From contig NZ_CP060139.1 in assembly GCF_014524565.1 (NCBI RefSeq), forward strand, positions 434,001-498,000: a DNA stretch of 64,000 nucleotides, given 5' to 3'. Origin of the DNA: Croceimicrobium hydrocarbonivorans. GTDB lineage: Bacteria; Bacteroidota; Bacteroidia; Flavobacteriales; Schleiferiaceae. Position numbers and translations under genes: made by a program. The notes under the pieces were generated by a model. It was not told the DNA's origin. It made no database searches and worked only from the letters and a program-made list of their open reading frames with translations. Positions 1-64,000 of the stretch are shown here, piece after piece. The first letter of the stretch is position 1. Each line of letters opens with the position of its first letter.

Positions 1-164
1 GGAACAGTAGGTAATTGCGGAGGAGCTATATAGAAACCCGTAACAACGAGGTTCTTTACATCGGCTGGTGCCTGATAAGTTTGGTAGGCCTTGATGCGCA
101 AGTTGCCACAGCCATTTAAAAGCAAAGCAAGACTTAAAACACTAAGGGTGCGGAGTATTTTCAT
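1..164 (-). CDS. Partial lipoprotein (N-terminal part, runs off left edge)
   Basis: Reading leftward from the ATG at 164, the frame stays open to base 1 (54 codons seen). It begins with a short basic end, a hydrophobic stretch and a lipobox (LLLNGC, Cys at about residue 19), so it should be an exported lipoprotein anchored in the envelope. The visible mature part (NLRIKAYQTYQAPADVK) matches no family I recognise. The C-terminus lies outside the window. A promoter-like box pair lies just upstream at 187-219. Confidence 0.7.
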   Translation of the reverse strand, partial: MKILRTLSVLSLALLLNGCGNLRIKAYQTYQAPADVKNLVVTGFYIAPPQLPTV

Positions 165-186
165 GATTGTGATTTTGTGACTCGCA

Positions 187-219
187 CGAAGATACTGCGC
201 ATTGAGCCACGGTCACAAA
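187..219 (-). promoter_or_regulatory. Candidate Bacteroidota-type promoter for the left-edge lipoprotein
   Basis: On the minus strand TTTG (219-216) is followed after 21 nt by TATCTTCG (194-187), close to the TTTG/TAnnTTTG consensus with one mismatch and a slightly long spacer. The ATG at 164 would then have a leader of roughly 17 nt. Confidence 0.35.
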
Positions 220-221
220 TT

Positions 222-1997
222 CTAAGAAGCCTTCTTGTCAATCAATGCTCCTTTCTTCATAAAATAGCGTAGCGATACCAAAGATATCAGCAAGGCTACC
301 AGCCAGGCGGCACTTTCTATTGCATCATCAAATAATAAGGATCCGAGCGCAAATAGTGCCGAATACACTAAAACTACACCCGATAGCCAGGCACCAAATA
401 AAGCTCCGCTAGCCTGATGCTTCTGCCCCTCCTTTCGGAAAGGCTTCCAAAATCCTGAAGGACGAATACGCGCGTAGAAATTCTCTAAAACCTTCGCATC
501 TGTGGGTTTGCTGATAAAGGTTACCAGAACCCAAACCAGACTTGTAAAGACCACGGTAGCAATAAAATCACCGTTCTGATGATAGAAGGATTCGGGCAAA
601 TAAGCTTTAAGCGGAAACTTTAATAAGGCCCAGGCCAAAAGTGGTGCCAGGGTTGCACTCAATTCACTCCAGGCATTAATACGCCACCAGTACCAGCGTA
701 AAATCAATACCATTCCTAAACCAGCACCAGAAGCGATTAGGAAACTAGCAGCCTCATCGATCATTCCGATTTGAGCGGTAGAATACATGGCCACCAACAT
801 GATAAGTAAGGTGATAATACGACCGGCCATCACATAATGCTGATCGCTTGCTTCTGGCTTAAAAAAGCGACGGTATAAATCATTGGTCAAATAGCTGGAC
901 CCCCAATTTAACTGGGTAGAGATGGTACTCATATAGGCGGATAAAAAACCTACGAAAAGCAAGCCCTTTAATCCTGAAGGCAAGAAATCACGCATCGCAA
1001 AAACAAAGCCTTTTCGAGACTCCTCCAAAGGTAAATCCGGATAGAGAATTAATGCCGCCAGACCTACGATTATCCAGGGCCAAGGACGTAAACAATAATG
1101 CGCAATTTGAAAGAACAAACTCGAATACACGGCATGTTCCTCATTTTTAGCGCTCATCATTCTCTGTGAAATATATCCGCCGCCGCCAGGCTCATTGCCA
1201 GGATACCAACTCGCCCACCACTGCAAAACGATGTAGGAGAAAAAGGCGCCTGCCGATAAGGAAAAGGTACCCACCGCTAAATCACTACCACTGCCAATCT
1301 GAGGAAAGAAGTCCAAACGCCAGGCCGGTAATTGGTTTTTAATCCCACTTAATCCACCTACTTCGGGAAGGTTTAAAACAATTATAGCCAGAATAATGCT
1401 GCCCGACATGGCAATGATGAACTGTACAAAATCCGTAATCGCAATTCCCAATAAGCCTGCGATAGATGAGTATACCGCCACCAAGGCCATAGCCGCCATA
1501 CAGAACCAAAATGCTTCTTGGGCCGGAATTTCAAAAAACACTTCCAGAATAGAAATGAGAGCAGCATTTACCCAGCCGATTATTACCACATTCATAAAGA
1601 GGCCAAGATAAACGGAACGAAGTCCACGCAAGAAAACAGCTACCGGACCGGAGTACCTTAATTCCAACAATTCCAATTCGGTGATAATCTCCGCTCTACG
1701 CCAAAGGCGAGCAAAGAAAAAGGTGGTGAGCATTCCACCAATGGCCATATTCCACCACAGCCAGTTGCCCGAAATTCCATGCTGAGCAATTTTCTCTGTA
1801 ACCCATAAAGGAGTATCTGCCGCAAAAGTGGTGGCTACCATAGACACCCCAGCGATATACCAGGGTAATTTCCTACCACCTAAAAAGAAGCCCGCTAATC
1901 CGCCTTCTGCCTTTCCTCGGAAATACAGACCTAAGAAAACAAAGAGCAGCATAAAGAAGCCTACTACCCACCAATCGAGCGTACTAAGATGTGTCAT
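222..1997 (-). CDS. Sodium:solute symporter family (SSS) membrane transporter
   Basis: A 591-residue integral membrane protein with about 13-14 hydrophobic segments. The N-terminal block FFLGGRKLPWYIAGVSM followed by an ADTPLW segment is typical of the sodium/solute symporter family, which couples inward sodium flow to uptake of sugars, amino acids or similar solutes across the inner membrane. Length is normal for the family. The substrate cannot be read from sequence: neighbours (a lipoprotein fragment and a divergent lipoprotein) give no clue. A weak TAGATTCG box at 2014-2021 on the minus strand could serve as its -7 element. Confidence 0.9.
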   Translation of the reverse strand: MTHLSTLDWWVVGFFMLLFVFLGLYFRGKAEGGLAGFFLGGRKLPWYIAGVSMVATTFAADTPLWVTEKIAQHGISGNWLWWNMAIGGMLTTFFFARLWRRAEIITELELLELRYSGPVAVFLRGLRSVYLGLFMNVVIIGWVNAALISILEVFFEIPAQEAFWFCMAAMALVAVYSSIAGLLGIAITDFVQFIIAMSGSIILAIIVLNLPEVGGLSGIKNQLPAWRLDFFPQIGSGSDLAVGTFSLSAGAFFSYIVLQWWASWYPGNEPGGGGYISQRMMSAKNEEHAVYSSLFFQIAHYCLRPWPWIIVGLAALILYPDLPLEESRKGFVFAMRDFLPSGLKGLLFVGFLSAYMSTISTQLNWGSSYLTNDLYRRFFKPEASDQHYVMAGRIITLLIMLVAMYSTAQIGMIDEAASFLIASGAGLGMVLILRWYWWRINAWSELSATLAPLLAWALLKFPLKAYLPESFYHQNGDFIATVVFTSLVWVLVTFISKPTDAKVLENFYARIRPSGFWKPFRKEGQKHQASGALFGAWLSGVVLVYSALFALGSLLFDDAIESAAWLVALLISLVSLRYFMKKGALIDKKAS

Positions 1998-2115
1998 GTT
2001 TGGAATTGATTGCCGAATCTAAGGATTATTGCGAGACTCTTTTAGGCAGAAAAGGCCGAGATATCCCCAATCTTAATCAACAGAAAAAGGAGAATTTTAA
2101 ATTTCGATTATCCTT

Positions 2116-2123
2116 TACCTTTG
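2116..2123 (+). promoter_or_regulatory. Candidate -7 promoter element (TACCTTTG)
   Basis: A perfect TAnnTTTG box 20 nt upstream of the ATG at 2144. No convincing -33 TTTG is seen at the usual distance, so only the -7 element is called. Its position argues that translation starts at 2144 and not at the upstream in-frame codon at 1991. Confidence 0.4.
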
Positions 2124-2143
2124 AAGAAAATTCCCAAGAGAAC

Positions 2144-2497
2144 ATGAAAAAATTAGGATTACTAGGCTTACTTGCCTTGGTAGCTTGTCAAAATAACTCA
2201 GAAAGCAGCGAAAGCGAGTCTACAGCGAACTCTAAAAGCTACCCCCATTACGAGCAGATGGAAGTAGAGCTGAATAATCAAGTAGTATATGGTGTGATCG
2301 TTCAAGATTCGGCCGGCGCAAAGATCAGCCGTGGTTATTCTATCACTTTCAAATTACGAGACAAGGTTTGGTACGATACCGTATACCTAGAAATGTCCAC
2401 TGGTGAAGTAGCGCAAAGCGAGTCTGTATTTGCCGAAGCGGTGGTAGATGATATGGGTGGTGCCCAATTCGAAGTAACAACTTTCGACGTTCAATAA
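2144..2497 (+). CDS. Small lipoprotein of unknown function
   Basis: A 117-residue protein. The frame is open from 1991, but that extension overlaps the divergent symporter and lacks a signal sequence; the ATG at 2144 begins a clear lipoprotein signal (MKKLGLLGLLALVAC, Cys15) and lies just downstream of a TACCTTTG promoter box. The mature protein starts with a Ser/Glu/Asn-rich linker and then about 75 residues that look like a small beta-rich domain. It ends 1 nt before the TTG start of the RNA methyltransferase, so the two are probably co-transcribed. No family recognised. Confidence 0.75.
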   Translation: MKKLGLLGLLALVACQNNSESSESESTANSKSYPHYEQMEVELNNQVVYGVIVQDSAGAKISRGYSITFKLRDKVWYDTVYLEMSTGEVAQSESVFAEAVVDDMGGAQFEVTTFDVQ

Positions 2498-2498
2498 T

Positions 2499-3659
2499 TT
2501 GAAGGATTCCAATTTACAAATCGTCATTAAAACCTTACCTGGACTGGAACGCGTGTTGGCACGTGAGGTTCGGCAATTAGGTGGACGTGAGGTTCAAGAA
2601 GTGCGTCGTGGCATTGTTTGCAAAGGAGATTTAGGCTTTGTTTTTAAATGCAATCTCTGGCTGCGTACAGCCCTGCGAGTTTTAGTTCAGATAGATCGTT
2701 TTCAGGTGCGGGATGAGAAAAACCTTTACAAGAAGGTTTATGAAACCCCCTGGGAAAAATATTTCGATTGCGATAAAACCATTGCTATTGATGCTACCGT
2801 GCACAGCGATCGTTTTCGCAACAGCCTTTTTGTAGCGCAAAAAACCAAGGATGGCATTGTAGATCGTTTTCGCGATCAAAGTGGCAAGCGTCCTTCCGTT
2901 GACTTAAAAAATCCGGATATCCGCATAAATGTGCATATCCAAAATCACTTCTGTACGCTCTCTCTGGATAGCAGTGGCGAATCCCTTCATAAAAGGGGCT
3001 ATCGTGTAGAAGTGGATAAAGCTCCATTGAGCGAAGTTTTGGCCGCCGGAATTTTATCCCTAATGGATTGGCAAGGTAAAGCCCCCCTACTCGACCCCAT
3101 GTGCGGATCCGGGACTTTCTTAACGGAGGCTGCTTTATTTGCTTCCAATGTACCGGTGAATGTTTTCCGTAAGCAGTTCTCCTTTCAAAATTGGAAGGAC
3201 TATGACGCTGAACTCTTCGATACCATTTTCGAATCTTCCATGAAGAAGGAAAATCGCGATTTACCTCCGATCTATGGCTTTGATATCGATCCTCAAATTG
3301 GTGCAAAGGCACGTAGGAACGTGAAAAATGCCTTAATGGAAGATGTGATCAAAGTGCAAAAGCGCAACTTCCTCAATTGGCCTGAAGATGAAAAGGTAGC
3401 GCCAGGAACCACCTTGATCATGAACCCACCCTACGATTTGAAACTGGAAGCTGATATCCCCGAATTGTACAAGGGAATTGGCGATAGCTTAAAACAACAT
3501 TTCAGTGGCTGCACGGCCTGGGTATTTACCGCTTCCGCGGAAGGCCTCAAACATTTAGGCTTGAAGCCCACCAAAAAGATTCCACTTAAAAACGCCAAGC
3601 TCGACAGTTGGTTAGTGCGTTACGACCTCTACGAAGGTTCAAAAAAGGGGAGCGACTAG
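2499..3659 (+). CDS. THUMP-domain class I SAM-dependent rRNA methyltransferase (RlmL-like)
   Basis: A 386-residue enzyme of the RlmL/YpsC group, which makes N2-methylguanosine in 23S rRNA. The N-terminal ~160 residues form a ferredoxin-like plus THUMP RNA-binding region. The methyltransferase half carries the SAM-binding motif LLDPMCGSGTFLTEAA (about residue 200), an acidic motif GFDIDPQIG and the catalytic NPPYD motif near residue 310. The frame begins with TTG right after the previous stop; no in-frame ATG lies near the expected N-terminus, so a TTG start is likely. PriA follows after 3 nt. The exact rRNA position modified is inferred from the family only. Confidence 0.88.
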   Translation: MKDSNLQIVIKTLPGLERVLAREVRQLGGREVQEVRRGIVCKGDLGFVFKCNLWLRTALRVLVQIDRFQVRDEKNLYKKVYETPWEKYFDCDKTIAIDATVHSDRFRNSLFVAQKTKDGIVDRFRDQSGKRPSVDLKNPDIRINVHIQNHFCTLSLDSSGESLHKRGYRVEVDKAPLSEVLAAGILSLMDWQGKAPLLDPMCGSGTFLTEAALFASNVPVNVFRKQFSFQNWKDYDAELFDTIFESSMKKENRDLPPIYGFDIDPQIGAKARRNVKNALMEDVIKVQKRNFLNWPEDEKVAPGTTLIMNPPYDLKLEADIPELYKGIGDSLKQHFSGCTAWVFTASAEGLKHLGLKPTKKIPLKNAKLDSWLVRYDLYEGSKKGSD

Positions 3660-3662
3660 TTC

Positions 3663-6107
3663 ATGGAGCAATTTGCCGAAATCTTACTTCCACTGGCCTT
3701 ACCAGTGAATTATACCTATCGCATCCCTTCAGCTTTAGGCGATATCGTAAAAGTAGGAATGCGAGTAATCGTACCACTCGGCAAACGAAAACTTTATACC
3801 GGACTGGTAAAAGAAATCCATCAGCGCAAGCCCAAAGACTTTGAAGTCAAGGATATTTTAGACGCTGAGGATGCCTCCCCCATTATTGCCGAAGCCCAAA
3901 TTGAATTTTGGGAATGGCTGGCTCAATACTATCTCTGCAGCGAAGGAGAAGTAATGAACGCTGCCCTGCCCGGAGGTTTAAAGCTGGAAAGCGAAATGGT
4001 GATTCAGCGCAATTTGGCTAAGGAAATTATTGATGCCGAATTGAGCGATGCTGAATATCTGATCGTCGAAGCTCTGGAACAACAGGATCGCTTAAGCATT
4101 AAGGAAATCGCCGAGATTACCGGTTTTGCCAATCCTCTATTCACCATAAAAGAATTGCTCTCCAAGGCCTATGTGGTATTGGAAGAGGAACTTAAAGGTG
4201 GCTATAAACCGCGGCAAGCACGATTGGTAAAGGCTGGCCCGGAATTAAATGAAGATGATGTTAGCGCCGCCTTCGAAGGCTTGGGTAATGCCGCCAAGCA
4301 AAGAGAGCTATTATTGGGCTTTTTTCAATATCGAAATGAAAGAGGCGAAGTAACTGCCGCGATGCTGCTTAAGCGATGCAAAGCTAGTGACGGCAGTTTA
4401 AAATCACTGGAGGCCAAAGGCCTGCTGGAAATTTTTTACGATGATCCTTTTCGGCATCAGCATAGCGAAGATCCCAGTGCCAATGGATTATTCCCTTTAA
4501 GTGAAAGTCAGCAAAAGGCTTTTGACGATATCACTCAACATTGGGAACAGCCCATTCTTTTACATGGAGTAACCTCTTCCGGTAAAACAGAGGTCTACAC
4601 GCATTTAATGGCCGAGGTTTTAAAGCAAGGTCGCCAAGTACTGTACCTGGTTCCTGAGATCGCCCTTACCACCCAATTAATTCAGCGCCTGGAACGCTTT
4701 TTTGGTGAGGATTTACTGGTTTACCATTCCCGCTACAGCGATAGAGAAAGGGTGGAAACTTGGCTAAAACTCTTCCGCAAGGGCGATAAGCCGGCTTTAG
4801 TAATTGGGGCCCGCAGCAGCATATTCCTGCCCTTTCAAAATTTGGGATTGGTGATTGTAGATGAGGAGCATGAAAATAGCTACAAGCAATATGAGCCCGC
4901 TCCTCGCTATCACGCCCGCGATGCTGCCCTGGTATTGGCTCAGCAACAAAATGCGCATGTGATATTGGGCAGTGCTACCCCAGCCTACGAAAGTTATTTC
5001 AATGCCCGTAAAGGCAAGTACCATTTAGTAGAAATGAAGGAGCGCTATGGCGCCATTGCCTTACCTGAAATCCGTCCTTTCAACCTGCGGGAATTGCGCA
5101 AACGCAAACAGATGCGCGGCTATTTCGCACCGGAATTAGTGGATGAGATTGAAAGGCAAATGAAAAAGGGCAAGCAGATCATCCTTTTTCAGAATCGCCG
5201 GGGCTTTTCCACCTTTTTACAATGCGATACCTGCGGCCATGTGATGCAATGCCGCAATTGCGATATCAGTCTTACTTATCACAAACATCGTCATCAATTA
5301 CGCTGTCATGTTTGTGGCTATAATACCCCTCCTCCTCGCAGTTGTCCGGCTTGTAAAAGTCAACAGGTGCGAAGCCTGGGATTTGGTACCGAAAAGCTGG
5401 AAGATGAGCTGCAGTTGATGTTCCCGGAAGCGCGAATTCAGCGCATGGATTTGGATACCACCCGCAAGAAAAAGGCTTATGAAAACATCTTGCAAAGCTT
5501 TGAAGATGGAGATACCGATATTTTAGTGGGCACCCAGATGGTTACCAAAGGCCTTGATTTTGGCAATGTAGGTTTGGTAGGTATCATGAATGCGGATTCC
5601 CAAATCTTCTTCCCTGATTTCCGCGCCCATGAAAAGGCCTTTCAGATGTTGGCTCAAGTGGCAGGAAGAGCGGGTCGTAAGGGTGAAAGAGGCTTGGTAC
5701 TTATCCAGAGTTCCAGTCCGGACCATGAAGTTATACATGATGTAATTGGCAATCGCTATCGCTCGGGCTACGAAAGAGAAATGCAAGAGCGACTGGAGTA
5801 TCATTACCCTCCTTTTTACCGCTTAATCCGCATTAGCTTAAAACATCGTAAAAAGGAGGTTCTAGAAGAGCGAGCGGTATTATATGGCCAGGAATTAAAA
5901 GCTTTATTTGGCCGCAGGGTTTATGGACCGGAATATCCTCTTGCTAATCGCTTACGCGGAATGTACCAAATGGAGATTCTCTTAAAACTGGAATCCAAAC
6001 TGAGTTTAAAGGCCGTAAAACAGGCTCTTTCAGAAAGAACTGATGCCTTTCAGCAGCAGCATAAAAGCAGTCCCATGCGCATCATCTTCGATGTGGATCC
6101 GCTTTAG
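3663..6107 (+). CDS. priA: Primosomal protein N' (replication restart helicase PriA)
   Basis: An 814-residue superfamily 2 helicase that reloads the replisome at stalled or repaired forks. Visible in order: an N-terminal 3'-DNA-binding domain (residues 1-100), Walker A GVTSSGKTEVY near 303, the DEEH Walker B box with the following aromatic-rich loop (YKQYEPAPRYHARD), four paired cysteines of the zinc-binding insertion (CDTCGH, CRNCD, CHVCG, CPACK), and helicase motifs V-VI (GTQMVTKGLDF, QVAGRAGRKGERG). Length is somewhat above the E. coli protein (732 aa). It sits 3 nt after the RNA methyltransferase and converges with the lysoplasmalogenase gene, overlapping it by 4 nt. Confidence 0.97.
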   Translation: MEQFAEILLPLALPVNYTYRIPSALGDIVKVGMRVIVPLGKRKLYTGLVKEIHQRKPKDFEVKDILDAEDASPIIAEAQIEFWEWLAQYYLCSEGEVMNAALPGGLKLESEMVIQRNLAKEIIDAELSDAEYLIVEALEQQDRLSIKEIAEITGFANPLFTIKELLSKAYVVLEEELKGGYKPRQARLVKAGPELNEDDVSAAFEGLGNAAKQRELLLGFFQYRNERGEVTAAMLLKRCKASDGSLKSLEAKGLLEIFYDDPFRHQHSEDPSANGLFPLSESQQKAFDDITQHWEQPILLHGVTSSGKTEVYTHLMAEVLKQGRQVLYLVPEIALTTQLIQRLERFFGEDLLVYHSRYSDRERVETWLKLFRKGDKPALVIGARSSIFLPFQNLGLVIVDEEHENSYKQYEPAPRYHARDAALVLAQQQNAHVILGSATPAYESYFNARKGKYHLVEMKERYGAIALPEIRPFNLRELRKRKQMRGYFAPELVDEIERQMKKGKQIILFQNRRGFSTFLQCDTCGHVMQCRNCDISLTYHKHRHQLRCHVCGYNTPPPRSCPACKSQQVRSLGFGTEKLEDELQLMFPEARIQRMDLDTTRKKKAYENILQSFEDGDTDILVGTQMVTKGLDFGNVGLVGIMNADSQIFFPDFRAHEKAFQMLAQVAGRAGRKGERGLVLIQSSSPDHEVIHDVIGNRYRSGYEREMQERLEYHYPPFYRLIRISLKHRKKEVLEERAVLYGQELKALFGRRVYGPEYPLANRLRGMYQMEILLKLESKLSLKAVKQALSERTDAFQQQHKSSPMRIIFDVDPL

Positions 6108-6763
6108 TCTTCTTTGGCAATAATCCCCAAAAGAATCAGGCCTTGAGCCAGACCGTAAGTGAGCATAATAATGAAGCGATTATGCCAATGCTCATCTAAG
6201 CCACCACCAAACTTCGACCAGGCGATCCACCAATCAGAAAAGATAAAAAGGGCGATTCCTAATAAGGGCCAAATGCTGATTTTCTGGGCCTGCCAGGCCA
6301 TAGCACTCAAAATGAAGTGCAAGCTTAAAAGTCCGAAGTAGGCATAAATAGGGATGCTCAATTCTACAGGCAGGACCACTAATTGCAATAGTAGATACAT
6401 GGCTCCCAAAGACAAGAGCAAGGCAATGATAAAGGCCTGCCATTTTAAACCGGAGCCTTGCTTTAAATACCAATAACCGTAGGAAATATGGGCCAGGGCA
6501 AAGGCGCCCATTCCAATTAAAAAGGCCGGACTTTGTTGAAACATCAAAGCCACATCTCCAAAAAGAGAAAATACCAAAGCTGGAATTAATGGCATTAAGA
6601 AAGCCTTTCCTTCTCGGATCTTACTAAAGGTGAAGAATAATAAAGTGCCTACTATAAGAGGTTTACTCAACCATAGCATTTGACCTTCATCCCCACGGTA
6701 TACTACCGCTAAATGAAAAAGCATTATCGCCCCGTAAATCTTAATGAAGTCGCGTACCTTCAT
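6104..6763 (-). CDS. YhhN/TMEM86-family lysoplasmalogenase-like membrane protein
   Basis: A 219-residue protein with about 7-8 transmembrane helices. The acidic signature segments LFGDVALM (about residue 67) and FIFSDWWIAWSKF (about 174) are those of the YhhN/TMEM86 family, whose characterised members hydrolyse the vinyl ether bond of lysoplasmalogens. Whether this organism makes plasmalogens is not shown here, so the substrate is open. It starts 3 nt after the end of the upstream M48 protease gene and is probably in the same transcript. Confidence 0.8.
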   Translation of the reverse strand: MKVRDFIKIYGAIMLFHLAVVYRGDEGQMLWLSKPLIVGTLLFFTFSKIREGKAFLMPLIPALVFSLFGDVALMFQQSPAFLIGMGAFALAHISYGYWYLKQGSGLKWQAFIIALLLSLGAMYLLLQLVVLPVELSIPIYAYFGLLSLHFILSAMAWQAQKISIWPLLGIALFIFSDWWIAWSKFGGGLDEHWHNRFIIMLTYGLAQGLILLGIIAKED

Positions 6764-6766
6764 CTA

Positions 6767-7573
6767 CTATTGACCTTGCTGAGTTTGCAAGTAATACTTC
6801 ATGGCCTCGCCCATATTAGCATTCAGGTCTTTGATACGCGTACTGTGAGAAGGGTGAGTAGACATAAACTCTGGGGGCTGACTCCCGCCACTCTGAGCTG
6901 CCATACGCTCCCAAAACTTAGGCGCTTCCCTAGGATCATAGCCCGCCATTCCCATAAATACCAAACCCATTTTATCGGCTTCACTTTCGTGTAAACGGCT
7001 AAAGGGCAACATGGCTCCGTATTGAGAACCAATACCGTAGGCGGTCATGTATAAGGATTGTGTCTTCTCGGGTTGGTCTTTAATAGCCACTTGTAATGCT
7101 ACGCCCCCCATTTGTTGAATAAGGCCCTGACTCATACGCTCCGAACCATGGCTGGCTACTGCATGAGCAATTTCATGTCCCATAACTACTGCAATGCCGG
7201 CCTCATCCTGGCAAATTCCCATAATGCCGGTATAGAAAGCCACCTTTCCACCAGGCATACACCAAGCATTAGCAACATTCTCATCAATCAAGGCAAACTC
7301 CCATTTAAAGTCCTTCACCATATCGGCATGACCTTTTTGGGTAAGATAACGCTCAACGGCTGCTGCAATCTTTCTGCCTACCCGCTCTACCATTTGAGCT
7401 TGAGGAGTTCCTTTGATCACTTTCGATTCAGATAGTACTTGCTGATACTGATCTACCGCCATGGCATTCATTTGAGCTCCGGGAATTAAAGCTACTTGTT
7501 TACGGCCCGTAAGGGGAACGGTTTTACAAGCGCCAAGGGCAATAATCAATGCGGTAAGAACAAGCTTTCTCAT
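6767..7573 (-). CDS. M48-family zinc metalloprotease lipoprotein
   Basis: A 268-residue envelope protease. The ATG at 7573 is preferred over an in-frame ATG at 7627 because it starts directly with a lipoprotein signal (MRKLVLTALIIALGAC, Cys16). The zinc site HEIAH is at about residues 133-137 and the third ligand Glu lies in LHESEADKMG. This is the layout of the M48C subgroup (LoiP/BepA-like) that degrades misfolded outer-membrane proteins in the periplasm. No TPR domain follows, unlike BepA. It is followed after 3 nt by the YhhN-family gene. Confidence 0.88.
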   Translation of the reverse strand: MRKLVLTALIIALGACKTVPLTGRKQVALIPGAQMNAMAVDQYQQVLSESKVIKGTPQAQMVERVGRKIAAAVERYLTQKGHADMVKDFKWEFALIDENVANAWCMPGGKVAFYTGIMGICQDEAGIAVVMGHEIAHAVASHGSERMSQGLIQQMGGVALQVAIKDQPEKTQSLYMTAYGIGSQYGAMLPFSRLHESEADKMGLVFMGMAGYDPREAPKFWERMAAQSGGSQPPEFMSTHPSHSTRIKDLNANMGEAMKYYLQTQQGQ

Positions 7574-7758
7574 GGTTGGGAATTTGATCGCAAAGAAAAA
7601 CAATTTGACAGGAGAATTAACCTTCACCTGAAAATATGACGGTTAAATTTATTCAAAACAGACAAAAAGACACGCAAAAGTCTCTGGCTTAACCTAATTC
7701 ATCCCTTGGCATTTCAATTGTAATAAGCAGGGGGAAGTCAAAAGAAAAAAACAATACA

Positions 7759-8196
7759 ATGAAAGTTATAAAAAGACAAAACGAAGCCCCATTATTCGAT
7801 CAGTTATTCGATGGATTTTTCCGCGACGAACCCCTTCATTGGATGAATCGAAACATGGTAAATCATCGTAAAGAATCTGTGAATATCATGGAGAATGATT
7901 CGCAGTTCGAAATTGAGCTTTTAGCTCCTGGGTATCGCAAAGAAGATTTGCATATCGAAGTAGATGGAGACCTGCTCACCCTCAAGGCTGAACGCAAGGA
8001 AAACAAAGAGGAAAAGGAAAGTAATTACTTGCGCCGTGAGTTCCGCATTCACAATTTCGAACGTCAGTTTCGCTTACCAGAAGATCGGGTAAATGCTGAA
8101 GGCATTACGGCTCGCTTTGAAGATGGAATCCTTCACCTGAGCGTGCCTAAAAAAGAAGAAACTAAAAAAGCTTCTCGCTTAATTGAAATTAATTAA
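7759..8196 (+). CDS. Small heat shock protein, Hsp20/alpha-crystallin family
   Basis: A 145-residue cytosolic holdase chaperone. The alpha-crystallin domain covers about residues 35-135, with the typical ELLAPGYRKEDLHIEV strand region, a hydrophilic KENKEEKE loop, and the end motif GILHLSVPKKE. No signal peptide. It starts after a 131-nt gap that also holds the M48 protease upstream region; a purine-rich GGGGGAAG stretch lies about 20 nt before the ATG. Its 3' end overlaps the convergent membrane protein gene by 8 nt. Heat regulation is expected from the family but no operator was recognised. Confidence 0.92.
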   Translation: MKVIKRQNEAPLFDQLFDGFFRDEPLHWMNRNMVNHRKESVNIMENDSQFEIELLAPGYRKEDLHIEVDGDLLTLKAERKENKEEKESNYLRREFRIHNFERQFRLPEDRVNAEGITARFEDGILHLSVPKKEETKKASRLIEIN

Positions 8197-8875
8197 GCTC
8201 TTCAAGAAATAGATTTAATCGCAGAGTATCTATTTTATAAAAAGACAGGTTAATAGTGTCCTTTTCATCAAGTAAAAGCTGGATATCATCTAAGGTATCC
8301 AGCTTTTTTATTTCTGTAAATTGATGATTATCCAAATGCCCAAAAGGTTCCATTATAGTAACAGAAGCCTTATCCAAAGCAATACCACTACTTAAAGCGG
8401 AATAAGACAGCACTGCAAATAATAGCAAGCCCAAGCCATATTGCAGATACCTGAAAGTTCCAAAGCTTTGATAGCCCTGAGCCAACTCTTGCAGTTCCTC
8501 CAAATAGAAACTGAGGCCATCCCTCTGCAGCTTGCGATTCAGCCGAAAGGCGATAAGAGAACCTATTAAAAGTCCACCTAAAATGGAAGCTTGCCAAAAA
8601 GCAGAATTTTTTAAGGGAAAGTAAATAGCGACGGAATCCGGCGCCATTAGCTCGCTGCCATTGATCCAAACCAGGAGGAAAAAGATCCCGGTTCCAAAGA
8701 TCATTATGAACAAGAGCAGTAATTGAAAATAACGACCACGAAAACGCCTGAGCGCTTTTAAAGATTCGGGGGAAAAACGATCCATCTCCGTTTTCTTAGG
8801 GAGAAAACGTTTTATAGCACCCCGAAAAAGGATGAATAAAAGCAAGAGCGTTACTAATTCGAATAGCAGTTTCAT
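8189..8875 (-). CDS. Membrane protein of unknown function
   Basis: A 228-residue protein with a transmembrane helix at the N-terminus (residues 1-20), two in the middle (about 50-70 and 95-110) and one near 145-165, followed by an acidic 60-residue tail. No motif or family recognised. Its ATG overlaps the TGA of the pseudouridine synthase gene (ATGA, 8872-8875), so it is translated as part of the panB operon, but neither neighbour suggests a role. The stop overlaps the convergent hsp20 gene by 8 nt. Confidence 0.7.
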   Translation of the reverse strand: MKLLFELVTLLLLFILFRGAIKRFLPKKTEMDRFSPESLKALRRFRGRYFQLLLLFIMIFGTGIFFLLVWINGSELMAPDSVAIYFPLKNSAFWQASILGGLLIGSLIAFRLNRKLQRDGLSFYLEELQELAQGYQSFGTFRYLQYGLGLLLFAVLSYSALSSGIALDKASVTIMEPFGHLDNHQFTEIKKLDTLDDIQLLLDEKDTINLSFYKIDTLRLNLFLEELN

Positions 8876-9567
8876 GCAGTGATCTTAGGGTTAAAGATAC
8901 GCCAAATCGCATCTTCCCCAGGATTTGCGGCTACTATATCAATGGCCTCCCCTCCTACCGGATGTTCGAATTGAATTCGACCGGCATGCAAACTGATGCT
9001 AGCATCGTGATTAGAGCGATCAAAGCCATATTTTAAATCGCCCTTAATGGGGCAACCAATCGCAGCTAATTGCGCTCGGATTTGATGGTGACGACCGGTA
9101 TGCAATTCCACTTCCAGCAGAAAATAGCGTTGCGAATCAGCTATAAGCTTATAGGTCAATTCTGCCTTCTTCGCATTTTTATCGCTGGCAGGTCGAGGAT
9201 AGGATTTGTTGTTTTTTGCTTCTTTCTTTAAATAGTGTTCTAAACGGCCTTCAGTCGGATTAGGCTTCTCCTGCACGATGGCATAATAGATTTTACGCAC
9301 CTCCCGCTTTTCGAAGATTTTATTCATCCGGCTTAAAGCCTTGCTGGTTTTAGCAAATACTACAATTCCGGAGGTAGGACGATCTAAGCGATGCACCAAT
9401 CCGCAAAAAACATTGCCGGGTTTATTATAGGTATCCCGAATGTAATCCCGCACTTTTTCGAGCAAGGGCTTATCACCGGTAAAATCGCCCTGGACCAATT
9501 CGCCCGCGAGCTTATTTACGATGATAAGATGATTGTCTTCGAATAAAATCCGCTCGCTAATGGGCAC
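8872..9567 (-). CDS. RluA-family RNA pseudouridine synthase
   Basis: A 231-residue enzyme that isomerises uridine to pseudouridine in rRNA or tRNA. The catalytic motif HRLDRPTSG, with Asp62, is intact, and HTGRHHQIRAQLA near residue 157 is the second family signature. No S4 domain precedes the catalytic domain, so it is one of the short RluA forms. It begins with GTG, which shares its first base with the last base of the panB stop (TAGTG at 9569-9565), and its TGA overlaps the next ATG. The exact target position cannot be assigned. Confidence 0.9.
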   Translation of the reverse strand: MPISERILFEDNHLIIVNKLAGELVQGDFTGDKPLLEKVRDYIRDTYNKPGNVFCGLVHRLDRPTSGIVVFAKTSKALSRMNKIFEKREVRKIYYAIVQEKPNPTEGRLEHYLKKEAKNNKSYPRPASDKNAKKAELTYKLIADSQRYFLLEVELHTGRHHQIRAQLAAIGCPIKGDLKYGFDRSNHDASISLHAGRIQFEHPVGGEAIDIVAANPGEDAIWRIFNPKITA

Positions 9568-10385
9568 TAATACTGCTCTTTATCATTAGGGAAATCGCGG
9601 CTTTTCACATCGTGAACATAAGATTGTACCGCACCGGTAATTTCAGAGTAGAGGTCCAAATAACGACGTAAGAAACGAGGATTAAACTCATGCGTCATGC
9701 CCAGCATATCGTGTAAAACCAATACCTGACCATCTACTCCGGCACCGGCACCAATACCGATTACCGGAATATTTAATTCCTGCGCTACTCTTTCGGCTAA
9801 ATCGGCAGGGATTTTCTCCAATACCAAAGCAAAACAGCCAGCTTCTTCCAATGCTTTCGCGTCACTAATCAGCTTTTCGGCTTCTGCCTCCTGACGAGCG
9901 CGAACGGTATAGGTACCGAATTTATAGATGCTTTGTGGGGTTAATCCCAAATGCCCCATCACTGGAATACCGGCAGTAAGAATACGCTCAATCGATTCGA
10001 TAATCTCTACCCCACCTTCGAGTTTCACGGCATGACCGCCACTCTCCTTCATGATGCGAATAGCGGAGCCCAGGGCTTCCTTGGAATTTCCTTGATAAGA
10101 TCCGAAAGGCAAATCTACTACCACTAAGGCCCGATCAACAGCACGCACCACACTGGAAGCATGGTAAATCATTTGATCCAGAGTAATAGGTAAAGTGGTT
10201 TCATGACCAGCCATTACATTGGAGGCACTATCGCCCACCAGGATTACATCGATCCCCGCTTTATCTACAATTCCCGCCAAGGTGAAATCATAAGCGGTAA
10301 GCATGGAGATTTTCTCTCCCTGGCGTTTCATTTCCTGTACCGAATTGGTAGTAACCTTCTTAAAGTCTGAGCTTGCTACGGACAT
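9567..10385 (-). CDS. panB: 3-methyl-2-oxobutanoate hydroxymethyltransferase
   Basis: A 272-residue enzyme that transfers a hydroxymethyl group from methylene-tetrahydrofolate to 2-oxoisovalerate, giving ketopantoate, the first step of pantothenate and coenzyme A synthesis. Family blocks seen: [25 protein letters not shown] (metal site), [12 protein letters not shown], and [18 protein letters not shown] near the C-terminus. The ATG at 10385 is chosen over 10406: it gives the usual length, and a minus-strand TAAATTTG -7 box at 10404-10411 would place transcription start below 10406. It is the first gene of a three-gene coupled operon. panC is not in the window. Confidence 0.95.
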
Positions 10386-10403
10386 ATTAAATAATTGTGA
10401 ATG

Positions 10404-10419
10404 CAAATTTATACTTTTG
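10404..10419. promoter_or_regulatory. Back-to-back -7 elements between panB and a divergent lipoprotein gene
   Basis: Bases 10404-10411 read TAAATTTG on the minus strand (toward panB) and 10412-10419 read TACTTTTG on the plus strand (toward the gene at 10461). Both match TAnnTTTG exactly and abut without a gap. No good -33 box is seen for either at the usual spacing, so the assignment is tentative. Predicted leaders are about 12 nt (panB) and 35 nt (lipoprotein). Confidence 0.4.
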
Positions 10420-10460
10420 AGGCGTGTGGCTTTTGACCCACAAATCTTTTACTCTGTAAC

Positions 10461-11528
10461 ATGAAGAAATTTTTAGCAGCATTAGGTTCTTTGATTTTGT
10501 TCTCGGCCTGTGATAATGAGATCCAGATCAATGCCGAATACAAGGACATGACCATCATGTATGGCATGCTGAACCCGGTATTGGATACCAATTACGTACG
10601 TATCCAAAGAGGGTATTTAGGAGATGAAGCTGCCAGTGCTTCCTATCGCATTAGTGATTCTCTCTATTACGACTCTACGGAAATTGATGTTTTCATCCGC
10701 GAATACAATCCGGGAGCCAGCACTTTCAATCAGGAGGTAGAGCTTATTTGGGATAATAGCATTCCATTAGACAGTGGTATTTATACCGATGAAGGTTACC
10801 ACTTGTATCGCATCCCTAGCAGCTTCGACATTCAGAGTAGCCGCGAATACGAAATTGTAGTAAATCGCGCCGATGGTAGCGTTGCCAGTGCCCGAACCGG
10901 AATTGTTGGCAGCATTAATATTACCCGTCCTTTACCTATTATTACCGCCCGTTATTTCGATGGACGATTGCAATTCAATGTTCGTCAAAATACCGATGGT
11001 AATGATCCCCAGGCAACTGAGAAGATGATTGCCTATCAGCCTATTCTATACTTCCACTACAAAGAATACAATAAATCGACCGGCAGCGAAGAGTTTAAAA
11101 CCGAAACCATCCGCCTGCCCCTGGAAGAAAATCCATTCGATCAGATCGATATCCTCTTCAGCGCTAACGAACTTTACTCAGCTTTAGCGGCCCGTATAGA
11201 AGAAGATCCTTCTAAGAATATTCTACGCTTTTTCGTTGGTATGGATGTAGAGATTATTGGTGCTTCGGAAGAGTTAATGACCTTTATAGAACTGAGCAAA
11301 CCTTCTAATGGCGTAAACCAAAACCGCCCGCAATATGAGCAGGTAATCAATGGAACCGGTATCCTTAGTTCTCGCACCTTTGCCCGTCGTAATGATTGCC
11401 GATTACAGCAAAGCATTTACGATCGCTTGCTGGAAAGCGGTATTGTTTGCGACCTCAACTTTGCACGAGTGGAATTAGGCGGAACTGACACATGCTACTG
11501 CATCGATAATCAAAAAGTTTGTTTTTAA
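10461..11528 (+). CDS. Large lipoprotein of unknown function, possibly DUF4249-like
   Basis: A 355-residue exported lipoprotein: signal MKKFLAALGSLILFSAC with Cys17, then a beta-rich mature region. The start of the mature part (YGMLNPVLDTNYVRIQRGYLG) resembles Bacteroidota lipoproteins of the DUF4249 type, which usually sit beside TonB-dependent receptors; no receptor is adjacent here, so this resemblance is weak support. The C-terminus has several cysteines (CRLQQ, VCDLN, CYCIDNQKVC), which may form disulfides in the periplasm. A strong terminator follows at 11575. Divergent from panB. Confidence 0.75.
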   Translation: MKKFLAALGSLILFSACDNEIQINAEYKDMTIMYGMLNPVLDTNYVRIQRGYLGDEAASASYRISDSLYYDSTEIDVFIREYNPGASTFNQEVELIWDNSIPLDSGIYTDEGYHLYRIPSSFDIQSSREYEIVVNRADGSVASARTGIVGSINITRPLPIITARYFDGRLQFNVRQNTDGNDPQATEKMIAYQPILYFHYKEYNKSTGSEEFKTETIRLPLEENPFDQIDILFSANELYSALAARIEEDPSKNILRFFVGMDVEIIGASEELMTFIELSKPSNGVNQNRPQYEQVINGTGILSSRTFARRNDCRLQQSIYDRLLESGIVCDLNFARVELGGTDTCYCIDNQKVCF

Positions 11529-11574
11529 CTGACAGAGCGGCACGAACAACTCAAATAGTCAGTCAAAATCTACG

Positions 11575-11604
11575 ATCCTGTCAGGTATGACAGGATTTTT
11601 TTTG
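11575..11604 (+). terminator. Rho-independent terminator
   Basis: Perfect 9-bp stem ATCCTGTCA/TGACAGGAT (11575-11583 with 11588-11596), GGTA loop, followed by a run of eight T. It ends the lipoprotein transcript and isolates dnaK. Confidence 0.9.
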
Positions 11605-11679
11605 TTTCAGGGCCTTGGCACATGCTTTGACTATTTAGAGGCGAATGATTGAGCTAACCATTAAAATTCAATAAAAGCC

Positions 11680-13590
11680 ATGGGAAAAATCATTGGCATT
11701 GACTTAGGAACCACTAACTCCTGCGTTGCCGTTATGGAAGGTAACGAACCAGTGGTGATTCCAAATAGCGAAGGAAAACGCACAACCCCTTCTGTGATTG
11801 CATTTGTAGAAGGCGGTGAGCGCAAAGTAGGTGACCCTGCCAAACGTCAGGCGATCACCAATCCACATAAGACGATCAGCTCTATTAAGCGCTTCATGGG
11901 ATCTTCTTTTTCAGAAGTATCCAAAGAAGCCGGACGAGTTCCTTATAAGGTAATTAAAGGCGATAACGATACCCCTCGGGTAGAGATCGATGATCGCAAA
12001 TACACTCCACAAGAATTATCAGCAATGGTGCTTCAGAAAATGAAGAAAACCGCTGAAGATTATTTGGGTGAAGAAGTAACAGAAGCGGTAATTACTGTAC
12101 CCGCTTACTTTAACGACTCTCAACGTCAGGCGACCAAAGAAGCCGGAGAAATCGCTGGTTTAAAAGTACGTCGTATCATCAACGAACCTACTGCAGCCTC
12201 TTTGGCTTATGGTATCGACAAAAAAGGTCAGGACCAGAAAGTAGCCGTATTCGACTGTGGTGGTGGTACCCACGACGTTTCTATCCTCGAATTAGGTGAT
12301 GGTGTATTCGAAGTATTAGCTACTGATGGTGATACTCACTTAGGTGGTGATGACTTTGATCAAGCCGTAATCGACTGGTTAATTGATGAGTTTAAAGCGG
12401 AAGAAGATTTCGACTTAAGCAAAGATGCAATGGCCTTACAACGCTTGAAAGAAGCTGCTGAGAAAGCTAAAATCGAATTGTCTTCTTCTAGCGACACCGA
12501 AATCAACTTGCCTTATATCACTGCAACTGCTAGTGGTCCTAAGCACTTGGTTCGCAAATTAAGCCGTGCCAAATTCGAGCAATTAGTACATGATTTAGTA
12601 GATCGTACCATCGCTCCTTGTCGCACCGCTCTTAAGAATGCTGATCTGGATGTATCCGATATCGATCAGGTAATCCTGGTAGGTGGTTCTACTCGTATTC
12701 CTGCCATTCAGGATGCTGTGAAGAGCTTCTTCGGTAAAGATCCTTCTAAAGGTGTAAACCCTGATGAAGTAGTAGCCTTAGGTGCTGCCATTCAAGGTGG
12801 TGTATTGGCTGGTGATGTGAAAGATGTATTGCTTCTGGATGTTACCCCACTTTCTTTAGGTATCGAAACCATGGGTGGCGTATTCACCAAATTGATTGAG
12901 GCCAATACTACTATCCCTACTAATAAATCGGAGGTATTCTCTACCGCCAGCGACAATCAGCCTGCCGTGGATATCCACGTATTGCAAGGTGAGCGCCCAA
13001 TGGCTCAGGATAACAAGACTATCGGTCGCTTCCAACTGACTGATATACCTCCTGCACCACGTGGAGTTCCTCAAATTGAGGTAACCTTTGACATTGACGC
13101 AAATGGTATCCTAAACGTAAGCGCTAAGGATAAAGCGACTGGCAAAGAGCAAAGTATTCGTATCGAAGCTTCTTCTGGCTTAAGCAAAGAAGAAATCGAC
13201 AAAATGAAACAAGAAGCTGAAGCTAATGCTGAAGCAGATAAAGCAGCCAAGGAAAAAGTTGAGAAACTGAACCAGGCTGATAGCATGATCTTCCAAACTG
13301 AGAAGCAATTAAAAGAGTTTGGCGAAAAATTATCTGATGATAAAAAAGCGCCTATCGAAACAGCTCTTGAAAGCTTGAAAGCCGCCCACGGTGCTCAAGA
13401 TTTGGAAGGTATCGACAAAGCCATGGAGCAAATCAATGAAGCCTGGAAAAATGCTTCTGAAGAAATGTACAAAGCCCAACAGGAAGGTGCTGCTGATGCA
13501 GGTGCCGGAGCGCAGGGCGGTGCAGAAGCTGGCAATGGCGGCGACGATGTTACCGACGTAGAATTTGAAGAAGTGGATGACAATAAGTAA
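11680..13590 (+). CDS. dnaK: Molecular chaperone DnaK (Hsp70)
   Basis: A 636-residue Hsp70 with the N-terminal ATPase signature [16 protein letters not shown], the second phosphate loop region ([13 protein letters not shown], about 190), the third signature [13 protein letters not shown] (about 335), a substrate-binding domain ending in the helical lid, and a Gly/Ala-rich tail ending in [13 protein letters not shown], the usual DnaK C-terminus. The second loop reads [10 protein letters not shown] where E. coli has DLGGGTFDVS. It is monocistronic: terminators lie on both sides (11575-11604 and 13612-13642); grpE and dnaJ are not adjacent. The 75-nt upstream gap holds no CIRCE-type repeat and no clear promoter box. 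Confidence 0.98.
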
Positions 13591-13611
13591 TCCCTTTGCA
13601 AAGTAAATTTG

Positions 13612-13642
13612 AAGCCCCGATGATCAATCTCGGGGCTTTTTT
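13612..13642 (+). terminator. Rho-independent terminator after dnaK
   Basis: 9-bp stem AAGCCCCGA/TCGGGGCTT (13612-13620 with 13630-13638), 9-nt loop, T run continuing to 13642. It lies only 24 nt before the tpx ATG. Confidence 0.92.
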
Positions 13643-13665
13643 GTTCCTAATAAAAAACACGATAA

Positions 13666-14166
13666 ATGGCACAAATCACTCTGGGTGGAAACCCTGTTCA
13701 AACTCAAGGCGAACTGCCCGCAGTAGGCACTATGGCTCCCGATTTTAGTTTAACTGATACCGCTTTACAAGATCGCAGCCTGGCTGAATTTAAAGGTCAG
13801 AAGGTGGTATTGAATATCTTCCCTAGCATCGATACCGGAGTTTGCTCCGCTTCTGCACGTAAGTTTAATGCAGATGCCGCTGGCCAAGATGGCGTGGTGG
13901 TATTAAATATCTCTCGCGACCTTCCATTCGCACACAAGCGTTTTTGTGCAGCAGAAGGAATTGAAGATGCGATTGGTTTAAGCGAATTGCGCAACAGCAA
14001 TTTCAGCGACAATTACAAAGTTCGTATGCTTGACGGTGGCATGAAGGATTTCTTTTCACGCGCCGTAATCATCGTAAACGAAGAAGGAAAAATCATCTAT
14101 ACCGAGCAAGTTCCAGAAATTGGTCAGGCTCCGGATTATGATGCAGCTCTGGCCGCTTTAAACTAG
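13666..14166 (+). CDS. tpx: Thiol peroxidase (Tpx-type peroxiredoxin)
   Basis: A 166-residue atypical 2-Cys peroxiredoxin that reduces hydrogen peroxide and organic hydroperoxides with thioredoxin as donor. Peroxidatic Cys60 lies in PSIDTGVCSASARKF and resolving Cys94 in HKRFCAAEGIE, both at the family positions (C61 and C95 in E. coli). Length is standard. It is flanked by terminators (13612-13642 and 14190-14225), so it forms its own transcript; with only 24 nt between the dnaK terminator and the ATG, its promoter must overlap the terminator or it depends on read-through. A thioredoxin-like gene converges from the other side. Confidence 0.95.
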   Translation: MAQITLGGNPVQTQGELPAVGTMAPDFSLTDTALQDRSLAEFKGQKVVLNIFPSIDTGVCSASARKFNADAAGQDGVVVLNISRDLPFAHKRFCAAEGIEDAIGLSELRNSNFSDNYKVRMLDGGMKDFFSRAVIIVNEEGKIIYTEQVPEIGQAPDYDAALAALN

Positions 14167-14189
14167 GCCTGCTAGCTTTATAAAGAAAG

Positions 14190-14225
14190 AAAGCCGTCTC
14201 GGTAGTACCGTGACGGCTTTTCTCT
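14190..14225 (+). terminator. Terminator, probably bidirectional, between tpx and thioredoxin gene
   Basis: 9-bp stem AAAGCCGTC/GACGGCTTT (14190-14198 with 14212-14220) with a further CGG/CCG inner pairing. A T run follows on the plus strand and an A-rich stretch precedes it, so it could work for both convergent genes. Confidence 0.88.
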
Positions 14226-14252
14226 TTCATCCTATCCCCTTCTGAATGAAGC

Positions 14253-14567
14253 TTATAATTTGGCTAGAAGGCTGCGCAGATAATCTTCTTTACTGCTGGC
14301 ACTACCTTCTACCAATTGACCATCCTTAAAGACTGCTAAAAAGGGAAGGTTATCTACTCCCGCCATTTTACGAGCCTCGGGATTTTCTTCGGCGTTAATG
14401 TCTACAAATACGGTGTCGGCTTGCTCTTCCTCATTGCTAACACGCTTGTATTTAGGAGCGAAGAGCTTGCAGTTTCCACACCAGTCGGCGTAAAATTTTA
14501 CTGCAACTTTAGAATTATTGGCGAGTATCTCTTTGAACTCGCTATCGTTTACCACTTGAACTGCCAT
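14253..14567 (-). CDS. Thioredoxin-family protein with CGNC active site
   Basis: A 104-residue single-domain thioredoxin fold protein, cytosolic (no signal peptide). The redox motif is WCGNC (Cys30, Cys33) in place of the canonical WCGPC, and the cis-proline region reads VDNLPFLAVFK. The changed dipeptide should alter redox potential but both cysteines are present, so disulfide reductase activity is expected. It is transcribed from a good promoter at 14589-14619. Being convergent to tpx, whose enzyme needs a thioredoxin, it is a plausible partner, but this is inference. Confidence 0.9.
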   Translation of the reverse strand: MAVQVVNDSEFKEILANNSKVAVKFYADWCGNCKLFAPKYKRVSNEEEQADTVFVDINAEENPEARKMAGVDNLPFLAVFKDGQLVEGSASSKEDYLRSLLAKL

Positions 14568-14588
14568 GATTATCGTTTTATTCGGCTA

Positions 14589-14619
14589 CAAATATAGCAT
14601 CTAATAAAACTATCAGAAA
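14589..14619 (-). promoter_or_regulatory. Promoter of the thioredoxin-like gene
   Basis: On the minus strand TTTC (14619-14616), 19-nt spacer, TATATTTG (14596-14589). The -7 box is perfect and the -33 box has one mismatch, at exactly the consensus spacing. The leader would be about 15 nt. Confidence 0.55.
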
Positions 14620-14646
14620 AATAATTCAATAGAAAATGATTATCAT

Positions 14647-15537
14647 CTATTGAAAATGCTCGCGGTATAAGAAGCGTACGATTCCATCGGCCAAACCTTT
14701 CTTGGGTACGATCATCTCTTCGGCCCCAGCCCATTTCATAGCATTGATATAAATGCGCAAGGCATGAGGTAAAACGTCGGTACGATCTGGATTCAAATCA
14801 AATTCAATCATCCGCTGATCATCATCAAAATTCAGGATTTGCTCGCGGATCCCCCGCAAACCTTTTAAGGTCATGGTTTCCCCCTTTCGCTTTTGAGCTA
14901 ATTTAAAGGTTCGGTTGATGTTACCCCCGGAGCCAACCATCAGCACCTCATCAAAATCTTCTGTTTTCTCTTGAATCCATTCCTTCATTTCCTCCCAGCG
15001 CTTTTTCTTCACCAGGTCCTTAAGCAAACGAATGGTTCCTATTTTAAAAGATCGACTGTTGCGGATTTCCCCTTTATGGAAAAGAGTGAGCTCGGTACTA
15101 CCACCCCCCACATCGATATAAAGAAAGGTCTCATGGGCTTCCGCCACATCGCCAATCATATCCGAACTAAAAATCATGCGGGCCTCTTCTTTGCCGCTGA
15201 TTAATTCGATATTCACTCCACTTTCGCGATAGATGCGCTCTACTACCTGAATACCGTTCTTCGACTCCCGTAAAGCGGAGGTGGCACAGGCGCGGTATTT
15301 CTCCACTCCATGTACTTCCATAATTTTCCGGTAGGCCGACATCCCCGCGATAAGGCGTTTTAAATTGCTTTCGCCGATCCGTCCTTCTCCAAAAGCATCT
15401 GGTCCCAAACGAATGGGTAAACGCGTTAAGGAGGATTTCTTAAACATTATGGTTTCGCCAGACTCAATAACGTTGGACACCAAAAGTCGAACTGAGTTCG
15501 AACCAATATCAATTCCGGCTAATTTGTGGATTTTCAC
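14647..15537 (-). CDS. ppx: Ppx/GppA-family phosphatase (exopolyphosphatase)
   Basis: A 296-residue member of the sugar kinase/actin-like ASKHA superfamily: N-terminal phosphate loop GIDIGSNSVRLLVSN (about residue 9), second loop DVGGGSTELTL (about 143), and GSGGNINRT (about 202). These are the catalytic domains I and II only; the C-terminal HD-like domains of E. coli Ppx are missing, as in short Bacteroidota forms. It removes terminal phosphate from polyphosphate or from pppGpp; the operon with polyphosphate kinase favours polyphosphate. Its ATG overlaps the ppk1 stop by 4 nt (15534-15537). Confidence 0.9.
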   Translation of the reverse strand: MKIHKLAGIDIGSNSVRLLVSNVIESGETIMFKKSSLTRLPIRLGPDAFGEGRIGESNLKRLIAGMSAYRKIMEVHGVEKYRACATSALRESKNGIQVVERIYRESGVNIELISGKEEARMIFSSDMIGDVAEAHETFLYIDVGGGSTELTLFHKGEIRNSRSFKIGTIRLLKDLVKKKRWEEMKEWIQEKTEDFDEVLMVGSGGNINRTFKLAQKRKGETMTLKGLRGIREQILNFDDDQRMIEFDLNPDRTDVLPHALRIYINAMKWAGAEEMIVPKKGLADGIVRFLYREHFQ

Positions 15538-17606
15538 TTCCCTAACTTTAATTGCTTCTTCACATAGTCGTGCATGGCATATTGCGAGCGAATCTTAGGT
15601 CCGCGAATTTGTCGATACTCATTATTGAGTTCGGCATTATGCCAGCGCGATTTCACATTGTCCTTCCAGATAATCTCAAAATGATCGCGCAATTGACGCT
15701 TCACTTTTTCATCGTAAACCGGAGTGGTAACCTCCACCCGATAATCCAGGTTTCGAGGCATCCAATCTGCTGATCCTAAGAAGTATTTCGGATCACCGCC
15801 GTTTTCAAATATGATTAATCTGCTGTGCTCTAAATAACGATCTAAGATAGAGATTGCTTCAATATTCTCGCTCATCCCCTTTTGACCGGGCACTAAAGAA
15901 CAGATACCACGAATCACCATCTGCACTTGCACGCCATAGGCACTGGCTTCATAAAGCTTGTCGATAAGCTTTACATCTGAGAGGGAGTTCAATTTCATCT
16001 TAATGCCGGAAGAAAGTCCCTTTTTGGCATTTTCGATTTCCTTTTCAATCAGCTTAATAAAGCCTCTACGGGTATCATGAGGCGAAACCAAAAGGTGGCG
16101 ATACTTCTTAACCTTATAATTATTTCGCAGAAAATCGAATACCCTCGCTACATCCTTGGTGATCCTTTTATCCGCCGTAAGGAGATGATAATCCGTATAA
16201 AGCTTAGAGGTGCTTTCATTAAAGTTTCCGGTTCCCACCGAAGCATATAATTGCTCGCGGCCCTCTACTTCTTTGGTAATCAAAATAACCTTGCTGTGCA
16301 CCTTTAAGCCTTGCACGCCAAAGATTACGTTTACCCCTTCACTCTGGAGAACTTCGGTCCACTGAATATTATTGGCTTCATCAAATCTCGCCTGAAGCTC
16401 AATTACCGCTGTAACTTCCTTACCATTTTTAGCCGCATTCACCAAGGCGGAAATCACCCTCGAATCCGAAGCCATTCGATACAAGGTTATATCAATGGAA
16501 CGTACTTCAGGATCAATGGCCGCTTCTCTTAGGGTACGGATGATATAACTGAAATTATGATAGGGTAAAAAGAGCAATACATCCTTGGTATCCAAAACCT
16601 CCAAAATACTGCGATCCATATCCAAATCGGGATGCGCCAATTGAGGCAGACTTTCAAATTCCAGCTCCTTATCACCAATATTGGGGAATTTAATCAGGTC
16701 CTTTTTATTGTGATAGCGACCACCTGCAATCAGGCTATCGTAGCTATCGAGGTCCATTTCTCCCACAAGGTATTGCAGGGTTTCCTCGGCAATTTCTTTA
16801 TCATACACAAAGCGCACCGGATCTCCCGAACGACGGTTTTTTACCGAGCGCGTCATTTTCTCTAAAAAGCTTTTCGAAACATCATCATCCAAATCCAATT
16901 CGGCATCACGGGTGATCTTCACCGTATGCGCTTCAATGCGATCGATATTATAGATAAAGAGGATATATTCCAGATTGTAGCGAATCACGTCCTCTAAATA
17001 CATTACATATTGCTTGCCGTAACGCGGTAGACTTACAAAGCGCCCTACCTGCTCCGAAGGAACTTCAATTAAGGCAAAGCGAGGCTCATCCGGATTCTGT
17101 TTCACATACATGCGAATGGCCAGGTAAATAGACTTATCCCTAAGTTCTGGTAATTCCTGACTTTGCCCCAGCATCAAGGTAAAAACCGTAGGACTTACCT
17201 TTTCGATGAAGAATTTTCGGACATATTCTTGCTGACCAGCGGTGAGCTCCTTTTCATTAACGATCTCAATATCATGCTCGGAAAGTTCCTGCATCAATTG
17301 ATCATTAATTTCCTGAGAACGGGCCTGCATAACTTGCACCTTCTCCGAGATCTCCATGAGAACCTGCTCCGGTTCCAGGGCTCCCAAACGTTCTTGCTTT
17401 TGGTCGGTCATCTGGGCCAGGCGCTTCATCGATGCATAGCGCACCCTGAAGAACTCGTCCATATTAGATGAAAAAATCCCTAAAAAACGCAGGCGTTCAA
17501 TTAAGGGATTGTTCTCACTGTCCAGGGCTTCTTGTAGAACCCTTTCATTAAATGCTAACCAAGAAATATCGCGGGCTATAATCCGCTTAGAGGCGGGGAA
17601 ATTCAC
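15534..17606 (-). CDS. ppk1: Polyphosphate kinase 1
   Basis: A 690-residue enzyme that makes long-chain polyphosphate from ATP (reversible). N-terminal helical domain (FNERVLQEA at about 19, ending with the SSNMDEFFRVR motif), head domain, and two phospholipase D-like catalytic domains. His437 in VHSKV corresponds to the autophosphorylated histidine (His435 in E. coli). SVGTGNFNE and GSADWMPRNLDYRVEV are further family blocks. It lies between sixA and ppx with 4-nt overlaps at both ends, so synthesis and breakdown of polyphosphate are encoded in one coupled transcript. Confidence 0.97.
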   Translation of the reverse strand: MNFPASKRIIARDISWLAFNERVLQEALDSENNPLIERLRFLGIFSSNMDEFFRVRYASMKRLAQMTDQKQERLGALEPEQVLMEISEKVQVMQARSQEINDQLMQELSEHDIEIVNEKELTAGQQEYVRKFFIEKVSPTVFTLMLGQSQELPELRDKSIYLAIRMYVKQNPDEPRFALIEVPSEQVGRFVSLPRYGKQYVMYLEDVIRYNLEYILFIYNIDRIEAHTVKITRDAELDLDDDVSKSFLEKMTRSVKNRRSGDPVRFVYDKEIAEETLQYLVGEMDLDSYDSLIAGGRYHNKKDLIKFPNIGDKELEFESLPQLAHPDLDMDRSILEVLDTKDVLLFLPYHNFSYIIRTLREAAIDPEVRSIDITLYRMASDSRVISALVNAAKNGKEVTAVIELQARFDEANNIQWTEVLQSEGVNVIFGVQGLKVHSKVILITKEVEGREQLYASVGTGNFNESTSKLYTDYHLLTADKRITKDVARVFDFLRNNYKVKKYRHLLVSPHDTRRGFIKLIEKEIENAKKGLSSGIKMKLNSLSDVKLIDKLYEASAYGVQVQMVIRGICSLVPGQKGMSENIEAISILDRYLEHSRLIIFENGGDPKYFLGSADWMPRNLDYRVEVTTPVYDEKVKRQLRDHFEIIWKDNVKSRWHNAELNNEYRQIRGPKIRSQYAMHDYVKKQLKLGK

Positions 17607-18100
17607 TTCTTCTTACGTCTTTTGGGATAGTCGAAAAATATTAATTCGGCTTCCTGGCCCAAAGCTTTCCAATCTTCAGATTCGAATTTGAGACAAGCCA
17701 CGCCGGTGGTAGGCACATTATCGATAATATGATCGATGCAGTGGTTTACAAAGTTAGTGAGCGTGGGATTGTGACCAAAGAGAAAGACAGAATGAATGCT
17801 ATTATCCAATTTGGCTAAAGCCTGAAGGATATCATCCCGATCACCGTGGTATAAATTAGCTTCGATATGAATATCACTAAAGGGATATTGTAATTCCTGA
17901 GCAAAGATTAAGGCGGTATGCATGGCTCGGGTGGCCGGACTAGAGATCATAAGCTCCGGTGCTTCCTCCTGTTTTTGCAGCCATTGGGCAGTAGTATGCG
18001 CGTCTCTGATGCCCCTACCTTTAAGGGGTCGGTCAAAATCCGTAATTCCTTCCTCCTTCCAGGAAGACTTGGCATGACGAACGAGATAAAGCTTTTTCAT
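17603..18100 (-). CDS. sixA: SixA-type phosphohistidine phosphatase
   Basis: A 165-residue minimal histidine phosphatase. The catalytic motif LVRHAKSSW has the nucleophile His9; the second arginine block is SSPATRAMHTA (about 55) and the second histidine lies in FLFGHNPTLTNFVN (about 110). SixA enzymes remove phosphate from phosphohistidine in proteins (ArcB, PtsN-system NPr in E. coli). It is the first gene of the polyphosphate operon, its stop overlapping the ppk1 start by 4 nt. Other small histidine phosphatases act on small molecules, so the substrate is not certain. Confidence 0.85.
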   Translation of the reverse strand: MKKLYLVRHAKSSWKEEGITDFDRPLKGRGIRDAHTTAQWLQKQEEAPELMISSPATRAMHTALIFAQELQYPFSDIHIEANLYHGDRDDILQALAKLDNSIHSVFLFGHNPTLTNFVNHCIDHIIDNVPTTGVACLKFESEDWKALGQEAELIFFDYPKRRKKK

Positions 18101-18256
18101 CGATAATAGGAAAAATATGCGTATCCGATGGGAATTTAGCCAAAAGCCTTTAATGGAAAAGGAGGATGCAGAAAATTAACCCATAAATAATTTCGCTTTA
18201 AGCGCGATTATCCCTAAGGCCTAATATTCTGGATTATCGAAAAAAAAATTAGAGAA

Positions 18257-19039
18257 TTAGAGGCCCTTGGCTTTGGCTTCTTCCCAATAGCGATCCATCT
18301 CTTCCAAAGACATCTCATCGAGCTGTAATCCCTTGGCCTTTGTCGCCTCTTCCAAATACTGGAAGCGACGAATAAACTTCTTATTGGTGCGCTCCAAAGC
18401 AGATTCGGGATCTACCTTAATGAAACGGGAAATATTAATCAACGAAAAGAGTACATCTCCAAACTCCGCTTCAATCTTTTCAGGATCTGCAGCTTCGACC
18501 TCTGCTTCCAGTTCCGAAATCTCTTCTCGTAATTTGGCCCATACCTGCTGGGTTTCTTCCCAATCAAATCCAGCCCCACGAGCTTTATCCTGAATGCGGG
18601 TGGCCTTCACTAAGGCAGGTAAGGAGCGAGGCACTCCTTCGAGCACCGACTTCTTCCCTTCCTTCAGCTTTAGCTTTTCCCAATTGGCCTTAACGGTTTC
18701 TTCGTCATTGGCCTCAACATCACCATAAATATGAGGATGGCGATGAATCAATTTTTCGCAGATGCTATTGAGAACATCGGCAATATCAAAGGACTGTTTC
18801 TCCTCCCCAATCTTCGCATAAAAGACCATATGCAGGAGGAGATCACCCAGTTCTTTCTTCACTTCCGGTAGGTCCTCATCCAAAATGGCATCGCCTAATT
18901 CATAGACTTCCTCAATGGTGAGATGCCGCAGGCTCTCCATCGTTTGCTTGCGATCCCAGGGACATTTTTCCCGCAGATCATCCATAATATCAAGCAATCG
19001 ACCAAAGGCCTCCAGGCGTTCTTGCCGGCTGTGTTTCAT
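18257..19039 (-). CDS. mazG: Nucleoside triphosphate pyrophosphohydrolase MazG
   Basis: A 260-residue enzyme with two MazG domains that hydrolyses (d)NTPs to monophosphate and pyrophosphate, cleaning damaged nucleotides. N-terminal domain: CPWDRKQTMESLRHLTIEEVYEL and LGDLLLHMVFYAKI supply the EExxE and ExxD magnesium ligands; C-terminal domain: LREEISELEAEVEA and FGDVLFSLINISRF. Length equals the E. coli protein (263 aa). It is the last gene of the operon from ruvX, 2 nt after the DUF5606 gene. Confidence 0.95.
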   Translation of the reverse strand: MKHSRQERLEAFGRLLDIMDDLREKCPWDRKQTMESLRHLTIEEVYELGDAILDEDLPEVKKELGDLLLHMVFYAKIGEEKQSFDIADVLNSICEKLIHRHPHIYGDVEANDEETVKANWEKLKLKEGKKSVLEGVPRSLPALVKATRIQDKARGAGFDWEETQQVWAKLREEISELEAEVEAADPEKIEAEFGDVLFSLINISRFIKVDPESALERTNKKFIRRFQYLEEATKAKGLQLDEMSLEEMDRYWEEAKAKGL

Positions 19040-19041
19040 AT

Positions 19042-19482
19042 CTATTCGCTTTCTTCGCTGCTCTCTTCTGCTGGAACTTCCGCGGCCTTGTCATCAGGAC
19101 GATTCAGAAGATCACATTCATGTAAGAGGTTGTACCAGCTAAATAATTTTTTGAGGTGAGAGGTGTACACACGCTCCTCATCGTAATCGGGCAAAAAGCT
19201 CGACATGAATTCACGTAGTTCATCACCACTGGCTTTTTTCACGTCCAAAGCCTTGGCTCCTTCCAGTTTCTCGAATAAACGATCGTAAACTTCACCTAAA
19301 GGCAATTCCTCTTCGTAAGTATAAATGGCAATATCGCTCAAGGCAGATACGTCGGCACGCTGTGAAACCGGCATGCGTTTTTGATCTAATAAAGATTCTA
19401 CCAATACGCCTTGACGAGTGGCTTTTACCAATTTGAACAGGCCGGGCTTTCCGCCGATAGCCAGAATATCATCTAATTTCAT
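19042..19482 (-). CDS. DUF5606 domain protein
   Basis: A 146-residue protein of the DUF5606 family found in Bacteroidota, recognised by its start (MKLDDILAIGGKPGLFKLV) and the conserved SALSDIAIYTYEEELPL block. Function is unknown; the N-terminal half looks like a small beta-barrel and the tail is acidic (Glu/Ser-rich). No signal peptide, so it should be cytosolic. It sits between a lipoprotein and mazG with gaps of 4 and 2 nt, downstream of def, an arrangement that suggests a housekeeping role. Confidence 0.85.
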   Translation of the reverse strand: MKLDDILAIGGKPGLFKLVKATRQGVLVESLLDQKRMPVSQRADVSALSDIAIYTYEEELPLGEVYDRLFEKLEGAKALDVKKASGDELREFMSSFLPDYDEERVYTSHLKKLFSWYNLLHECDLLNRPDDKAAEVPAEESSEESE

Positions 19483-19486
19483 AATC

Positions 19487-20050
19487 TTAATTCACAGAGT
19501 TAGTTAAACTGTCGCCTTCTTGCTTCCCTTGCTTTGCCTTCTGCATCCATTCCTGAACCAGTTCGACATCGCTTTTTTCTTCGGACAACAGATCCATTAA
19601 TTGTCGGGCTTGATTGGCCAGACTGTGACTGGGGAATTTGCGTACAAACTCCTTATAGGTCAATAATGCTTTATCCCGCTCCTGGATCTCCTCATAATAT
19701 AAGGCCAATGACATTAGGGCCTTGGGAGCTTCCTGGTGATAGGTATAGGTATCAATTAATTTCTCGTAAGCTTCAATCGTTTGCAGCTCATGCCCTGGGT
19801 AAGCCCGATGCATTTCGGCAATCTTCTTTTGATAAAATGGAGCCAATGAATCTTTGGGATAGGCTTCGATATAATTGGCATAGGCTTCAATCATCGAAGA
19901 AGCCAAAGCCGTATCCAACTGTTCTTGCTTCCGCATTTGGCTTTCCAAAGCCTGAATAGATTCCTGACGTTCCTGAGCATCACTCATACCGCCTTGGCAG
20001 GCTGATAAAGTAGCGATCAGGCCCAGTACAAAAAGGCTTTTTCTCATCAT
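19487..20050 (-). CDS. Tetratricopeptide-like lipoprotein
   Basis: A 187-residue lipoprotein: signal ending in LIATLSAC (Cys18-19) and then a helical region with TPR-like pairs, for example LIDTYTYHQEAPKALMSLA and ALLTYKEFVRKFPSHSLANQA. It resembles the YbgF/BamD type of envelope TPR proteins in form, but I cannot assign it to either. The ATG overlaps the def stop (ATGA at 20050-20047), so it is translated with peptide deformylase. A second in-frame ATG follows at once. Confidence 0.75.
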   Translation of the reverse strand: MMRKSLFVLGLIATLSACQGGMSDAQERQESIQALESQMRKQEQLDTALASSMIEAYANYIEAYPKDSLAPFYQKKIAEMHRAYPGHELQTIEAYEKLIDTYTYHQEAPKALMSLALYYEEIQERDKALLTYKEFVRKFPSHSLANQARQLMDLLSEEKSDVELVQEWMQKAKQGKQEGDSLTNSVN

Positions 20051-20619
20051 TTGGCAAATGGGAATTTCATTCGGTAGCCCACCTTAATTTGCCCTTTGGA
20101 AATATTGTTGAGCTTCTTCTTCAGCATATTCTTACGCAGTGGGCTCAAATAATCGGTAAATAAAATACCATCAATATGATCGTACTCATGCTGAATAACG
20201 CGGGCCTTTAAACCTTCGTAGGTTTCTTCATGCTCATTCCATTCCCGATCTCGGTAGCGAATAACAATACGCTCCGGGCGATCTACATCACCACGTATAT
20301 CTGGAATACTCAAACAGCCTTCGTTAAACACAAAGTCATCACCATCTTCTTCGATAATCTCCGCATTGATGAACACTTTCTTAAAGTTGTTCAGGCCTTC
20401 AACATCCTCCTCACCTTCGTCAACAAAGCCCGAGGTATCTACCACGAAAAGACGAATAGACTTACCAATCTGAGGAGCTGCCAATCCAACACCATGCGCA
20501 TTATACATGGTTTCGTACATATTATCGATCAATTCCTGAAGACCGGGATAATCCGCTTCAATATCTTCCCCTTCTTTTCTAAGGACGGGGTCACCGTAAG
20601 CCACAATGGGTAATATCAT
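20047..20619 (-). CDS. def: Peptide deformylase
   Basis: A 190-residue metalloenzyme that removes the formyl group from nascent protein N-termini. All three family motifs are intact: GVGLAAPQIG, EGCLSIP (Cys metal ligand) and QHEYDHIDG (two His ligands and the catalytic Glu). The ATG at 20619 (MILPIVAYGDPVLRK) is the natural start; the frame is open 16 codons further but those codons have no family counterpart. It follows ruvX after about 50 nt and overlaps the next lipoprotein gene by 4 nt. Confidence 0.96.
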   Translation of the reverse strand: MILPIVAYGDPVLRKEGEDIEADYPGLQELIDNMYETMYNAHGVGLAAPQIGKSIRLFVVDTSGFVDEGEEDVEGLNNFKKVFINAEIIEEDGDDFVFNEGCLSIPDIRGDVDRPERIVIRYRDREWNEHEETYEGLKARVIQHEYDHIDGILFTDYLSPLRKNMLKKKLNNISKGQIKVGYRMKFPFAK

Positions 20620-20671
20620 TCTGCAAATTTGGGCAAAAATAAGGATTGACCACAAGGCCCCAAGCAAGCTT

Positions 20672-21082
20672 TTAATGTTGCTCGAGATAATCTCTTAAGA
20701 TAATGGCCGCACTAATGGGATCAAGGCTCCCTTTCTGGCGTCTTTGTTTCTTCTTCATCCCCGACTCTATTTGCGCTCGCTGGGCCATTTTAGAACTAAA
20801 ACGCTCGTCTTGTAACACGATCTTCAAAGTGGGAAAAAGCTTCTCCAATTTTTGATGCCATTCGCGCACGCGGGCCGAATTATGACTGTCGCCACCATCC
20901 AAAGCCAATGGTTCACCCAGCACAATTGCTTCAATTTCCTCCTTCGCCATCCAATCTTTAAGATAGACCTCCAGTTGGTCTGTTGCCACGGTTTCGCGGG
21001 GGGACGCGATCATTTGCAAGGGATCGGTCTCTGCAATGCCGGTTCTTTTACCTCCAATATCTAAAGCAATGATCTTCGCCAC
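20672..21082 (-). CDS. ruvX: Holliday junction resolvase-like RuvX (YqgF)
   Basis: A 136-residue RNase H-like nuclease of the YqgF family, involved in pre-16S rRNA 5'-end processing in E. coli and proposed as a Holliday junction resolvase. Motifs: IIALDIGGKRTGIAETD with the first catalytic Asp, EAIVLGEPLALDG, and LQDERFSSKMA with DPISAAIIL at the end. The GTG at 21082 (MAKIIALD) is preferred over an in-frame TTG at 21103 because it matches the family N-terminus and a TAAATTTG -7 box at 21101-21108 covers the TTG. Confidence 0.92.
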   Translation of the reverse strand: MAKIIALDIGGKRTGIAETDPLQMIASPRETVATDQLEVYLKDWMAKEEIEAIVLGEPLALDGGDSHNSARVREWHQKLEKLFPTLKIVLQDERFSSKMAQRAQIESGMKKKQRRQKGSLDPISAAIILRDYLEQH

Positions 21083-21090
21083 GGGCTTCT

Positions 21091-21108
21091 TACTTTTGCG
21101 CAAATTTA
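21091..21108. promoter_or_regulatory. Overlapping face-to-face -7 elements for ruvX and dapD
   Basis: Plus strand TACTTTTG at 21091-21098 points to dapD (ATG 21118); minus strand TAAATTTG at 21101-21108 points to ruvX (GTG 21082). Both match TAnnTTTG. Each element lies in the path of the other, so the two promoters would compete for polymerase. Neither has a clear -33 box. Confidence 0.4.
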
Positions 21109-21117
21109 AAGCGAATC

Positions 21118-21933
21118 ATGAAGCAGCACGAAGAACATATCTTGAAAGCTTGGGAAGACCGTGAATTATTAAAAGATCCGGCAACTGTAAAGCTTATCGA
21201 AGAATGTATCGAAGCGATCGACAAAGGAGAATTGCGTTGCGCCGAAAAAGTAAATGGTGAATGGCAAGTGCACGAATGGGTAAAGAAGGCGGTAATCCTC
21301 TACTTCCCTACTCGTAAAATGGAAAGCCTGGAGGCCGGTCCTCTGGAATTCCACGATAAGATTCCTTTAAAGAAGAACTATAAAGAATTAGGCATTCGGG
21401 TGGTTCCTCATGCCATTGCCCGCCATGGTGCCTATGTGGCTTCCGGGGTAGTAATGATGCCTTCTTATGTAAATATTGGCGCTTATGTAGATAGCGGTAC
21501 CATGGTTGACACTTGGGCCACTGTTGGCAGCTGCGCGCAAATTGGCAAGAATGTTCACCTTAGTGGTGGCGTGGGAATTGGCGGCGTTTTAGAGCCCGTG
21601 CAAGCATCTCCGGTAATTATTGAAGACAATTGCTTTATTGGATCTCGCTGCATTGTGGTAGAAGGAATTCGCATTGAAGAAGAAGCGGTATTAGGTGCCA
21701 ATGTGGTGCTTACCGCCTCTACCAAGATTATCGATGTAAGCGGGCCCGAACCCAAGGAAATCAAAGGTTACATCCCAGCCCGCTCGGTGGTAATTCCTGG
21801 CTCTATGCCTAAGGAATTCCCCGCTGGAACTTATAATGTGCCTTGTGCTCTAATTATTGGTAAGCGTAAGGAAAGCACCAATAAAAAGACCAGCTTAAAC
21901 GATGCCTTACGCGAATACAATGTGGCCGTTTAA
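21118..21933 (+). CDS. dapD: 2,3,4,5-tetrahydropyridine-2,6-dicarboxylate N-succinyltransferase
   Basis: A 271-residue acyltransferase of the succinylase branch of lysine and diaminopimelate synthesis, needed for cell wall and lysine. After an N-terminal helical domain comes a left-handed beta-helix of hexapeptide repeats (for example GAYVASGVVMMPSYVNIGAYVD and GGVGIGGVLEPVQ), then the C-terminal strand region SVVIPGSMPKEFPAG. Length is that of the E. coli enzyme (274 aa). A strong terminator follows, so it is a single-gene transcript. Confidence 0.96.
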   Translation: MKQHEEHILKAWEDRELLKDPATVKLIEECIEAIDKGELRCAEKVNGEWQVHEWVKKAVILYFPTRKMESLEAGPLEFHDKIPLKKNYKELGIRVVPHAIARHGAYVASGVVMMPSYVNIGAYVDSGTMVDTWATVGSCAQIGKNVHLSGGVGIGGVLEPVQASPVIIEDNCFIGSRCIVVEGIRIEEEAVLGANVVLTASTKIIDVSGPEPKEIKGYIPARSVVIPGSMPKEFPAGTYNVPCALIIGKRKESTNKKTSLNDALREYNVAV

Positions 21934-21955
21934 TCAGCCATAAGAATTTCAAATT

Positions 21956-21979
21956 AGCCGGGTTTATCCCGGCTTTTTT
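21956..21979 (+). terminator. Rho-independent terminator after dapD
   Basis: 7-bp stem AGCCGGG/CCCGGCT (21956-21962 with 21968-21974), TTTAT loop, six T. The promoter box of the next gene starts 2 nt later. Confidence 0.9.
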
Positions 21980-21980
21980 A

Positions 21981-22011
21981 TTTGGATGTGAGCCTTCTAA
22001 ATATAAACTTG
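21981..22011 (+). promoter_or_regulatory. Promoter of the START-domain gene
   Basis: TTTG (21981-21984), 19-nt spacer, TAAACTTG (22004-22011): a perfect -33 box, exact spacing and one mismatch in the -7 box of the Bacteroidota consensus. The ATG at 22026 leaves a leader of only about 8 nt. Confidence 0.6.
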
Positions 22012-22025
22012 CCACAAATTAATCG

Positions 22026-22628
22026 ATGATGCGCACGCTTTGCTTTTCCCTGGCACTACTGCTGTTTCCCATGGCTGGGGCCGATAGATCCGGATCTAAA
22101 TGGGAGCTTCGTAAAAATGAAGATGGGATAAAAATCTACACTCGGGCAGTAGAAGGCGCCGCCTTGGATGAGTTTAAGGCTCATGCCGAGTTCAATTTTC
22201 CCATGGAGAAAATCGTTGCGATTTTAGAGGATGCTGATCATTTCAAAGATTGGATGCCCAATTGCTCACATTCGAAGCTCATTAAACGTGAAGGGCAAAA
22301 ACAATATCACTATACCATTACTTCTGCCCCCTTCCCTTTGGATGACCGCGATTGCTATTATCGCTTTAGTTATGAAAAAACTAGCAATCAGGTAAAAATC
22401 AACATGGATGGACTACCAGACTATGGCCCCAAGAAGGAGGATATGGTGCGAATTCCCAGTGTAAAAGGCTATTGGCTTTTTGAAAAACTAGGGCCACAAA
22501 AAACAAAGATCACCTATCAAGTACTCGCCAATCCAGGTGGAAGCATCCCGGGCTGGTTAGCGAATGCCGGAACGGTGGACTCGCCTTTCAATACCTTGAA
22601 AAACTTACGCAAGAGATTGGAGTCCTAG
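22026..22628 (+). CDS. START-domain lipid-binding-like exported protein
   Basis: A 200-residue protein with a signal peptide (LCFSLALLLFPMAGA, cleavage near residue 20) and a START/Bet v1-like domain over the rest: KWELRKNEDGIKIYTRAVEG, an FPMEKIVAILEDADHFKDWMPNCSHS block and a RIPSVKGYWLFEK strand. START domains hold a lipid or similar hydrophobic ligand; the ligand here is unknown. The export signal places it in the periplasm. It has its own promoter at 21981-22011. Two adjacent ATG codons (22026 and 22029) are possible starts. Confidence 0.85.
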   Translation: MMRTLCFSLALLLFPMAGADRSGSKWELRKNEDGIKIYTRAVEGAALDEFKAHAEFNFPMEKIVAILEDADHFKDWMPNCSHSKLIKREGQKQYHYTITSAPFPLDDRDCYYRFSYEKTSNQVKINMDGLPDYGPKKEDMVRIPSVKGYWLFEKLGPQKTKITYQVLANPGGSIPGWLANAGTVDSPFNTLKNLRKRLES

Positions 22629-22636
22629 AGCGATCT

Positions 22637-23854
22637 TTATTTATTCAAGCGCAATTTCTGCAAGGTCCGTGAGGCTATAATGATACTTAGGATCGCTAAG
22701 AAAGATGCCAAAATAAAAGGCGCTCCCGGATAATAATAATCGGTGTCCGGATGGGTATAATAGCCAAAGATACCGGTCATTAATGGCGGACCTATAATGG
22801 CGGTTAGCATCATAATATTAGTAATCCCCCCTTGTAATTCGCCCTGCGCATTTTTAGCAGTTTGGCCAGCCATTATCGATTGTAATGAAGGTCCAGCCAA
22901 TCCCCCGAAAGCGTATGGAACTATTACGGCATACACCATCCAGGGCTCGGTAATAATTCCTAAGAGCAGTAATCCCAAAGCATTGAAGAAAAAGCCCAAA
23001 TAGACTGCTTTCACTTCACCCAGCTTTTTCACCACTTTACCTACCACTAAACCTTGGATTAAAGCCACCATCACCCCAACGAAACCCAAGGAAAGACCAA
23101 TCTCTAAAGCACCCCAATGAAATTTTTCTTTGGTGTAAAAGGACCAGTTGGATTGAGTGGCATGCGCCGCCACATAAATAGTAAAGAGGCTAATGATTAG
23201 AGGAACAATTATCTTATTGGAGAAAATGCTTCGGAGGGTACCAATAGGATTGGCTCGTTTCCAAGAGAAAGCTCTGCGATGTTCGGCATCCAAAGATTCG
23301 GGTACTACAAAATAACCATAGAGCCAGTTTAATAAGGCCATAGCGGCCGCGGCCATAAAAGGAACCCGCGTACCATACTCACCCAGTAAACCTCCAATGG
23401 TAGGACCCACAATAAAGCCTAAGCCAAAAGCGGCACCAATCATTCCGAAATTCTTAGCGCGGTCTTCCGGACCACTGATATCAGCGATATAGGCATTGGC
23501 TACGGTCATGCTACTGCCACAAATCCCGGAAATAATTCGCGCTACGAAGAGCCAGGCCAAACTGGGAGCAAATACAATTACCAGATAATCCAGGCCTAAG
23601 CCAAAGAGTGAAATTAAAAGCAAGGTGCGTCGCCCAAAACTATCGCTGAGACCGCCTAAAATAGGCGCAAAAATGAACTGCATAGTCGCATAGGTAGCAG
23701 CCAATAGGCCACCATACCAAGCAGCGGTACTATTATCAAAATCAGTGAGTTCCTGTATTAGATCGGGAACAATGGGAATGATAATACCGATCCCAATAAT
23801 ATCAATCAGGATGGTAATAAAGATAAACCGTACGGCAGCACTTTTTCCTCGCAT
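22637..23854 (-). CDS. MFS transporter, TetA-like multidrug/tetracycline exporter type
   Basis: A 405-residue major facilitator with 12 transmembrane helices. Family signature between helices 2 and 3: GGLSDSFGRRTLLL (motif A), and helix 5 motif C-like GAAFGLGFIVGPTIGGLLGE, which marks drug:proton antiporters of the TCR/Tet type. The initiator chosen is the ATG at 23854 (MRGKSAAV); an in-frame start at 23872 would add six residues but lies above the TACATTTG -7 box at 23859-23866. Many chromosomal proteins of this type do not confer tetracycline resistance, so the substrate is open. Confidence 0.9.
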   Translation of the reverse strand: MRGKSAAVRFIFITILIDIIGIGIIIPIVPDLIQELTDFDNSTAAWYGGLLAATYATMQFIFAPILGGLSDSFGRRTLLLISLFGLGLDYLVIVFAPSLAWLFVARIISGICGSSMTVANAYIADISGPEDRAKNFGMIGAAFGLGFIVGPTIGGLLGEYGTRVPFMAAAAMALLNWLYGYFVVPESLDAEHRRAFSWKRANPIGTLRSIFSNKIIVPLIISLFTIYVAAHATQSNWSFYTKEKFHWGALEIGLSLGFVGVMVALIQGLVVGKVVKKLGEVKAVYLGFFFNALGLLLLGIITEPWMVYAVIVPYAFGGLAGPSLQSIMAGQTAKNAQGELQGGITNIMMLTAIIGPPLMTGIFGYYTHPDTDYYYPGAPFILASFLAILSIIIASRTLQKLRLNK

Positions 23855-23858
23855 GGCC

Positions 23859-23866
23859 CAAATGTA
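23859..23866 (-). promoter_or_regulatory. Candidate -7 element for the MFS gene
   Basis: TACATTTG on the minus strand, an exact TAnnTTTG match, 5 nt upstream of the ATG at 23854. It would give a nearly leaderless transcript. No -33 box seen. Confidence 0.3.
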
Positions 23867-23994
23867 AATCAATATGGGCTTTGGTTTATCAGTAAATTAT
23901 AAGGGAGGGTAATCTTTTCGACTTAAGCTGAGTTCGGAGTGACTCACTGATAATTGACACTTTCTTGGAAAGCAAATAATGCGGATCGGAACAA

Positions 23995-24504
23995 TCAATT
24001 AATGCCAAAGGAGAAAACTTCCCTTGATTTTAAACTAATTCTTGCCATCCAATAATTACTGCATCCACCGGAAATAAAAACCCATCTTTCTTTCCAGTTC
24101 GGGTGATTTACAATTACACTTTTATGGACATAGTGAAACAAGATGCAGTCCTCAGATTTTTCCTCATCATAATAAAAAACAACTTGCCTATAATAGTCAT
24201 CCCATGAATCCAATATTACAGGACAGTTGCCCCCTCCTTGTTGGGGTAACTCACCGTCTCTAAACCTATGTTCAAGGTACCTCCTTATCAAACTATCAGA
24301 TGATATTACAGTCCTTTCTTCCAAAACATTTATTCTTGATGTTGGCAGTCCCACACCTAATTTCTTGGAATCTGCAAAGACGATCCATTCAGTATTATTC
24401 CTCTTAAAGTGAAATGATTTGCTTTGAGCGGAAAGTTTAATTAGAGGTAATACGATAAATGTAAATGTGGCTATCCACCTCTTAATTTTCAATCTTTCAA
24501 ACAT
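23995..24504 (-). CDS. Small exported protein of unknown function
   Basis: A 169-residue protein with a signal peptide (residues 1-27, ending TFIVLPLIKLSAQS) and a mature part rich in aromatic and charged residues, with two cysteines in GGGNCPV and SEDCIL and a third in GGCSNYW. The ATG at 24504 is preceded at good distance by GGAG, an unusual Shine-Dalgarno-like match for this window; a TTG at 24516 is also in frame. No family recognised. It is the first of a run of small, AT-richer genes extending to 27.3 kb. Confidence 0.65.
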   Translation of the reverse strand: MFERLKIKRWIATFTFIVLPLIKLSAQSKSFHFKRNNTEWIVFADSKKLGVGLPTSRINVLEERTVISSDSLIRRYLEHRFRDGELPQQGGGNCPVILDSWDDYYRQVVFYYDEEKSEDCILFHYVHKSVIVNHPNWKERWVFISGGCSNYWMARISLKSREVFSFGIN

Positions 24505-24579
24505 GCTTTTCTCCAATTTCAGTAATGATCAATACCCCCATAAATAAGCGACCATAAGCCTTTATGAAAAAAAATAGAT

Positions 24580-25119
24580 TCATTCAAAATTAACCCTTTG
24601 AACGATTCTATCTACCCCCTCTATCCTACGCCGTTCTTTAATCAGCTTGACACGAGGAAGCATTTTCATATTCAAATAACTTAGAAGAATGACTGCCAAA
24701 GCATTCAAGCCAAGTGCCACAAAACTCAAAGTATTTAAAGTGGTACTCTTCCCGAACAAAATGATCAGCAAAAAAGATAAGATATAGAAGAAGCTTAATC
24801 CCGATATCCAGAGGTAGTATTTATACATTCGTCTTAGTACCACTACTAGAGCAAGACCAGACCAAACAAGCATTGGGAACATTTCAGTAGCCCAAAAGAC
24901 TACTAGCACCATCGACAGCAATATCAAAATGACCAACCCATTTAAAGAGTCATATTTGAGAACAGACCTCCTTGAAGGGATGTGTCTAATAAATTCCAAC
25001 AACTTTGATTTAGATATTTCTAGAGACAAAGCTTGAAAAACATCTTGATGACTTTTCCCCTCTTTCAAAAGTCGAATCGCAGCCTGTTTCACCTCTTTTT
25101 CAGTCATGGAGTCTTTCAT
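24580..25119 (-). CDS. Membrane protein of unknown function
   Basis: A 179-residue protein: a cytosolic N-terminal helical part (about 50 residues, KEVKQAAIRLLKEGKSHQDVFQ) that looks like a small helix-turn-helix-like bundle, then four transmembrane helices and a basic tail. The ATG at 25119 is chosen because the longer frame from 25194 would run 67 nt into the upstream gene. It follows that gene by 8 nt, so the two probably form an operon of two membrane proteins. No family recognised. Confidence 0.65.
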   Translation of the reverse strand: MKDSMTEKEVKQAAIRLLKEGKSHQDVFQALSLEISKSKLLEFIRHIPSRRSVLKYDSLNGLVILILLSMVLVVFWATEMFPMLVWSGLALVVVLRRMYKYYLWISGLSFFYILSFLLIILFGKSTTLNTLSFVALGLNALAVILLSYLNMKMLPRVKLIKERRRIEGVDRIVQRVNFE

Positions 25120-25127
25120 TCTTTCTC

Positions 25128-25556
25128 TCAAGAATAGAGGAATACCAGAATCAAAGCTTGAAGCATCGCTAAACCCATTAGCATAAAGTCCCAATTAGTG
25201 AATTTTCTTTCTTCCTTTTCAGAAATTAAGGACTCGAATGCTTTGGTTGGGAAATAATAGAATTGTGCTGGTCTGCTATACTCTAATAGCGATTTCTTGT
25301 GAGCCAAATGAGCTATTGGAAATGCAAGCATTCCGAAATAGTAGGCATCAGAGATCATGAGCCCCATCAAAAGGGAAGCTATTATACACAGATACATTTC
25401 TCTTTTTTCTACTACCAATATCAACAGAAAATTGAAGGCTAAATAAGTAAGCACCCGCAAGGTTTTAGCTTCAATTAAAACCCCGCATGCAGGGGTCACA
25501 TAATGAAGTAGAAAAATTAAGAATGAAATGCCTAATACGATTAGGAGTCTATGCAT
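25128..25556 (-). CDS. Small membrane protein of unknown function
   Basis: A 142-residue protein with about four transmembrane helices (residues 3-20, 28-45, 52-70, 122-140) and a soluble loop between the third and fourth. The ATG at 25556 (MHRLLIVLGISFLIF) begins the first helix directly; the frame is open to 25604 but those codons add an unlikely polar extension. Codon use is AT-richer than in the flanking core genes. Pairs with the gene at 24580-25119. Confidence 0.65.
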   Translation of the reverse strand: MHRLLIVLGISFLIFLLHYVTPACGVLIEAKTLRVLTYLAFNFLLILVVEKREMYLCIIASLLMGLMISDAYYFGMLAFPIAHLAHKKSLLEYSRPAQFYYFPTKAFESLISEKEERKFTNWDFMLMGLAMLQALILVFLYS

Positions 25557-25708
25557 TTTAATCCAGGTAAAATATTCTATTTCAGAACAGTACGTAATTA
25601 TCAATTAAGGCACAATTCAATAATAAGTCTCATCGGTTTATTGGCTGTACTGCAGGTAGAATTTTTATAGGTATGACTCTTTTTTGAAAAGGAGCTATCT
25701 CTTTCCGA

Positions 25709-26176
25709 TCACAAATCTAGAAACACATTGTTTAACATGCTCTCATCAAAGTCATTAAAAGCCTTATCCTGTTGATTTGTAGAAAAGCAATAAAAATACT
25801 TTTGGGCATCATAAACAACTACATAGACAACACCATCTTCCACTATTCTTGATCGATGTTGGTGTTTATAGATTTTATAATCGCTTAAAAAAGTTAAGCC
25901 TTTAAAATAATGATCAAAAAAAGACTGACGAGCTATAAACTCATCCTTAAAATACTTTAAAAACGTTTCAAGCTCACAATTATCCGTCTTCACAACTTTA
26001 TAATCATCCATTTGAATTCGCTGAATATAAAACTGCTCAGGATCAAAGCTTGAAACCTCAATTGGAACTGGCACCCAATCTCCGGTATAAAGCAAATTAT
26101 CCAAACGACTTTGATAAATTAAATTTTTACAAGCACTTAAGGACGCAGCTATAAGGAGTATTAGTACTATTCTCAT
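25709..26176 (-). CDS. Lipoprotein of unknown function
   Basis: A 155-residue exported lipoprotein with signal MRIVLILLIAASLSAC (Cys16). The mature part has many Tyr, Phe and Asp residues and a probable alpha/beta fold, with a VVYVVVYDAQKYFYCFS strand pair near the end. No family recognised. Flanked by non-coding gaps of about 150 nt on the 3' side and 90 nt plus a small reading frame on the 5' side. Confidence 0.65.
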   Translation of the reverse strand: MRIVLILLIAASLSACKNLIYQSRLDNLLYTGDWVPVPIEVSSFDPEQFYIQRIQMDDYKVVKTDNCELETFLKYFKDEFIARQSFFDHYFKGLTFLSDYKIYKHQHRSRIVEDGVVYVVVYDAQKYFYCFSTNQQDKAFNDFDESMLNNVFLDL

Positions 26177-26268
26177 ACTTCTTAAAAAATGTAAATTTCT
26201 AAACTGTAATTGATTAAATTTTAGCCAAATCTAAAAGATCGGCTCATTGCCTCGCCATCTCCTATCCT

Positions 26269-26400
26269 TTAAAACTCTTCACCATCTAAATCATCTAGCC
26301 CCACAAGTACTTTCAAGCCTTTGGGTTTAGATGAATTTAATCGGTGGAGACCCCTTTCTATAGAACTCTCTAAAACATCTTGCATCTTAGGTACAATCAC
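26269..26400 (-). CDS. Possible small protein (43 codons), coupled to the BamE-like gene
   Basis: A short reading frame in the gap between two lipoprotein genes. Its GTG at 26400 overlaps the TGA of the upstream gene (GTGA), the coupling geometry used elsewhere in this window; an in-frame ATG at 26385 would give 38 residues (MQDVLESSIERGLHRLNSSK and then a KGLKVLVGLDDLDGEEF tail). Composition is protein-like: an amphipathic helix, a basic turn, a hydrophobic strand and an acidic end, unlike the random AT-rich spacer on either side. It could also be the remnant of a longer gene. No family recognised. Confidence 0.35.
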   Translation of the reverse strand: MIVPKMQDVLESSIERGLHRLNSSKPKGLKVLVGLDDLDGEEF

Positions 26401-26723
26401 AGGCAATCAACTTTAAGTACCAATTCTGATTCTAGACTAAAGTAAATGTCAACCCCGGTAGAAGCTCCTAAGGTTGTGCTGTAATGGTATTTATTTACCT
26501 CTATATAATTTACACCAATCGACTTCTTGAGTTTCCGTGTAGACTCCGGTTTTCCCATAATCTCTATTACCTCTTCAACCGTCATTCCCAACTGAAGCCT
26601 TTGACAATTGGCTATATTTTCAGATGCCTTTATTTCATATCTGGTATAGTCCACAACAAGGTATATTAAGGACAGTAAGGCAAGCCCCTTCCAAAAATAG
26701 CTTTTGCTAAAAAATGGCATCAA
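26397..26723 (-). CDS. BamE/SmpA-OmlA-like small membrane-anchored protein
   Basis: A 108-residue protein with one N-terminal transmembrane helix (about residues 10-27) and a small periplasmic domain. The block LQLGMTVEEVIEIMGKPESTR is the signature of the SmpA/OmlA (BamE-like) fold, where a helix pair precedes a three-stranded sheet (YIEVNKYHYST, VDIYFSLESELVLKVD). Unlike BamE it has no lipobox. Such domains often act as protein-protein modules in the envelope. Its ATG overlaps the stop of the upstream lipoprotein gene by 4 nt (26720-26723). Confidence 0.7.
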   Translation of the reverse strand: MMPFFSKSYFWKGLALLSLIYLVVDYTRYEIKASENIANCQRLQLGMTVEEVIEIMGKPESTRKLKKSIGVNYIEVNKYHYSTTLGASTGVDIYFSLESELVLKVDCL

Positions 26724-27334
26724 TACTCTATGCTTTCAATAAGCTCCTGGATAGCATTTAGCTTAAAATCAGCAAATGCTCCTCGTGGCTTATCCTTTGC
26801 TGTAAAATCAAATACATATAGATGACTCTTGGAAGGCCAAATCATATGGAGCTCGGAGAGAAACAAATCCCCTCTTTCATTTTCATAGCTATATCTTAAT
26901 TCATACCAGGTAGAATCCGATGAGTGTTCAAAGCTATCTTGAAGTAAAGTAATCTTGAGAAGAGAGGTTTTACCTAAATCCCTAACATAGGCGGTAATTA
27001 GTTTTGACCAGTCCAAATATTCAAAGCTAGGGTCAATCTTTGCCTTCGACACAAATAAATTGTTACAGTAGGATTCAGAACAAGGAACAAACTTATAGCC
27101 TTTCGTAGAATCTGTAATTTCTTCCTGTTCCCAAGAAGATGATAATCTATAAGATATATCTCCAATAAGAACTTTTCCATCTACGGGATCATTGGGATTC
27201 GTACTATCTCCATTAGGCATCTCGATTTTAGTGCTATCACTTGAAGATTTCTCGGTTTTTTCAGCAGCTGTGCTAGTGCATGAAAAAGTAATCCCCATTA
27301 ATAATACCCAAATTAGTACTTGTTTAAAATCCAT
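26720..27334 (-). CDS. Lipoprotein of unknown function
   Basis: A 204-residue lipoprotein: signal ending in LLMGITFSC (Cys19), then a 35-residue Ser/Thr/Glu/Asp/Pro/Asn linker typical of Bacteroidota surface or periplasmic lipoproteins, then a compact domain of about 145 residues containing a Cys pair (PCSESYC). No family recognised. It is the first gene of a coupled unit with the BamE-like gene and perhaps the small frame after it. Confidence 0.7.
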   Translation of the reverse strand: MDFKQVLIWVLLMGITFSCTSTAAEKTEKSSSDSTKIEMPNGDSTNPNDPVDGKVLIGDISYRLSSSWEQEEITDSTKGYKFVPCSESYCNNLFVSKAKIDPSFEYLDWSKLITAYVRDLGKTSLLKITLLQDSFEHSSDSTWYELRYSYENERGDLFLSELHMIWPSKSHLYVFDFTAKDKPRGAFADFKLNAIQELIESIEY

Positions 27335-27642
27335 TGTTACTCTTTGTTTTCATATTCACCCAGGGAGTCTCTACTAAGAAAGACCCATTGAAAATTCTCT
27401 TTTTTTAGTAAAAAAACTGGGTATAAAAATTCGATTTGAATTAACAGCTTGAAACCTCTTCTAGAAACTAAGTCCTCTGAAAAAGGAATTCAAGGCAAAG
27501 AAACATTTTAATTTTCTCAAAACTCTTTGATCTTTACGACAAGCTTTTAAGGAACAAATTTTTAACTCCGATGGAAAGCTATGTAGACCGATCTACTTGC
27601 ACCTTAGCAACCCAGCTCAAAAACATTCCCTAATTTTCCTCC
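27335..27642. other. Non-coding divergent gap, 308 nt
   Basis: AT-rich spacer between divergent genes. It contains a TTTTTTTAGTAAAAAAA inverted stretch (about 27399-27415) bracketed by ACCCA and TGGGT, and a TAATTTTC box 12 nt before the ATG at 27643 that is one base off the -7 consensus. I see no reading frame or RNA gene that I can support. Confidence 0.5.
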
Positions 27643-28428
27643 ATGCGAAAAATTGGAAGCATCCTTATACTCTTAAGCCTTTCATTGAGCCTTCAGGCCA
27701 GATGCACTTCGCGTGGTATCTGGGTCAAAACCTTACAGGACAGTTTAGCTAATGGCGATTTAATTCTATTGGTAGGCTATGCCCACAGTATTGATATTCT
27801 GGATTCCTTAGGAAGCAGGTATCCCGTTTATCTTCAATCTGGAGAACAAAAGGTGGAATTGGAGATCGTCGAATACTACAAAGGTCAGGTAAGCATTGCA
27901 AGCGTGTACCTAAGAGCCAAGGCTCCTTTAAAAGCAGGTGACTATTATGAATTCCATATCGACAATCTGGATCCTTACCATGAATACCATTTAAAGGAAA
28001 GAGAGAAAAAAGGAGCTGAAGGACAGTATAAAGGTTGGTGGATCGCCAAAGGAAGATCTTTGCCAGTTCCTGTCCAAATGATTCCTCCGGTATTTTCAGA
28101 AACCATTTTCCTACCTCTAGGTTGTGGTCCGGAAAGCTTTTGCAAATTTATAGCGGATTCCAGCTACCGTAATCGCTACGAAGTCAAAGTTGAGCTCTTT
28201 AATCACAATAGTCAGACAAGTCATATTTCTGTCATTAGGATAAGCTTAGATAATGAGCTCTGGGTTGGAACTAATATGTGTAGTGGCAATTTTTATTTTA
28301 TAAAAAACCACAGCTATAAAATTCGTTTCTGCCTGCGCAATGCTCGCGGTGAAGAATCGGAATGGACGGAATGGATGAAAGCTCCAAACCCAAACAGCTC
28401 TATGGAAACTGATTCTAAAAAAGGCTGA
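27643..28428 (+). CDS. Exported protein of unknown function
   Basis: A 261-residue protein with a signal peptide (ILILLSLSLSLQARC region, cleavage near residue 20). The mature part looks like two beta-sandwich halves: residues 25-110 with a LKAGDYYEFHIDNLD segment, and residues 165-250 resembling a fibronectin type III-like fold ending in KIRFCLRNARGEESEWTEWM. Several cysteines could pair in the periplasm. No family recognised. Its end overlaps one arm of an inverted repeat (28411-28450). Confidence 0.65.
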   Translation: MRKIGSILILLSLSLSLQARCTSRGIWVKTLQDSLANGDLILLVGYAHSIDILDSLGSRYPVYLQSGEQKVELEIVEYYKGQVSIASVYLRAKAPLKAGDYYEFHIDNLDPYHEYHLKEREKKGAEGQYKGWWIAKGRSLPVPVQMIPPVFSETIFLPLGCGPESFCKFIADSSYRNRYEVKVELFNHNSQTSHISVIRISLDNELWVGTNMCSGNFYFIKNHSYKIRFCLRNARGEESEWTEWMKAPNPNSSMETDSKKG

Positions 28429-28450
28429 GGCTTTATCTGATTTTAGAATC
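28411..28450. repeat. Inverted repeat across a stop codon
   Basis: GATTCTAAAA (28411-28420) and TTTTAGAATC (28441-28450) are perfect 10-bp arms separated by 20 nt. The left arm lies in the last codons of the preceding gene. There is no T run after it, so it is not a classic terminator, but it could still end transcription or protect the 3' end. Confidence 0.6.
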
Positions 28451-28478
28451 TCGTTTACCTTTAGCCTTTTCCAATTCC

Positions 28479-29279
28479 ATGAATATCAAACTTATTCGCC
28501 CTGGTTTATTCTGCTTGATAGTACTGCTATCTCAAGCTTCAATCAAAGCCCAAGTGCAGGAGAGCATGACTCCCAGCAAAATCAAAAGCTTTGGTCTCAG
28601 TGGGGCGCATCTTCAACTGAAGGAAGAAAATCTGCATCCCAAAGTGCACGGTGCCTTGGCCGCTGGATTAAATTATCAATCCATTAAATGGGGAAACAGC
28701 CTGCGCCTTTTTCGATTAGACTTAGGCTATGCCCGACCTAAAACCTATCTCGAGGCGGTGGGCTATAGCGTGAATGCTCGAATTCAAGCTCAATATCAAT
28801 ACCTATGGTCGATTAAGAAGGCTAACAATTGGCACTACTTATCCGGAGCTCAGGCCCTAGCTTCCTATCAAATCAATTATTATCCTAATTGGGATGATAG
28901 CCATCTGTATTGGGCCAATCAGTTTAATTTGGGCTGGGCCAGTCGCCTCTGCTATTTCACCGAATCCAAAGGAAGCTGGATTTTGAGTTCCTCCCTGAGT
29001 GTTCTTTCCTTGTATTCCAGACCTGATGCCTTACGTCAGTATAAAATCGATGATCTCTCCGCTTCGGGAATTCTCTCCGCTTTGCACTCGAACATGAATC
29101 TGGGGAGCCTAAATCGAAATCTGAACCTAAGCCTAGCCTGCGAATACCGCTTTAAATTGAGTGCCAAACATGCGCAGTCCATTGGCTATCGCTATTGCTA
29201 CCAGCGCAGTGAAAGTGATATTTCAAGGCTCTTCCAAAGCAGTGTACATAGTCTAAGCTATAATTTCTACTTCTTATGA
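28479..29279 (+). CDS. Probable outer-membrane beta-barrel protein
   Basis: A 266-residue exported protein with a signal peptide ending in ASIKAQ (residue 25). The mature part alternates short aromatic-rich strands (YARPKTYLEAVGYSVNARI, AQYQYLWS, LSLACEYRFKL, IGYRYCYQRS) and ends in SLSYNFYFL, with a C-terminal aromatic pattern typical of outer-membrane barrels. No family name assigned. The stop overlaps the ATG of the serine hydrolase gene by 4 nt. Confidence 0.65.
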   Translation: MNIKLIRPGLFCLIVLLSQASIKAQVQESMTPSKIKSFGLSGAHLQLKEENLHPKVHGALAAGLNYQSIKWGNSLRLFRLDLGYARPKTYLEAVGYSVNARIQAQYQYLWSIKKANNWHYLSGAQALASYQINYYPNWDDSHLYWANQFNLGWASRLCYFTESKGSWILSSSLSVLSLYSRPDALRQYKIDDLSASGILSALHSNMNLGSLNRNLNLSLACEYRFKLSAKHAQSIGYRYCYQRSESDISRLFQSSVHSLSYNFYFL

Positions 29280-30352
29280 TCACCTGGAAAAATAGCATCC
29301 CATTAGCCGCTTTGCTGATCTTGAGTACTGCCTGCTTAAAGAATGAAAATTTCAAAAGCGATTATCAAGGATATAGCCCTGCCCTGCTTAATGATGATCT
29401 CGAAATTTCGGATCCTGAAAGCGAAGGTCTGGATGCAGCTAAGATTGAAGCTGCCTATAAATTGCTTTATGAGGATGATCGTTTTGTGATGGCTCGGAGT
29501 CTTTTAGTCTTCCGGCATAATAAACTGGTCGCGGAAGCTTATCCCAATTCTATTGAGGATCGGGATCGCTATGCTAATATTCAATCCTGTACCAAGTCTA
29601 TCACCTCTATTATGGCGGGTATCGCCTTACAGAATGGACTTTTTGATTCCCTTGAAACTCCGCTCTACTCCCTTTTCCCTGATGCCTTTGATGGCGATCA
29701 GCGTAAGCGGGACATTAGCCTAGCAGATGCCCTACGCATGCAAACGGGACTCGAGTTCGATAATGGCGTTCATACCCTTGGACTTTACCAGAACGAGGGG
29801 AATTCGGCGGCCTTTGTCTTGGAACAAGATTTTCTCTACCCTGCCGGGGAGATCATGAATTATAATGATGGCGCTCCCCAATTAGTTTCTAAGGCCATTG
29901 AAGCAAAGGCTGGTATGAAGCTGGCTCAATATGCTGATGAAAAATTATTTGCGCCCTTAGGGATCAGCAATTATCATTGGGAAGAAGCTAAGGATGGTAG
30001 CTCCTATGGTGCTTTCAGCTTGTATTTAAAGCCACGTGATCTAGGGAAAATTGGTCTTTTATTACAGGATAAAGGATTGTGGAATAATCAAGTGATTTTG
30101 GATAGCCTTTATCTGCAAGAAGCAACTAGTATTCAAGTTGCCGCCAATTACAACCATGAGCCCTATGGCTATTATTTCTGGATAATCCCCGCTATGAAAG
30201 CCTATGCCGCCTTAGGTCATGGAGGCCAGTTTTTATTAGTAGTACCCGAGGAGGAATTGGTAGTGGCATATACCGCCTGGCCTTATACCAGCGGACAATT
30301 CTTCGATCAGCGGAATGATTTAATGCAAATGATTGTGAATAGTGTCAAATAA
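29276..30352 (+). CDS. Serine hydrolase lipoprotein, beta-lactamase class C/PBP fold
   Basis: A 358-residue envelope lipoprotein (signal with ILSTAC, Cys20) carrying the beta-lactamase/transpeptidase-like fold. Active-site motifs: SxxK as SCTK near residue 103, YxN as YND near 196 (YNDGAP), and HGG as GHGGQF near 315. The family contains esterases, D-amino-acid peptidases and true class C beta-lactamases; nothing here points to antibiotic hydrolysis, so a peptidase or esterase role is more likely. It overlaps the barrel gene upstream by 4 nt and the next gene by 11 nt. Confidence 0.87.
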   Translation: MITWKNSIPLAALLILSTACLKNENFKSDYQGYSPALLNDDLEISDPESEGLDAAKIEAAYKLLYEDDRFVMARSLLVFRHNKLVAEAYPNSIEDRDRYANIQSCTKSITSIMAGIALQNGLFDSLETPLYSLFPDAFDGDQRKRDISLADALRMQTGLEFDNGVHTLGLYQNEGNSAAFVLEQDFLYPAGEIMNYNDGAPQLVSKAIEAKAGMKLAQYADEKLFAPLGISNYHWEEAKDGSSYGAFSLYLKPRDLGKIGLLLQDKGLWNNQVILDSLYLQEATSIQVAANYNHEPYGYYFWIIPAMKAYAALGHGGQFLLVVPEEELVVAYTAWPYTSGQFFDQRNDLMQMIVNSVK

Positions 30353-30848
30353 TAAGGTCATCAGCCGGAAGAAAATATTCCCCAAATATGCCAAAACCGC
30401 TCAAATCTTGGGCTTTCTTGTATTGATTCTCTTTATGAATAAAGCGAGCAGTGCTATTTGGGATATTGCATCGGAAAATACAAGCTCTGCTTCTCTCGCC
30501 TTAACTGATTGGATAGTTTTGGCAGGCCTTCTAATTATTGGCTTAGCCCTAAATGGATTGGCCATTTATGAATATCAAGTCCATCTCCAAAAGGATGGAC
30601 TAGCCTTTGGTAAAGCCCTATTCAGCTTCAAAACAGAGAAGATTTTAAGCACAGAGGATCTTAGCAAACTACTATTACGCCAAAGGCCGGATCGCTACTT
30701 TGAAATTGTCCTTATCAGCAAGGACGATCAAGAATTCCCCCTGACCGAAATTGCCAATCTAAATCCGGCCCGCGCTAAATTGCAGGAGCTCTATCAAGCG
30801 CACTTCCAAAACTGGAATTGCGAACTAATCGACGAAAGCTTAAATTAA
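30342..30848 (+). CDS. Small membrane protein with C-terminal soluble domain
   Basis: A 168-residue protein with two transmembrane helices (about residues 20-37 and 58-78) and a cytosolic domain of about 85 residues (GLAFGKALFSFKTEKI onward) that could be PH-like. It begins with GTG (30342) within the last codons of the hydrolase gene, an 11-nt overlap, so it is likely translated by coupling. No family recognised. The stop overlaps the convergent DUF5777 gene by 4 nt. Confidence 0.6.
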   Translation: MSNNKVISRKKIFPKYAKTAQILGFLVLILFMNKASSAIWDIASENTSSASLALTDWIVLAGLLIIGLALNGLAIYEYQVHLQKDGLAFGKALFSFKTEKILSTEDLSKLLLRQRPDRYFEIVLISKDDQEFPLTEIANLNPARAKLQELYQAHFQNWNCELIDESLN

Positions 30849-31771
30849 TTACTCACCGTAAACACTCGGCTGATATTAAAGCCAAAGTGTAAATCACCAT
30901 CTAACCAGGAGCCATCAGTTTGGGTAAAGGCATAAGGTTCTGCCACCCCACGGGCATTGGTTACGAAGAGCTGAAATACGTGACCACCGGTTTCAATATC
31001 AATACCTAGCGATAAAGCATTAGTGAAATTGCTGAAAGGCACATTCATAGGCAAGGCCAGTGGATCTGCACTTAAATCCGGATATTGATTTGGATTCAAA
31101 ACCGGAACATACTCTACCGTAATGGCATGCATAGGCGTGATCTTATAGCGGGCGGCAATACCCACTGCGATCTGAGTATTATTATCGGCTGCGCGATTAG
31201 TGAGATTACTATGAATCAAAGTCGGTACAATCTGCGCTGAAAACTTCTGACTGAATTTCCGAGCGATAACCAACTCATGCACATAAGACATGCGACGACC
31301 AAAGGTGCGATCCACACCGTCATCTACACGATTTGCCGAATAATAGGCCGATGAAAATCCGGTCACACTCACCGGCATGTTGCGGGCGCCTTTAGACTGA
31401 CGCAGTAAACGGTATTTCGCAAAAACATCATAGGTCTTGCGGAAGCCGGTATGTCCCAAGCCAACATTCAACCAGGAAGTCGGGCTATAATCTAATGTCA
31501 GTCGTACCTGAGCATTATCAAGACCCATGAAATTGTAAAAGAAATCATCATTAAAGGCCCCAAAACGGTGCAGAATGGTATACTGCAACACCCCCTTACC
31601 AGGTAGCTCATTGGTTTGTAGGTTCACCACTTTGGTGCCCTTCCAGGTTGCAAAGGCATATTCCGTTTTATTGGCATCGGCCTGTTCCAATTCGGCCATC
31701 AAATCTTCCTGCGACCATAAAGAAAGCGGGGCAAAAGCTGCCAGAACTAAAAATCGCTTAAGCATATTCAA
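30845..31771 (-). CDS. DUF5777-family outer-membrane beta-barrel protein
   Basis: A 308-residue exported protein with a signal peptide ending near SLWSQ (residue 21). The region FATWKGTKVVNLQTNELPGKGVLQY followed by LHRFGAFNDDFFYNFMGLDNAQVRL is characteristic of DUF5777 barrels of Bacteroidota, and the protein ends in an aromatic-rich barrel strand region (LHFGFNISRVF). The function is unknown. An in-frame ATG at 31765 is an equally good start. It is the last gene of the cytochrome-YceI-DUF5777 operon, overlapping yceI by up to 14 nt. Confidence 0.85.
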   Translation of the reverse strand: MNMLKRFLVLAAFAPLSLWSQEDLMAELEQADANKTEYAFATWKGTKVVNLQTNELPGKGVLQYTILHRFGAFNDDFFYNFMGLDNAQVRLTLDYSPTSWLNVGLGHTGFRKTYDVFAKYRLLRQSKGARNMPVSVTGFSSAYYSANRVDDGVDRTFGRRMSYVHELVIARKFSQKFSAQIVPTLIHSNLTNRAADNNTQIAVGIAARYKITPMHAITVEYVPVLNPNQYPDLSADPLALPMNVPFSNFTNALSLGIDIETGGHVFQLFVTNARGVAEPYAFTQTDGSWLDGDLHFGFNISRVFTVSN

Positions 31772-32294
31772 ACTTTACCGTTACCGAAATTTCATTGCTG
31801 ATATTATCCTTCTTGGCCGTGGGAATCTCAATGCCATAATCAGAACACTTTAAAAGGAACTCTGCTTGAACGCTTACTTTACCTCCTTTCACAATTAAGG
31901 TAACCTTTTCATTTACTTCCTGACTTTTCCCGTGAATAGTCATGGTACCTTTAAACTGAAGGCTGTATTTAGCATCCTTGGAAAGATCAATCTTAGCATA
32001 ATCCACAATACTACCTTTAAAGGAAGCACTGGAATACTTTCCACTTTCCATATAATTCTCATTGAAATGCTCCTGCATCAGGGCCTTTTCAAATTGAAAG
32101 GCTTTGATCGGAACTAAAAAGGCAAAGCTGCCATCTTCCAGATTGAGGATGCTACTTACCTGATTGTTCTCAGCGGTGATATCTTCTACCGGTGCATCCG
32201 AAAAGAACTTCACAAAACCACTGCGGGTACTAACTTTTTGCGCCTGGCTCATGAAGCTTGCGCCTAAAAATAAAAGGAGGACTAATTTTTTCAT
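31758..32294 (-). CDS. YceI-family periplasmic lipid/isoprenoid-binding protein
   Basis: A 178-residue exported protein with signal MKKLVLLLFLGASFMSQAQ. The mature part is a YceI lipocalin-like barrel: SGFVKFFSDAPVEDITAENNQVS, a FEKALMQEHFNENYMESGKYSSASFKG-like block, LQFKGTMTIHGKSQEV and an LLKCSDYGIEIP strand. Structurally studied YceI proteins bind a polyisoprenoid chain such as ubiquinone-8. The ATG at 32294 is used; an upstream in-frame TTG adds only two residues. It lies 9 nt after the cytochrome gene and overlaps the DUF5777 gene, so the three should be co-expressed. Confidence 0.9.
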   Translation of the reverse strand: MKKLVLLLFLGASFMSQAQKVSTRSGFVKFFSDAPVEDITAENNQVSSILNLEDGSFAFLVPIKAFQFEKALMQEHFNENYMESGKYSSASFKGSIVDYAKIDLSKDAKYSLQFKGTMTIHGKSQEVNEKVTLIVKGGKVSVQAEFLLKCSDYGIEIPTAKKDNISNEISVTVKFEYA

Positions 32295-32303
32295 CTTCAA
32301 GAA

Positions 32304-32660
32304 TTAATTGTTTTGAGCACCAGCCTGAACCCAAGCTCTGATTTTATCTATTTCACAGTTCGAAAGCTTTCCGGTAGGAGGCATTTCTGCACCGCTTGTA
32401 CCAGTGATTCTACCTACCAAATCACCATTATCCGCAATCTGTTTGGCCGAGGTATAGGTTCTTAAATCCAAACCACCTACTCCACCTGGGCCAACATGGC
32501 ATCCGGCATCAGTACAGTTATTCGTAAGAATCGCTTGGACTTCGGCACTATAAGTCACATTTGAACTATCACAAGGTGCTACCTGAAGGTCTTCCAGGTT
32601 TTCACTACTGCAAGCCATCATGCTAAATGCCAGTAGTGAGAGGCTAAAAATTTTCCGCAT
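32304..32660 (-). CDS. c-type cytochrome lipoprotein with CX4CH heme motif
   Basis: A 118-residue lipoprotein (signal LLAFSMMAC, Cys17). One heme-attachment site is present in a non-standard form: Cys49, four residues, Cys54-His55 (NNCTDAGCH), where most have CX2CH. Met93 in GAEMPPTGK is placed as the distal heme ligand. Fold and length fit a mono-heme class I-like domain anchored in the envelope. First gene of the operon with YceI and DUF5777. Whether heme is attached through the longer spacing is not shown by sequence; related Bacteroidota lipoproteins with the same spacing exist, as far as I recall. Confidence 0.78.
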   Translation of the reverse strand: MRKIFSLSLLAFSMMACSSENLEDLQVAPCDSSNVTYSAEVQAILTNNCTDAGCHVGPGGVGGLDLRTYTSAKQIADNGDLVGRITGTSGAEMPPTGKLSNCEIDKIRAWVQAGAQNN

Positions 32661-32777
32661 CTTTCTATTTTGGAACAGGACGAATATATTCTTTATTTTA
32701 GGCTTTTCCCGAATCTATTTTTATTTACGCTAAGTTTAATCCAGCGGTTTGCCCGATAGCCATCTAATCCTTTTAAC

Positions 32778-33167
32778 ATGAAAAAGTTTGCCCTCCCCCT
32801 TTTAATCCTTGGCATTTTAGCCCTGGCTGCCTATTGGTATGTTTTCCATAAACCCCATCGGGATTTAATTCATGAAGAAGCGGCATTTAGCTTAAGCGCT
32901 AATAATTTAATGAGTGACTTTCAAAAGGATCGTGCTTTGGCTGATTCTCTGTATATCGATCAAATCATCAGCCTTAAAGGCGTAGTTAAAGAATTGCAAG
33001 AAGCCGCCTTGATTTTAGAACCTGGTATCTACGGTAGTTTAGATAGTACCGAAAGTATGCCGGCTTTAAAGGTGGGCGACAGCGTTCAAATCCGCGGTCG
33101 GGTTTTAAGTTTTGATGAGCTCTTTGAAGAAGTAAAGCTGGATTTCGTTCAATTCGAAAATCAATAA
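32778..33167 (+). CDS. OB-fold tRNA_anti-like membrane-anchored protein
   Basis: A 129-residue protein with one N-terminal membrane helix (residues 3-22) followed by the HKPHRD element and an OB-fold of the tRNA_anti-like type (residues 40-128: SLKGVVKELQEAALILE, VGDSVQIRGRVLSFD, VKLDFVQFE). Despite the family name there is no reason to infer tRNA binding; the protein faces the periplasm. It is divergent from the cytochrome-YceI-DUF5777 operon. Its last 7 nt overlap the convergent MFS gene. Confidence 0.78.
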   Translation: MKKFALPLLILGILALAAYWYVFHKPHRDLIHEEAAFSLSANNLMSDFQKDRALADSLYIDQIISLKGVVKELQEAALILEPGIYGSLDSTESMPALKVGDSVQIRGRVLSFDELFEEVKLDFVQFENQ

Positions 33168-34444
33168 ACCCAGGCGCTTCTGCGCAAGCGTAGTAATTGT
33201 AAAAAGCCAATGATAAAGAAGGCCGACATGGCTAAGGCACTGGCTTTCATATCTCCGGTAATATCAATTAAATAGCCATAAACGAGGGTACCACAAATGA
33301 TGGCTACCTTTTCACTTACATCGTAAAAGCTAAAGAATGAGGCGGTGGATTGCGTCTCTGGTAATAGCTTAGAATAGGTACTGCGACTAACCGACTGAAT
33401 TCCTCCCATTACTAAACCAACTAGGGCACCTACCCCGTAAAATTTGTATTCTACTAAAGTATCCTCACGATTCAGGAAAAAGGCTAAAACACAAATTAAA
33501 GCCCAAATACCAATACTGATTTTTAAGGAGAGAATATTACCCCTTTTCTGAGCAAGCCTGGCAAATAAATTCGCACCACCTATCGCCACAAATTGAATAA
33601 TTAAGATGGTAGCAATCAACTTATTGCTATCCAAGCCTAGTTCTTCACTGCCAAATAGGCTCGCCAAAAGTATAATGGTCTGAACCCCTACACTGAAAAA
33701 GAAAAAACTGTAGAGGAACACCTTAAGCCGAGGATCTTCTTTCAACTTAGACATCACCGCTCTCAATTCACGAAAGCCCTGCCATAAATAACCTTCCGAC
33801 TTTGGTTTACGATGATGCACATTATAGGGTAATCTTCTAAATGTGATCTGAGCAAATCCTATCCACCAAATCCCCGTTAACAGGAAGCTGAATCTCGTTG
33901 CTGTTCCTGTATCCGGAAAACCCAAACTCTCAAAGAAGATAATCATGACCAGATTGATAATTAACAGCAGTCCGGAACCAATATAGCCCAGGGTAAAACC
34001 ACGTGCACTCAAACGATCTTGCTCCTCCGGACTGGCGATTTCCGGTAAAAAGGCATTGTAAAAAACTATAGAACCCCAAAAACCCACGCTGGCAATTACG
34101 CTAAGGCCGATACCGAGATAAACATTATCCGCATCAAAAAAATAAAGTCCCATACAAGCTAAAGATCCCATATAAGCAAAGACCTTTAAGAAGGTGCGCT
34201 TACTACCCGAGTAATCGGCAATGCCGGATAAGAAAGGACTCAAAATGGCCACTATAACGAAAGAGAAAGAAAGCGAATACGAATAGAGAGCGGTACTCTC
34301 AAATTCAGTTCCGAGAAACGAAATCTCTTCCGGACTAACCGCTGCAAAATAAATGGGAAAAATGGCCGTGGAAATTACCAGCGAGTACACGGAATTAGCC
34401 CAATCATAGAAGGCCCATCCGAACTGAATTCGTTTGTTGGTCAT
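33161..34444 (-). CDS. MFS transporter, UMF1 (Atg22-like) family
   Basis: A 427-residue membrane protein with about 12 helices. The N-terminal signature GWAFYDWANSVYSLVISTAIFPIYF and the loop FLSGIADYSGSKRTFL are diagnostic of the UMF1 family, related to the yeast vacuolar amino acid effluxer Atg22. The substrate in bacteria is not known. It is divergent from nrnA with 49 nt between, and converges with the OB-fold gene. Confidence 0.9.
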   Translation of the reverse strand: MTNKRIQFGWAFYDWANSVYSLVISTAIFPIYFAAVSPEEISFLGTEFESTALYSYSLSFSFVIVAILSPFLSGIADYSGSKRTFLKVFAYMGSLACMGLYFFDADNVYLGIGLSVIASVGFWGSIVFYNAFLPEIASPEEQDRLSARGFTLGYIGSGLLLIINLVMIIFFESLGFPDTGTATRFSFLLTGIWWIGFAQITFRRLPYNVHHRKPKSEGYLWQGFRELRAVMSKLKEDPRLKVFLYSFFFFSVGVQTIILLASLFGSEELGLDSNKLIATILIIQFVAIGGANLFARLAQKRGNILSLKISIGIWALICVLAFFLNREDTLVEYKFYGVGALVGLVMGGIQSVSRSTYSKLLPETQSTASFFSFYDVSEKVAIICGTLVYGYLIDITGDMKASALAMSAFFIIGFLQLLRLRRSAWVY

Positions 34445-34481
34445 GCTTGCAATATACTAATCGCTGCCCATTAAATGCGTT

Positions 34482-34489
34482 TATCTTTG
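34482..34489 (+). promoter_or_regulatory. Candidate -7 element of the nrnA-gldI operon
   Basis: TATCTTTG, an exact TAnnTTTG match, ends 4 nt before the ATG at 34494, so the transcript would be almost leaderless. No -33 box at the expected place. Confidence 0.35.
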
Positions 34490-34493
34490 CGCC

Positions 34494-35525
34494 ATGCAAA
34501 ATTTGGAAAGACTAAGCGCGGAGCTTAAAGAATACCTGGTTGAAAGACCAGATATTGTGGTTACCAATCACTTCAATCCGGATGGCGATGCCGTGGGAAG
34601 TGCCACCGCCTTATGCGGGGTTTTAATGCAGCTGGGGCTGAAGGTGAAAATGATTATGCCTAATGATTATGCTGCCAATTTAAAATGGATGACCCTGAGC
34701 GAAGAAGTGCTCTTTTACGATCAGGCAGAAGCAGAAGCGGATACCTATTTGGAAAATGCCGGATTGCTTATTCACCTCGATTATAATAATCCCGCGCGAA
34801 GCGGTCCCATGGAATTAGCGATTCGCCATAGCAAGGCTAAAAAATTGATGATTGATCATCATCAACAGCCAGATGATTTTTGCGATTGGACCTATAGCGA
34901 TACTTCCATGAGTAGTACCTGCGAAATGGTCTGGCATTTTTTGGAAGCTATGGGCTGGACCGAGCTACTCAGCAAAGATCTGGCAGAAGCCCTCTATACT
35001 GGCATTGCTACCGATACCGGAAATTTCCGCTTTAGCAGCACCAGTCCCCTCACCCATCGAGTGGCGGCCCAATTATTAGAAAAGGGAGTTGAAAATCAGA
35101 AGGTGGCCAGTAGAGTGTACGACAGCAATAGCATCAGCCGTTTTCAATTGCTAGGTCGCACCCTCAATCAAATGGAAATTCTGGAAGACTTTAATACTAC
35201 CATTCTTTATCTGGACCAAAAGGATTTGGATGCCTGTGGCTTTCAAAAAGGAGATACCGAAGGTTTTGTAAACTATGGTCTTTCCTTGGAGAACATGGAG
35301 CTCTCCGCTTTCATCCTGCCCCGCGATGGCGGTCATAAATTGAGCTTCCGCAGTAAAACTTCCTTTGATGTAAACCAATTTGCCCGCACTTACTTTGAAG
35401 GCGGTGGACATAAGAATGCTGCCGGAGGTAAATCCGACCGCAATATGGAAGATACCATTGCCTATTTAAAGGATTGCCTTAAATCGCATCAGGAAGAATT
35501 AAAGAGCTATGCAAGCATTGTTTAA
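34494..35525 (+). CDS. nrnA: DHH-family phosphoesterase, NrnA-like oligoribonuclease/pAp phosphatase
   Basis: A 343-residue enzyme with the DHH/DHHA1 architecture. Metal-binding motifs: NHFNPDGDAVGSA (about 25), HLDYN (about 93), IDHHQQPDD (DHH, about 122) and GIATDTGNFRF; the DHHA1 domain ends with the GGGHKNAAGG motif near residue 305. Such proteins degrade nanoRNA and dephosphorylate 3'-phosphoadenosine 5'-phosphate; some act on cyclic-di-AMP products. First gene of an operon with gldI, overlapping it by 17 nt. Confidence 0.9.
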   Translation: MQNLERLSAELKEYLVERPDIVVTNHFNPDGDAVGSATALCGVLMQLGLKVKMIMPNDYAANLKWMTLSEEVLFYDQAEAEADTYLENAGLLIHLDYNNPARSGPMELAIRHSKAKKLMIDHHQQPDDFCDWTYSDTSMSSTCEMVWHFLEAMGWTELLSKDLAEALYTGIATDTGNFRFSSTSPLTHRVAAQLLEKGVENQKVASRVYDSNSISRFQLLGRTLNQMEILEDFNTTILYLDQKDLDACGFQKGDTEGFVNYGLSLENMELSAFILPRDGGHKLSFRSKTSFDVNQFARTYFEGGGHKNAAGGKSDRNMEDTIAYLKDCLKSHQEELKSYASIV

Positions 35526-36069
35526 ATACCTATTCTTAGCTCTGGGACTCAGCCTTAGTGCCTGCCATCCCGGATCGGAAAACAGTCAAAAACTGGAACT
35601 CAAACAGGAGAGCCATCAAAATCCCCGCGAAAACAATATCGAGGCCCACCGTGCTTTCCTTCAGAAGGAAGTAGAATCTATCGAGGCCTATATTGAAGAT
35701 CGCGACCTCGATCTTAAACGCAATGGAACCGGCATTTACTATTCTATCGATAGTACTGCGGCTCGCGGGCCGATGGCAAAGGAGGGCGATTTGGTGTATT
35801 ACTATTATAGTATCTCTATGCTAAATGGCAGTCAACTTTATCAATCAGACAGTAGCAAAGCCGCATCCCTACTTATAGACCGGGAGGATGCCGAAATCGG
35901 ATTACACGATGCCTTAAAGTTGATGCGCGTTGGGGATAAGGGCTTCTTTATCTTACCTTCGCATCGCGCCTTCGGGGTGGCAGGCGATCAAAATAAAGTT
36001 CCACCCTTTACCGCATTGGTATATAAATTAGAAGTCTTAGAAATTCAAAATCAAAATCAACAGAAATGA
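35509..36069 (+). CDS. gldI: GldI-like gliding motility lipoprotein (FKBP-type peptidyl-prolyl isomerase)
   Basis: A 186-residue lipoprotein (signal LFLALGLSLSAC, Cys19) with a C-terminal FKBP-type domain: GTGIYYSIDS, KEGDLVYYYYSISMLNGSQLY, LHDALKLMRVGDKGFFILPSHRAFGVAGD and a final VYKLEVLEI strand. GldI is needed for gliding and T9SS function in Flavobacterium and folds envelope proteins. The order DHH phosphoesterase-gldI-peptidylprolyl isomerase seen here is, as I recall it, the usual one in flavobacteria, which supports the assignment. Whether this organism glides is not shown. Confidence 0.82.
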   Translation: MQALFKYLFLALGLSLSACHPGSENSQKLELKQESHQNPRENNIEAHRAFLQKEVESIEAYIEDRDLDLKRNGTGIYYSIDSTAARGPMAKEGDLVYYYYSISMLNGSQLYQSDSSKAASLLIDREDAEIGLHDALKLMRVGDKGFFILPSHRAFGVAGDQNKVPPFTALVYKLEVLEIQNQNQQK

Positions 36070-37190
36070 GAAACTTTTGGTTGACCGCATTCCTCATCGG
36101 AGGCCTGTTGTCGAGCTGCAGCTCCCAAAATTCCGTGGTAATTAATGGCGAAGAGCAAGAATTAAGCGACGGTGTTTATGCCCACATGAATACGACTTTG
36201 GGCGATATCTTAATCAAACTCGAAGAGGAAAAAGCACCTTTAACCACCGCTAATTTTGTGGCTTTAGCCGAAGGAAATCACCCCGAGGTAGCTGAGCAAT
36301 TCAAAGGAAAACCTTTTTACGATGGTTTGATCTTTCACCGTGTGATTCCTCAATTTATGATCCAAGGTGGTGACCCCGAAGGTACCGGTATGGGTGGCCC
36401 CGGATATCAATTCGAACAAGAAACCAGCAAAGAGCTGAGTCACAATAAGGGCGTTATCTCTATGGCTAATTCCGGACCTAACACCAATGGTAGTCAATTC
36501 TTTATCACTGTAGCCCATACTGCTCACCTCGATGGTGGTTATAATGTATTTGGTAAGGTGGTAGCCGGACAAAATGTAGCCGATAGTATTTCTGCTGTAG
36601 AGCGCAATCGTCAGGATCGTCCTAATACCGATGTAGTAATCAATAGCGTAAAGATCATCCGCAAGGGATCGGCTAAAAACTACGATGCTCCTAAAGCTTG
36701 GAAAGAGGCCAAAGAAGCGATGGTAAATGCCAAGGCGGAAGCGGAAGCTGCTGCTAAAAAGCAGGTAGAAGAATTAACAGCCGGCATGGAGCAAACCAGC
36801 ACCGGTTTATACTACGAAGTACTTACAGAAGGTACCGGTCCTAAACCAGAGCCCGGCCAAATGGTATTAATGAACTATTCTGGTTGGTTACCTGATGGAA
36901 CCTTATTCGATTCCAGTATTGAGGAAGTAGCCAAAGAAGGTGGTCGTTTTAACCCTGGTCGTAAATACGAGCCCTTCGCAGTAGCGGCAGGTCGCAATGC
37001 CCCAGTAATCCAGGGATGGCGTGAAGCCTTAGTGCGCATGAAAGTGGGCGACAAATGGAAATTGGTTATTCCTCCTAATTTAGGTTATGGCAGCCGTGGT
37101 GCTGGTAACTTAATCCCACCAGATAGCTGGTTGGTATTTGAAGTAGAAATGGTATCCATTAAAGAAGCCGGCTCTGAGTCCGCTAAATAA
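36066..37190 (+). CDS. Cyclophilin-FKBP fusion immunophilin, lipoprotein form
   Basis: A 374-residue lipoprotein (signal with LLSSC, Cys18) combining two unrelated prolyl isomerase domains. Cyclophilin domain, about residues 38-200: [41 protein letters not shown] and HLDGGYNVFGKVV. A charged Ala/Glu-rich helical linker (about 205-240) leads to an FKBP domain: MVLMNYSGWLPDGTLFDSS, VIQGWREALVRMKVGDK and LGYGSRGAGNLIPPDSWLVF. Key aromatic and Arg residues of both active sites are present. Overlaps gldI by 4 nt; a second fusion follows after 3 nt. Confidence 0.93.
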   Translation: MRNFWLTAFLIGGLLSSCSSQNSVVINGEEQELSDGVYAHMNTTLGDILIKLEEEKAPLTTANFVALAEGNHPEVAEQFKGKPFYDGLIFHRVIPQFMIQGGDPEGTGMGGPGYQFEQETSKELSHNKGVISMANSGPNTNGSQFFITVAHTAHLDGGYNVFGKVVAGQNVADSISAVERNRQDRPNTDVVINSVKIIRKGSAKNYDAPKAWKEAKEAMVNAKAEAEAAAKKQVEELTAGMEQTSTGLYYEVLTEGTGPKPEPGQMVLMNYSGWLPDGTLFDSSIEEVAKEGGRFNPGRKYEPFAVAAGRNAPVIQGWREALVRMKVGDKWKLVIPPNLGYGSRGAGNLIPPDSWLVFEVEMVSIKEAGSESAK

Positions 37191-37193
37191 GAA

Positions 37194-38129
37194 ATGATGC
37201 AAGACGGTATTTATGCCCGTTTCAGCACCCCCAGAGGTAGTATTACCTTAAAGCTGGAACATGAAAAAACTCCACTCACAGTTGCCAATTTTGTAGGATT
37301 GGCGGAAGGTAAAATTGAAAACAGCGCCAAAGGAAAAGACGAGCCCTATTACGATGGCTTAAGCTTTCACCGCGTAATCGCTGATTTCATGATTCAAGGT
37401 GGTGACCCTACTGGCAGTGGTGCCGGAGGTCCAGGTTATAAATTTGTAGATGAGATTCATCCCGAATTAATCCACGATCGCCCCGGTATTTTAAGCATGG
37501 CCAATGCTGGTCCTGGGACCAATGGCTCTCAGTTTTTCATTACCCACGGAGCTACTCCTTGGTTGGATGGAAAACACACTGTATTCGGTTCCGTAGTAGA
37601 AGGCTTGGAAGTAGTGAATGCCATTAAGCAAGGCGACACTATGGATAAGGTGGAAATTCTCCGTCATGGAGCTGAAGCTGAGGCTTGGGATGCTGCCGCC
37701 GTATTTAGCGAGTGGATGGCTAAGCAAGATGAAATTGCCGCCGCTGCTCGTAAGGCTGAAGAAGCTAAAATGGCCCAATTAACCGAAGGTTTTGAGAAAA
37801 CCGTTAGTGGTCTTTTCTATAAAATCACCTCCGAAGGATCAGGCGATAAGCCTCAAAAAGGTCAGACGGTAGCAGTGCATTATGAAGGTCGCTTAACCGA
37901 TGGCACCGTATTCGATAATTCACATCAACGCGGGGAACCTATTAGCTTCCCGGTAGGTGTAGGTCGCGTTATTCCCGGATGGGATTTGGGAATCCAATTA
38001 TTAAGTGTGGGCAGCAAAGCCACCTTAATTATTCCCCCCGACATGGGCTATGGCGCCTCAGGCGCAGGTGGAGTAATTCCTCCAAATGCCTGGCTAATAT
38101 TTGATGTAGAGCTTGTAAGCGCTCAATAA
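37194..38129 (+). CDS. Cyclophilin-FKBP fusion immunophilin, cytosolic form
   Basis: A 311-residue protein with the same two-domain order as its upstream neighbour but no signal peptide: cyclophilin about residues 5-165 ([51 protein letters not shown]), a helical Ala/Glu-rich linker, and FKBP about 200-311 ([55 protein letters not shown]). The FKBP domain is closer to the canonical sequence than that of the neighbour. Likely a tandem duplicate split between envelope and cytosol. Last gene before a UUCG terminator. Confidence 0.93.
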
Positions 38130-38133
38130 ATTT

Positions 38134-38161
38134 AAAGCGAACCTTCGGGTTCGCTTTTTTT
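38134..38161 (+). terminator. Rho-independent terminator with UUCG tetraloop
   Basis: 10-bp stem AAAGCGAACC/GGTTCGCTTT (38134-38143 with 38148-38157) closed by C(TTCG)G, an exceptionally stable tetraloop, then a T run. It ends the nrnA-gldI-immunophilin operon. Confidence 0.95.
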
Positions 38162-38184
38162 ATAGCTTTTCGCATCTTAGTTAC

Positions 38185-40110
38185 ATGAAATACCTCCTGC
38201 TCCTTCTCTCCGTTTTTAGCACTTGCTGTCCGGCCCAGGGTCAATGGATCGCCATTCAAGAAAAACATATCGTTCAATTGACGGGACAGGAGCGACAAAT
38301 GGGCCTTTTTGATGAAGGTCCCAGATTATTTGATCAGAAAGGAAAAGCCAATCTAAAACCGCATCGACGCTTTCACCCCACCTATCAAAAGCTCTATCAA
38401 CCACAGGAGTTTTTGATTAAACTGGATGGAAACTACCGCCTCGATTCAGTGCGTTTCTACGATGGTGCCGGCAAAGACAGCTTTGAAATTTACCTGGGAA
38501 ATCCTGCTGAATGGAATTTAGTCTTAAAGCAGAGTACCGATCGCTATGAGACCTGGCGTAGCTTCGAATTAAAAGGCCAGTCTGAATTAATCCTACTGCG
38601 CTTTAAGGGACCGCAAGCAGAGATTGGCGAAATGTATTTCTATGGCGAAAGACTGGCGCCCCTAAAACAGTCCTTAAAAAATCGGCAATTGCGCTCTCCC
38701 CTTACTTTAGATGAGTTTTTGGGTATCAATGCTTTTATTGATGATCCCGGATCCAAGGTAGAAGCCGTAGCCGGCTTAGTACGTGAATACCACAATTGGG
38801 ATTGGCATTATCCTGAAGGACTAAAAGCTGGTCAAATTCAGATGGAAGGCATTCGCTTTGCTCCGGCCACCGCCGGCTATTGGGATTTTGATCAATACTA
38901 TACCGATCTTAAAAAACGTGGTTTACAAAGCTATCCCTGCTTACAAGGTAGCCCCCCTTGGTTAGCCTCTGAATTTGATCATAAACCTCAAGATCCCAAT
39001 TTCGCCGCGGATGATCCCCAAGCCTATCGGCATCATGCGGCTTTTGTATGGCAATATGCGGCTCGTTATGGCGGTCAGACGCATGAATCTAAAACCCTGA
39101 ACCTGGCTAAAGGCCAAGCTCAAAAATCAGGTTTAAAGCTCATCGCCGGACTGGAAAGCTGGAATGAACCCGATAAATGGTGGCGCGGTCGCGAGGGTTA
39201 TTTTCATCCCTTCGAATATGCAGCTATGCTAAGCGCCGATTTCGACGGACATGCCGGTACCTTGGGACCTCTCTATGGATTAAAGAAAGCCGATCCCAAT
39301 CTGGACTTTGTGATGGGCGGTTTGGCTGGATTAGACACTAATTATGTTGAAGCCATTCGCCTCTGGGCCCTATATCGTCGACCCAAAGGCAATTTCCCCG
39401 CTGATGTCCTCAATTTTCATCATTACAGTAATGATGCCGGTGGTCAGGATGACCGGGCCGATCATGGTATTCCTCCCGAAGATGACCATTTAAAACAAAG
39501 ACTGGAAGCCCTAGTGCAATACCGAAACGCCAATCTGCCAGCCCAAAGAATTTTCCTTTCCGAATTTGGTTACGATACCAATCCCCGTTCCATTCAGGCG
39601 CCGGCCCACGATGATTCATTAGAGGTCTTGGCGGCGCAAGCCAATTATTTGGTCCGCTCCATGCTGCTGGCCCATGCTTCAGGAATAGATGGGGCCTTTA
39701 TTTATATGCTTCGCGATGTAAATGCGCCCAATCCCAATAAGTATATGAGCAGTGGCCTTACGGCGGAAAAGTGGAATAAACATCGGCCAAAGCCCTCCTT
39801 TTATAAGCTGAAGGCCCTCAAGCAAATCATGGGTGATTTTGTCTTTGTAGAGCAGGAACAGCCCGACTTAAAGGAATTGCACATCTTCCGCTATCGTCAT
39901 CGCGAAACCGGGCAAAGAGCTTATGTACTCTGGGTAAAATCGGATGGACGAAAATCGACTTACAAAGAATTGTACTTCCTCAATGAAAAGCGAACACCCA
40001 GCAAGGTTTATCGCTTACCTTCCGATGCCAGTTCAATTGAAGCCGAAGAGTTCAATCTTAGTCAGGGATTTGAAGTAAACAACAGTCCGGTAATTCTGAT
40101 TTACGATTAA
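38185..40110 (+). CDS. Secreted glycoside hydrolase-like protein, clan GH-A fold
   Basis: A 641-residue exported protein (signal peptide ending near CCPAQGQ, residue 20). Residues 25-155 look like a galactose-binding/discoidin-like sandwich (LDSVRFYDGAGKDSFEIYL). The rest is a TIM barrel: LESWNEPDKWWRG near residue 327 carries the acid/base Glu after Asn, and IFLSEFGYDTN near 458 carries the nucleophile Glu. A C-terminal strand domain follows. This fits endoglucanase/xylosidase-like GH-A enzymes but I cannot name the GH family or substrate. The stop overlaps the convergent receptor gene by 4 nt. Confidence 0.8.
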   Translation: MKYLLLLLSVFSTCCPAQGQWIAIQEKHIVQLTGQERQMGLFDEGPRLFDQKGKANLKPHRRFHPTYQKLYQPQEFLIKLDGNYRLDSVRFYDGAGKDSFEIYLGNPAEWNLVLKQSTDRYETWRSFELKGQSELILLRFKGPQAEIGEMYFYGERLAPLKQSLKNRQLRSPLTLDEFLGINAFIDDPGSKVEAVAGLVREYHNWDWHYPEGLKAGQIQMEGIRFAPATAGYWDFDQYYTDLKKRGLQSYPCLQGSPPWLASEFDHKPQDPNFAADDPQAYRHHAAFVWQYAARYGGQTHESKTLNLAKGQAQKSGLKLIAGLESWNEPDKWWRGREGYFHPFEYAAMLSADFDGHAGTLGPLYGLKKADPNLDFVMGGLAGLDTNYVEAIRLWALYRRPKGNFPADVLNFHHYSNDAGGQDDRADHGIPPEDDHLKQRLEALVQYRNANLPAQRIFLSEFGYDTNPRSIQAPAHDDSLEVLAAQANYLVRSMLLAHASGIDGAFIYMLRDVNAPNPNKYMSSGLTAEKWNKHRPKPSFYKLKALKQIMGDFVFVEQEQPDLKELHIFRYRHRETGQRAYVLWVKSDGRKSTYKELYFLNEKRTPSKVYRLPSDASSIEAEEFNLSQGFEVNNSPVILIYD

Positions 40111-42509
40111 AAATCTCCACCTTCCATTTCGCCTCTGCCTTCCGGGCGACGGGATTTACGCTGATTAATGCGATAACTAAAATTTAGGGTAATCTGACGC
40201 TGACGCCATTGGAAGGTTCCGAAAGTATCGAAATAGCCACCGGAGGCAATCGGCCCCGAAGTATAATATCTACGTACCCGGTTATTAAAGAGATCGCGCA
40301 CCGCTAGGGTTACCGTAGCATTGCCTTTCATGAAATCCTTAGTCCAGGCCAAGTCAAAAGTATAAATCCCCAAACGACGGGTTTGAGCATTCTGGCTAGG
40401 TCCGTCCATATTGAAGCTCACCTGTAAATCGCTATCCCAAAACTTAAATCGGTTTACCAAACGCCCACTGCTGGAGGCATTATCGGCTCCAAAGTCGGTC
40501 CCCTCGTAAGAACCCACTAATTGCGTATAGAAGAGGTTCAAGTTGGCATTTACTTCATACCATTTGGCCAGATTATACTGAAAATTGAATTCCATTCCAT
40601 AGGCATCCTGTACCGCCAAATTGATTGGAAAAAAGCGAGTAAACTCCTGACCATCGCGCTCTTCGACCAAGGTGATGCGTTCAATAACTCCGGTACGATG
40701 TCGGTAATAAAGACCACTGTACAAACTACCTTTCTCGAAATAGCGCACATAGCCGGCTTCATAGCTATCGGTAAATTCGGGGTTCACATTGGGGTTACCG
40801 GAGAAGAAATTACGGTTATCGCTAAAGCCAAAGAAAGGGGCCAGGGTACGGAATCCCGGTCTGCTGATCCTGCGACTATAGCTCAATTGCAAATCCGATA
40901 AGGGACTGAAGGAATAGGTAAAAAAGGCACTGGGAAAGAGATTGGCATAATTGCGTCGGTTGACACTATCGCCATAACCCACCTCGGTAGTTAAGTCCGT
41001 AATCTCAGCCCGTAAGCCTAATTGATACGTAATCTTCTTTTGATAGGCCCCATTGTAAATCCCATAAGCCGCGTAAACATTCTCGGTAAACAAGAAACGA
41101 CTGTCAAATTCCGGATCCGGGATATAGGTGCCATCATCGGCGCGATCACTTAATTCATAATCGTTTTCAATTTCACGCAGGGTAGAGCGCGCTCCCAATT
41201 CATAACTCCTCTTCTCCCCTAATGGATGAATATAATCGGTTTGAAACAAGGTACTGCGCTGGTATTCGAGGTTTGCTACCTGCTGTAAAAATGTACCCGG
41301 ACGACCCAATGTATCTTGCTCAATCCGCGAGTTCTCCCGATCGTCTTCCAAGCTGTATCGGAAGTCTGCCGTCCATTTGTGATCCTTATTATTGCCAAAG
41401 GTCTTCTGCCAGGATAGATTGCCTTCCACCACTTCTTCGGTTTCCGTTTCCGCATCATGGCGATTTACTTCACGGACAATAGCATTATTGATATCGCGAT
41501 CTACAAATTCCAGATCTACATAGTTTTGATCTCGACTGGGGCTGTATAAAAAGGAACCCGTTAAAGTTTGATTTTCACTAAGATAATAGTCCATCCCAGC
41601 CCGGAAATTAAAATCATAGCCCCCGCGACTTTGATAGCGATCGCGACTAAAGGAATAGCTGGTATCCGCTAAAAAGAACTTTTGATCTGAGCGCCCACCA
41701 CCCGGAGAGCGACGCTGGTTAAAGCTAATATTGGTGAAGAAATTCAAGCGATTCTGGCGGTAATTCATGGTGGCACCTGCGCCATATAATTCGGGATAAC
41801 CGCCACTTAAATCGAAACTGCCATTAAAGCCTTTCTGATCTTGCTTTTTCAAGATGATATTGATGATACCTGCTTCTCCTTCCGCATCATAACGCGCGGA
41901 GGGATTGGTTATCACCTCAATCTTCTCAATGGTATTTCCTTGCAATTGCCTTAGGGCTGAGGCGGGATCGGAACCAATTAAGCCACTGGGCTTACCATTA
42001 ATGAGAATACGCACATTATTGGAACCGCGCAAGGCCACATTACCTTCTACATCCACCGTTACAGATGGTAGATTATTCAGGATATCAGAAGCATTACTGC
42101 CTACGGAAGTCAAATCCTTAGCCACATTAAAAACGCGCTTGTCCTGCTCAAACTCCATCATTTTGGATTGAGCTACTACTTCAACTTCCTCAAATACCGA
42201 AGCGGCAGATTTCAGTTCAATCGTTCCCAAGTTCAATTGACCAGATGCCGGTACCCTGATGTCTATTGAATCAGGTTGCATGCCGACATAAGTGAAATGC
42301 AATTTATAGGCACCCGCTGTGGCGGACAGGCTAAATCGGCCATCCATATCAGTGGATAATCCTTCAATAATCTCACGGTTTTGATAAAGTACCACATTAG
42401 CTAGTGGTAAGCCTTCTTGGTCTGGGCCAATAACCCGGCCTTCAATTTGGGACCAAAGCGAGCTCATTGATCCTAAAATCAAGGTCAGACTGCAGAGTAG
42501 TTTTCGCAT
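40107..42509 (-). CDS. TonB-dependent receptor-type outer-membrane barrel (carboxypeptidase-regulatory-like plus OMP_b-brl_3 type)
   Basis: An 800-residue outer-membrane protein: signal peptide (to about residue 20), a carboxypeptidase regulatory-like domain (residues 22-100, GRVIGPDQEGLPLANVVLY), a plug domain (FNVAKDLTSVGSNASDILNNLPSV, VRILINGKPSGL, IEKIEVITNPSARYDAEGEAGIINI) and a large barrel rich in aromatic strand ends. No SusD partner is adjacent, so this is one of the stand-alone receptors rather than a SusC. The ligand is unknown; the convergent glycosidase is not in its operon. A short CGGTTAAAAACCG hairpin lies just upstream. Confidence 0.93.
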   Translation of the reverse strand: MRKLLCSLTLILGSMSSLWSQIEGRVIGPDQEGLPLANVVLYQNREIIEGLSTDMDGRFSLSATAGAYKLHFTYVGMQPDSIDIRVPASGQLNLGTIELKSAASVFEEVEVVAQSKMMEFEQDKRVFNVAKDLTSVGSNASDILNNLPSVTVDVEGNVALRGSNNVRILINGKPSGLIGSDPASALRQLQGNTIEKIEVITNPSARYDAEGEAGIINIILKKQDQKGFNGSFDLSGGYPELYGAGATMNYRQNRLNFFTNISFNQRRSPGGGRSDQKFFLADTSYSFSRDRYQSRGGYDFNFRAGMDYYLSENQTLTGSFLYSPSRDQNYVDLEFVDRDINNAIVREVNRHDAETETEEVVEGNLSWQKTFGNNKDHKWTADFRYSLEDDRENSRIEQDTLGRPGTFLQQVANLEYQRSTLFQTDYIHPLGEKRSYELGARSTLREIENDYELSDRADDGTYIPDPEFDSRFLFTENVYAAYGIYNGAYQKKITYQLGLRAEITDLTTEVGYGDSVNRRNYANLFPSAFFTYSFSPLSDLQLSYSRRISRPGFRTLAPFFGFSDNRNFFSGNPNVNPEFTDSYEAGYVRYFEKGSLYSGLYYRHRTGVIERITLVEERDGQEFTRFFPINLAVQDAYGMEFNFQYNLAKWYEVNANLNLFYTQLVGSYEGTDFGADNASSSGRLVNRFKFWDSDLQVSFNMDGPSQNAQTRRLGIYTFDLAWTKDFMKGNATVTLAVRDLFNNRVRRYYTSGPIASGGYFDTFGTFQWRQRQITLNFSYRINQRKSRRPEGRGEMEGGDF

Positions 42510-42543
42510 ATGCTAAGAATCGGTTTTTAACCGCAATTGTTCA

Positions 42544-44562
42544 TTAAGCAGGGAATTCCTTTTCCATGCGTTCTTCCAGGGCTACCATCTCATCACGAAG
42601 GGCAGCGGCTTCAATAAAGTCCAGGGATTTGGCAGCGGTTTCCATTTTGCGGCGAATCTTATCTACGCCTTTCCGCATATCTTCTCGCGAATGGTAAACG
42701 GCATTTTCCTCTGCTGCCTTTGGTACAACCAAATTGCTGCGGTAGGGATTATGATCCTTCTTGGAACCGGGTAAAATAGAATCGGTAGACTTTTTCAAAG
42801 CGGTAGGCTTCAAGCCATGATCTTCATTGTATTGATGCTGAATAGCGCGACGACGATTGGTTTCATCAATGGTGCGTTGCATACTATCGGTCATCTTATC
42901 CGCATACATAATCGCTAAGCCATTCACATTTCGAGCAGCCCGACCCACGGTTTGTACTAGTGATCTTTCGGCTCTCAGGAAACCTTCTTTATCTGCATCT
43001 AAAATAGCTACCAAGCTAACTTCCGGTAAATCCAATCCTTCACGAAGGAGGTTCACGCCAATCAATACATCAAAAAGCCCAAGGCGTAAATCGCGCATAA
43101 TCTCTACCCTTTCAAGAGTATCCACATCCGAATGCACATAACGGCAACGCACCCCATATCGCGTGAGATATTTTGTTAATTCCTCCGCCATTCGCTTAGT
43201 AAGGGTAGTTACCAAAACACGCTCATCCAGTTCCGTGCGTTTATTAATTTCCTCCATCAAATCATCGACCTGATTTTGCACCGGACGCACTTCAATGCGA
43301 GGATCCAATAAGCCAGTAGGGCGAATTAACTGCTCTACTACTACCCCCTGACTTTTCTCAAGTTCATAGTCGGCGGGAGTAGCACTTACATAGATAACCT
43401 GGTTTTGCAGACTTTCAAATTCGTCGAAAGTCAATGGTCGGTTATCCATAGCCGCCGGTAAGCGGAAACCATATTCTACCAGATTTTCCTTCCGGGATCG
43501 GTCACCACCGTACATGGCGCGCACCTGCGAAACGGTAACATGACTTTCGTCGATGACCATCAGATAATCATCCGGAAAATAATCTAAAAGGCAGAAAGGA
43601 CGAGTGCCTGGAGCACGGCCGTCCAAATAGCGTGAGTAGTTCTCTATACCGGAGCAGTAGCCCAGCTCGCGAATCATCTCCAAATCAAATTCCGTTCTTT
43701 CCTGCAATCGCTTTGCTTCCAAAGGTCGACCTTGTTTATTGAAGAAATCCACCTGCGCCACCATATCATCCTGAATTTGATGAATAGCCTTTTGCAAGGA
43801 CTCTTTGCCGGTCACAAAGATGTTGGCTGGGAAAATGCGCACCTGCTCAAAGGTTTCCAAAACTTCGCGATTGGAAGGATCGAAGCGTTCAATGCGCTCT
43901 ATCTCATCCCCCCAGAAATGAATGCGGAAGGCAGTATCGGCATAAGCTGGGAAAATATCTACAGTATCGCCCTTCACGCGGAAGCTACCACGCGTAAACT
44001 CAGCAGCGGTACGATTATAAAGGGCATTTACAAAGGCATATAAAAGCTTATTGCGCGCGATCACCTGCCCCACTTCAATCTCAATTACCTGCTGGTTGAA
44101 GGATTCAGGGTTACCAATACCATATAAGCAAGAAACCGAAGCTACTACCAATACATCACGACGACCCGACAATAAGGCTGAAGTGGTCGAAAGCCGTAGT
44201 TTTTCAATTTCATCATTAATACTGAGATCCTTCTCAATATAGGTTCCGGTAGTAGGGATATAGGCTTCTGGTTGATAATAATCGTAGTAGGAAACAAAGT
44301 ACTCCACCGCATTATTCGGAAAAAACTGCTTGAATTCCGAGTACAGCTGAGCGGCCAAGGTTTTGTTATGACTTAAAACCAGAGTGGGCTTTTGAATCTC
44401 CTTGATCACATTGGCAACGGTAAAAGTCTTACCCGATCCTGTTACCCCTAATAGGGTTTGATAACGCTCCCCTTCTACCAGCCCAGCGGCCAGTTCCTTT
44501 ATCGCCTGCGGTTGATCTCCGGTAGGACTGTATTCCGATTGAATTTCGAATTCTTGTGCCAT
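42544..44562 (-). CDS. uvrB: Excinuclease ABC subunit B
   Basis: A 672-residue DNA damage-verifying helicase of nucleotide excision repair. Walker A GVTGSGKTFTVANV (Lys45), the beta-hairpin region YYDYYQPEAYIPTTGTYIEKD, DESHVTVSQ (motif II), helicase motifs near LVTTLTKRMAEELT and LLREGLDLPEVSLV, QTVGRAARNVNG (motif VI), and the C-terminal UVR motif (EAAALRDEMVALEERM) that binds UvrC. Length matches E. coli (673 aa). The upstream region has TAATTTCG preceded 18 nt earlier by ATTG, a weak promoter match. A lone gene, 34 nt upstream of the receptor gene. Confidence 0.98.
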   Translation of the reverse strand: MAQEFEIQSEYSPTGDQPQAIKELAAGLVEGERYQTLLGVTGSGKTFTVANVIKEIQKPTLVLSHNKTLAAQLYSEFKQFFPNNAVEYFVSYYDYYQPEAYIPTTGTYIEKDLSINDEIEKLRLSTTSALLSGRRDVLVVASVSCLYGIGNPESFNQQVIEIEVGQVIARNKLLYAFVNALYNRTAAEFTRGSFRVKGDTVDIFPAYADTAFRIHFWGDEIERIERFDPSNREVLETFEQVRIFPANIFVTGKESLQKAIHQIQDDMVAQVDFFNKQGRPLEAKRLQERTEFDLEMIRELGYCSGIENYSRYLDGRAPGTRPFCLLDYFPDDYLMVIDESHVTVSQVRAMYGGDRSRKENLVEYGFRLPAAMDNRPLTFDEFESLQNQVIYVSATPADYELEKSQGVVVEQLIRPTGLLDPRIEVRPVQNQVDDLMEEINKRTELDERVLVTTLTKRMAEELTKYLTRYGVRCRYVHSDVDTLERVEIMRDLRLGLFDVLIGVNLLREGLDLPEVSLVAILDADKEGFLRAERSLVQTVGRAARNVNGLAIMYADKMTDSMQRTIDETNRRRAIQHQYNEDHGLKPTALKKSTDSILPGSKKDHNPYRSNLVVPKAAEENAVYHSREDMRKGVDKIRRKMETAAKSLDFIEAAALRDEMVALEERMEKEFPA

Positions 44563-44724
44563 GCCGCGAAATTAGGTATTGTAAAAGCATTTCAATCGCT
44601 AATTAGTAAGCAATCCTGTTAAATAAGAATCAAAAACAAAGTCTAAGTTCATTGAAAATCAATCAGTAGAATTGAACCCAATACAGTTATCCTTCTGCCC
44701 TCCAAAGGAAAAATAGCCAATCTT

Positions 44725-44755
44725 TTTGTGAAGATCTAAATTCCCATTACATTTG
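44725..44755 (+). promoter_or_regulatory. Consensus Bacteroidota promoter of the peroxide-response operon
   Basis: TTTG (44725-44728), exactly 19 nt, TACATTTG (44748-44755): a full match to the TTTG-N19-TAnnTTTG consensus and the best promoter in the window. Transcription should start near 44762, giving a leader of about 27 nt to the ATG at 44789. Confidence 0.75.
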
Positions 44756-44757
44756 CG

Positions 44758-44767
44758 TCGTGCACGA
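44758..44767 (+). promoter_or_regulatory. Palindrome at the expected transcription start; candidate operator
   Basis: TCGTGCACGA is a perfect 10-bp palindrome beginning 2 nt after the -7 box, over the expected transcription start. A repressor dimer bound there would block initiation. The operon encodes its own MarR/OhrR-type regulator, a natural candidate. Known OhrR sites are AT-rich, so the link is inference. Confidence 0.4.
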
Positions 44768-44788
44768 TATAATCTTAAACGATTTAAA

Positions 44789-45214
44789 ATGCGATACCTT
44801 CAAAATATCTTTAGAATACTATTAGGAGCCGCCATGACCTTTGCGGGAATTGGTCACCTCAGCTTTCAGCGAGAAGAATTTTTAGCCCAGGTTCCGCGCT
44901 GGTTACCTACGGATCCCGCTTTTATGGATTTCGTGGTGCTGGCTTCCGGAGTGGTAGAAATCAGTTTAGGTCTGGCCTTGATTTTCTGGATTAAGCAAAA
45001 AGCCAAAGTGGGCATTGCCCTGGCCATTTTCTATATTCTGATTTACCCCGGTAATATTTCACAGTATACCAATGGCATTGATGCCTTCGGCTTGGATACG
45101 GATCAAAAACGTTTGATTCGCTTATTCTTTCAACCCGTACTTATCCTTTGGGCCCTTTGGTCCAGCGGGGCATTTCCTTATTTGAAAAAACTAAAATCTA
45201 AAAAACAATCATGA
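44789..45214 (+). CDS. DoxX-like small membrane protein
   Basis: A 141-residue protein with four transmembrane helices. [18 protein letters not shown] at the start and the [31 protein letters not shown] segment resemble DoxX/DoxD-like proteins, small quinone- or thiosulfate-related membrane proteins of mostly unknown role. The ATG at 44789 is used; an in-frame start at 44753 would place 12 codons across the promoter -7 box. It overlaps the glutathione peroxidase gene by 4 nt (ATGA), so it belongs to the peroxide-defence operon. Confidence 0.75.
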
Positions 45215-45702
45215 GCAATTCCAGCATTTATCAATTCGAAGCCGAAACCTTAAAAGGCGAAAAAATTAGTTTGGAAAACTATCAGGGTAAAACCCTCCTC
45301 ATCGTAAATACGGCCAGCAAATGCGGGCTTACTCCGCAGTATGAAGGTCTGGAAGAACTTTATCAGAAATACCATTCTCAAGGTCTGGAGATTTTAGGTT
45401 TTCCCTGCAATCAATTCGCCGGTCAAGAACCAGGCAGCAGCGCCGACATTGAAGAATTTTGCTCGGTAAATTACGGGGTGAGCTTCCCTATGTTTGCCAA
45501 GGTGGATGTAAACGGTAAAAACGCCCATCCTCTTTTTAAACATTTAAAAAAGGCCTTGCCTGGCACCCTAACCAATGCCATCAAATGGAATTTCACCAAG
45601 TTCTTAATTGATGCCGAAGGGAATCCCGTAAAGCGCTTTGCGCCTACTACCGAACCTTTGAGTATGGAAGAGGATATTCAGAAAAGCCTTGGTCATGCCT
45701 AA
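45211..45702 (+). CDS. Glutathione peroxidase-family thiol peroxidase (cysteine form)
   Basis: A 163-residue cytosolic peroxidase. Catalytic Cys38 lies in [16 protein letters not shown], with the Gln and Trp partners in [12 protein letters not shown] and [11 protein letters not shown]. The active residue is Cys (TGC), not selenocysteine. A resolving Cys is likely in EEFCSVNYG. Such bacterial forms usually take electrons from thioredoxin. Middle gene of the DoxX-like/Gpx/OhrR operon; it overlaps the regulator gene by 8 nt. Confidence 0.93.
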
Positions 45703-46159
45703 TCCGGAAGAATTGCTCTTTCTGCGCAATCAATTGTGCTTTCCACTCTATGCAGCTTCTCGCATGACCACCAAAATCTATGCGCCCCATTTACAGGAGC
45801 TGGATTTAACCTATCCCCAGTATTTGGTGATGTTGGTTTTATGGGAGAAGGATGAACGCAGTGTCAATGAAATTTCCAAAGAATTGCATTTGGAAACCAA
45901 TACCCTTACTCCCCTCTTAAAGCGTTTGGAAGCCAAGGGCATCATTCATCGGGAAAGATCTCAAAGTGATGAGCGCAGTGTAAAAATCCGCTTAGCCCAA
46001 AAAGGAAAGGACTTGCATAAGCCTGCTCTGGAGATTCCCGGTAAAATCTGGTCGAGCTTCCAAAGCTCGGAGATTGATGCCAAGGCTCTTAAGGACTTTC
46101 AACAAAGCCTTTTCAAATTGGTAGACAGCTTAGAAGGACAAGTGAACAGCATGAAGTAG
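45695..46159 (+). CDS. MarR-family regulator, OhrR-like peroxide sensor
   Basis: A 154-residue winged-helix repressor. The N-terminal block [15 protein letters not shown] holds Cys15, the position of the peroxide-sensing Cys15 of Bacillus subtilis OhrR when the ATG at 45695 is used; this also supports that start over a TTG at 45689. The DNA-binding region covers about 45-105 ([31 protein letters not shown], wing [13 protein letters not shown]). Encoded with a thiol peroxidase under one promoter with a palindrome at the start site, so autoregulation by oxidation of Cys15 is likely. Confidence 0.88.
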
Positions 46160-46217
46160 AAATTCTTCACAGAAGCCATTTCCTAAATTGATATCTTGGG
46201 TTTCCCAAACGAAGCTT

Positions 46218-46622
46218 ATGAATCCAATTCTACGAAATGTAATCGCTGTAATCGCCGGTGCCTTTTTAGGTGGTGTACTGAATATGTTTATTGTTGTTTA
46301 TAGCGGCACCATAATCCCCTTTCCAGAAGGAGTAGACCATAGTACCGCAGAAGGCCTGAGTGCAGGCATGCACCTTTTTGAGCCTAAGCATTTCCTAATG
46401 CCTTTCTTGGCCCATGCCTTAGGGACCTTATTGGCCGCATTTGTTTGTACTAAAATTGCCGTTCGCCAGAAATTGGCTTTAGCGATGTTAATGGGAGTTT
46501 TCTTCTTAGTAGGTGGCGTAATGATGGTATTCGAACTCCCCTCTCCGGCATGGTTTAATGCTACGGATCTTATCCTGGCCTATATCCCTATGGCCTGGAT
46601 TGGCTATAAACTTGGAAGTTAG
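46218..46622 (+). CDS. Small four-helix membrane protein
   Basis: A 134-residue protein with four transmembrane helices (about residues 7-27, 60-80, 85-105, 113-132). The ATG at 46218 is chosen; upstream in-frame codons to 46188 are polar and lie in the spacer. Its form (NVIAVIAGAFLGGVLNM, then FLMPFLAHALGTLLAAFV) is common in Bacteroidota but I cannot name a characterised family. It starts 58 nt after the MarR gene and could be read from the same transcript. It ends next to the convergent BASS gene. Confidence 0.7.
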   Translation: MNPILRNVIAVIAGAFLGGVLNMFIVVYSGTIIPFPEGVDHSTAEGLSAGMHLFEPKHFLMPFLAHALGTLLAAFVCTKIAVRQKLALAMLMGVFFLVGGVMMVFELPSPAWFNATDLILAYIPMAWIGYKLGS

Positions 46623-47513
46623 TTAGAGGCTTATTCCAAAACGCTCGTGGAGGCGGTGCTTTAGGAGCCAGGCAATAAACCAGGTACTAAAGAAGCTAAA
46701 GCTGCTATACATCACCGGGATCAGGGAAATTTCAGCCCTGCCAATAACCTGGGTGGCGATAAAGATGGCCAGAGCTGCATTTTGCAGGCCTAATTCCACC
46801 GCTATGGTATAGGAACCATCATGCTTAATTCCTGACCATCGCGAAAGGAAAAAGCCAATAACCATGGTTCCCACATTAAAGGCGATGAGAGGAATAAACA
46901 GCCAGAAATGCTCCAAAAAGGCCGCCGATTGTGAACCCCCATCTTCGGCAAATAAAGCATAGCTGAAAATCAAAAAGAGGATAATTGGCAGGATATAGCG
47001 CAGGGGTTGTTGCAATCGCTTAATAAATTCTCTGGGGCCGTATTCATGTAGTAAAACGCCCAGTACCACCGGTAATACCACCGTAAAAAGGATCTCTTTA
47101 AAAGTATCCATAAAGCCTATGCTGATTTCGGTTTCGGTATGCAAAAACCAGGTAAGCGCTAGATTGAGATAAAGCGGGATACTGATTAAAATCCCAAAGC
47201 TATTAAAGGATGTAAGGCTTACCGATAGAGCTACTCGCCCCTTCAACATATGGGTTACCAAATTGGAGGCCGTTCCTCCTGGAGCTGAGGCGATAAGTAC
47301 CAGACCTACCTTGTGCATAGGATCTAAGGGAAGCGCCCAAGCCATGAGAAAGGCCACCAAAGGCAGTAGAAAAAACTGCCCGGCCAATCCCACTAAAATA
47401 CCTTTCGGCCTTAGGAATACTCTACGGAAATCTGAAAAGCGAAGACCCAGGCCAATACCCAACATTATGAAGGCTATGCCTCCTGGAATAAGGTATCCGC
47501 CCAGACTTTGCAC
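46623..47513 (-). CDS. Bile acid:sodium symporter (BASS) family transporter
   Basis: A 296-residue membrane protein with about nine to ten helices. IASAPGGTASNLVTHMLKG (about residue 75) with the following helix and EYGLQNAALAI-like block near 240 (here VELGLQNAALAIFIAT) are the two sodium-site signatures of the BASS fold. Bacterial members move organic anions such as pantoate or keto acids, so the name need not mean bile acids. The start is GTG at 47513, 3 nt after the DUF349 gene, with which it is likely co-transcribed. Confidence 0.88.
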   Translation of the reverse strand: MQSLGGYLIPGGIAFIMLGIGLGLRFSDFRRVFLRPKGILVGLAGQFFLLPLVAFLMAWALPLDPMHKVGLVLIASAPGGTASNLVTHMLKGRVALSVSLTSFNSFGILISIPLYLNLALTWFLHTETEISIGFMDTFKEILFTVVLPVVLGVLLHEYGPREFIKRLQQPLRYILPIILFLIFSYALFAEDGGSQSAAFLEHFWLFIPLIAFNVGTMVIGFFLSRWSGIKHDGSYTIAVELGLQNAALAIFIATQVIGRAEISLIPVMYSSFSFFSTWFIAWLLKHRLHERFGISL

Positions 47514-47516
47514 CTA

Positions 47517-49625
47517 TTAGTCTTCAGAACCTTGCGCGTCCTCCGAAGACTTTTCCTCTTCCTCGCGCATAGATTTGATTTTCTGCCCCAGCATTTTCAA
47601 CTGAGCTTGTAAGGAGCTCACATTGGCTTTTTGTGCGTCAATATTCTTGCTTGCTTCTTTTACGATTGGGCTATTTGGATTGCTGCTGCTAAAGAATCCT
47701 AAATTGTTCTCTAACTGAATCAATTCCTTCTTGGCCTCATCCAATTTGCGACGTAAGAAATCACGCTCTCTTTGCAATTCACGCTCTCCTTGTGCCGCTA
47801 AGCTATCAACCTTATTTTCGAAGCGTATGCGCTGCGATTCTTGACGATCCAAATCAATCGCCTTAAAGAATCCATCAACCGCTTTATTGAATCGGCCTTC
47901 CAGCTCATTGCGTAATTTCTTGGGAGAAGGTCCCATTTTACGCCATTCGCCAATCTTCGCCTTGATGGCTTTAATGGCTTCCTTCTTATCACTAAGATCT
48001 GGAGTCCATTTTTCCAGTTCATCCAAGAAAGATTGACGCTCCTCGGCATTGGCTTCAAACTTCTCATCGCGACCCTTATTATGGGCGGTAAGGCGATCGA
48101 AGAAATGATTACAAGCCGAACGGAATTCCTTCCAAATTTTATCGCTTTCGCTTTTCGGAACATGACCGATCTTCTTCCATTCCGCTTGAATACGCTTCAA
48201 CTCATTGGCTGTATCGCGCCAGTTTTCACTGTCCTTCAAGTCTTCCGCACGAGCCAGGAGGCTGCGCTTCTTCTCTAAATTATCGTGGTGCTCCTTCTTA
48301 AGCTCTTTATAAAACTGATTCTTCGCTTGGTTAAAATCGCGCAATCCATCGCGGAATTGCTCCCAAACGGTATCGTTATCCGCTACATTAAGGCGACCAA
48401 TCTTTTTAAAGGCATCCTGAATAGAGTTAACCTCTTTAATGGCCTTTTGCCATTCATGATGCTTGCTATGCTTCTTTGGTAAATTCTTTAATTGCTCTAC
48501 CAATTTGCGTTTTTCATCTAAAAGCTCTTCGCGCTTGTTGCGAAGCTCTTTAAAGTACTCATCGCGTTTTTCGTGAATCTGGCGGGTAATTCCAGAAAAC
48601 TGCTGCCAAAGTTCTTCACGTAATTCTGGCTCTACCGGTCCAATCTGACGCCATTCTTTATGCAGCTCCTGCAATTGCTTAAAGCCTTCGCGCAGGTCAT
48701 TGCCTTCCAGAATCGCTTGCGCTTTCTTCACCAGCTCTTCTTTATGCTCTTTGTTTTTCTTGTAATCAAGATCGCGCAATTCCTTGTTGATCTTAATGTA
48801 CTCGTAGAAATTCTCAACGTGGAAATGGTAGGTGCGCCATAGGTCACGACTCTCATTACGAGGTACGGGACCGGTACTACGCCACTCTTCTTGAATTGCC
48901 CGGAAATCTTTAAAGGTTTCACCAATGGATTCTTCCTTATTCACCAATTCTTTAAGACGCTCAATCAGATTCTTCTTAACCAAAAGGTTTTGATCTAATT
49001 GGGCACTTAAATCCTCGTAAAATTTGCGACGACGATTACGGTATTCGCTATAAATAGTGCGGAATTGCTCTCTTAATGGCTGAATGAACTCGAAGTCAAT
49101 TTCATTACCACCTTGCTCCACAAATTCCGCTAATTTCTCTGCGCGCTCTTCATTCAGGGCGTTCATCAAATATTTACGGATAGCGGCAAAATGATCCTTC
49201 AGCTTTTGGATAGGATGATCCCGCAATAATTTGAATGCGGCGCCCACCAAATCTTCTGCACTGTACTCCGCATAGTCCGGCATTTCCAGTTCATCGGGAT
49301 GCTCCTCTTCATGGTCTTCATCTCCTTGAACTTCGGCGGTATCATCGTCCTTTTCAAGATCCTCATCACTTAGCACTACTTCCGAATCCGCTTCTACCTC
49401 TTCCGAAGCTGTTTCTGCTTCTATTTCAGTAGTTGTTTCCGGCTCGGGGGCCGATGGGTTCTCAGCTTGTACTTCGCTTTCAGCCAGAGGATTTTCGTCC
49501 TCTACTTTTACAGGCTCTTCGGCCGAAGCAGCAGCTTCTTCCATTTCAATGGGTTTTTGAGGCAAATCTTTTTCTTCAGGTTTTTGCTCCTCACCTTGGG
49601 GTAAGTTGTTCTGTGTATCGTCCAT
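47517..49625 (-). CDS. DUF349-repeat coiled protein with acidic N-terminus
   Basis: A 702-residue cytosolic protein. Residues 1-110 are strongly acidic and low in complexity (Glu, Pro, Ala, Asp). The rest is helical with five DUF349-type repeats, recognisable by W-P cores such as EEWRSTGPVPRNES, KEWRQIGPVEPEL, AEWKKIGHVPKSE and GEWRKMGPSPKKLR, followed by a C-terminal coiled coil (KKELIQLENNLGFF to the end). The ATG at 49625 (MDDTQNN) is preferred to 49649. Function is unknown in Bacteroidota. Upstream of the BASS transporter gene with a 3-nt gap. Confidence 0.9.
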   Translation of the reverse strand: MDDTQNNLPQGEEQKPEEKDLPQKPIEMEEAAASAEEPVKVEDENPLAESEVQAENPSAPEPETTTEIEAETASEEVEADSEVVLSDEDLEKDDDTAEVQGDEDHEEEHPDELEMPDYAEYSAEDLVGAAFKLLRDHPIQKLKDHFAAIRKYLMNALNEERAEKLAEFVEQGGNEIDFEFIQPLREQFRTIYSEYRNRRRKFYEDLSAQLDQNLLVKKNLIERLKELVNKEESIGETFKDFRAIQEEWRSTGPVPRNESRDLWRTYHFHVENFYEYIKINKELRDLDYKKNKEHKEELVKKAQAILEGNDLREGFKQLQELHKEWRQIGPVEPELREELWQQFSGITRQIHEKRDEYFKELRNKREELLDEKRKLVEQLKNLPKKHSKHHEWQKAIKEVNSIQDAFKKIGRLNVADNDTVWEQFRDGLRDFNQAKNQFYKELKKEHHDNLEKKRSLLARAEDLKDSENWRDTANELKRIQAEWKKIGHVPKSESDKIWKEFRSACNHFFDRLTAHNKGRDEKFEANAEERQSFLDELEKWTPDLSDKKEAIKAIKAKIGEWRKMGPSPKKLRNELEGRFNKAVDGFFKAIDLDRQESQRIRFENKVDSLAAQGERELQRERDFLRRKLDEAKKELIQLENNLGFFSSSNPNSPIVKEASKNIDAQKANVSSLQAQLKMLGQKIKSMREEEEKSSEDAQGSED

Positions 49626-49720
49626 AATGCTATGTGAATGGGAGAACAAAAATACAGGAATTTCGAAGCGGCAAGGCCTAGAATGCAGATTTTAAAAAAG
49701 CAGCTTTCAAGCGATGCCTT

Positions 49721-50449
49721 TTATTGATCCTGCCAGAGTTTCCAAGCGGCTTCCGCCTGATAAACCAACATGGATTTTCCATTCAAAACCGCAGCTCCGG
49801 CAGCTCTGGCTTTTTGCAACCACAAAGTCTCCTCCGGATTGTAAATCAAATCCATGAAATAATGGCCACTCAAATCACCTTGAGGCTCTAAGGATGGCAT
49901 GGCATCTACATCAGGGAAAGTACCCAGTGGACTGGTATTTATAATCAAGGGAAATTCCTGAAGCCTAGACTGGGCCTCTTGATAATCGATTTGTCCCTTG
50001 GCCGGATTACGACTCACAATTTGGCTGGCTATTCCCATTTGCTCCAGGGCATAAATTACCGCTTTGGAAGCTCCACCGCTACCTAATATCAGGGCTTTTT
50101 TCAGCTTCATTTGAGGCCAGCTTTCTTGCAAGGCCCGGCGAAAACCAAGATGATCTGTATTATGTCCCCACCATTCCTCGCCCTTGCGAACTATAGTGTT
50201 TACCGCTCCAATGGCTTGGGCTTCGGGCGAAAGCCCAGCTAAAAAAGGAATACAAACTTCTTTATAGGGAATGGTCACATTAAAGCCCTGCCATTGACCA
50301 TCCGCCAATAAGCTACTGAGCTCATCTATCGAAGCCAATTCGCAATTGAGATAGCGATAATCGCTTAAGTGTAGCTTTTCGAATTTCGCTTGAAAATAAG
50401 CGGCTGAAAAACTGTGCACCAAGCTTTTACCGATGAGCCCAAATTGCAT
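49721..50449 (-). CDS. aroE: Shikimate dehydrogenase
   Basis: A 242-residue NADPH-dependent enzyme of aromatic amino acid synthesis, reducing 3-dehydroshikimate to shikimate. Substrate-site residues: GKSLVHSFSAAYF (Ser-x-Ser), FNVTIPYKE with the catalytic Lys, and GAVNTIV; cofactor loop ALILGSGGASKAVIYAL (about 121) and NTSPLG (about 178). Slightly shorter than E. coli AroE (272 aa). Its ATG shares a base with the stop of the DUF368 gene (TAATG), so the two are coupled. Confidence 0.95.
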   Translation of the reverse strand: MQFGLIGKSLVHSFSAAYFQAKFEKLHLSDYRYLNCELASIDELSSLLADGQWQGFNVTIPYKEVCIPFLAGLSPEAQAIGAVNTIVRKGEEWWGHNTDHLGFRRALQESWPQMKLKKALILGSGGASKAVIYALEQMGIASQIVSRNPAKGQIDYQEAQSRLQEFPLIINTSPLGTFPDVDAMPSLEPQGDLSGHYFMDLIYNPEETLWLQKARAAGAAVLNGKSMLVYQAEAAWKLWQDQ

Positions 50450-51420
50450 TAGGCCGCCTTTTTGCTTTGTCCCGATCCAAATTTCTCTAAGAGGAAAATC
50501 AATACCGCTCCCGCCACTGCCAAGCCTACGGCAGGCCAGAATTGAGGATCGGCCGCAGTTTGACCAATTACCTCAGAGCCTTCCAGAATGGGTCGACTAA
50601 AATCGCTTGGCATTACGGTTTTCTCCAAAATAGGAACTATCTCTTCATTGGCTTCACCAGCATGCTTGATCAATACCTCTTCCACTTGTTTCCAGGGCCA
50701 GATCTTATTCAAGGACCCCAACAAAAAACCTGATAAAAGGGCGATGGTCATGTCATGATACTTGGCGAACATCAGTTTAAGAAGGCGCGCAAAGGAAAGA
50801 AGGCCTACAACGGCTCCTGCTCCGAAAACCGCAATAATGGTGAATTCACGTTCGTGAATGGCATTTAAAACAATGGAATAAGTTCCTAATAAAACCAAAA
50901 TAAAGGAGCCCGAAATCCCTGGTAATATCATGGCACAGATGGCAATACTCCCACTCAGGAAAATATACCAAAGGGCATCATTAGAACCAGAAGCTGGTAA
51001 AATGGTAATCATATAGGCAATTACTGCTCCCAGCACAAAGGCCAATCCGGGCGAAAGCCCCCACTTCTTAACCTGCTTACCTACAAAGAATATACTGGCG
51101 AATACCAATCCGAAAAAGAAGCTCCAAAGCAATACCGGTTGATTCTCCAAAAGCCAGGAAATACCTTTTGCTAAAGAAACTATCGAAACTCCGATTCCTA
51201 AAAAGAGGGGAACGAAAAACCAGCCGTTAATATAATCCCAAGCTTTGGCAAAACCTTCTTTGCGAAGAATGCGAAGGGCTTCAAGATTAATGCGATTAAT
51301 GCTCTCAATGAGCTCCTCGTAAATACCGGTAATGAAGGCAATAGTTCCTCCACTTACTCCGGGTACTACATCCGCAGCGCCCATGGCCAAACCTTTCAAA
51401 AAAAGGAGTGCTTTATTCAT
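50449..51420 (-). CDS. DUF368 family membrane protein (PopT-type polyprenyl-phosphate transporter)
   Basis: A 323-residue protein with about eight to nine helices and two internally repeated membrane motifs: VPGVSGGTIAFITGIYE near residue 19 and LPGISGSFILVLLGTYS near 165. DUF368 proteins (PopT in Vibrio cholerae, related to UptA in role) were shown to recycle undecaprenyl phosphate across the inner membrane for cell wall synthesis. Activity of this homolog is inferred. It follows the TPR gene by 33 nt and is coupled to aroE. Confidence 0.9.
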   Translation of the reverse strand: MNKALLFLKGLAMGAADVVPGVSGGTIAFITGIYEELIESINRINLEALRILRKEGFAKAWDYINGWFFVPLFLGIGVSIVSLAKGISWLLENQPVLLWSFFFGLVFASIFFVGKQVKKWGLSPGLAFVLGAVIAYMITILPASGSNDALWYIFLSGSIAICAMILPGISGSFILVLLGTYSIVLNAIHEREFTIIAVFGAGAVVGLLSFARLLKLMFAKYHDMTIALLSGFLLGSLNKIWPWKQVEEVLIKHAGEANEEIVPILEKTVMPSDFSRPILEGSEVIGQTAADPQFWPAVGLAVAGAVLIFLLEKFGSGQSKKAA

Positions 51421-51453
51421 TCCAGAAGTTTTGGCAAAGAAAGGAAATGCCGC

Positions 51454-52851
51454 TTAATCCAGCCCTAAAAGAAGTCGTACAGAAGGATTCTTTTTAAGCC
51501 AGGGGAATAAGGCCAGGAAAAAACTCTTTCCGCCCGGATCGAGTGCCATCGCTTTTTGCAAATAAATCTCCGCCTCGTCCTGCTCCTCAATCGTGTATAA
51601 ATAGCCGGCTAATTGGTAACGCAACTGACTGGAATCGGGAATCAATTCCAATGCCTGATACAATACATCCATGCCCTGTTTGAACTCACACATATCGAAT
51701 AGCAATTGAGCATATTCAGTGAAAGTGCTGGCATTATAGTACTCATCTTCAATCAGCTTGGTGTAAATCAAAACTGCTTCATCCAGCTTACCCGCTCGGC
51801 GGTGCATCATGGCACTGCTATGGCGGTATTCCCAATTTTCAGGATCTAGTTCTACGGCCTTATTGATCAGATATAAGCTTTCGGCCCATTGTTTCTGCTC
51901 ATCCTTAAGGAGTGCCAGCTCATAATAGGCTTCCTCCAATTCGGCATCTTCCTGAATGGCCTTATTGAGGTATTTCTCGGCCTGCTGATTTTTACCCAAT
52001 CGCAAATAGCAAAGACCAGTTTTATAATAACCATATCCACTGGCGCCATCGTATTCGAAGGTGGCCTGATAGGTTTCCGCGGCTTCCTGATAGCGGAATT
52101 CTTGCTCCAGGATACGCGCCTTTTCATAATAGGCAGCAGAGAAATAATCATCAATTAAAATGGCATAATCCAAAGAGCGTAAGGCCTGTAGATTATCCCC
52201 CATCTTAGATTGCATCAAACCTAAGTGATACCAAGCAATTTCCGAATAAGGGTTCTCATCAATAAAAGACTCTAAATACTCAATCCCTTGTTCTGGTCTT
52301 TCTAGAAGATCGTAACAAAGGGCAAGGTTATAGAGTGCGATTTCATCTTCCGGATATAAGGCTAGGGACATCTTCAAATAACGCAGGGCCTTATCATAGG
52401 CACCAATTAATTGATATTCCAAAGCCAGGAGATGATATACATCCTCAGGGAATTCAGTGTGAGCCAATGCCTGTCGGTATTGCTCTATGGCTTTTTGATG
52501 ATTACCGGTTTTGGAATACAATCCGGCGCGAGCCATGTGCATCTCGTAATAGTCGTGCACCTGACCTTCCAATTCTTTCAAAACCTTGCTAGCCTCACGC
52601 GTTTTATCAAGAGAAGTAAGATATTGCACCTTCTTCAATTGCAATGAGCTAGCATAAGGATGTTGATCAATGGCCATCTCTAAAACCTCCAGGGCTTTTT
52701 GAGATTTGCCGGTCTCGTAAAAATAGTCCGAGATCGCTTCAAACTCCTCTAAATCATAAAAGCGAGATTGCCCTGCGGCCTCCATTCTTTTAAACTCATC
52801 GATCAGATCGAGGAGGTTAAAAAAATCATCTTCATTTTCGTCTTCGAACAT
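51454..52851 (-). CDS. Tetratricopeptide repeat protein
   Basis: A 465-residue, mostly helical cytosolic protein made of about 12 TPR units, for example KAIEQYRQALAHTEFPEDVY, KALRYLKMSLALYPEDEIAL, QAEKYLNKAIQEDAELEEAY and EAEIYLQKAMALDPGG. Acidic N-terminus (MFEDENEDD). The ATG at 52851 is preferred over the frame start at 52923, which would run through a promoter -7 box (52893-52900) and an inverted repeat. TPR arrays bind protein partners; none is evident. First gene of a probable operon with the DUF368 gene and aroE. Confidence 0.88.
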   Translation of the reverse strand: MFEDENEDDFFNLLDLIDEFKRMEAAGQSRFYDLEEFEAISDYFYETGKSQKALEVLEMAIDQHPYASSLQLKKVQYLTSLDKTREASKVLKELEGQVHDYYEMHMARAGLYSKTGNHQKAIEQYRQALAHTEFPEDVYHLLALEYQLIGAYDKALRYLKMSLALYPEDEIALYNLALCYDLLERPEQGIEYLESFIDENPYSEIAWYHLGLMQSKMGDNLQALRSLDYAILIDDYFSAAYYEKARILEQEFRYQEAAETYQATFEYDGASGYGYYKTGLCYLRLGKNQQAEKYLNKAIQEDAELEEAYYELALLKDEQKQWAESLYLINKAVELDPENWEYRHSSAMMHRRAGKLDEAVLIYTKLIEDEYYNASTFTEYAQLLFDMCEFKQGMDVLYQALELIPDSSQLRYQLAGYLYTIEEQDEAEIYLQKAMALDPGGKSFFLALFPWLKKNPSVRLLLGLD

Positions 52852-52858
52852 AGGCGAG

Positions 52859-52884
52859 AATTGGATATTTAAATTTATCCAATT
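52859..52884 (-). repeat. Inverted repeat in the leader of the TPR gene
   Basis: Perfect 9-bp arms AATTGGATA (52859-52867) and TATCCAATT (52876-52884) around TTTAAATT, ending 7 nt before the ATG at 52851 and just below the -7 box. It would form a hairpin in the mRNA leader or an operator for a dimer. Confidence 0.6.
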
Positions 52885-52892
52885 GGCTGGGG

Positions 52893-52900
52893 CAAAGGTA
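52893..52900 (-). promoter_or_regulatory. Candidate -7 element of the TPR-DUF368-aroE operon
   Basis: TACCTTTG on the minus strand, an exact TAnnTTTG match. A TTTG at 52926-52923 lies 22 nt upstream, slightly too far for the consensus. The leader would be about 35 nt and contain the inverted repeat. Confidence 0.4.
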
Positions 52901-53137
52901 GAGTCCGCCTTCCGCTTATCCACAAAGAAATGAACACTAATTAGCTAAAACCTTACTCATCAGACCTTTAAAGCCAATAACATTCTCCATTGTGCACAGA
53001 ATGTTGATAAGATTTAAGACTCATCTTCTTCCCTACTATTCTTAACTCACTATCGACCAATTTCTTATCTCTGGTTTCCGTTTCCTTCTGCAATTATTCC
53101 AATCCTGCCAAAGAGCCGTTCATCGGAGCACTAAACT

Positions 53138-53145
53138 TATATTTG
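53138..53145 (+). promoter_or_regulatory. Candidate -7 element of glmM
   Basis: TATATTTG, an exact TAnnTTTG match, 19 nt before the ATG at 53165. No -33 box. It makes the in-frame TTG at 53153 an unlikely start. Confidence 0.4.
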
Positions 53146-53164
53146 CCCGAAATTGAAACCCCTC

Positions 53165-54550
53165 ATGACCTTAATAAAATCTATTTCTGGCGTACGTGGT
53201 ACTATTGGAGGTGCCAAAGGCGATAATTTAAGTCCATTAGATGCAGCTGAATTTGCTGCGGCTTACGGACATTGGTTAAAGAAAAAATACCCCGGCAAAT
53301 CTCTTAAAGTGGTGATTGGCCGCGATGCTCGCCCTAGTGGACCCATGATTCAGGGCATTGTGCAAAACACCCTGGTGGGTACTGGAATCGACGTTATTGA
53401 TTTAGATTTATCGACCACGCCAACGGTAGAAATGGCGGTGGTTTTTGAAAAAGCTCAAGGCGGAATCATCCTCACGGCCTCTCACAATCCCAAGCAATGG
53501 AATGCCTTGAAACTCCTTAATGATAAGGGAGAATTTATTTCCGCTGCTGATGGTGCCGAATTACTTTCGATGATCGAAAATGAAGACTACGATTTCGTAG
53601 AAGTAGACGACCTAGGCAGTGTAGAAGCTAAGGATGGTTTAATTGAAAAGCATGTAGAAGCGATTTTAGCCCTTCCTTATATTAATGTAGAAGCCATTCG
53701 CAATTCGGGTTTAAAAGTAGCGGTAGATGCTGTTAGCTCTACTGGCGGTATTGCTATCCCGATTCTATTAAAGGCCCTAGGTATTGAAAATCCTGCCCTA
53801 TTATATTGTGAGCCTACTGGACAATTCCCTCATAATCCTGAACCTTTAAAAGAGCATTTGGGAGATATTATGAAGGTGGTAAAAGAGCAAAACTGTGATT
53901 TAGGGATCGTTGTAGATCCCGATGTTGATCGTTTAGCTTTAATCGATGATCAAGGAGAAATGTTTGGTGAGGAGTATACCTTGGTGGCTGCCGCCGACTT
54001 CCTCTTACAACATAAGCAAGGTCCCTTGGTGAGCAATTTATCCAGCTCTCGTGCTTTGCGCGATTTGGCCTTATCTCGTGGACAGGAATACTATGCTGCG
54101 GCGGTAGGTGAAGTGAATGTAGTTACCAAGATGAAAGAGGTAAATGCCCTTTTAGGTGGTGAAGGTAATGGAGGGGTAATTCTTCCCGATCTCCACTATG
54201 GTCGCGATTCACTGGTAGGTATTGCCATGATCTTAAGTCATTTGGCCACTTGTGGCAAAAGCTTAAGCGAGCTCAAGGCCGGCTACCCAGCCTATTATAT
54301 GGCTAAGAATAAAATTCAGTTAGAAGCTGGAATGGATGTAGATGGCCTTCTAAAGAAAATTGAGGCCAAATACCAAAATGAAGAACTCAGCACCATTGAT
54401 GGTGTGAAAATCGACTTCGCCGAAGAATGGGTACATTTACGTAAGTCGAATACCGAACCGATTATCCGTATTTATACCGAGGCTAAAAGCCCAGAAAAAG
54501 CGGAGGCTCTGGCCACTCGGTTCATCAGTGAATTACAGGAACTAATCTAA
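53165..54550 (+). CDS. glmM: Phosphoglucosamine mutase (alpha-D-phosphohexomutase family)
   Basis: A 461-residue enzyme converting glucosamine-6-phosphate to glucosamine-1-phosphate for peptidoglycan and LPS precursors. N-terminal SISGVRGTIGG, the phosphoserine loop GIILTASHNPKQWN (Ser near residue 106), the metal loop DPDVDRLAL (about 254), the sugar loop GGEGNGG (about 338) and the phosphate-binding RKSNTEPIIRIY (about 430). A phosphoglucomutase/phosphomannomutase activity is possible in this superfamily, but the sequence is the form common in Bacteroidota and called GlmM. Followed after 5 nt by an aminotransferase gene. Confidence 0.9.
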   Translation: MTLIKSISGVRGTIGGAKGDNLSPLDAAEFAAAYGHWLKKKYPGKSLKVVIGRDARPSGPMIQGIVQNTLVGTGIDVIDLDLSTTPTVEMAVVFEKAQGGIILTASHNPKQWNALKLLNDKGEFISAADGAELLSMIENEDYDFVEVDDLGSVEAKDGLIEKHVEAILALPYINVEAIRNSGLKVAVDAVSSTGGIAIPILLKALGIENPALLYCEPTGQFPHNPEPLKEHLGDIMKVVKEQNCDLGIVVDPDVDRLALIDDQGEMFGEEYTLVAAADFLLQHKQGPLVSNLSSSRALRDLALSRGQEYYAAAVGEVNVVTKMKEVNALLGGEGNGGVILPDLHYGRDSLVGIAMILSHLATCGKSLSELKAGYPAYYMAKNKIQLEAGMDVDGLLKKIEAKYQNEELSTIDGVKIDFAEEWVHLRKSNTEPIIRIYTEAKSPEKAEALATRFISELQELI

Positions 54551-54555
54551 AGCCT

Positions 54556-56055
54556 ATGGAAACTAAGGCCCTGGCCCCAAAAATTGAGGGCACCCAATGG
54601 GAAGCTCATTTCGATAGCTATCGCGAGAACATCGTAGGTCATAATGCCGAATTTGTAGGTCCCTTCGGGCCCAAGAAAATACTCTATGCCGATTGGATTG
54701 CCAGCGGCCGGTTGTATGAACCCATAGAGCGTAAAATGCTCGAGGAGATTGGGCCCATGGTAGCCAATACCCATACCGAAACCTCCTATACCGGCAGTAT
54801 TATGACTAAGGCTTATCATCAAGCCAAATTGGTGATTAAGCAGCATGTGAATGCTAATCCTGATGATGTTTTAATTCCTACCGGTACCGGGATGACCGGG
54901 GCAGTCCTTAAGTTTCAACGCATCTTAGGCTTAAAATTACCAGAGCAGTTTAAAGGGAAGTTTGAAATTGAAGATCAATTTCGTCCGGTGGTTTTTATCA
55001 GCCACATGGAACATCATTCCAATCAAACTTCCTGGCTAGAAACCATCGTTGACCTTGTAATAGTTGGTTATAATGATGAGGGTTTAATGGACCTTGATCA
55101 CTTGGATCAACTCCTGGAACAGTATAAAGACCGTCCTTATAAAATTGCCTGCATTACTTCATGTAGTAATGTTACCGGCATTTTTACTCCCTATACGGAG
55201 GTAGCTAAGAAAATGCATGCGGCCGGCGGCTATTGTTTTGTTGACTTTGCCGCTTCGGGTCCTTATGTGGATATTGATATGCATCCCGCAGAAGAGGGCG
55301 CCCATTTAGATGCCATCTTCTTTTCGCCCCATAAGTTTTTGGGAGGCCCTGGTACGCCCGGGGTCTTAATCTTTAATTCGCAATTATACCGCAATAGCGT
55401 ACCCGATCATCCGGGTGGGGGTACCGTTTTATGGACCGACCCCTGGGGCGGACGCTATTATATTGAGGATATTGAGTCTCGCGAAGATGGTGGCACCCCC
55501 GGTTTCTTGCAAACCATAAAGGCCGCCTTTGCCATGCAATTGAAAGACGAAATTTCTGTGCAGGCCATCAAAGCCCGGGAAAAGGAATTGCTCAATTATA
55601 TCTTCGATCGCTTGGAGAAAATGAAAGGCATGGTAATTCTGGCCGGTCATATCCGCGAACGAATTGGCGCTCTGTCTTTCTATTTGGAAGGGGTGCACTA
55701 TAATTTGGTGGTGCAATTACTAAATGACCTTTACGGCATTCAAACTCGTGGTGGATGCAGCTGTGCCGGGACCTATGGTCATTACCTCTTGCATTTGGAT
55801 AAAGAGAGCAGTCGTAAAACCATGGACATCGTTTTAGGGGGTGATATTTCCTTCCGTCCAGGTTGGGTGCGCCTTTCCGTACACCCTACTTTAACCGATG
55901 AAGAGGCTATTTTCATTTGCGATGCCATTGAAGATATTGCCAATAATTGGGAAGAATACGCCAAAGAATACCATTTCGAAAAAGGAAGCAACCGCTTTAT
56001 TCACCTGGGAAGTGCTGATACCGGCACCGAATTGGTGAACAATTGGTTTCATTAA
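54556..56055 (+). CDS. Class V aminotransferase-fold PLP enzyme (cysteine desulfurase/selenocysteine lyase-like)
   Basis: A 499-residue PLP enzyme of the class V fold. The PLP lysine lies in FFSPHKFLGGPG (about residue 260), preceded by VDFAASGPYVDIDMH; the block GTGMTGAVLKFQRI replaces the usual N-terminal substrate loop. RGGCSCAGTYGHYLL near 400 contains two Cys that could accept sulfur. About 100 residues longer than IscS, so it is a separate subgroup of the desulfurase-like family with unknown substrate. Its TAA shares a base with the ATG of the next cysteine desulfurase gene. Confidence 0.85.
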   Translation: METKALAPKIEGTQWEAHFDSYRENIVGHNAEFVGPFGPKKILYADWIASGRLYEPIERKMLEEIGPMVANTHTETSYTGSIMTKAYHQAKLVIKQHVNANPDDVLIPTGTGMTGAVLKFQRILGLKLPEQFKGKFEIEDQFRPVVFISHMEHHSNQTSWLETIVDLVIVGYNDEGLMDLDHLDQLLEQYKDRPYKIACITSCSNVTGIFTPYTEVAKKMHAAGGYCFVDFAASGPYVDIDMHPAEEGAHLDAIFFSPHKFLGGPGTPGVLIFNSQLYRNSVPDHPGGGTVLWTDPWGGRYYIEDIESREDGGTPGFLQTIKAAFAMQLKDEISVQAIKAREKELLNYIFDRLEKMKGMVILAGHIRERIGALSFYLEGVHYNLVVQLLNDLYGIQTRGGCSCAGTYGHYLLHLDKESSRKTMDIVLGGDISFRPGWVRLSVHPTLTDEEAIFICDAIEDIANNWEEYAKEYHFEKGSNRFIHLGSADTGTELVNNWFH

Positions 56056-57191
56056 TGGAATTAATTTATCTGGATAATGCGGCCTCTACCCCTCTAAGGA
56101 AAGAGGTAAAAGAATATATGCTGGAGCTGATGGATACTGCCTATGGCAATCCCTCCAGTACGCATAGTCAAGGCAGAAAGGCCAAAGTAATTTTAGAGGC
56201 CAGTCGTAAAAGCATTGCCCGCAATCTCAATTGCCTTCCGGCGGAAATCGTTTTTTGCTCTGGAGGAACTGAGGGAGATAATGCAGCCATCAGTTTGGCT
56301 TTACGCGATTTAAAAGTGAAGCGCATTATTACCTCACCACTGGAACATCATGCGGTGCTAAAGGCGGCTGAAAAGTGGTCCCAAGCCTTTGAGGCCGAGC
56401 TCGTTCTCCTGAAGGTAGATCCCAAGGGGCGCATTGACTTTGAGCAATTAGAGCAACTATTAAGCAGCGACTCTACTCCTACCCTGGTTTCTTTAATGCA
56501 TGGCAATAATGAAATCGGCAACCTATTGGATTTAGAAAAGACAGGGAATCTTTGTCGGCAATACGGCGCCTGGCTGCACAGTGATACAGTGCAAACCGTG
56601 GGTCATTTTCCGCTTTCGCTGAAGGATCTGCCTGTTGACTTTGCCACCGCTTCGGCCCATAAGTTTTATGGCCCAAAAGGCGTGGGATTCTTGTATATCG
56701 ATCGTCGGGTTAAAGTAAGCTCATTTATAACAGGTGGTGCTCAGGAACGTGGCTTACGTGGTGGGACGGAAAGTATAGTTCAAGTGGGGGCATTAGCCAA
56801 AGCATTGGATTTAGCCTATCAGAGTTTGGAGGAAGAGCGTGCCCATATCGAAGCGCTTAAAACCCAACTTTGGCAAGGACTAAAGGGAATATTCCCTAAG
56901 ATTTATGCCAATGGCTTATCAGACACCGAAGAAAGTCTATATACCGTTTTAAGCGTAAGTATCCCTGAACTTTCGGAAGACAGCATGTTGCTCTTTAATC
57001 TCGACTTAAAAGGATTAGCCGTTTCTGGCGGTAGCGCTTGTTCATCAGGAAGCGTGCAAAAATCGCATGTTATTGCGGCCATGGACCCCGAACATACCGA
57101 TCCAGTAGTTCGCTTTTCCATTGGCAAAGACAATACTGCTCAAGATATTGAGGAGGCTCTGGCCATTATGGCCGATTTAAAACAAGCTTAA
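56055..57191 (+). CDS. Cysteine desulfurase (NifS/IscS-like)
   Basis: A 378-residue PLP enzyme that takes sulfur from cysteine for Fe-S clusters and thiolated tRNA. MELIYLDNAASTPL at the start, the HAVLKAAEKW His loop, PLP Lys in TASAHKFYGPKGVGF (about 198) and the persulfide Cys in SGGSACSSGS (about 330). The ATG at 56055 overlaps the previous stop (TAATG); an in-frame TTG at 56043 is less likely. No iscU or other Fe-S genes are adjacent. It pairs with the upstream class V enzyme. Confidence 0.92.
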   Translation: MELIYLDNAASTPLRKEVKEYMLELMDTAYGNPSSTHSQGRKAKVILEASRKSIARNLNCLPAEIVFCSGGTEGDNAAISLALRDLKVKRIITSPLEHHAVLKAAEKWSQAFEAELVLLKVDPKGRIDFEQLEQLLSSDSTPTLVSLMHGNNEIGNLLDLEKTGNLCRQYGAWLHSDTVQTVGHFPLSLKDLPVDFATASAHKFYGPKGVGFLYIDRRVKVSSFITGGAQERGLRGGTESIVQVGALAKALDLAYQSLEEERAHIEALKTQLWQGLKGIFPKIYANGLSDTEESLYTVLSVSIPELSEDSMLLFNLDLKGLAVSGGSACSSGSVQKSHVIAAMDPEHTDPVVRFSIGKDNTAQDIEEALAIMADLKQA

Positions 57192-57193
57192 GC

Positions 57194-57215
57194 GCTCCGA
57201 ATTAATCTTCGGAGC
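57194..57215. terminator. Intergenic hairpin between convergent genes
   Basis: Perfect 8-bp stem GCTCCGAA/TTCGGAGC (57194-57201 with 57208-57215), 6-nt loop, with CTTA/TAAG flanks that extend the symmetry. It covers the TAA of the minus-strand gene. No T run, so termination is only probable. Confidence 0.45.
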
Positions 57216-58650
57216 TAAGATCTACTGCTTCCGCTTCTTCTGTATGAGGATAGTAGCCAAATAAGTGCTTATCGCGAATCATCTGATCCACATAAGTGGG
57301 TAAGCAATCTTCCCAACCACTTTCACCGCGACGAATTTTCTTCAATACATCGCGAGAGAAAATTTGTAAGATTTCAGGATCATAGGTATCAATATCCTTA
57401 ATCCGGCGGTTAAACACCAGGAAGTCGTACAGAGGTTGGAAACGTGGATGAATCTTAAAGTCTTTAGATGTCTCAATCGGATCATTCGGATTGGGCTGCG
57501 ATGGATAAACATAAAGCTTAAGATCGCTAGAATACAAGATTCCAAAGGCCTCCAGAATTCCCCCTTTAAGATCGCGGTAGTACTTATTATCGAAGAGCTC
57601 ATGCAAATTGGTAACGCCCATAATAAGGCCCATTCGCTCCTCTGAATATCTAGAGAAGTATTCTACCAATTTATAGTACTCCTGATAATTGGAGATTAAT
57701 ACCGTTTGTCCCAGCGAGCATAATATATCGGCTCGATCCAGGAAGTCCTGCTCATCAATTTCACCCTCCGATTTCAAATTGTTCAGGGTGATTTCAAAAA
57801 GCACCACCAGTTTGTCCTTCTTCACCTTTCGCTCCTGGGTAAAGGCATCGATACTGGTACGTACCATATCCATGTTTACCTTGGTAACGGGACGGAAAGA
57901 TCCACGGGCAGTAAGAATGTTCTTTTTATAGAGCAGGGCGGCCGGCAGAATATTATTGCCTTCTGGACCAAAGATCACCGCGTCGGTCATGCCATTTTGG
58001 ATAAGGCGCAAGGACATTAAACGGTTATCTACATGCTCAAATTCGGGCCCTTCAAAATGGATCATATCGATCTCCATTTTGTAGCGCGCGATATTGTCGT
58101 AAAGTGATTTCAGTAATTCCTCAGGATTGTTACGAATATTGAAACATCCGTAAATGAGGTTTACCCCCATAATCCCAATGGTCTCCTGCTGTAAGGAAGC
58201 TTCCTCTTCCTTCATACGGATGTGGAATAGCACATCATTGGGCTCTTTATCAGGATCCAATTGGAAGCGAATTCCCATCCAACCATGACCTTTAAACTTA
58301 CGAGTGAAGTTGATCGTAGCAACAGTATTGGCGAAGGCAAAATAGCAACGCTTCGGATGGTCAGTTCGATCCAAACGCTTTTCAATCAGACCATATTCAT
58401 GATCCAACATTTTGCGTAAACGATCTTCAGTAACATAACGTCCGTCCATTTCCTTACCATAAATGGCATCGGAGAATAGTTTGTCGTATGCACTCATTGC
58501 TTTTGCTACTGTACCAGAGGCGGCTCCAACCCGAAAGAAATTTCGAACAACTTCCTGACCGGCGCCAATCTCAGCGAATGTGCCGTAAATGTTCTCATTC
58601 AGGTTGACTTTTAATGCCTTTTGGGCAGTAGACAACACCATGCGTTCCAT
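57202..58650 (-). CDS. Conserved protein of unclear function (about 480 aa)
   Basis: A 482-residue soluble protein with no signal peptide and no membrane helix. The N-terminal block ALKVNLNENIYGTFAEIGAGQE is strongly conserved in a family found in Bacteroidota and other phyla. As I recall, databases label it variously as TonB-dependent receptor or nicotinate-nucleotide adenylyltransferase; neither fits what is seen, since there is no barrel, plug or nucleotidyl-transferase HxGH motif at the start. Features: GHGWMGIRFQLDP, GVNLIYGCFNI and FRPVTKVNMDMVRT. Start uncertain: an in-frame ATG at 58641 is equally good. Confidence 0.8.
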   Translation of the reverse strand: MERMVLSTAQKALKVNLNENIYGTFAEIGAGQEVVRNFFRVGAASGTVAKAMSAYDKLFSDAIYGKEMDGRYVTEDRLRKMLDHEYGLIEKRLDRTDHPKRCYFAFANTVATINFTRKFKGHGWMGIRFQLDPDKEPNDVLFHIRMKEEEASLQQETIGIMGVNLIYGCFNIRNNPEELLKSLYDNIARYKMEIDMIHFEGPEFEHVDNRLMSLRLIQNGMTDAVIFGPEGNNILPAALLYKKNILTARGSFRPVTKVNMDMVRTSIDAFTQERKVKKDKLVVLFEITLNNLKSEGEIDEQDFLDRADILCSLGQTVLISNYQEYYKLVEYFSRYSEERMGLIMGVTNLHELFDNKYYRDLKGGILEAFGILYSSDLKLYVYPSQPNPNDPIETSKDFKIHPRFQPLYDFLVFNRRIKDIDTYDPEILQIFSRDVLKKIRRGESGWEDCLPTYVDQMIRDKHLFGYYPHTEEAEAVDLSSED

Positions 58651-58688
58651 AAGTAGAGGGTCTAATCTAACAGAAGGTTAACGGTAAA

Positions 58689-58714
58689 CAAAAGTAATAG
58701 TTTAGCTATGTTTG
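58689..58714. promoter_or_regulatory. Divergent -7 elements
   Basis: Minus strand TACTTTTG at 58689-58696 points to the gene starting at 58650; plus strand TATGTTTG at 58707-58714 points to the MBL gene at 58736. Both match TAnnTTTG; no -33 boxes at the expected places. They are 10 nt apart. Confidence 0.4.
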
Positions 58715-58735
58715 ACCCGAAAAACCATTTAAAAT

Positions 58736-59533
58736 TTGAATCCTTTAAAAGCTTCAGCAGACTGGCATTTCGAATTCCTCGGAACCGGCACCTCTCAAGG
58801 GGTTCCGATGATTGGCTGTGATTGTAAAGTTTGTCAATCCGACAATCCCAAAGACCAAAGATTACGCAGCAGCTTTTTGGTAGAAAGAATGGGCACTCGA
58901 ATATTAATCGATGCCGGACCTGATTTACGCCAACAATTATTGCGTTCCAATACTCATGATATAGATGCCGTACTGATCACCCATCAACACCAAGATCACA
59001 CAGCTGGATTGGACGAATTAAGAGCGATTAATTTCATCCAAGGGCACTCTATTCCCATTTACTGCACGGAAGCAGTTGAAGCACGCTTAAGGGAGCAATA
59101 TTCTTATATTTTCCAGAACAGCAAGTATCCGGGCATTCCGCAGATTGATCTAATCCGCATCCCGGAAGGACCATTTCAAATTGGAAATATTGAATTAGAA
59201 GCTCTGGAATTACAACATGCCAATTTACCCGTTTTGGGTTTTCGCTTTGGAAAACTGGTTTACCTTACCGATGTCAATTTCATTCCCGAAAGCGAATGGC
59301 CGAAACTGAAAGGTTTAGAGGTATTTATATTAAATGCGCTTCGGCATGAAGCCCACCATTCTCATTTTACCTTAAGTGAAGCACTGGAAATTGCTGATCG
59401 ATTGGAAGTCCCTCAATTTTATGCTACTCATATAAGTCATCAATTAGGCTTACATACCGAAATTGAGTCCGAACTAAAAAACGGAAGAAATTTGGCTTAT
59501 GATGGATTGCGATTCACTTTAGCCTCAAGCTAG
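58736..59533 (+). CDS. MBL-fold metallohydrolase (PhnP-like)
   Basis: A 265-residue protein with the metallo-beta-lactamase fold. GTGTSQGVPMIGCDCKVCQS at the start, with two Cys that in PhnP bind an extra zinc, then the catalytic THQHQDHTAG motif (about residue 80) and His-rich HHSHF near 203. PhnP is a cyclic phosphodiesterase acting on ribosyl phosphate; other members are tRNase Z-like or lipoate-related, so substrate is open. It starts with TTG at 58736 as no ATG lies near the family N-terminus. Confidence 0.85.
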   Translation: MNPLKASADWHFEFLGTGTSQGVPMIGCDCKVCQSDNPKDQRLRSSFLVERMGTRILIDAGPDLRQQLLRSNTHDIDAVLITHQHQDHTAGLDELRAINFIQGHSIPIYCTEAVEARLREQYSYIFQNSKYPGIPQIDLIRIPEGPFQIGNIELEALELQHANLPVLGFRFGKLVYLTDVNFIPESEWPKLKGLEVFILNALRHEAHHSHFTLSEALEIADRLEVPQFYATHISHQLGLHTEIESELKNGRNLAYDGLRFTLASS

Positions 59534-59559
59534 CGCCTTACCTTCGTAAAAATTCTTGC

Positions 59560-60780
59560 ATGGACCGCAATTTTGATCTTATTGTAATCGGAGGTGGCAT
59601 TGTTGGCTTAGCTACGGCCTATAAATACCAGATGGCCTTTCCTGGGCATCGAATTGCAATTCTGGAAAAAGAAGATCATTTAGGCGCTCATCAAACCGGC
59701 CGAAATTCTGGGGTAATTCATTCGGGCATCTATTATAAGCCTGGTAGCTTCAAAGCGCTTAACTGCACCAATGGTCGGAAGCAAATTGTGGTTTTTGCCA
59801 AAGAACATGGGGTGGCACATGACATTTGCGGGAAAATCATTCTAGCTACTGAAGAAAAGGAACTGCCCATTTTACAAGGCATTTTTGAAAAAGGTCAGGC
59901 TAATCAGATTGAAGGTATTGAGATGATTGGTCCGGATGCCATTCGTGATATTGAACCCTTTAGTAGAGGCATCAAAGCGATTCGGGTACCAGTAACGGGA
60001 ATTATCGACTATGTTGGCTTTTGTAAAAAATTGGTGGAACTGATTAAAGCTCGCAATCCTAAAAGTGAATTATTCCTAAGCACTCAATTTCTGGAAAGCT
60101 TTCGCGAAGATGGCAAAGAAGGAATCCGCACCAATAAGGGCAATTTTTATACCCAGCATAAGATCTTTTGTGCCGGTTTACAAAGTGATCGATTGGCCCG
60201 AAAAGAAGGGGCTAAACCCGATTTGAAAATTGTAGGCTTCCGTGGGGATTATTACGAATTAACGGAAGAAGCCCGGCACAAAGTAAAGCACTTGATTTAT
60301 CCGGTTCCCGACCCTGATTTCCCTTTCCTGGGCGTGCATTTTACGCGCATGGTAGATGGTAGCGTGGAATGCGGACCGAATGCTGTTTTCTCCTTTAAGC
60401 GTGAAGGCTACAGTCCTAAATCCTTTAGCTTTAAAGATACCTTTGAATCCCTTACTTACCCTGGAACCTGGAAACTATTCAGCCGCCATGCCGGACAAGG
60501 AATGGAAGAAATGAAACGGGCTTTTTCCAAAAAGCTCTTTTTAGATGCCTTACGGAAAATGATTCCTTATTTACAGATGGAAGATATTCGCCCGGTACGC
60601 GCTGGTGTTAGGGCTCAGGCCTTAAAGCACAATGGCGATCTGGTGGATGATTTTAAAATCGAAAAATTCGGGAATTCGGTGCATGTCTTAAATGCCCCTT
60701 CTCCTGCCGCTACGGCCAGCTTAGCCATTGCCGATGAAATTCTCGACATGGCTGGATTTGTTCCTAAGCAAAAGGATTAA
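59560..60780 (+). CDS. lhgO: L-2-hydroxyglutarate oxidase/dehydrogenase (LhgO)
   Basis: A 406-residue FAD flavoenzyme that oxidises L-2-hydroxyglutarate to 2-oxoglutarate, feeding electrons to the quinone pool. Rossmann motif FDLIVIGGGIVGLATAYKY (about residue 5), HQTGRNSGVIHSGIYY (about 46, FAD and substrate site), and the C-terminal RPVRAGVRAQAL block with APSPAATASLAIA. Length fits E. coli LhgO (422 aa). It starts 26 nt after the MBL gene; a TACCTTCG box at 59539-59546 may serve as promoter. Its stop overlaps the convergent T9SS gene. Confidence 0.92.
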   Translation: MDRNFDLIVIGGGIVGLATAYKYQMAFPGHRIAILEKEDHLGAHQTGRNSGVIHSGIYYKPGSFKALNCTNGRKQIVVFAKEHGVAHDICGKIILATEEKELPILQGIFEKGQANQIEGIEMIGPDAIRDIEPFSRGIKAIRVPVTGIIDYVGFCKKLVELIKARNPKSELFLSTQFLESFREDGKEGIRTNKGNFYTQHKIFCAGLQSDRLARKEGAKPDLKIVGFRGDYYELTEEARHKVKHLIYPVPDPDFPFLGVHFTRMVDGSVECGPNAVFSFKREGYSPKSFSFKDTFESLTYPGTWKLFSRHAGQGMEEMKRAFSKKLFLDALRKMIPYLQMEDIRPVRAGVRAQALKHNGDLVDDFKIEKFGNSVHVLNAPSPAATASLAIADEILDMAGFVPKQKD

Positions 60781-61625
60781 TAAACCAGAACGCGAATTTC
60801 CTCGCTGCTCTCTGCATTGTGAAGGCGAGCGATATACATGCCCTTCTCCAATTCTTGAAGGTCTAAGCGACTTTGTCCTTTCTCGTAATCTTGCTCCCAA
60901 ACCAATGCACCACCTAAGCTGAAAATTTGCAGCTGAGCCTTGCCTTCGGGAATTTCAAAATAGAGTGTTTCATCTAATTGACGTAGGCTAAACACTTGCT
61001 CTTCCGCTTCAGGCAAACCAATCCAAGCTGAACCTTCACCGGCAACAATGCCTTCGCCATATTGCTCATTATAGCCATAGTCCTTAATGGTAATAGACTT
61101 ATAATCAGCGGCCACATCAACACGGATCCAACCATAGTAATTACGGAGGGTATCATCTACTTCCGCGCGAAAGCGTACTCCAATTAGGCCGTTTAAAGCG
61201 CCATTGAACTTATCGTTTGGACTGCCGGTTCCATTGCTAATCATCGAGAGCTGACCTAAGGAATAGCTCCCTCCACTGCCCTTGTAAACCGAGTTGGGTC
61301 CAATACTATCTCCAGGACTCAGATTGAAGGGATAAGCGTAATTACCATAGTCAAGGCCAATAATAGAATTGGCGGCAACTCCTCGTGACTGCACGAAATT
61401 GCCACTCACATTAAAAATGGAAGTATCTACATATTGAATAAAACGATAGTCAACAACCCCAAGGCTGTCTTCATCAATATCCAGATCCCAATAGGCATTA
61501 TTGGTATTCAGAGTGGTATCAGCTAAATCAACATACTTGATTTGAGCATCGGCTCCATAGGCAGCTAATAAACCGCTAATGGCTCCTAAATACTTTAAAC
61601 TCTCCTTTTGTTTCTTATCCTTCAT
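60777..61625 (-). CDS. Secreted protein with T9SS type A sorting domain
   Basis: A 282-residue exported protein: signal peptide ending near YGADAQ (residue 27), a central beta-rich region of about 170 residues with DxD-type acidic loops, and a C-terminal sorting domain of about 75 residues (LQIFSLGGALVWEQDYEKGQ, then LQELEKGMYIARL and a short basic end) that directs passage through the type IX secretion system and, usually, anchoring on the cell surface. The central region has no recognised domain. It shows that the organism encodes T9SS substrates, in line with gldI at 35.5 kb. Confidence 0.88.
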   Translation of the reverse strand: MKDKKQKESLKYLGAISGLLAAYGADAQIKYVDLADTTLNTNNAYWDLDIDEDSLGVVDYRFIQYVDTSIFNVSGNFVQSRGVAANSIIGLDYGNYAYPFNLSPGDSIGPNSVYKGSGGSYSLGQLSMISNGTGSPNDKFNGALNGLIGVRFRAEVDDTLRNYYGWIRVDVAADYKSITIKDYGYNEQYGEGIVAGEGSAWIGLPEAEEQVFSLRQLDETLYFEIPEGKAQLQIFSLGGALVWEQDYEKGQSRLDLQELEKGMYIARLHNAESSEEIRVLVY

Positions 61626-61664
61626 AATCCGTAAAACTGGGCAAAAATCTATAAAAGGCGCGGA

Positions 61665-64000
61665 CTAGCCAATTTTGTTTCGATGCAATTGCGGATCAAC
61701 TGTCTTTTCCCACTGTTCCCGGCTAAGTTCATGGCCTAAAAACGCAGTGATTTCCTGCAATGCCTCACCTTTTAATAAAGCTCGATACGAAACCTCCATC
61801 CATTCAATATGCGGTTGTTGATCCAGCCAAAGCTGAAAACGCTGTCTTTCCCTTTCTAATTGTTGACCTTTTTGAAATGGGAAATTTTCCAAACTAGCGG
61901 CCTCTCCTTTCATCTTGGCTTGGGAGAGGATGATCTCAAGTAAGGGCCTTTCCATCCACAAGACCTTATACTTTCGATCGGCCGGTAAATAAGGTAATAG
62001 CGGTGCCACTACTTTTAAGGCTTTGCCATCGCTTGGAGGAAGTTCCGCCCCTTGCGGCAAACTTTTCAAGGCTTCCCATTCGTAGTAGCCTTTGGGATTG
62101 TGACCATCTGCCTCACGCACCTCATCTTTCAACAATTCCAAACCACTGGCTTCCAAAAGGGCCATCATAAAACTGGTACCCGACCTAGGGAATCCACTTA
62201 CTATGATACTACTGGCTTTGGGGCTTTTGCCGATTAATTCATCTCTTAAAGCCAAGGCCTTTTGATGTTTGGGTGCCTTCCGTAAACACAGTTGCAATGC
62301 CTTCCGGCAGGATACGCTATCCCCCGATTGATGATAGTGTAAGGCCCATAGATAATGCAAATGGGGTTGATGCATCTTTAGGCTCAAGGCCTGATTGGCC
62401 CATATTTCAAAATCCTCATAAGCCCCTTTGGCAAAGGCCACCTGAGCTTTTCCATTTAAAGCCGGACTGTATTCCTGATTTAGGGCTAATGCGCGATCAA
62501 ATTGTTGGTCTGCTCCCTCCCATTGACCAGCCAGGAATAAGGCATGCCCCATTTCCTGATACAGAGCAGGACTTTGCAAGCCACTTTGTTCTAGGGCCTG
62601 CATTTCCACCAAGGACTTTTCGGCTTGCCCAGCTTGCAGTATGGCCAGGGCATGGCAAAAACGCAATTGTAAATCGGCCTGAAATTCTGGTTTCAATCCA
62701 GTCCAAAAGCGCTCCCAAAGAGCCGAATCTCCACCATTAAGAATTAATCGCGCCTTTAATATATACCAGCGATACGCCTGATTACTGTTCAACCAATGCT
62801 GATCACAAATTTGCAAGGCTTCAGCATAGGCTCCCACTTCTCTCAGGCTAATCGCCTTATTGTAATCCTGTTCTTCACGAATGCCCTTTTGTTGAGTATT
62901 AGCTAAATCGATGTATTGCAATTCCTCCAAATCGCGCAAAGCATCATTTTGACCTTGCTGGGGATGAACTTCTAAAAACTGTGCATTATTAATAAGATCC
63001 CAGGTGGGTAGCCAACTGGCGGCACGCTTATTTCGAAATAGCTCCTTAATAATTCGCCCTTCCATATCCTTTGCCAGTGGTAATTGGAAATGATGCAAAA
63101 TAGTAGGTACGATATCCAGCAGGCTTATGCCATAAAGCTTTTGATTCGCTATAAAATCAGGTCCAGTAGCGGCAAAGACGCCAAATGCGCGGTGTTCTGA
63201 AGCGGGGGCTGCCGGTATATTCGGGAGTTCCTTTTGCCTTCCGGCGGAAAGCTCAAAGCCATGATCTGAAATCAAGATCAAATTATGATCCTTAGCTTTA
63301 TTGAGCATACTTCCCAGCATAGCGTCATGCCAGCGATAGGCAGCTCTAATTATATAATGATAGTGTTTGAAATCTGTATCCGAAATCTGCGCTTGCTGAG
63401 GAGGATAATAAGCGGCGCCTAAATGCTGTAATTGATCCAGGGCTTCGAAGTAGAACATTCGGCATTGGGCTTCCTTTTGCAACATCGCCATGGCACAATG
63501 GAACTGCATTCTGCTTCGCATTAATATGCGTCCTACTTTTTGAACTAAGGGATCATCCAGTAAAAGCTCGGCAGGCATTTCGGGGAAAAAGCCCGCCAGA
63601 ATTTCGGGACTTAAATCTTGGGCCTTTTCTCTTTCGGAACTTAAAAAGTCACCCCAGTCTTCGGGATAGAATTGCCCTTGCAAATCACCTTCGGCGAAAG
63701 CCAAATTGGAAATCATATCACCTCGGATCGCTTCCACCGGATTGGAAGGCCACCAGTTTAAAACCTGGCAAGAAATCCCGGCTTCCGAAAGGATATTCCA
63801 AATTGCCGGCACTTGGCGTTGCAAACTCGAAATAGCTCGAGGGCCCTCCAAGCTTTCTTCTACAAATCCTAAAATGCCATGTTCGTGGGCCCTTTTCCCG
63901 CTAGCCACCGAAGTCCATAATAATGGACTAATCATAGGCTGTAAGCTGGCCAGTGCCCCATCACTCCCATTGGCTAATAGCATTTGGAATTGGGGCATTT
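61665..64000 (-). CDS. Alkaline phosphatase-superfamily/TPR/sulfotransferase fusion (5' end outside window)
   Basis: At least 777 residues, N-terminus off the right edge; the visible MPQFQMLLANG start is an internal strand of the phosphodiesterase domain. Residues 1-330: a type I phosphodiesterase/nucleotide pyrophosphatase-like domain with the nucleophile region ISPLLWTSVASGKRAHEHGILGF and ISDHGFELSAGR, the second metal-site motif. Residues 370-590: TPR units. Residues 605-777: a sulfotransferase-type P-loop domain (IVSGFPRSGTSFMMALLEASG binds PAPS phosphate). An intact sulfotransferase and phosphatase pair in one chain suggests building or editing of a secreted glycan, but this is inference. 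Confidence 0.82.
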   Translation of the reverse strand, partial: MPQFQMLLANGSDGALASLQPMISPLLWTSVASGKRAHEHGILGFVEESLEGPRAISSLQRQVPAIWNILSEAGISCQVLNWWPSNPVEAIRGDMISNLAFAEGDLQGQFYPEDWGDFLSSEREKAQDLSPEILAGFFPEMPAELLLDDPLVQKVGRILMRSRMQFHCAMAMLQKEAQCRMFYFEALDQLQHLGAAYYPPQQAQISDTDFKHYHYIIRAAYRWHDAMLGSMLNKAKDHNLILISDHGFELSAGRQKELPNIPAAPASEHRAFGVFAATGPDFIANQKLYGISLLDIVPTILHHFQLPLAKDMEGRIIKELFRNKRAASWLPTWDLINNAQFLEVHPQQGQNDALRDLEELQYIDLANTQQKGIREEQDYNKAISLREVGAYAEALQICDQHWLNSNQAYRWYILKARLILNGGDSALWERFWTGLKPEFQADLQLRFCHALAILQAGQAEKSLVEMQALEQSGLQSPALYQEMGHALFLAGQWEGADQQFDRALALNQEYSPALNGKAQVAFAKGAYEDFEIWANQALSLKMHQPHLHYLWALHYHQSGDSVSCRKALQLCLRKAPKHQKALALRDELIGKSPKASSIIVSGFPRSGTSFMMALLEASGLELLKDEVREADGHNPKGYYEWEALKSLPQGAELPPSDGKALKVVAPLLPYLPADRKYKVLWMERPLLEIILSQAKMKGEAASLENFPFQKGQQLERERQRFQLWLDQQPHIEWMEVSYRALLKGEALQEITAFLGHELSREQWEKTVDPQLHRNKIG

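Follow-up and report, generated by a model that had tools for sequence, protein, structure and literature searches.

A phosphodiesterase-TPR-sulfotransferase fusion protein in Croceimicrobium hydrocarbonivorans and its genomic association with secreted proteins carrying a tyrosine-bearing leader

Introduction

What might a bacterium do with one polypeptide that joins a phosphodiesterase, a TPR array and a sulfotransferase? The question is raised by a reading frame, here called F0, that runs off the end of the 64,000-nucleotide stretch of the Croceimicrobium hydrocarbonivorans genome analyzed here (the window), and which a first-pass annotation, made from the letters of this stretch, had read as a three-domain fusion suggestive of the sulfation or processing of a polymer. 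Each of the three domains is already known. A literature search, with most subscription papers outside its reach, gave none on the fusion among the entries listed; to our knowledge no described system combines the F0 chain with the partner protein and the leader reported below, and we know of very few worked cases of bacterial protein sulfation.

Results

One reading frame with three domains

F0 is encoded on the minus strand, with its stop codon at 61665-61667 and the frame open up to the window end. The N-terminus lies outside the window, as had been proposed: the next 121 bases complete the frame and provide the true start, either a GTG at genome position 498121 (818 aa) or an ATG seven codons later (811 aa). 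An internal start that would restore a separate gene is unlikely, because relatives align across the N-terminal GWDGAEW motif. The coordinates and the single frame hold, the domains follow in the order phosphodiesterase (PDE), TPR, sulfotransferase, and the motifs WTSVASGKRAHEHG, SDHGF and FPRSGTSFMM are all found in the translation. The features are:

61665..64000 and 121 bases past the window end (G000:C1:495665-498121), minus strand: F0 fusion gene, 818 aa, from the frame and the next bases
62922..64000, minus strand: AlkP-superfamily PDE domain, residues ~14-400 (F0 residues 1-40 lie outside the window), from Pfam, Foldseek and conservation
62232..62891, minus strand: TPR-type helical array, about residues 411-630, from sub-cut-off TPR hits and helical hairpins in the model
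61668..62213, minus strand: PAPS-type sulfotransferase domain, residues 637-818, with PRSGTS loop and R725/S733, from profile, model and fold search

The model of the whole chain has a mean pLDDT of 85.6 and a pTM of 0.72, and a near relative with 92% identity is found in Flavobacteriales bacterium UBA7878. No signal peptide was seen by eye at the F0 start (MTDPKKHNQSAPILLLGWDG), and for this reason F0 is taken to be probably cytosolic.

The Pfam model Phosphodiest (PF01663) matches F0 with 2.6e-20 and 73.7 bits against a cut-off of 23, and the best PDB matches found by Foldseek for the whole F0 model are NPP phosphodiesterases. Residues G24, W25, D26, D229, H233, D286, H287 and H310 are invariant in 20 aligned family sequences. 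We take D26, T70, D229, H233, D286, H287 and H310 to be the NPP-type nucleophile and two-metal ligand positions; this string reads DTDHDHH in 18/20 family rows and DSDHDHH in 2/20, residue 70 being Thr in F0 and Ser in those two. F0 thus resembles the type I phosphodiesterase/NPP family (PF01663; Xanthomonas NPP, ENPPs) in fold and, with the residue roles so assumed, in the Thr nucleophile position and the two-metal ligand set; it differs in its fusion to TPR and sulfotransferase domains and in having no visible signal peptide, and its identity to the solved NPPs listed by Foldseek is 11-15%. The activity predicted from sequence is phosphodiester or nucleotide hydrolysis. Sulfatases carry the formylglycine motif C/S-x-P-x-R, which is absent from F0, the corresponding site reading WTSVASGKR. 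The earlier suggestion of “opposing chemistries” in one chain was therefore not quite right: with its Thr/Ser nucleophile and two-metal set the first domain is NPP-type, not a sulfatase, and so does not obviously remove what the sulfotransferase adds.

TPR models of Pfam match F0 below their own cut-offs (the best, TPR_2, with 24.9 bits against 27), and residues ~411-630 of the F0 model form a run of helical hairpins with pLDDT mostly 80-95. Sulfotransfer_3 is likewise below its cut-off (0.0023; 18.6 bits against 27), and a sequence search of the PDB with the single F0 protein gave no match. Family profiles were used in place of that search; among PDB sequences, SULT1D1 (6e-5) and TPST1 (7.5e-5) are the best matches of the sulfotransferase-domain profile. 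Modeled from 19 relatives, the domain reaches a pLDDT of 87.2, and 12 of the 13 Foldseek matches of this family model in the PDB at E<=0.001 are sulfotransferases, one being a sugar kinase. Pfam alone was insufficient for the sulfotransferase assignment made in the first-pass annotation, and it is the modeled fold of the family that supports it.

PRSGTS, D666, R669, K703, R725 and S733 are invariant in the 20 aligned family sequences, as are R646, G648 and T649 (20/20 rows). PRSGTS is presumably the 5'-phosphosulfate loop, and R725 and S733 presumably the 3'-phosphate-binding Arg and Ser; an eight-residue spacing of this pair is common to known PAPS sulfotransferases. These enzymes (SULTs, Teg12/StaL, tyrosylprotein sulfotransferases) share with F0 the fold, the PRSGTS loop and the Arg/Ser pair eight apart, whereas the F0 domain is short (about 180 aa), stands at the C-terminus of a three-domain chain and falls under the Pfam cut-off. 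Judged by its motifs and model, F0 would transfer sulfonate from PAPS; what points to tyrosine as the acceptor is only the remote sequence match to protein-tyrosine sulfotransferase 1.

Distribution of the fusion and of its separate domains

Twenty-two of the 39 genomes near the window's that were surveyed in its order match F0, two of them (G026, G036) in the TPR part only. The whole chain is found in 18 of the 24 genomes of the window's family, own genome included; two further genomes (G011, G021) have cut-short copies and four have none, and other families of the order gave 0/15. A survey of 395 genomes of the phylum with the whole-protein profile, scoring at most two candidates per genome, returned two full-length matches (own genome and G100, the latter from a different order within that class) and one PDE-only match; repeated with the PDE profile, it returned the same three genomes. 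This shallow survey made the fusion seem rare, an impression corrected by a search of the order to which G100 belongs. The PDE domain of F0 is found there in 33/198 genomes sampled, and the sulfotransferase is in frame in 39/39 ORFs examined (36/36 distinct), a count that leaves out two short-frame matches (G454, 350 aa; G440, 185 aa). The domain order is thus kept across two orders, and the conserved unit envisaged in the first-pass annotation is not a one-off fusion.

Plasmid searches with the PDE part gave 34 records in one search and 55 in another, with the PDE part only; the organisms named among the matches listed (30 of the 55 in the second search) are haloarchaea and related archaea. 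The sulfotransferase part was not found in plasmids or phages. In IMG/VR viral contigs the sulfotransferase part occurs alone, with no PDE part found. These stand-alone PRSGTS sulfotransferase-like proteins (L038-L067; one, L042, in a 341-kb contig) belong to the same domain family, with 27-39% identity in matches spanning most of the domain, and differ from F0 in the size of their ORFs (about 165-417 aa, the right frame picked) and in the PDE motif, present in 0/30 loci. On the haloarchaeal plasmids L088 and L089, the PDE-only relatives adjoin flippase or glycosyltransferase genes. A separate 383-aa ORF in G551 (L207:1340-2491) has an F0-type sulfotransferase domain (7e-40) and no PDE match, and lies near two F0 copies.

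The formation of PAPS needs an APS kinase. A strong APS kinase match is present in 13/15 family genomes searched, own genome included, versus 1/9 other-order genomes, where one further genome has a marginal match; G006 and G011 have F0 and no APS kinase match, which counts against the sulfation reading, and G007 has an APS kinase match without F0. Five other Sulfotransfer_3 matches are located in the own genome (G000:C1, near 567123, 593433, 2865045, 3092238 and 3170375), some of them, by eye, among polysaccharide-like genes.

Duplicated copies with split active sites

F0-type genes occur in two or more copies in six genomes, which belong to families f70 and f80. Five genomes supply six “b” copies whose N-terminus is readable, and in all six the PDE ligands are gone (for example, GVTFQGY for DTDHDHH) while PRSGTS and D-R-D-K-R-S are kept; of a seventh, partial “b” copy (G527) only an intact sulfotransferase is visible. 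Conversely, DTDHDHH is kept in six of six “a” copies and the sulfotransferase site has drifted in five of the six: the motif is broken in G431 (KRSGTS, N-N-D-K-R-N) and G450 (KEGGDH, D-D-D-K-R-N), and altered in G551 (RRAGTS, D-K-D-K-R-S); G517 and G527 differ from it by a single loop residue, and G532 has it intact. In a tree calculated by a quick method, “a” and “b” form sister clades of six rows each, with support of 100 for each and 87 for the pair; one duplication followed by complementary loss would be the simplest account of these sequences. From the complementary loss, both F0 sites seem to be needed, though not in one chain.

A secreted partner protein

The gene downstream of F0 in the window encodes a protein that we call F1:

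60777..61625, minus strand: F1, 282 aa, with a signal peptide carrying the leader KESLKYLGAISGLL, an F1 domain and a type A T9SS sorting tail; follows F0 on the same strand after 39 bases

Its signal peptide was recognized by eye, and its tail scores 29.2 bits on the T9SS type A model TIGR04183 (cut-off 23), which is passed by 2/5 F1 proteins scanned. Linkage was counted at 40 loci showing the F0 frame, L086 (G011) being excluded since F0 is cut there. In these related, non-independent genomes, an F1-domain protein lies within four ORFs of F0 at 29/40 loci, in varying orientations, and at 22/40 F1 immediately follows F0 on its strand; the remaining 11/40 show no F1-domain protein over that distance, which counts against F1 as the client of F0. 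Family loci have F1 next downstream on the same strand in 16/19 cases, three genes on in one and not at all in two; the gaps between F0 and F1 measure 20-78 bases, and in L082 the two seem to overlap. The other order contributes 21 loci (L087 and 20 more), of which 12 have an F1-domain protein within four ORFs, in varying orientation, and six have it next downstream on the same strand, with an overlap of 4 bases in L193; the F1 matches near F0 in L087 and L203 are weak. Nine loci of that order lack F1 by the four-ORF rule; L189 and L201 end with the contig at or just after F0, and the match in L204 falls just under the rule (9e-4). In G010 and G012, F1 is located elsewhere than F0. Because just two F1 matches in the own genome, among the matches listed, span most of the F1 profile, the adjacency of F0 and F1 is far beyond chance, although kin genomes do not count as independent.

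The candidate F1 relative beside the F0 of G100 is unsure, its match (1.7e-6 overall) coming mostly from the sorting tail. F1-domain proteins without the leader occur in genomes without F0, so F1 does not need F0. F1-domain matches in genomes of family f37 and in G350 and G428 lie at loci without a visible F0 among the ORFs listed. At the f37 loci (L141-L143) they are in proteins of 710-782 aa within a conserved cluster, with no F0 seen, which also includes short ORFs that begin with an RRQFIRTMG- or RRIVLKALG-type stretch. The family genome G007, which has no F0, encodes an F1 protein two genes from a QKSGTS-loop ORF that is sulfotransferase-like by eye (L145:6979-9950).

A small upstream ORF and other neighbors

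A pattern search over about 650 bases found a small ORF just upstream of F0, on the same strand, in 22/40 loci (6/19 family loci, L087 and 15/20 other-order loci). The encoded protein (IPPEGSLGLLALG) has the core IPPEGSLGLLALGxxGLKAWRxxR, and the loci are:

L073, L075, L079, L081, L083, L084, L087, L189-L193, L195, L196, L198-L200, L203, L204, L206-L208: small ORF upstream of F0, same strand as F0

Neither the own locus nor those of its five closest relatives gave a match, but G006, a member of the same genus, has this ORF. The product may be a small partner protein; an identity as PEP-CTERM was rejected on scanning 7 ORFs (PF07589/PFE-CTERM, where the highest scores were 15.8 bits, cut-off 20.7, and 15.6 bits, cut-off 24).

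At one locus (G022:C99; L084:1944-7212), a second F0 copy heads a same-strand run of genes for a PF05118 Asp/Asn hydroxylase, then a PF03567 sulfotransferase and finally a protein that joins F1 and cadherin domains and has the tyrosine run YYYYYYYYGYYSYYGG; the arrangement is suggestive of a protein-modification operon, at a single locus and not in general. The Asp/Asn hydroxylase was dismissed as a constant partner of F0, being found at this one locus only among the ORFs searched, and so was poly-tyrosine as a general trait of F1: one of the proteins listed, that of G022:C99, has the long run, and two others have short Tyr-rich bits. Elsewhere in the window, at 54556-57191, two adjacent ORFs of 499 and 382 aa look by eye like class V aminotransferases.

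A tyrosine-bearing leader that follows F0

Most F1 proteins at F0 loci have a leader, a signal-peptide pattern of about K-L-x-x-Y-S/T/G-x-x-A (KLxxYsAxA). One Tyr is fixed in 27/27 leaders of profile A5, which were hand-picked for a clear cleavage-like end, others being left out. Applied at E<=0.01 to 24 genomes that are partly the source of the profile, A5 found the leader in 10/12 with F0 versus 0/12 without, the misses being G543 (0.0102) and G609 (0.67). In a further 40 genomes, from which no row of the profile came, the result was 17/20 with F0 versus 0/20 without, or 12/15 with F0 when the five of the 20 that share a genus with the profile source (G451, G484, G504, G525, G535) are excluded; here the misses were G443 (0.035), G012 (0.012) and G540 (none), and matches above 0.01 were seen in two genomes without F0 (G448, 0.029; G065, 0.066).

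Some leader proteins are located away from F0. Nearly all leader ORFs that were read also have the F1 domain; it was not seen in three (L249, L250, L251), of which one contains masked bases. Among F1-domain proteins of genomes with F0, 40/45 score at least 11 bits on the leader (27 of these are profile rows), and the five below are L070|17773, L087, L194, L203 and one of L202. The leader was matched in 0/8 F1-domain proteins outside F0-bearing loci and genomes; seven of the eight are from genomes without F0 (one start-cut) and one is an unlinked paralog in the own genome, giving seven readable starts. In family f19, the Tyr pattern may, by eye, precede a separate signal peptide. A loose regular expression for the leader separated the groups poorly (35/41, 6/11, 3/8), whereas profile A5 separated them. 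The Tyr near the mature start of F1 was rejected as a proven modification site, as several F1 proteins are without it, so that no modification site is fixed. The leader may be an ordinary inherited feature of the signal peptide.

Discussion

The reading we prefer, tentatively and with a probability of roughly 0.4, is that F0 is a cytosolic enzyme which modifies F1-type clients before their export, combining sulfonation from PAPS with a PDE step and with binding by the TPR array. The TPR array would bind client polypeptides, perhaps helped by contact with the leader; the C-terminal domain would transfer sulfonate from PAPS to the clients in the cytosol; and the AlkP-superfamily domain would act within that pathway by hydrolyzing a phosphate ester, which could be the PAP left over from sulfonation or a phospho-group carried by the client. 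Proteins of the F1 family, with the leader inside or before the signal peptide, would be the likeliest clients, and once modified these would be exported by Sec and then by the type IX secretion system. This reading draws on the conserved fusion and its motifs, the linkage to F1, the co-occurrence of leader and F0, the split duplicates, the APS kinase matches as a source of PAPS, the gene run in G022, and the PDB sequence matches to SULT1D1 and TPST1. A bolder reading, somewhat unlikely, is that the modification is leader-guided: a cytosolic sulfotransferase-PDE, sometimes with a small conserved co-encoded protein, would recognize the tyrosine-bearing KLxxYsAxA in the signal peptide and sulfate its clients ahead of type IX secretion, so that sulfated proteins would reach the surface.

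The main rival to F1 as client is a glycan substrate: F0 would make or edit a sulfated glycan or lipid, such as a surface polysaccharide or glycolipid, and F1 would bind or anchor there, the two being linked by their place of action. Two of the three f19 loci, those in G100 and G543, have members of one glycosyltransferase family near F0, the PDE relatives on the two haloarchaeal plasmids viewed have the flippase or glycosyltransferase neighbors described above, and by eye a PDE-only relative in G184 lies among glycosyltransferase-like ORFs and the gene after F0 in G012 is nucleotide-sugar-enzyme-like. Such glycan-type genes lend the polymer processing proposed in the first-pass annotation some support, which is weaker in that a secreted T9SS family is the neighbor that most loci share in both orders. 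In an overall view of the neighbors, F1 and the small ORF are the only families seen to be common to F0 loci of both orders, and a glycan or lipid substrate leaves unexplained why the leader, which is part of the signal peptide, follows F0; we consider this alternative somewhat unlikely.

It could also be that the P-loop domain no longer transfers sulfate and F0 is a scaffold or regulator, with the PDE alone at work and the linkage to F1 reflecting co-regulation of a surface programme. The sub-cut-off match to Sulfotransfer_3 would agree with this, as would the two “a” copies that lost their sulfotransferase motifs although the gene was retained. However, the sulfotransferase residues from R646 to S733 listed above are kept not only in 20/20 family rows, they persist in the six “b” copies that have lost their PDE ligands, the opposite of what is expected of a dispensable sulfotransferase, and make an inactive domain very improbable. 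Nor does gene order by itself explain the locus well. Other genes keep their place in the window's family, a divergent MacB-like permease being near F0 at 14 loci and an oxidase-like F3 at 9; the frequency of the permease indicates that gene order there is conserved beyond F1, as might be expected if F0 were an ordinary promiscuous fusion of a PDE with a TPR-sulfotransferase and the adjacency of F1 were inherited without a functional tie. Yet the F0-F1 linkage persists in two orders despite different outer genes and orientations, and the leader co-occurs with F0 at unlinked loci also, which renders a mere promiscuous fusion quite improbable.

For the modification of F1-type clients by F0, a comparison is offered by the RaxST system, in which we know of no PDE or TPR part. 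RaxST-type bacterial tyrosine sulfation, with a sulfotransferase tied to an exported product, would work like F0, and unlike F0 it is reported to be tied to a putative type I secretion system (PMC4216712).

The duplicated “a” and “b” copies are a natural mutant series for telling apart the two activities of F0. In the F0-F1 pair itself, selection on both sites of the enzyme is visible, the candidate substrates form a defined family, and the leader accompanies F0 from genome to genome, so that sulfation before type IX export would be testable by mass spectrometry in one strain.
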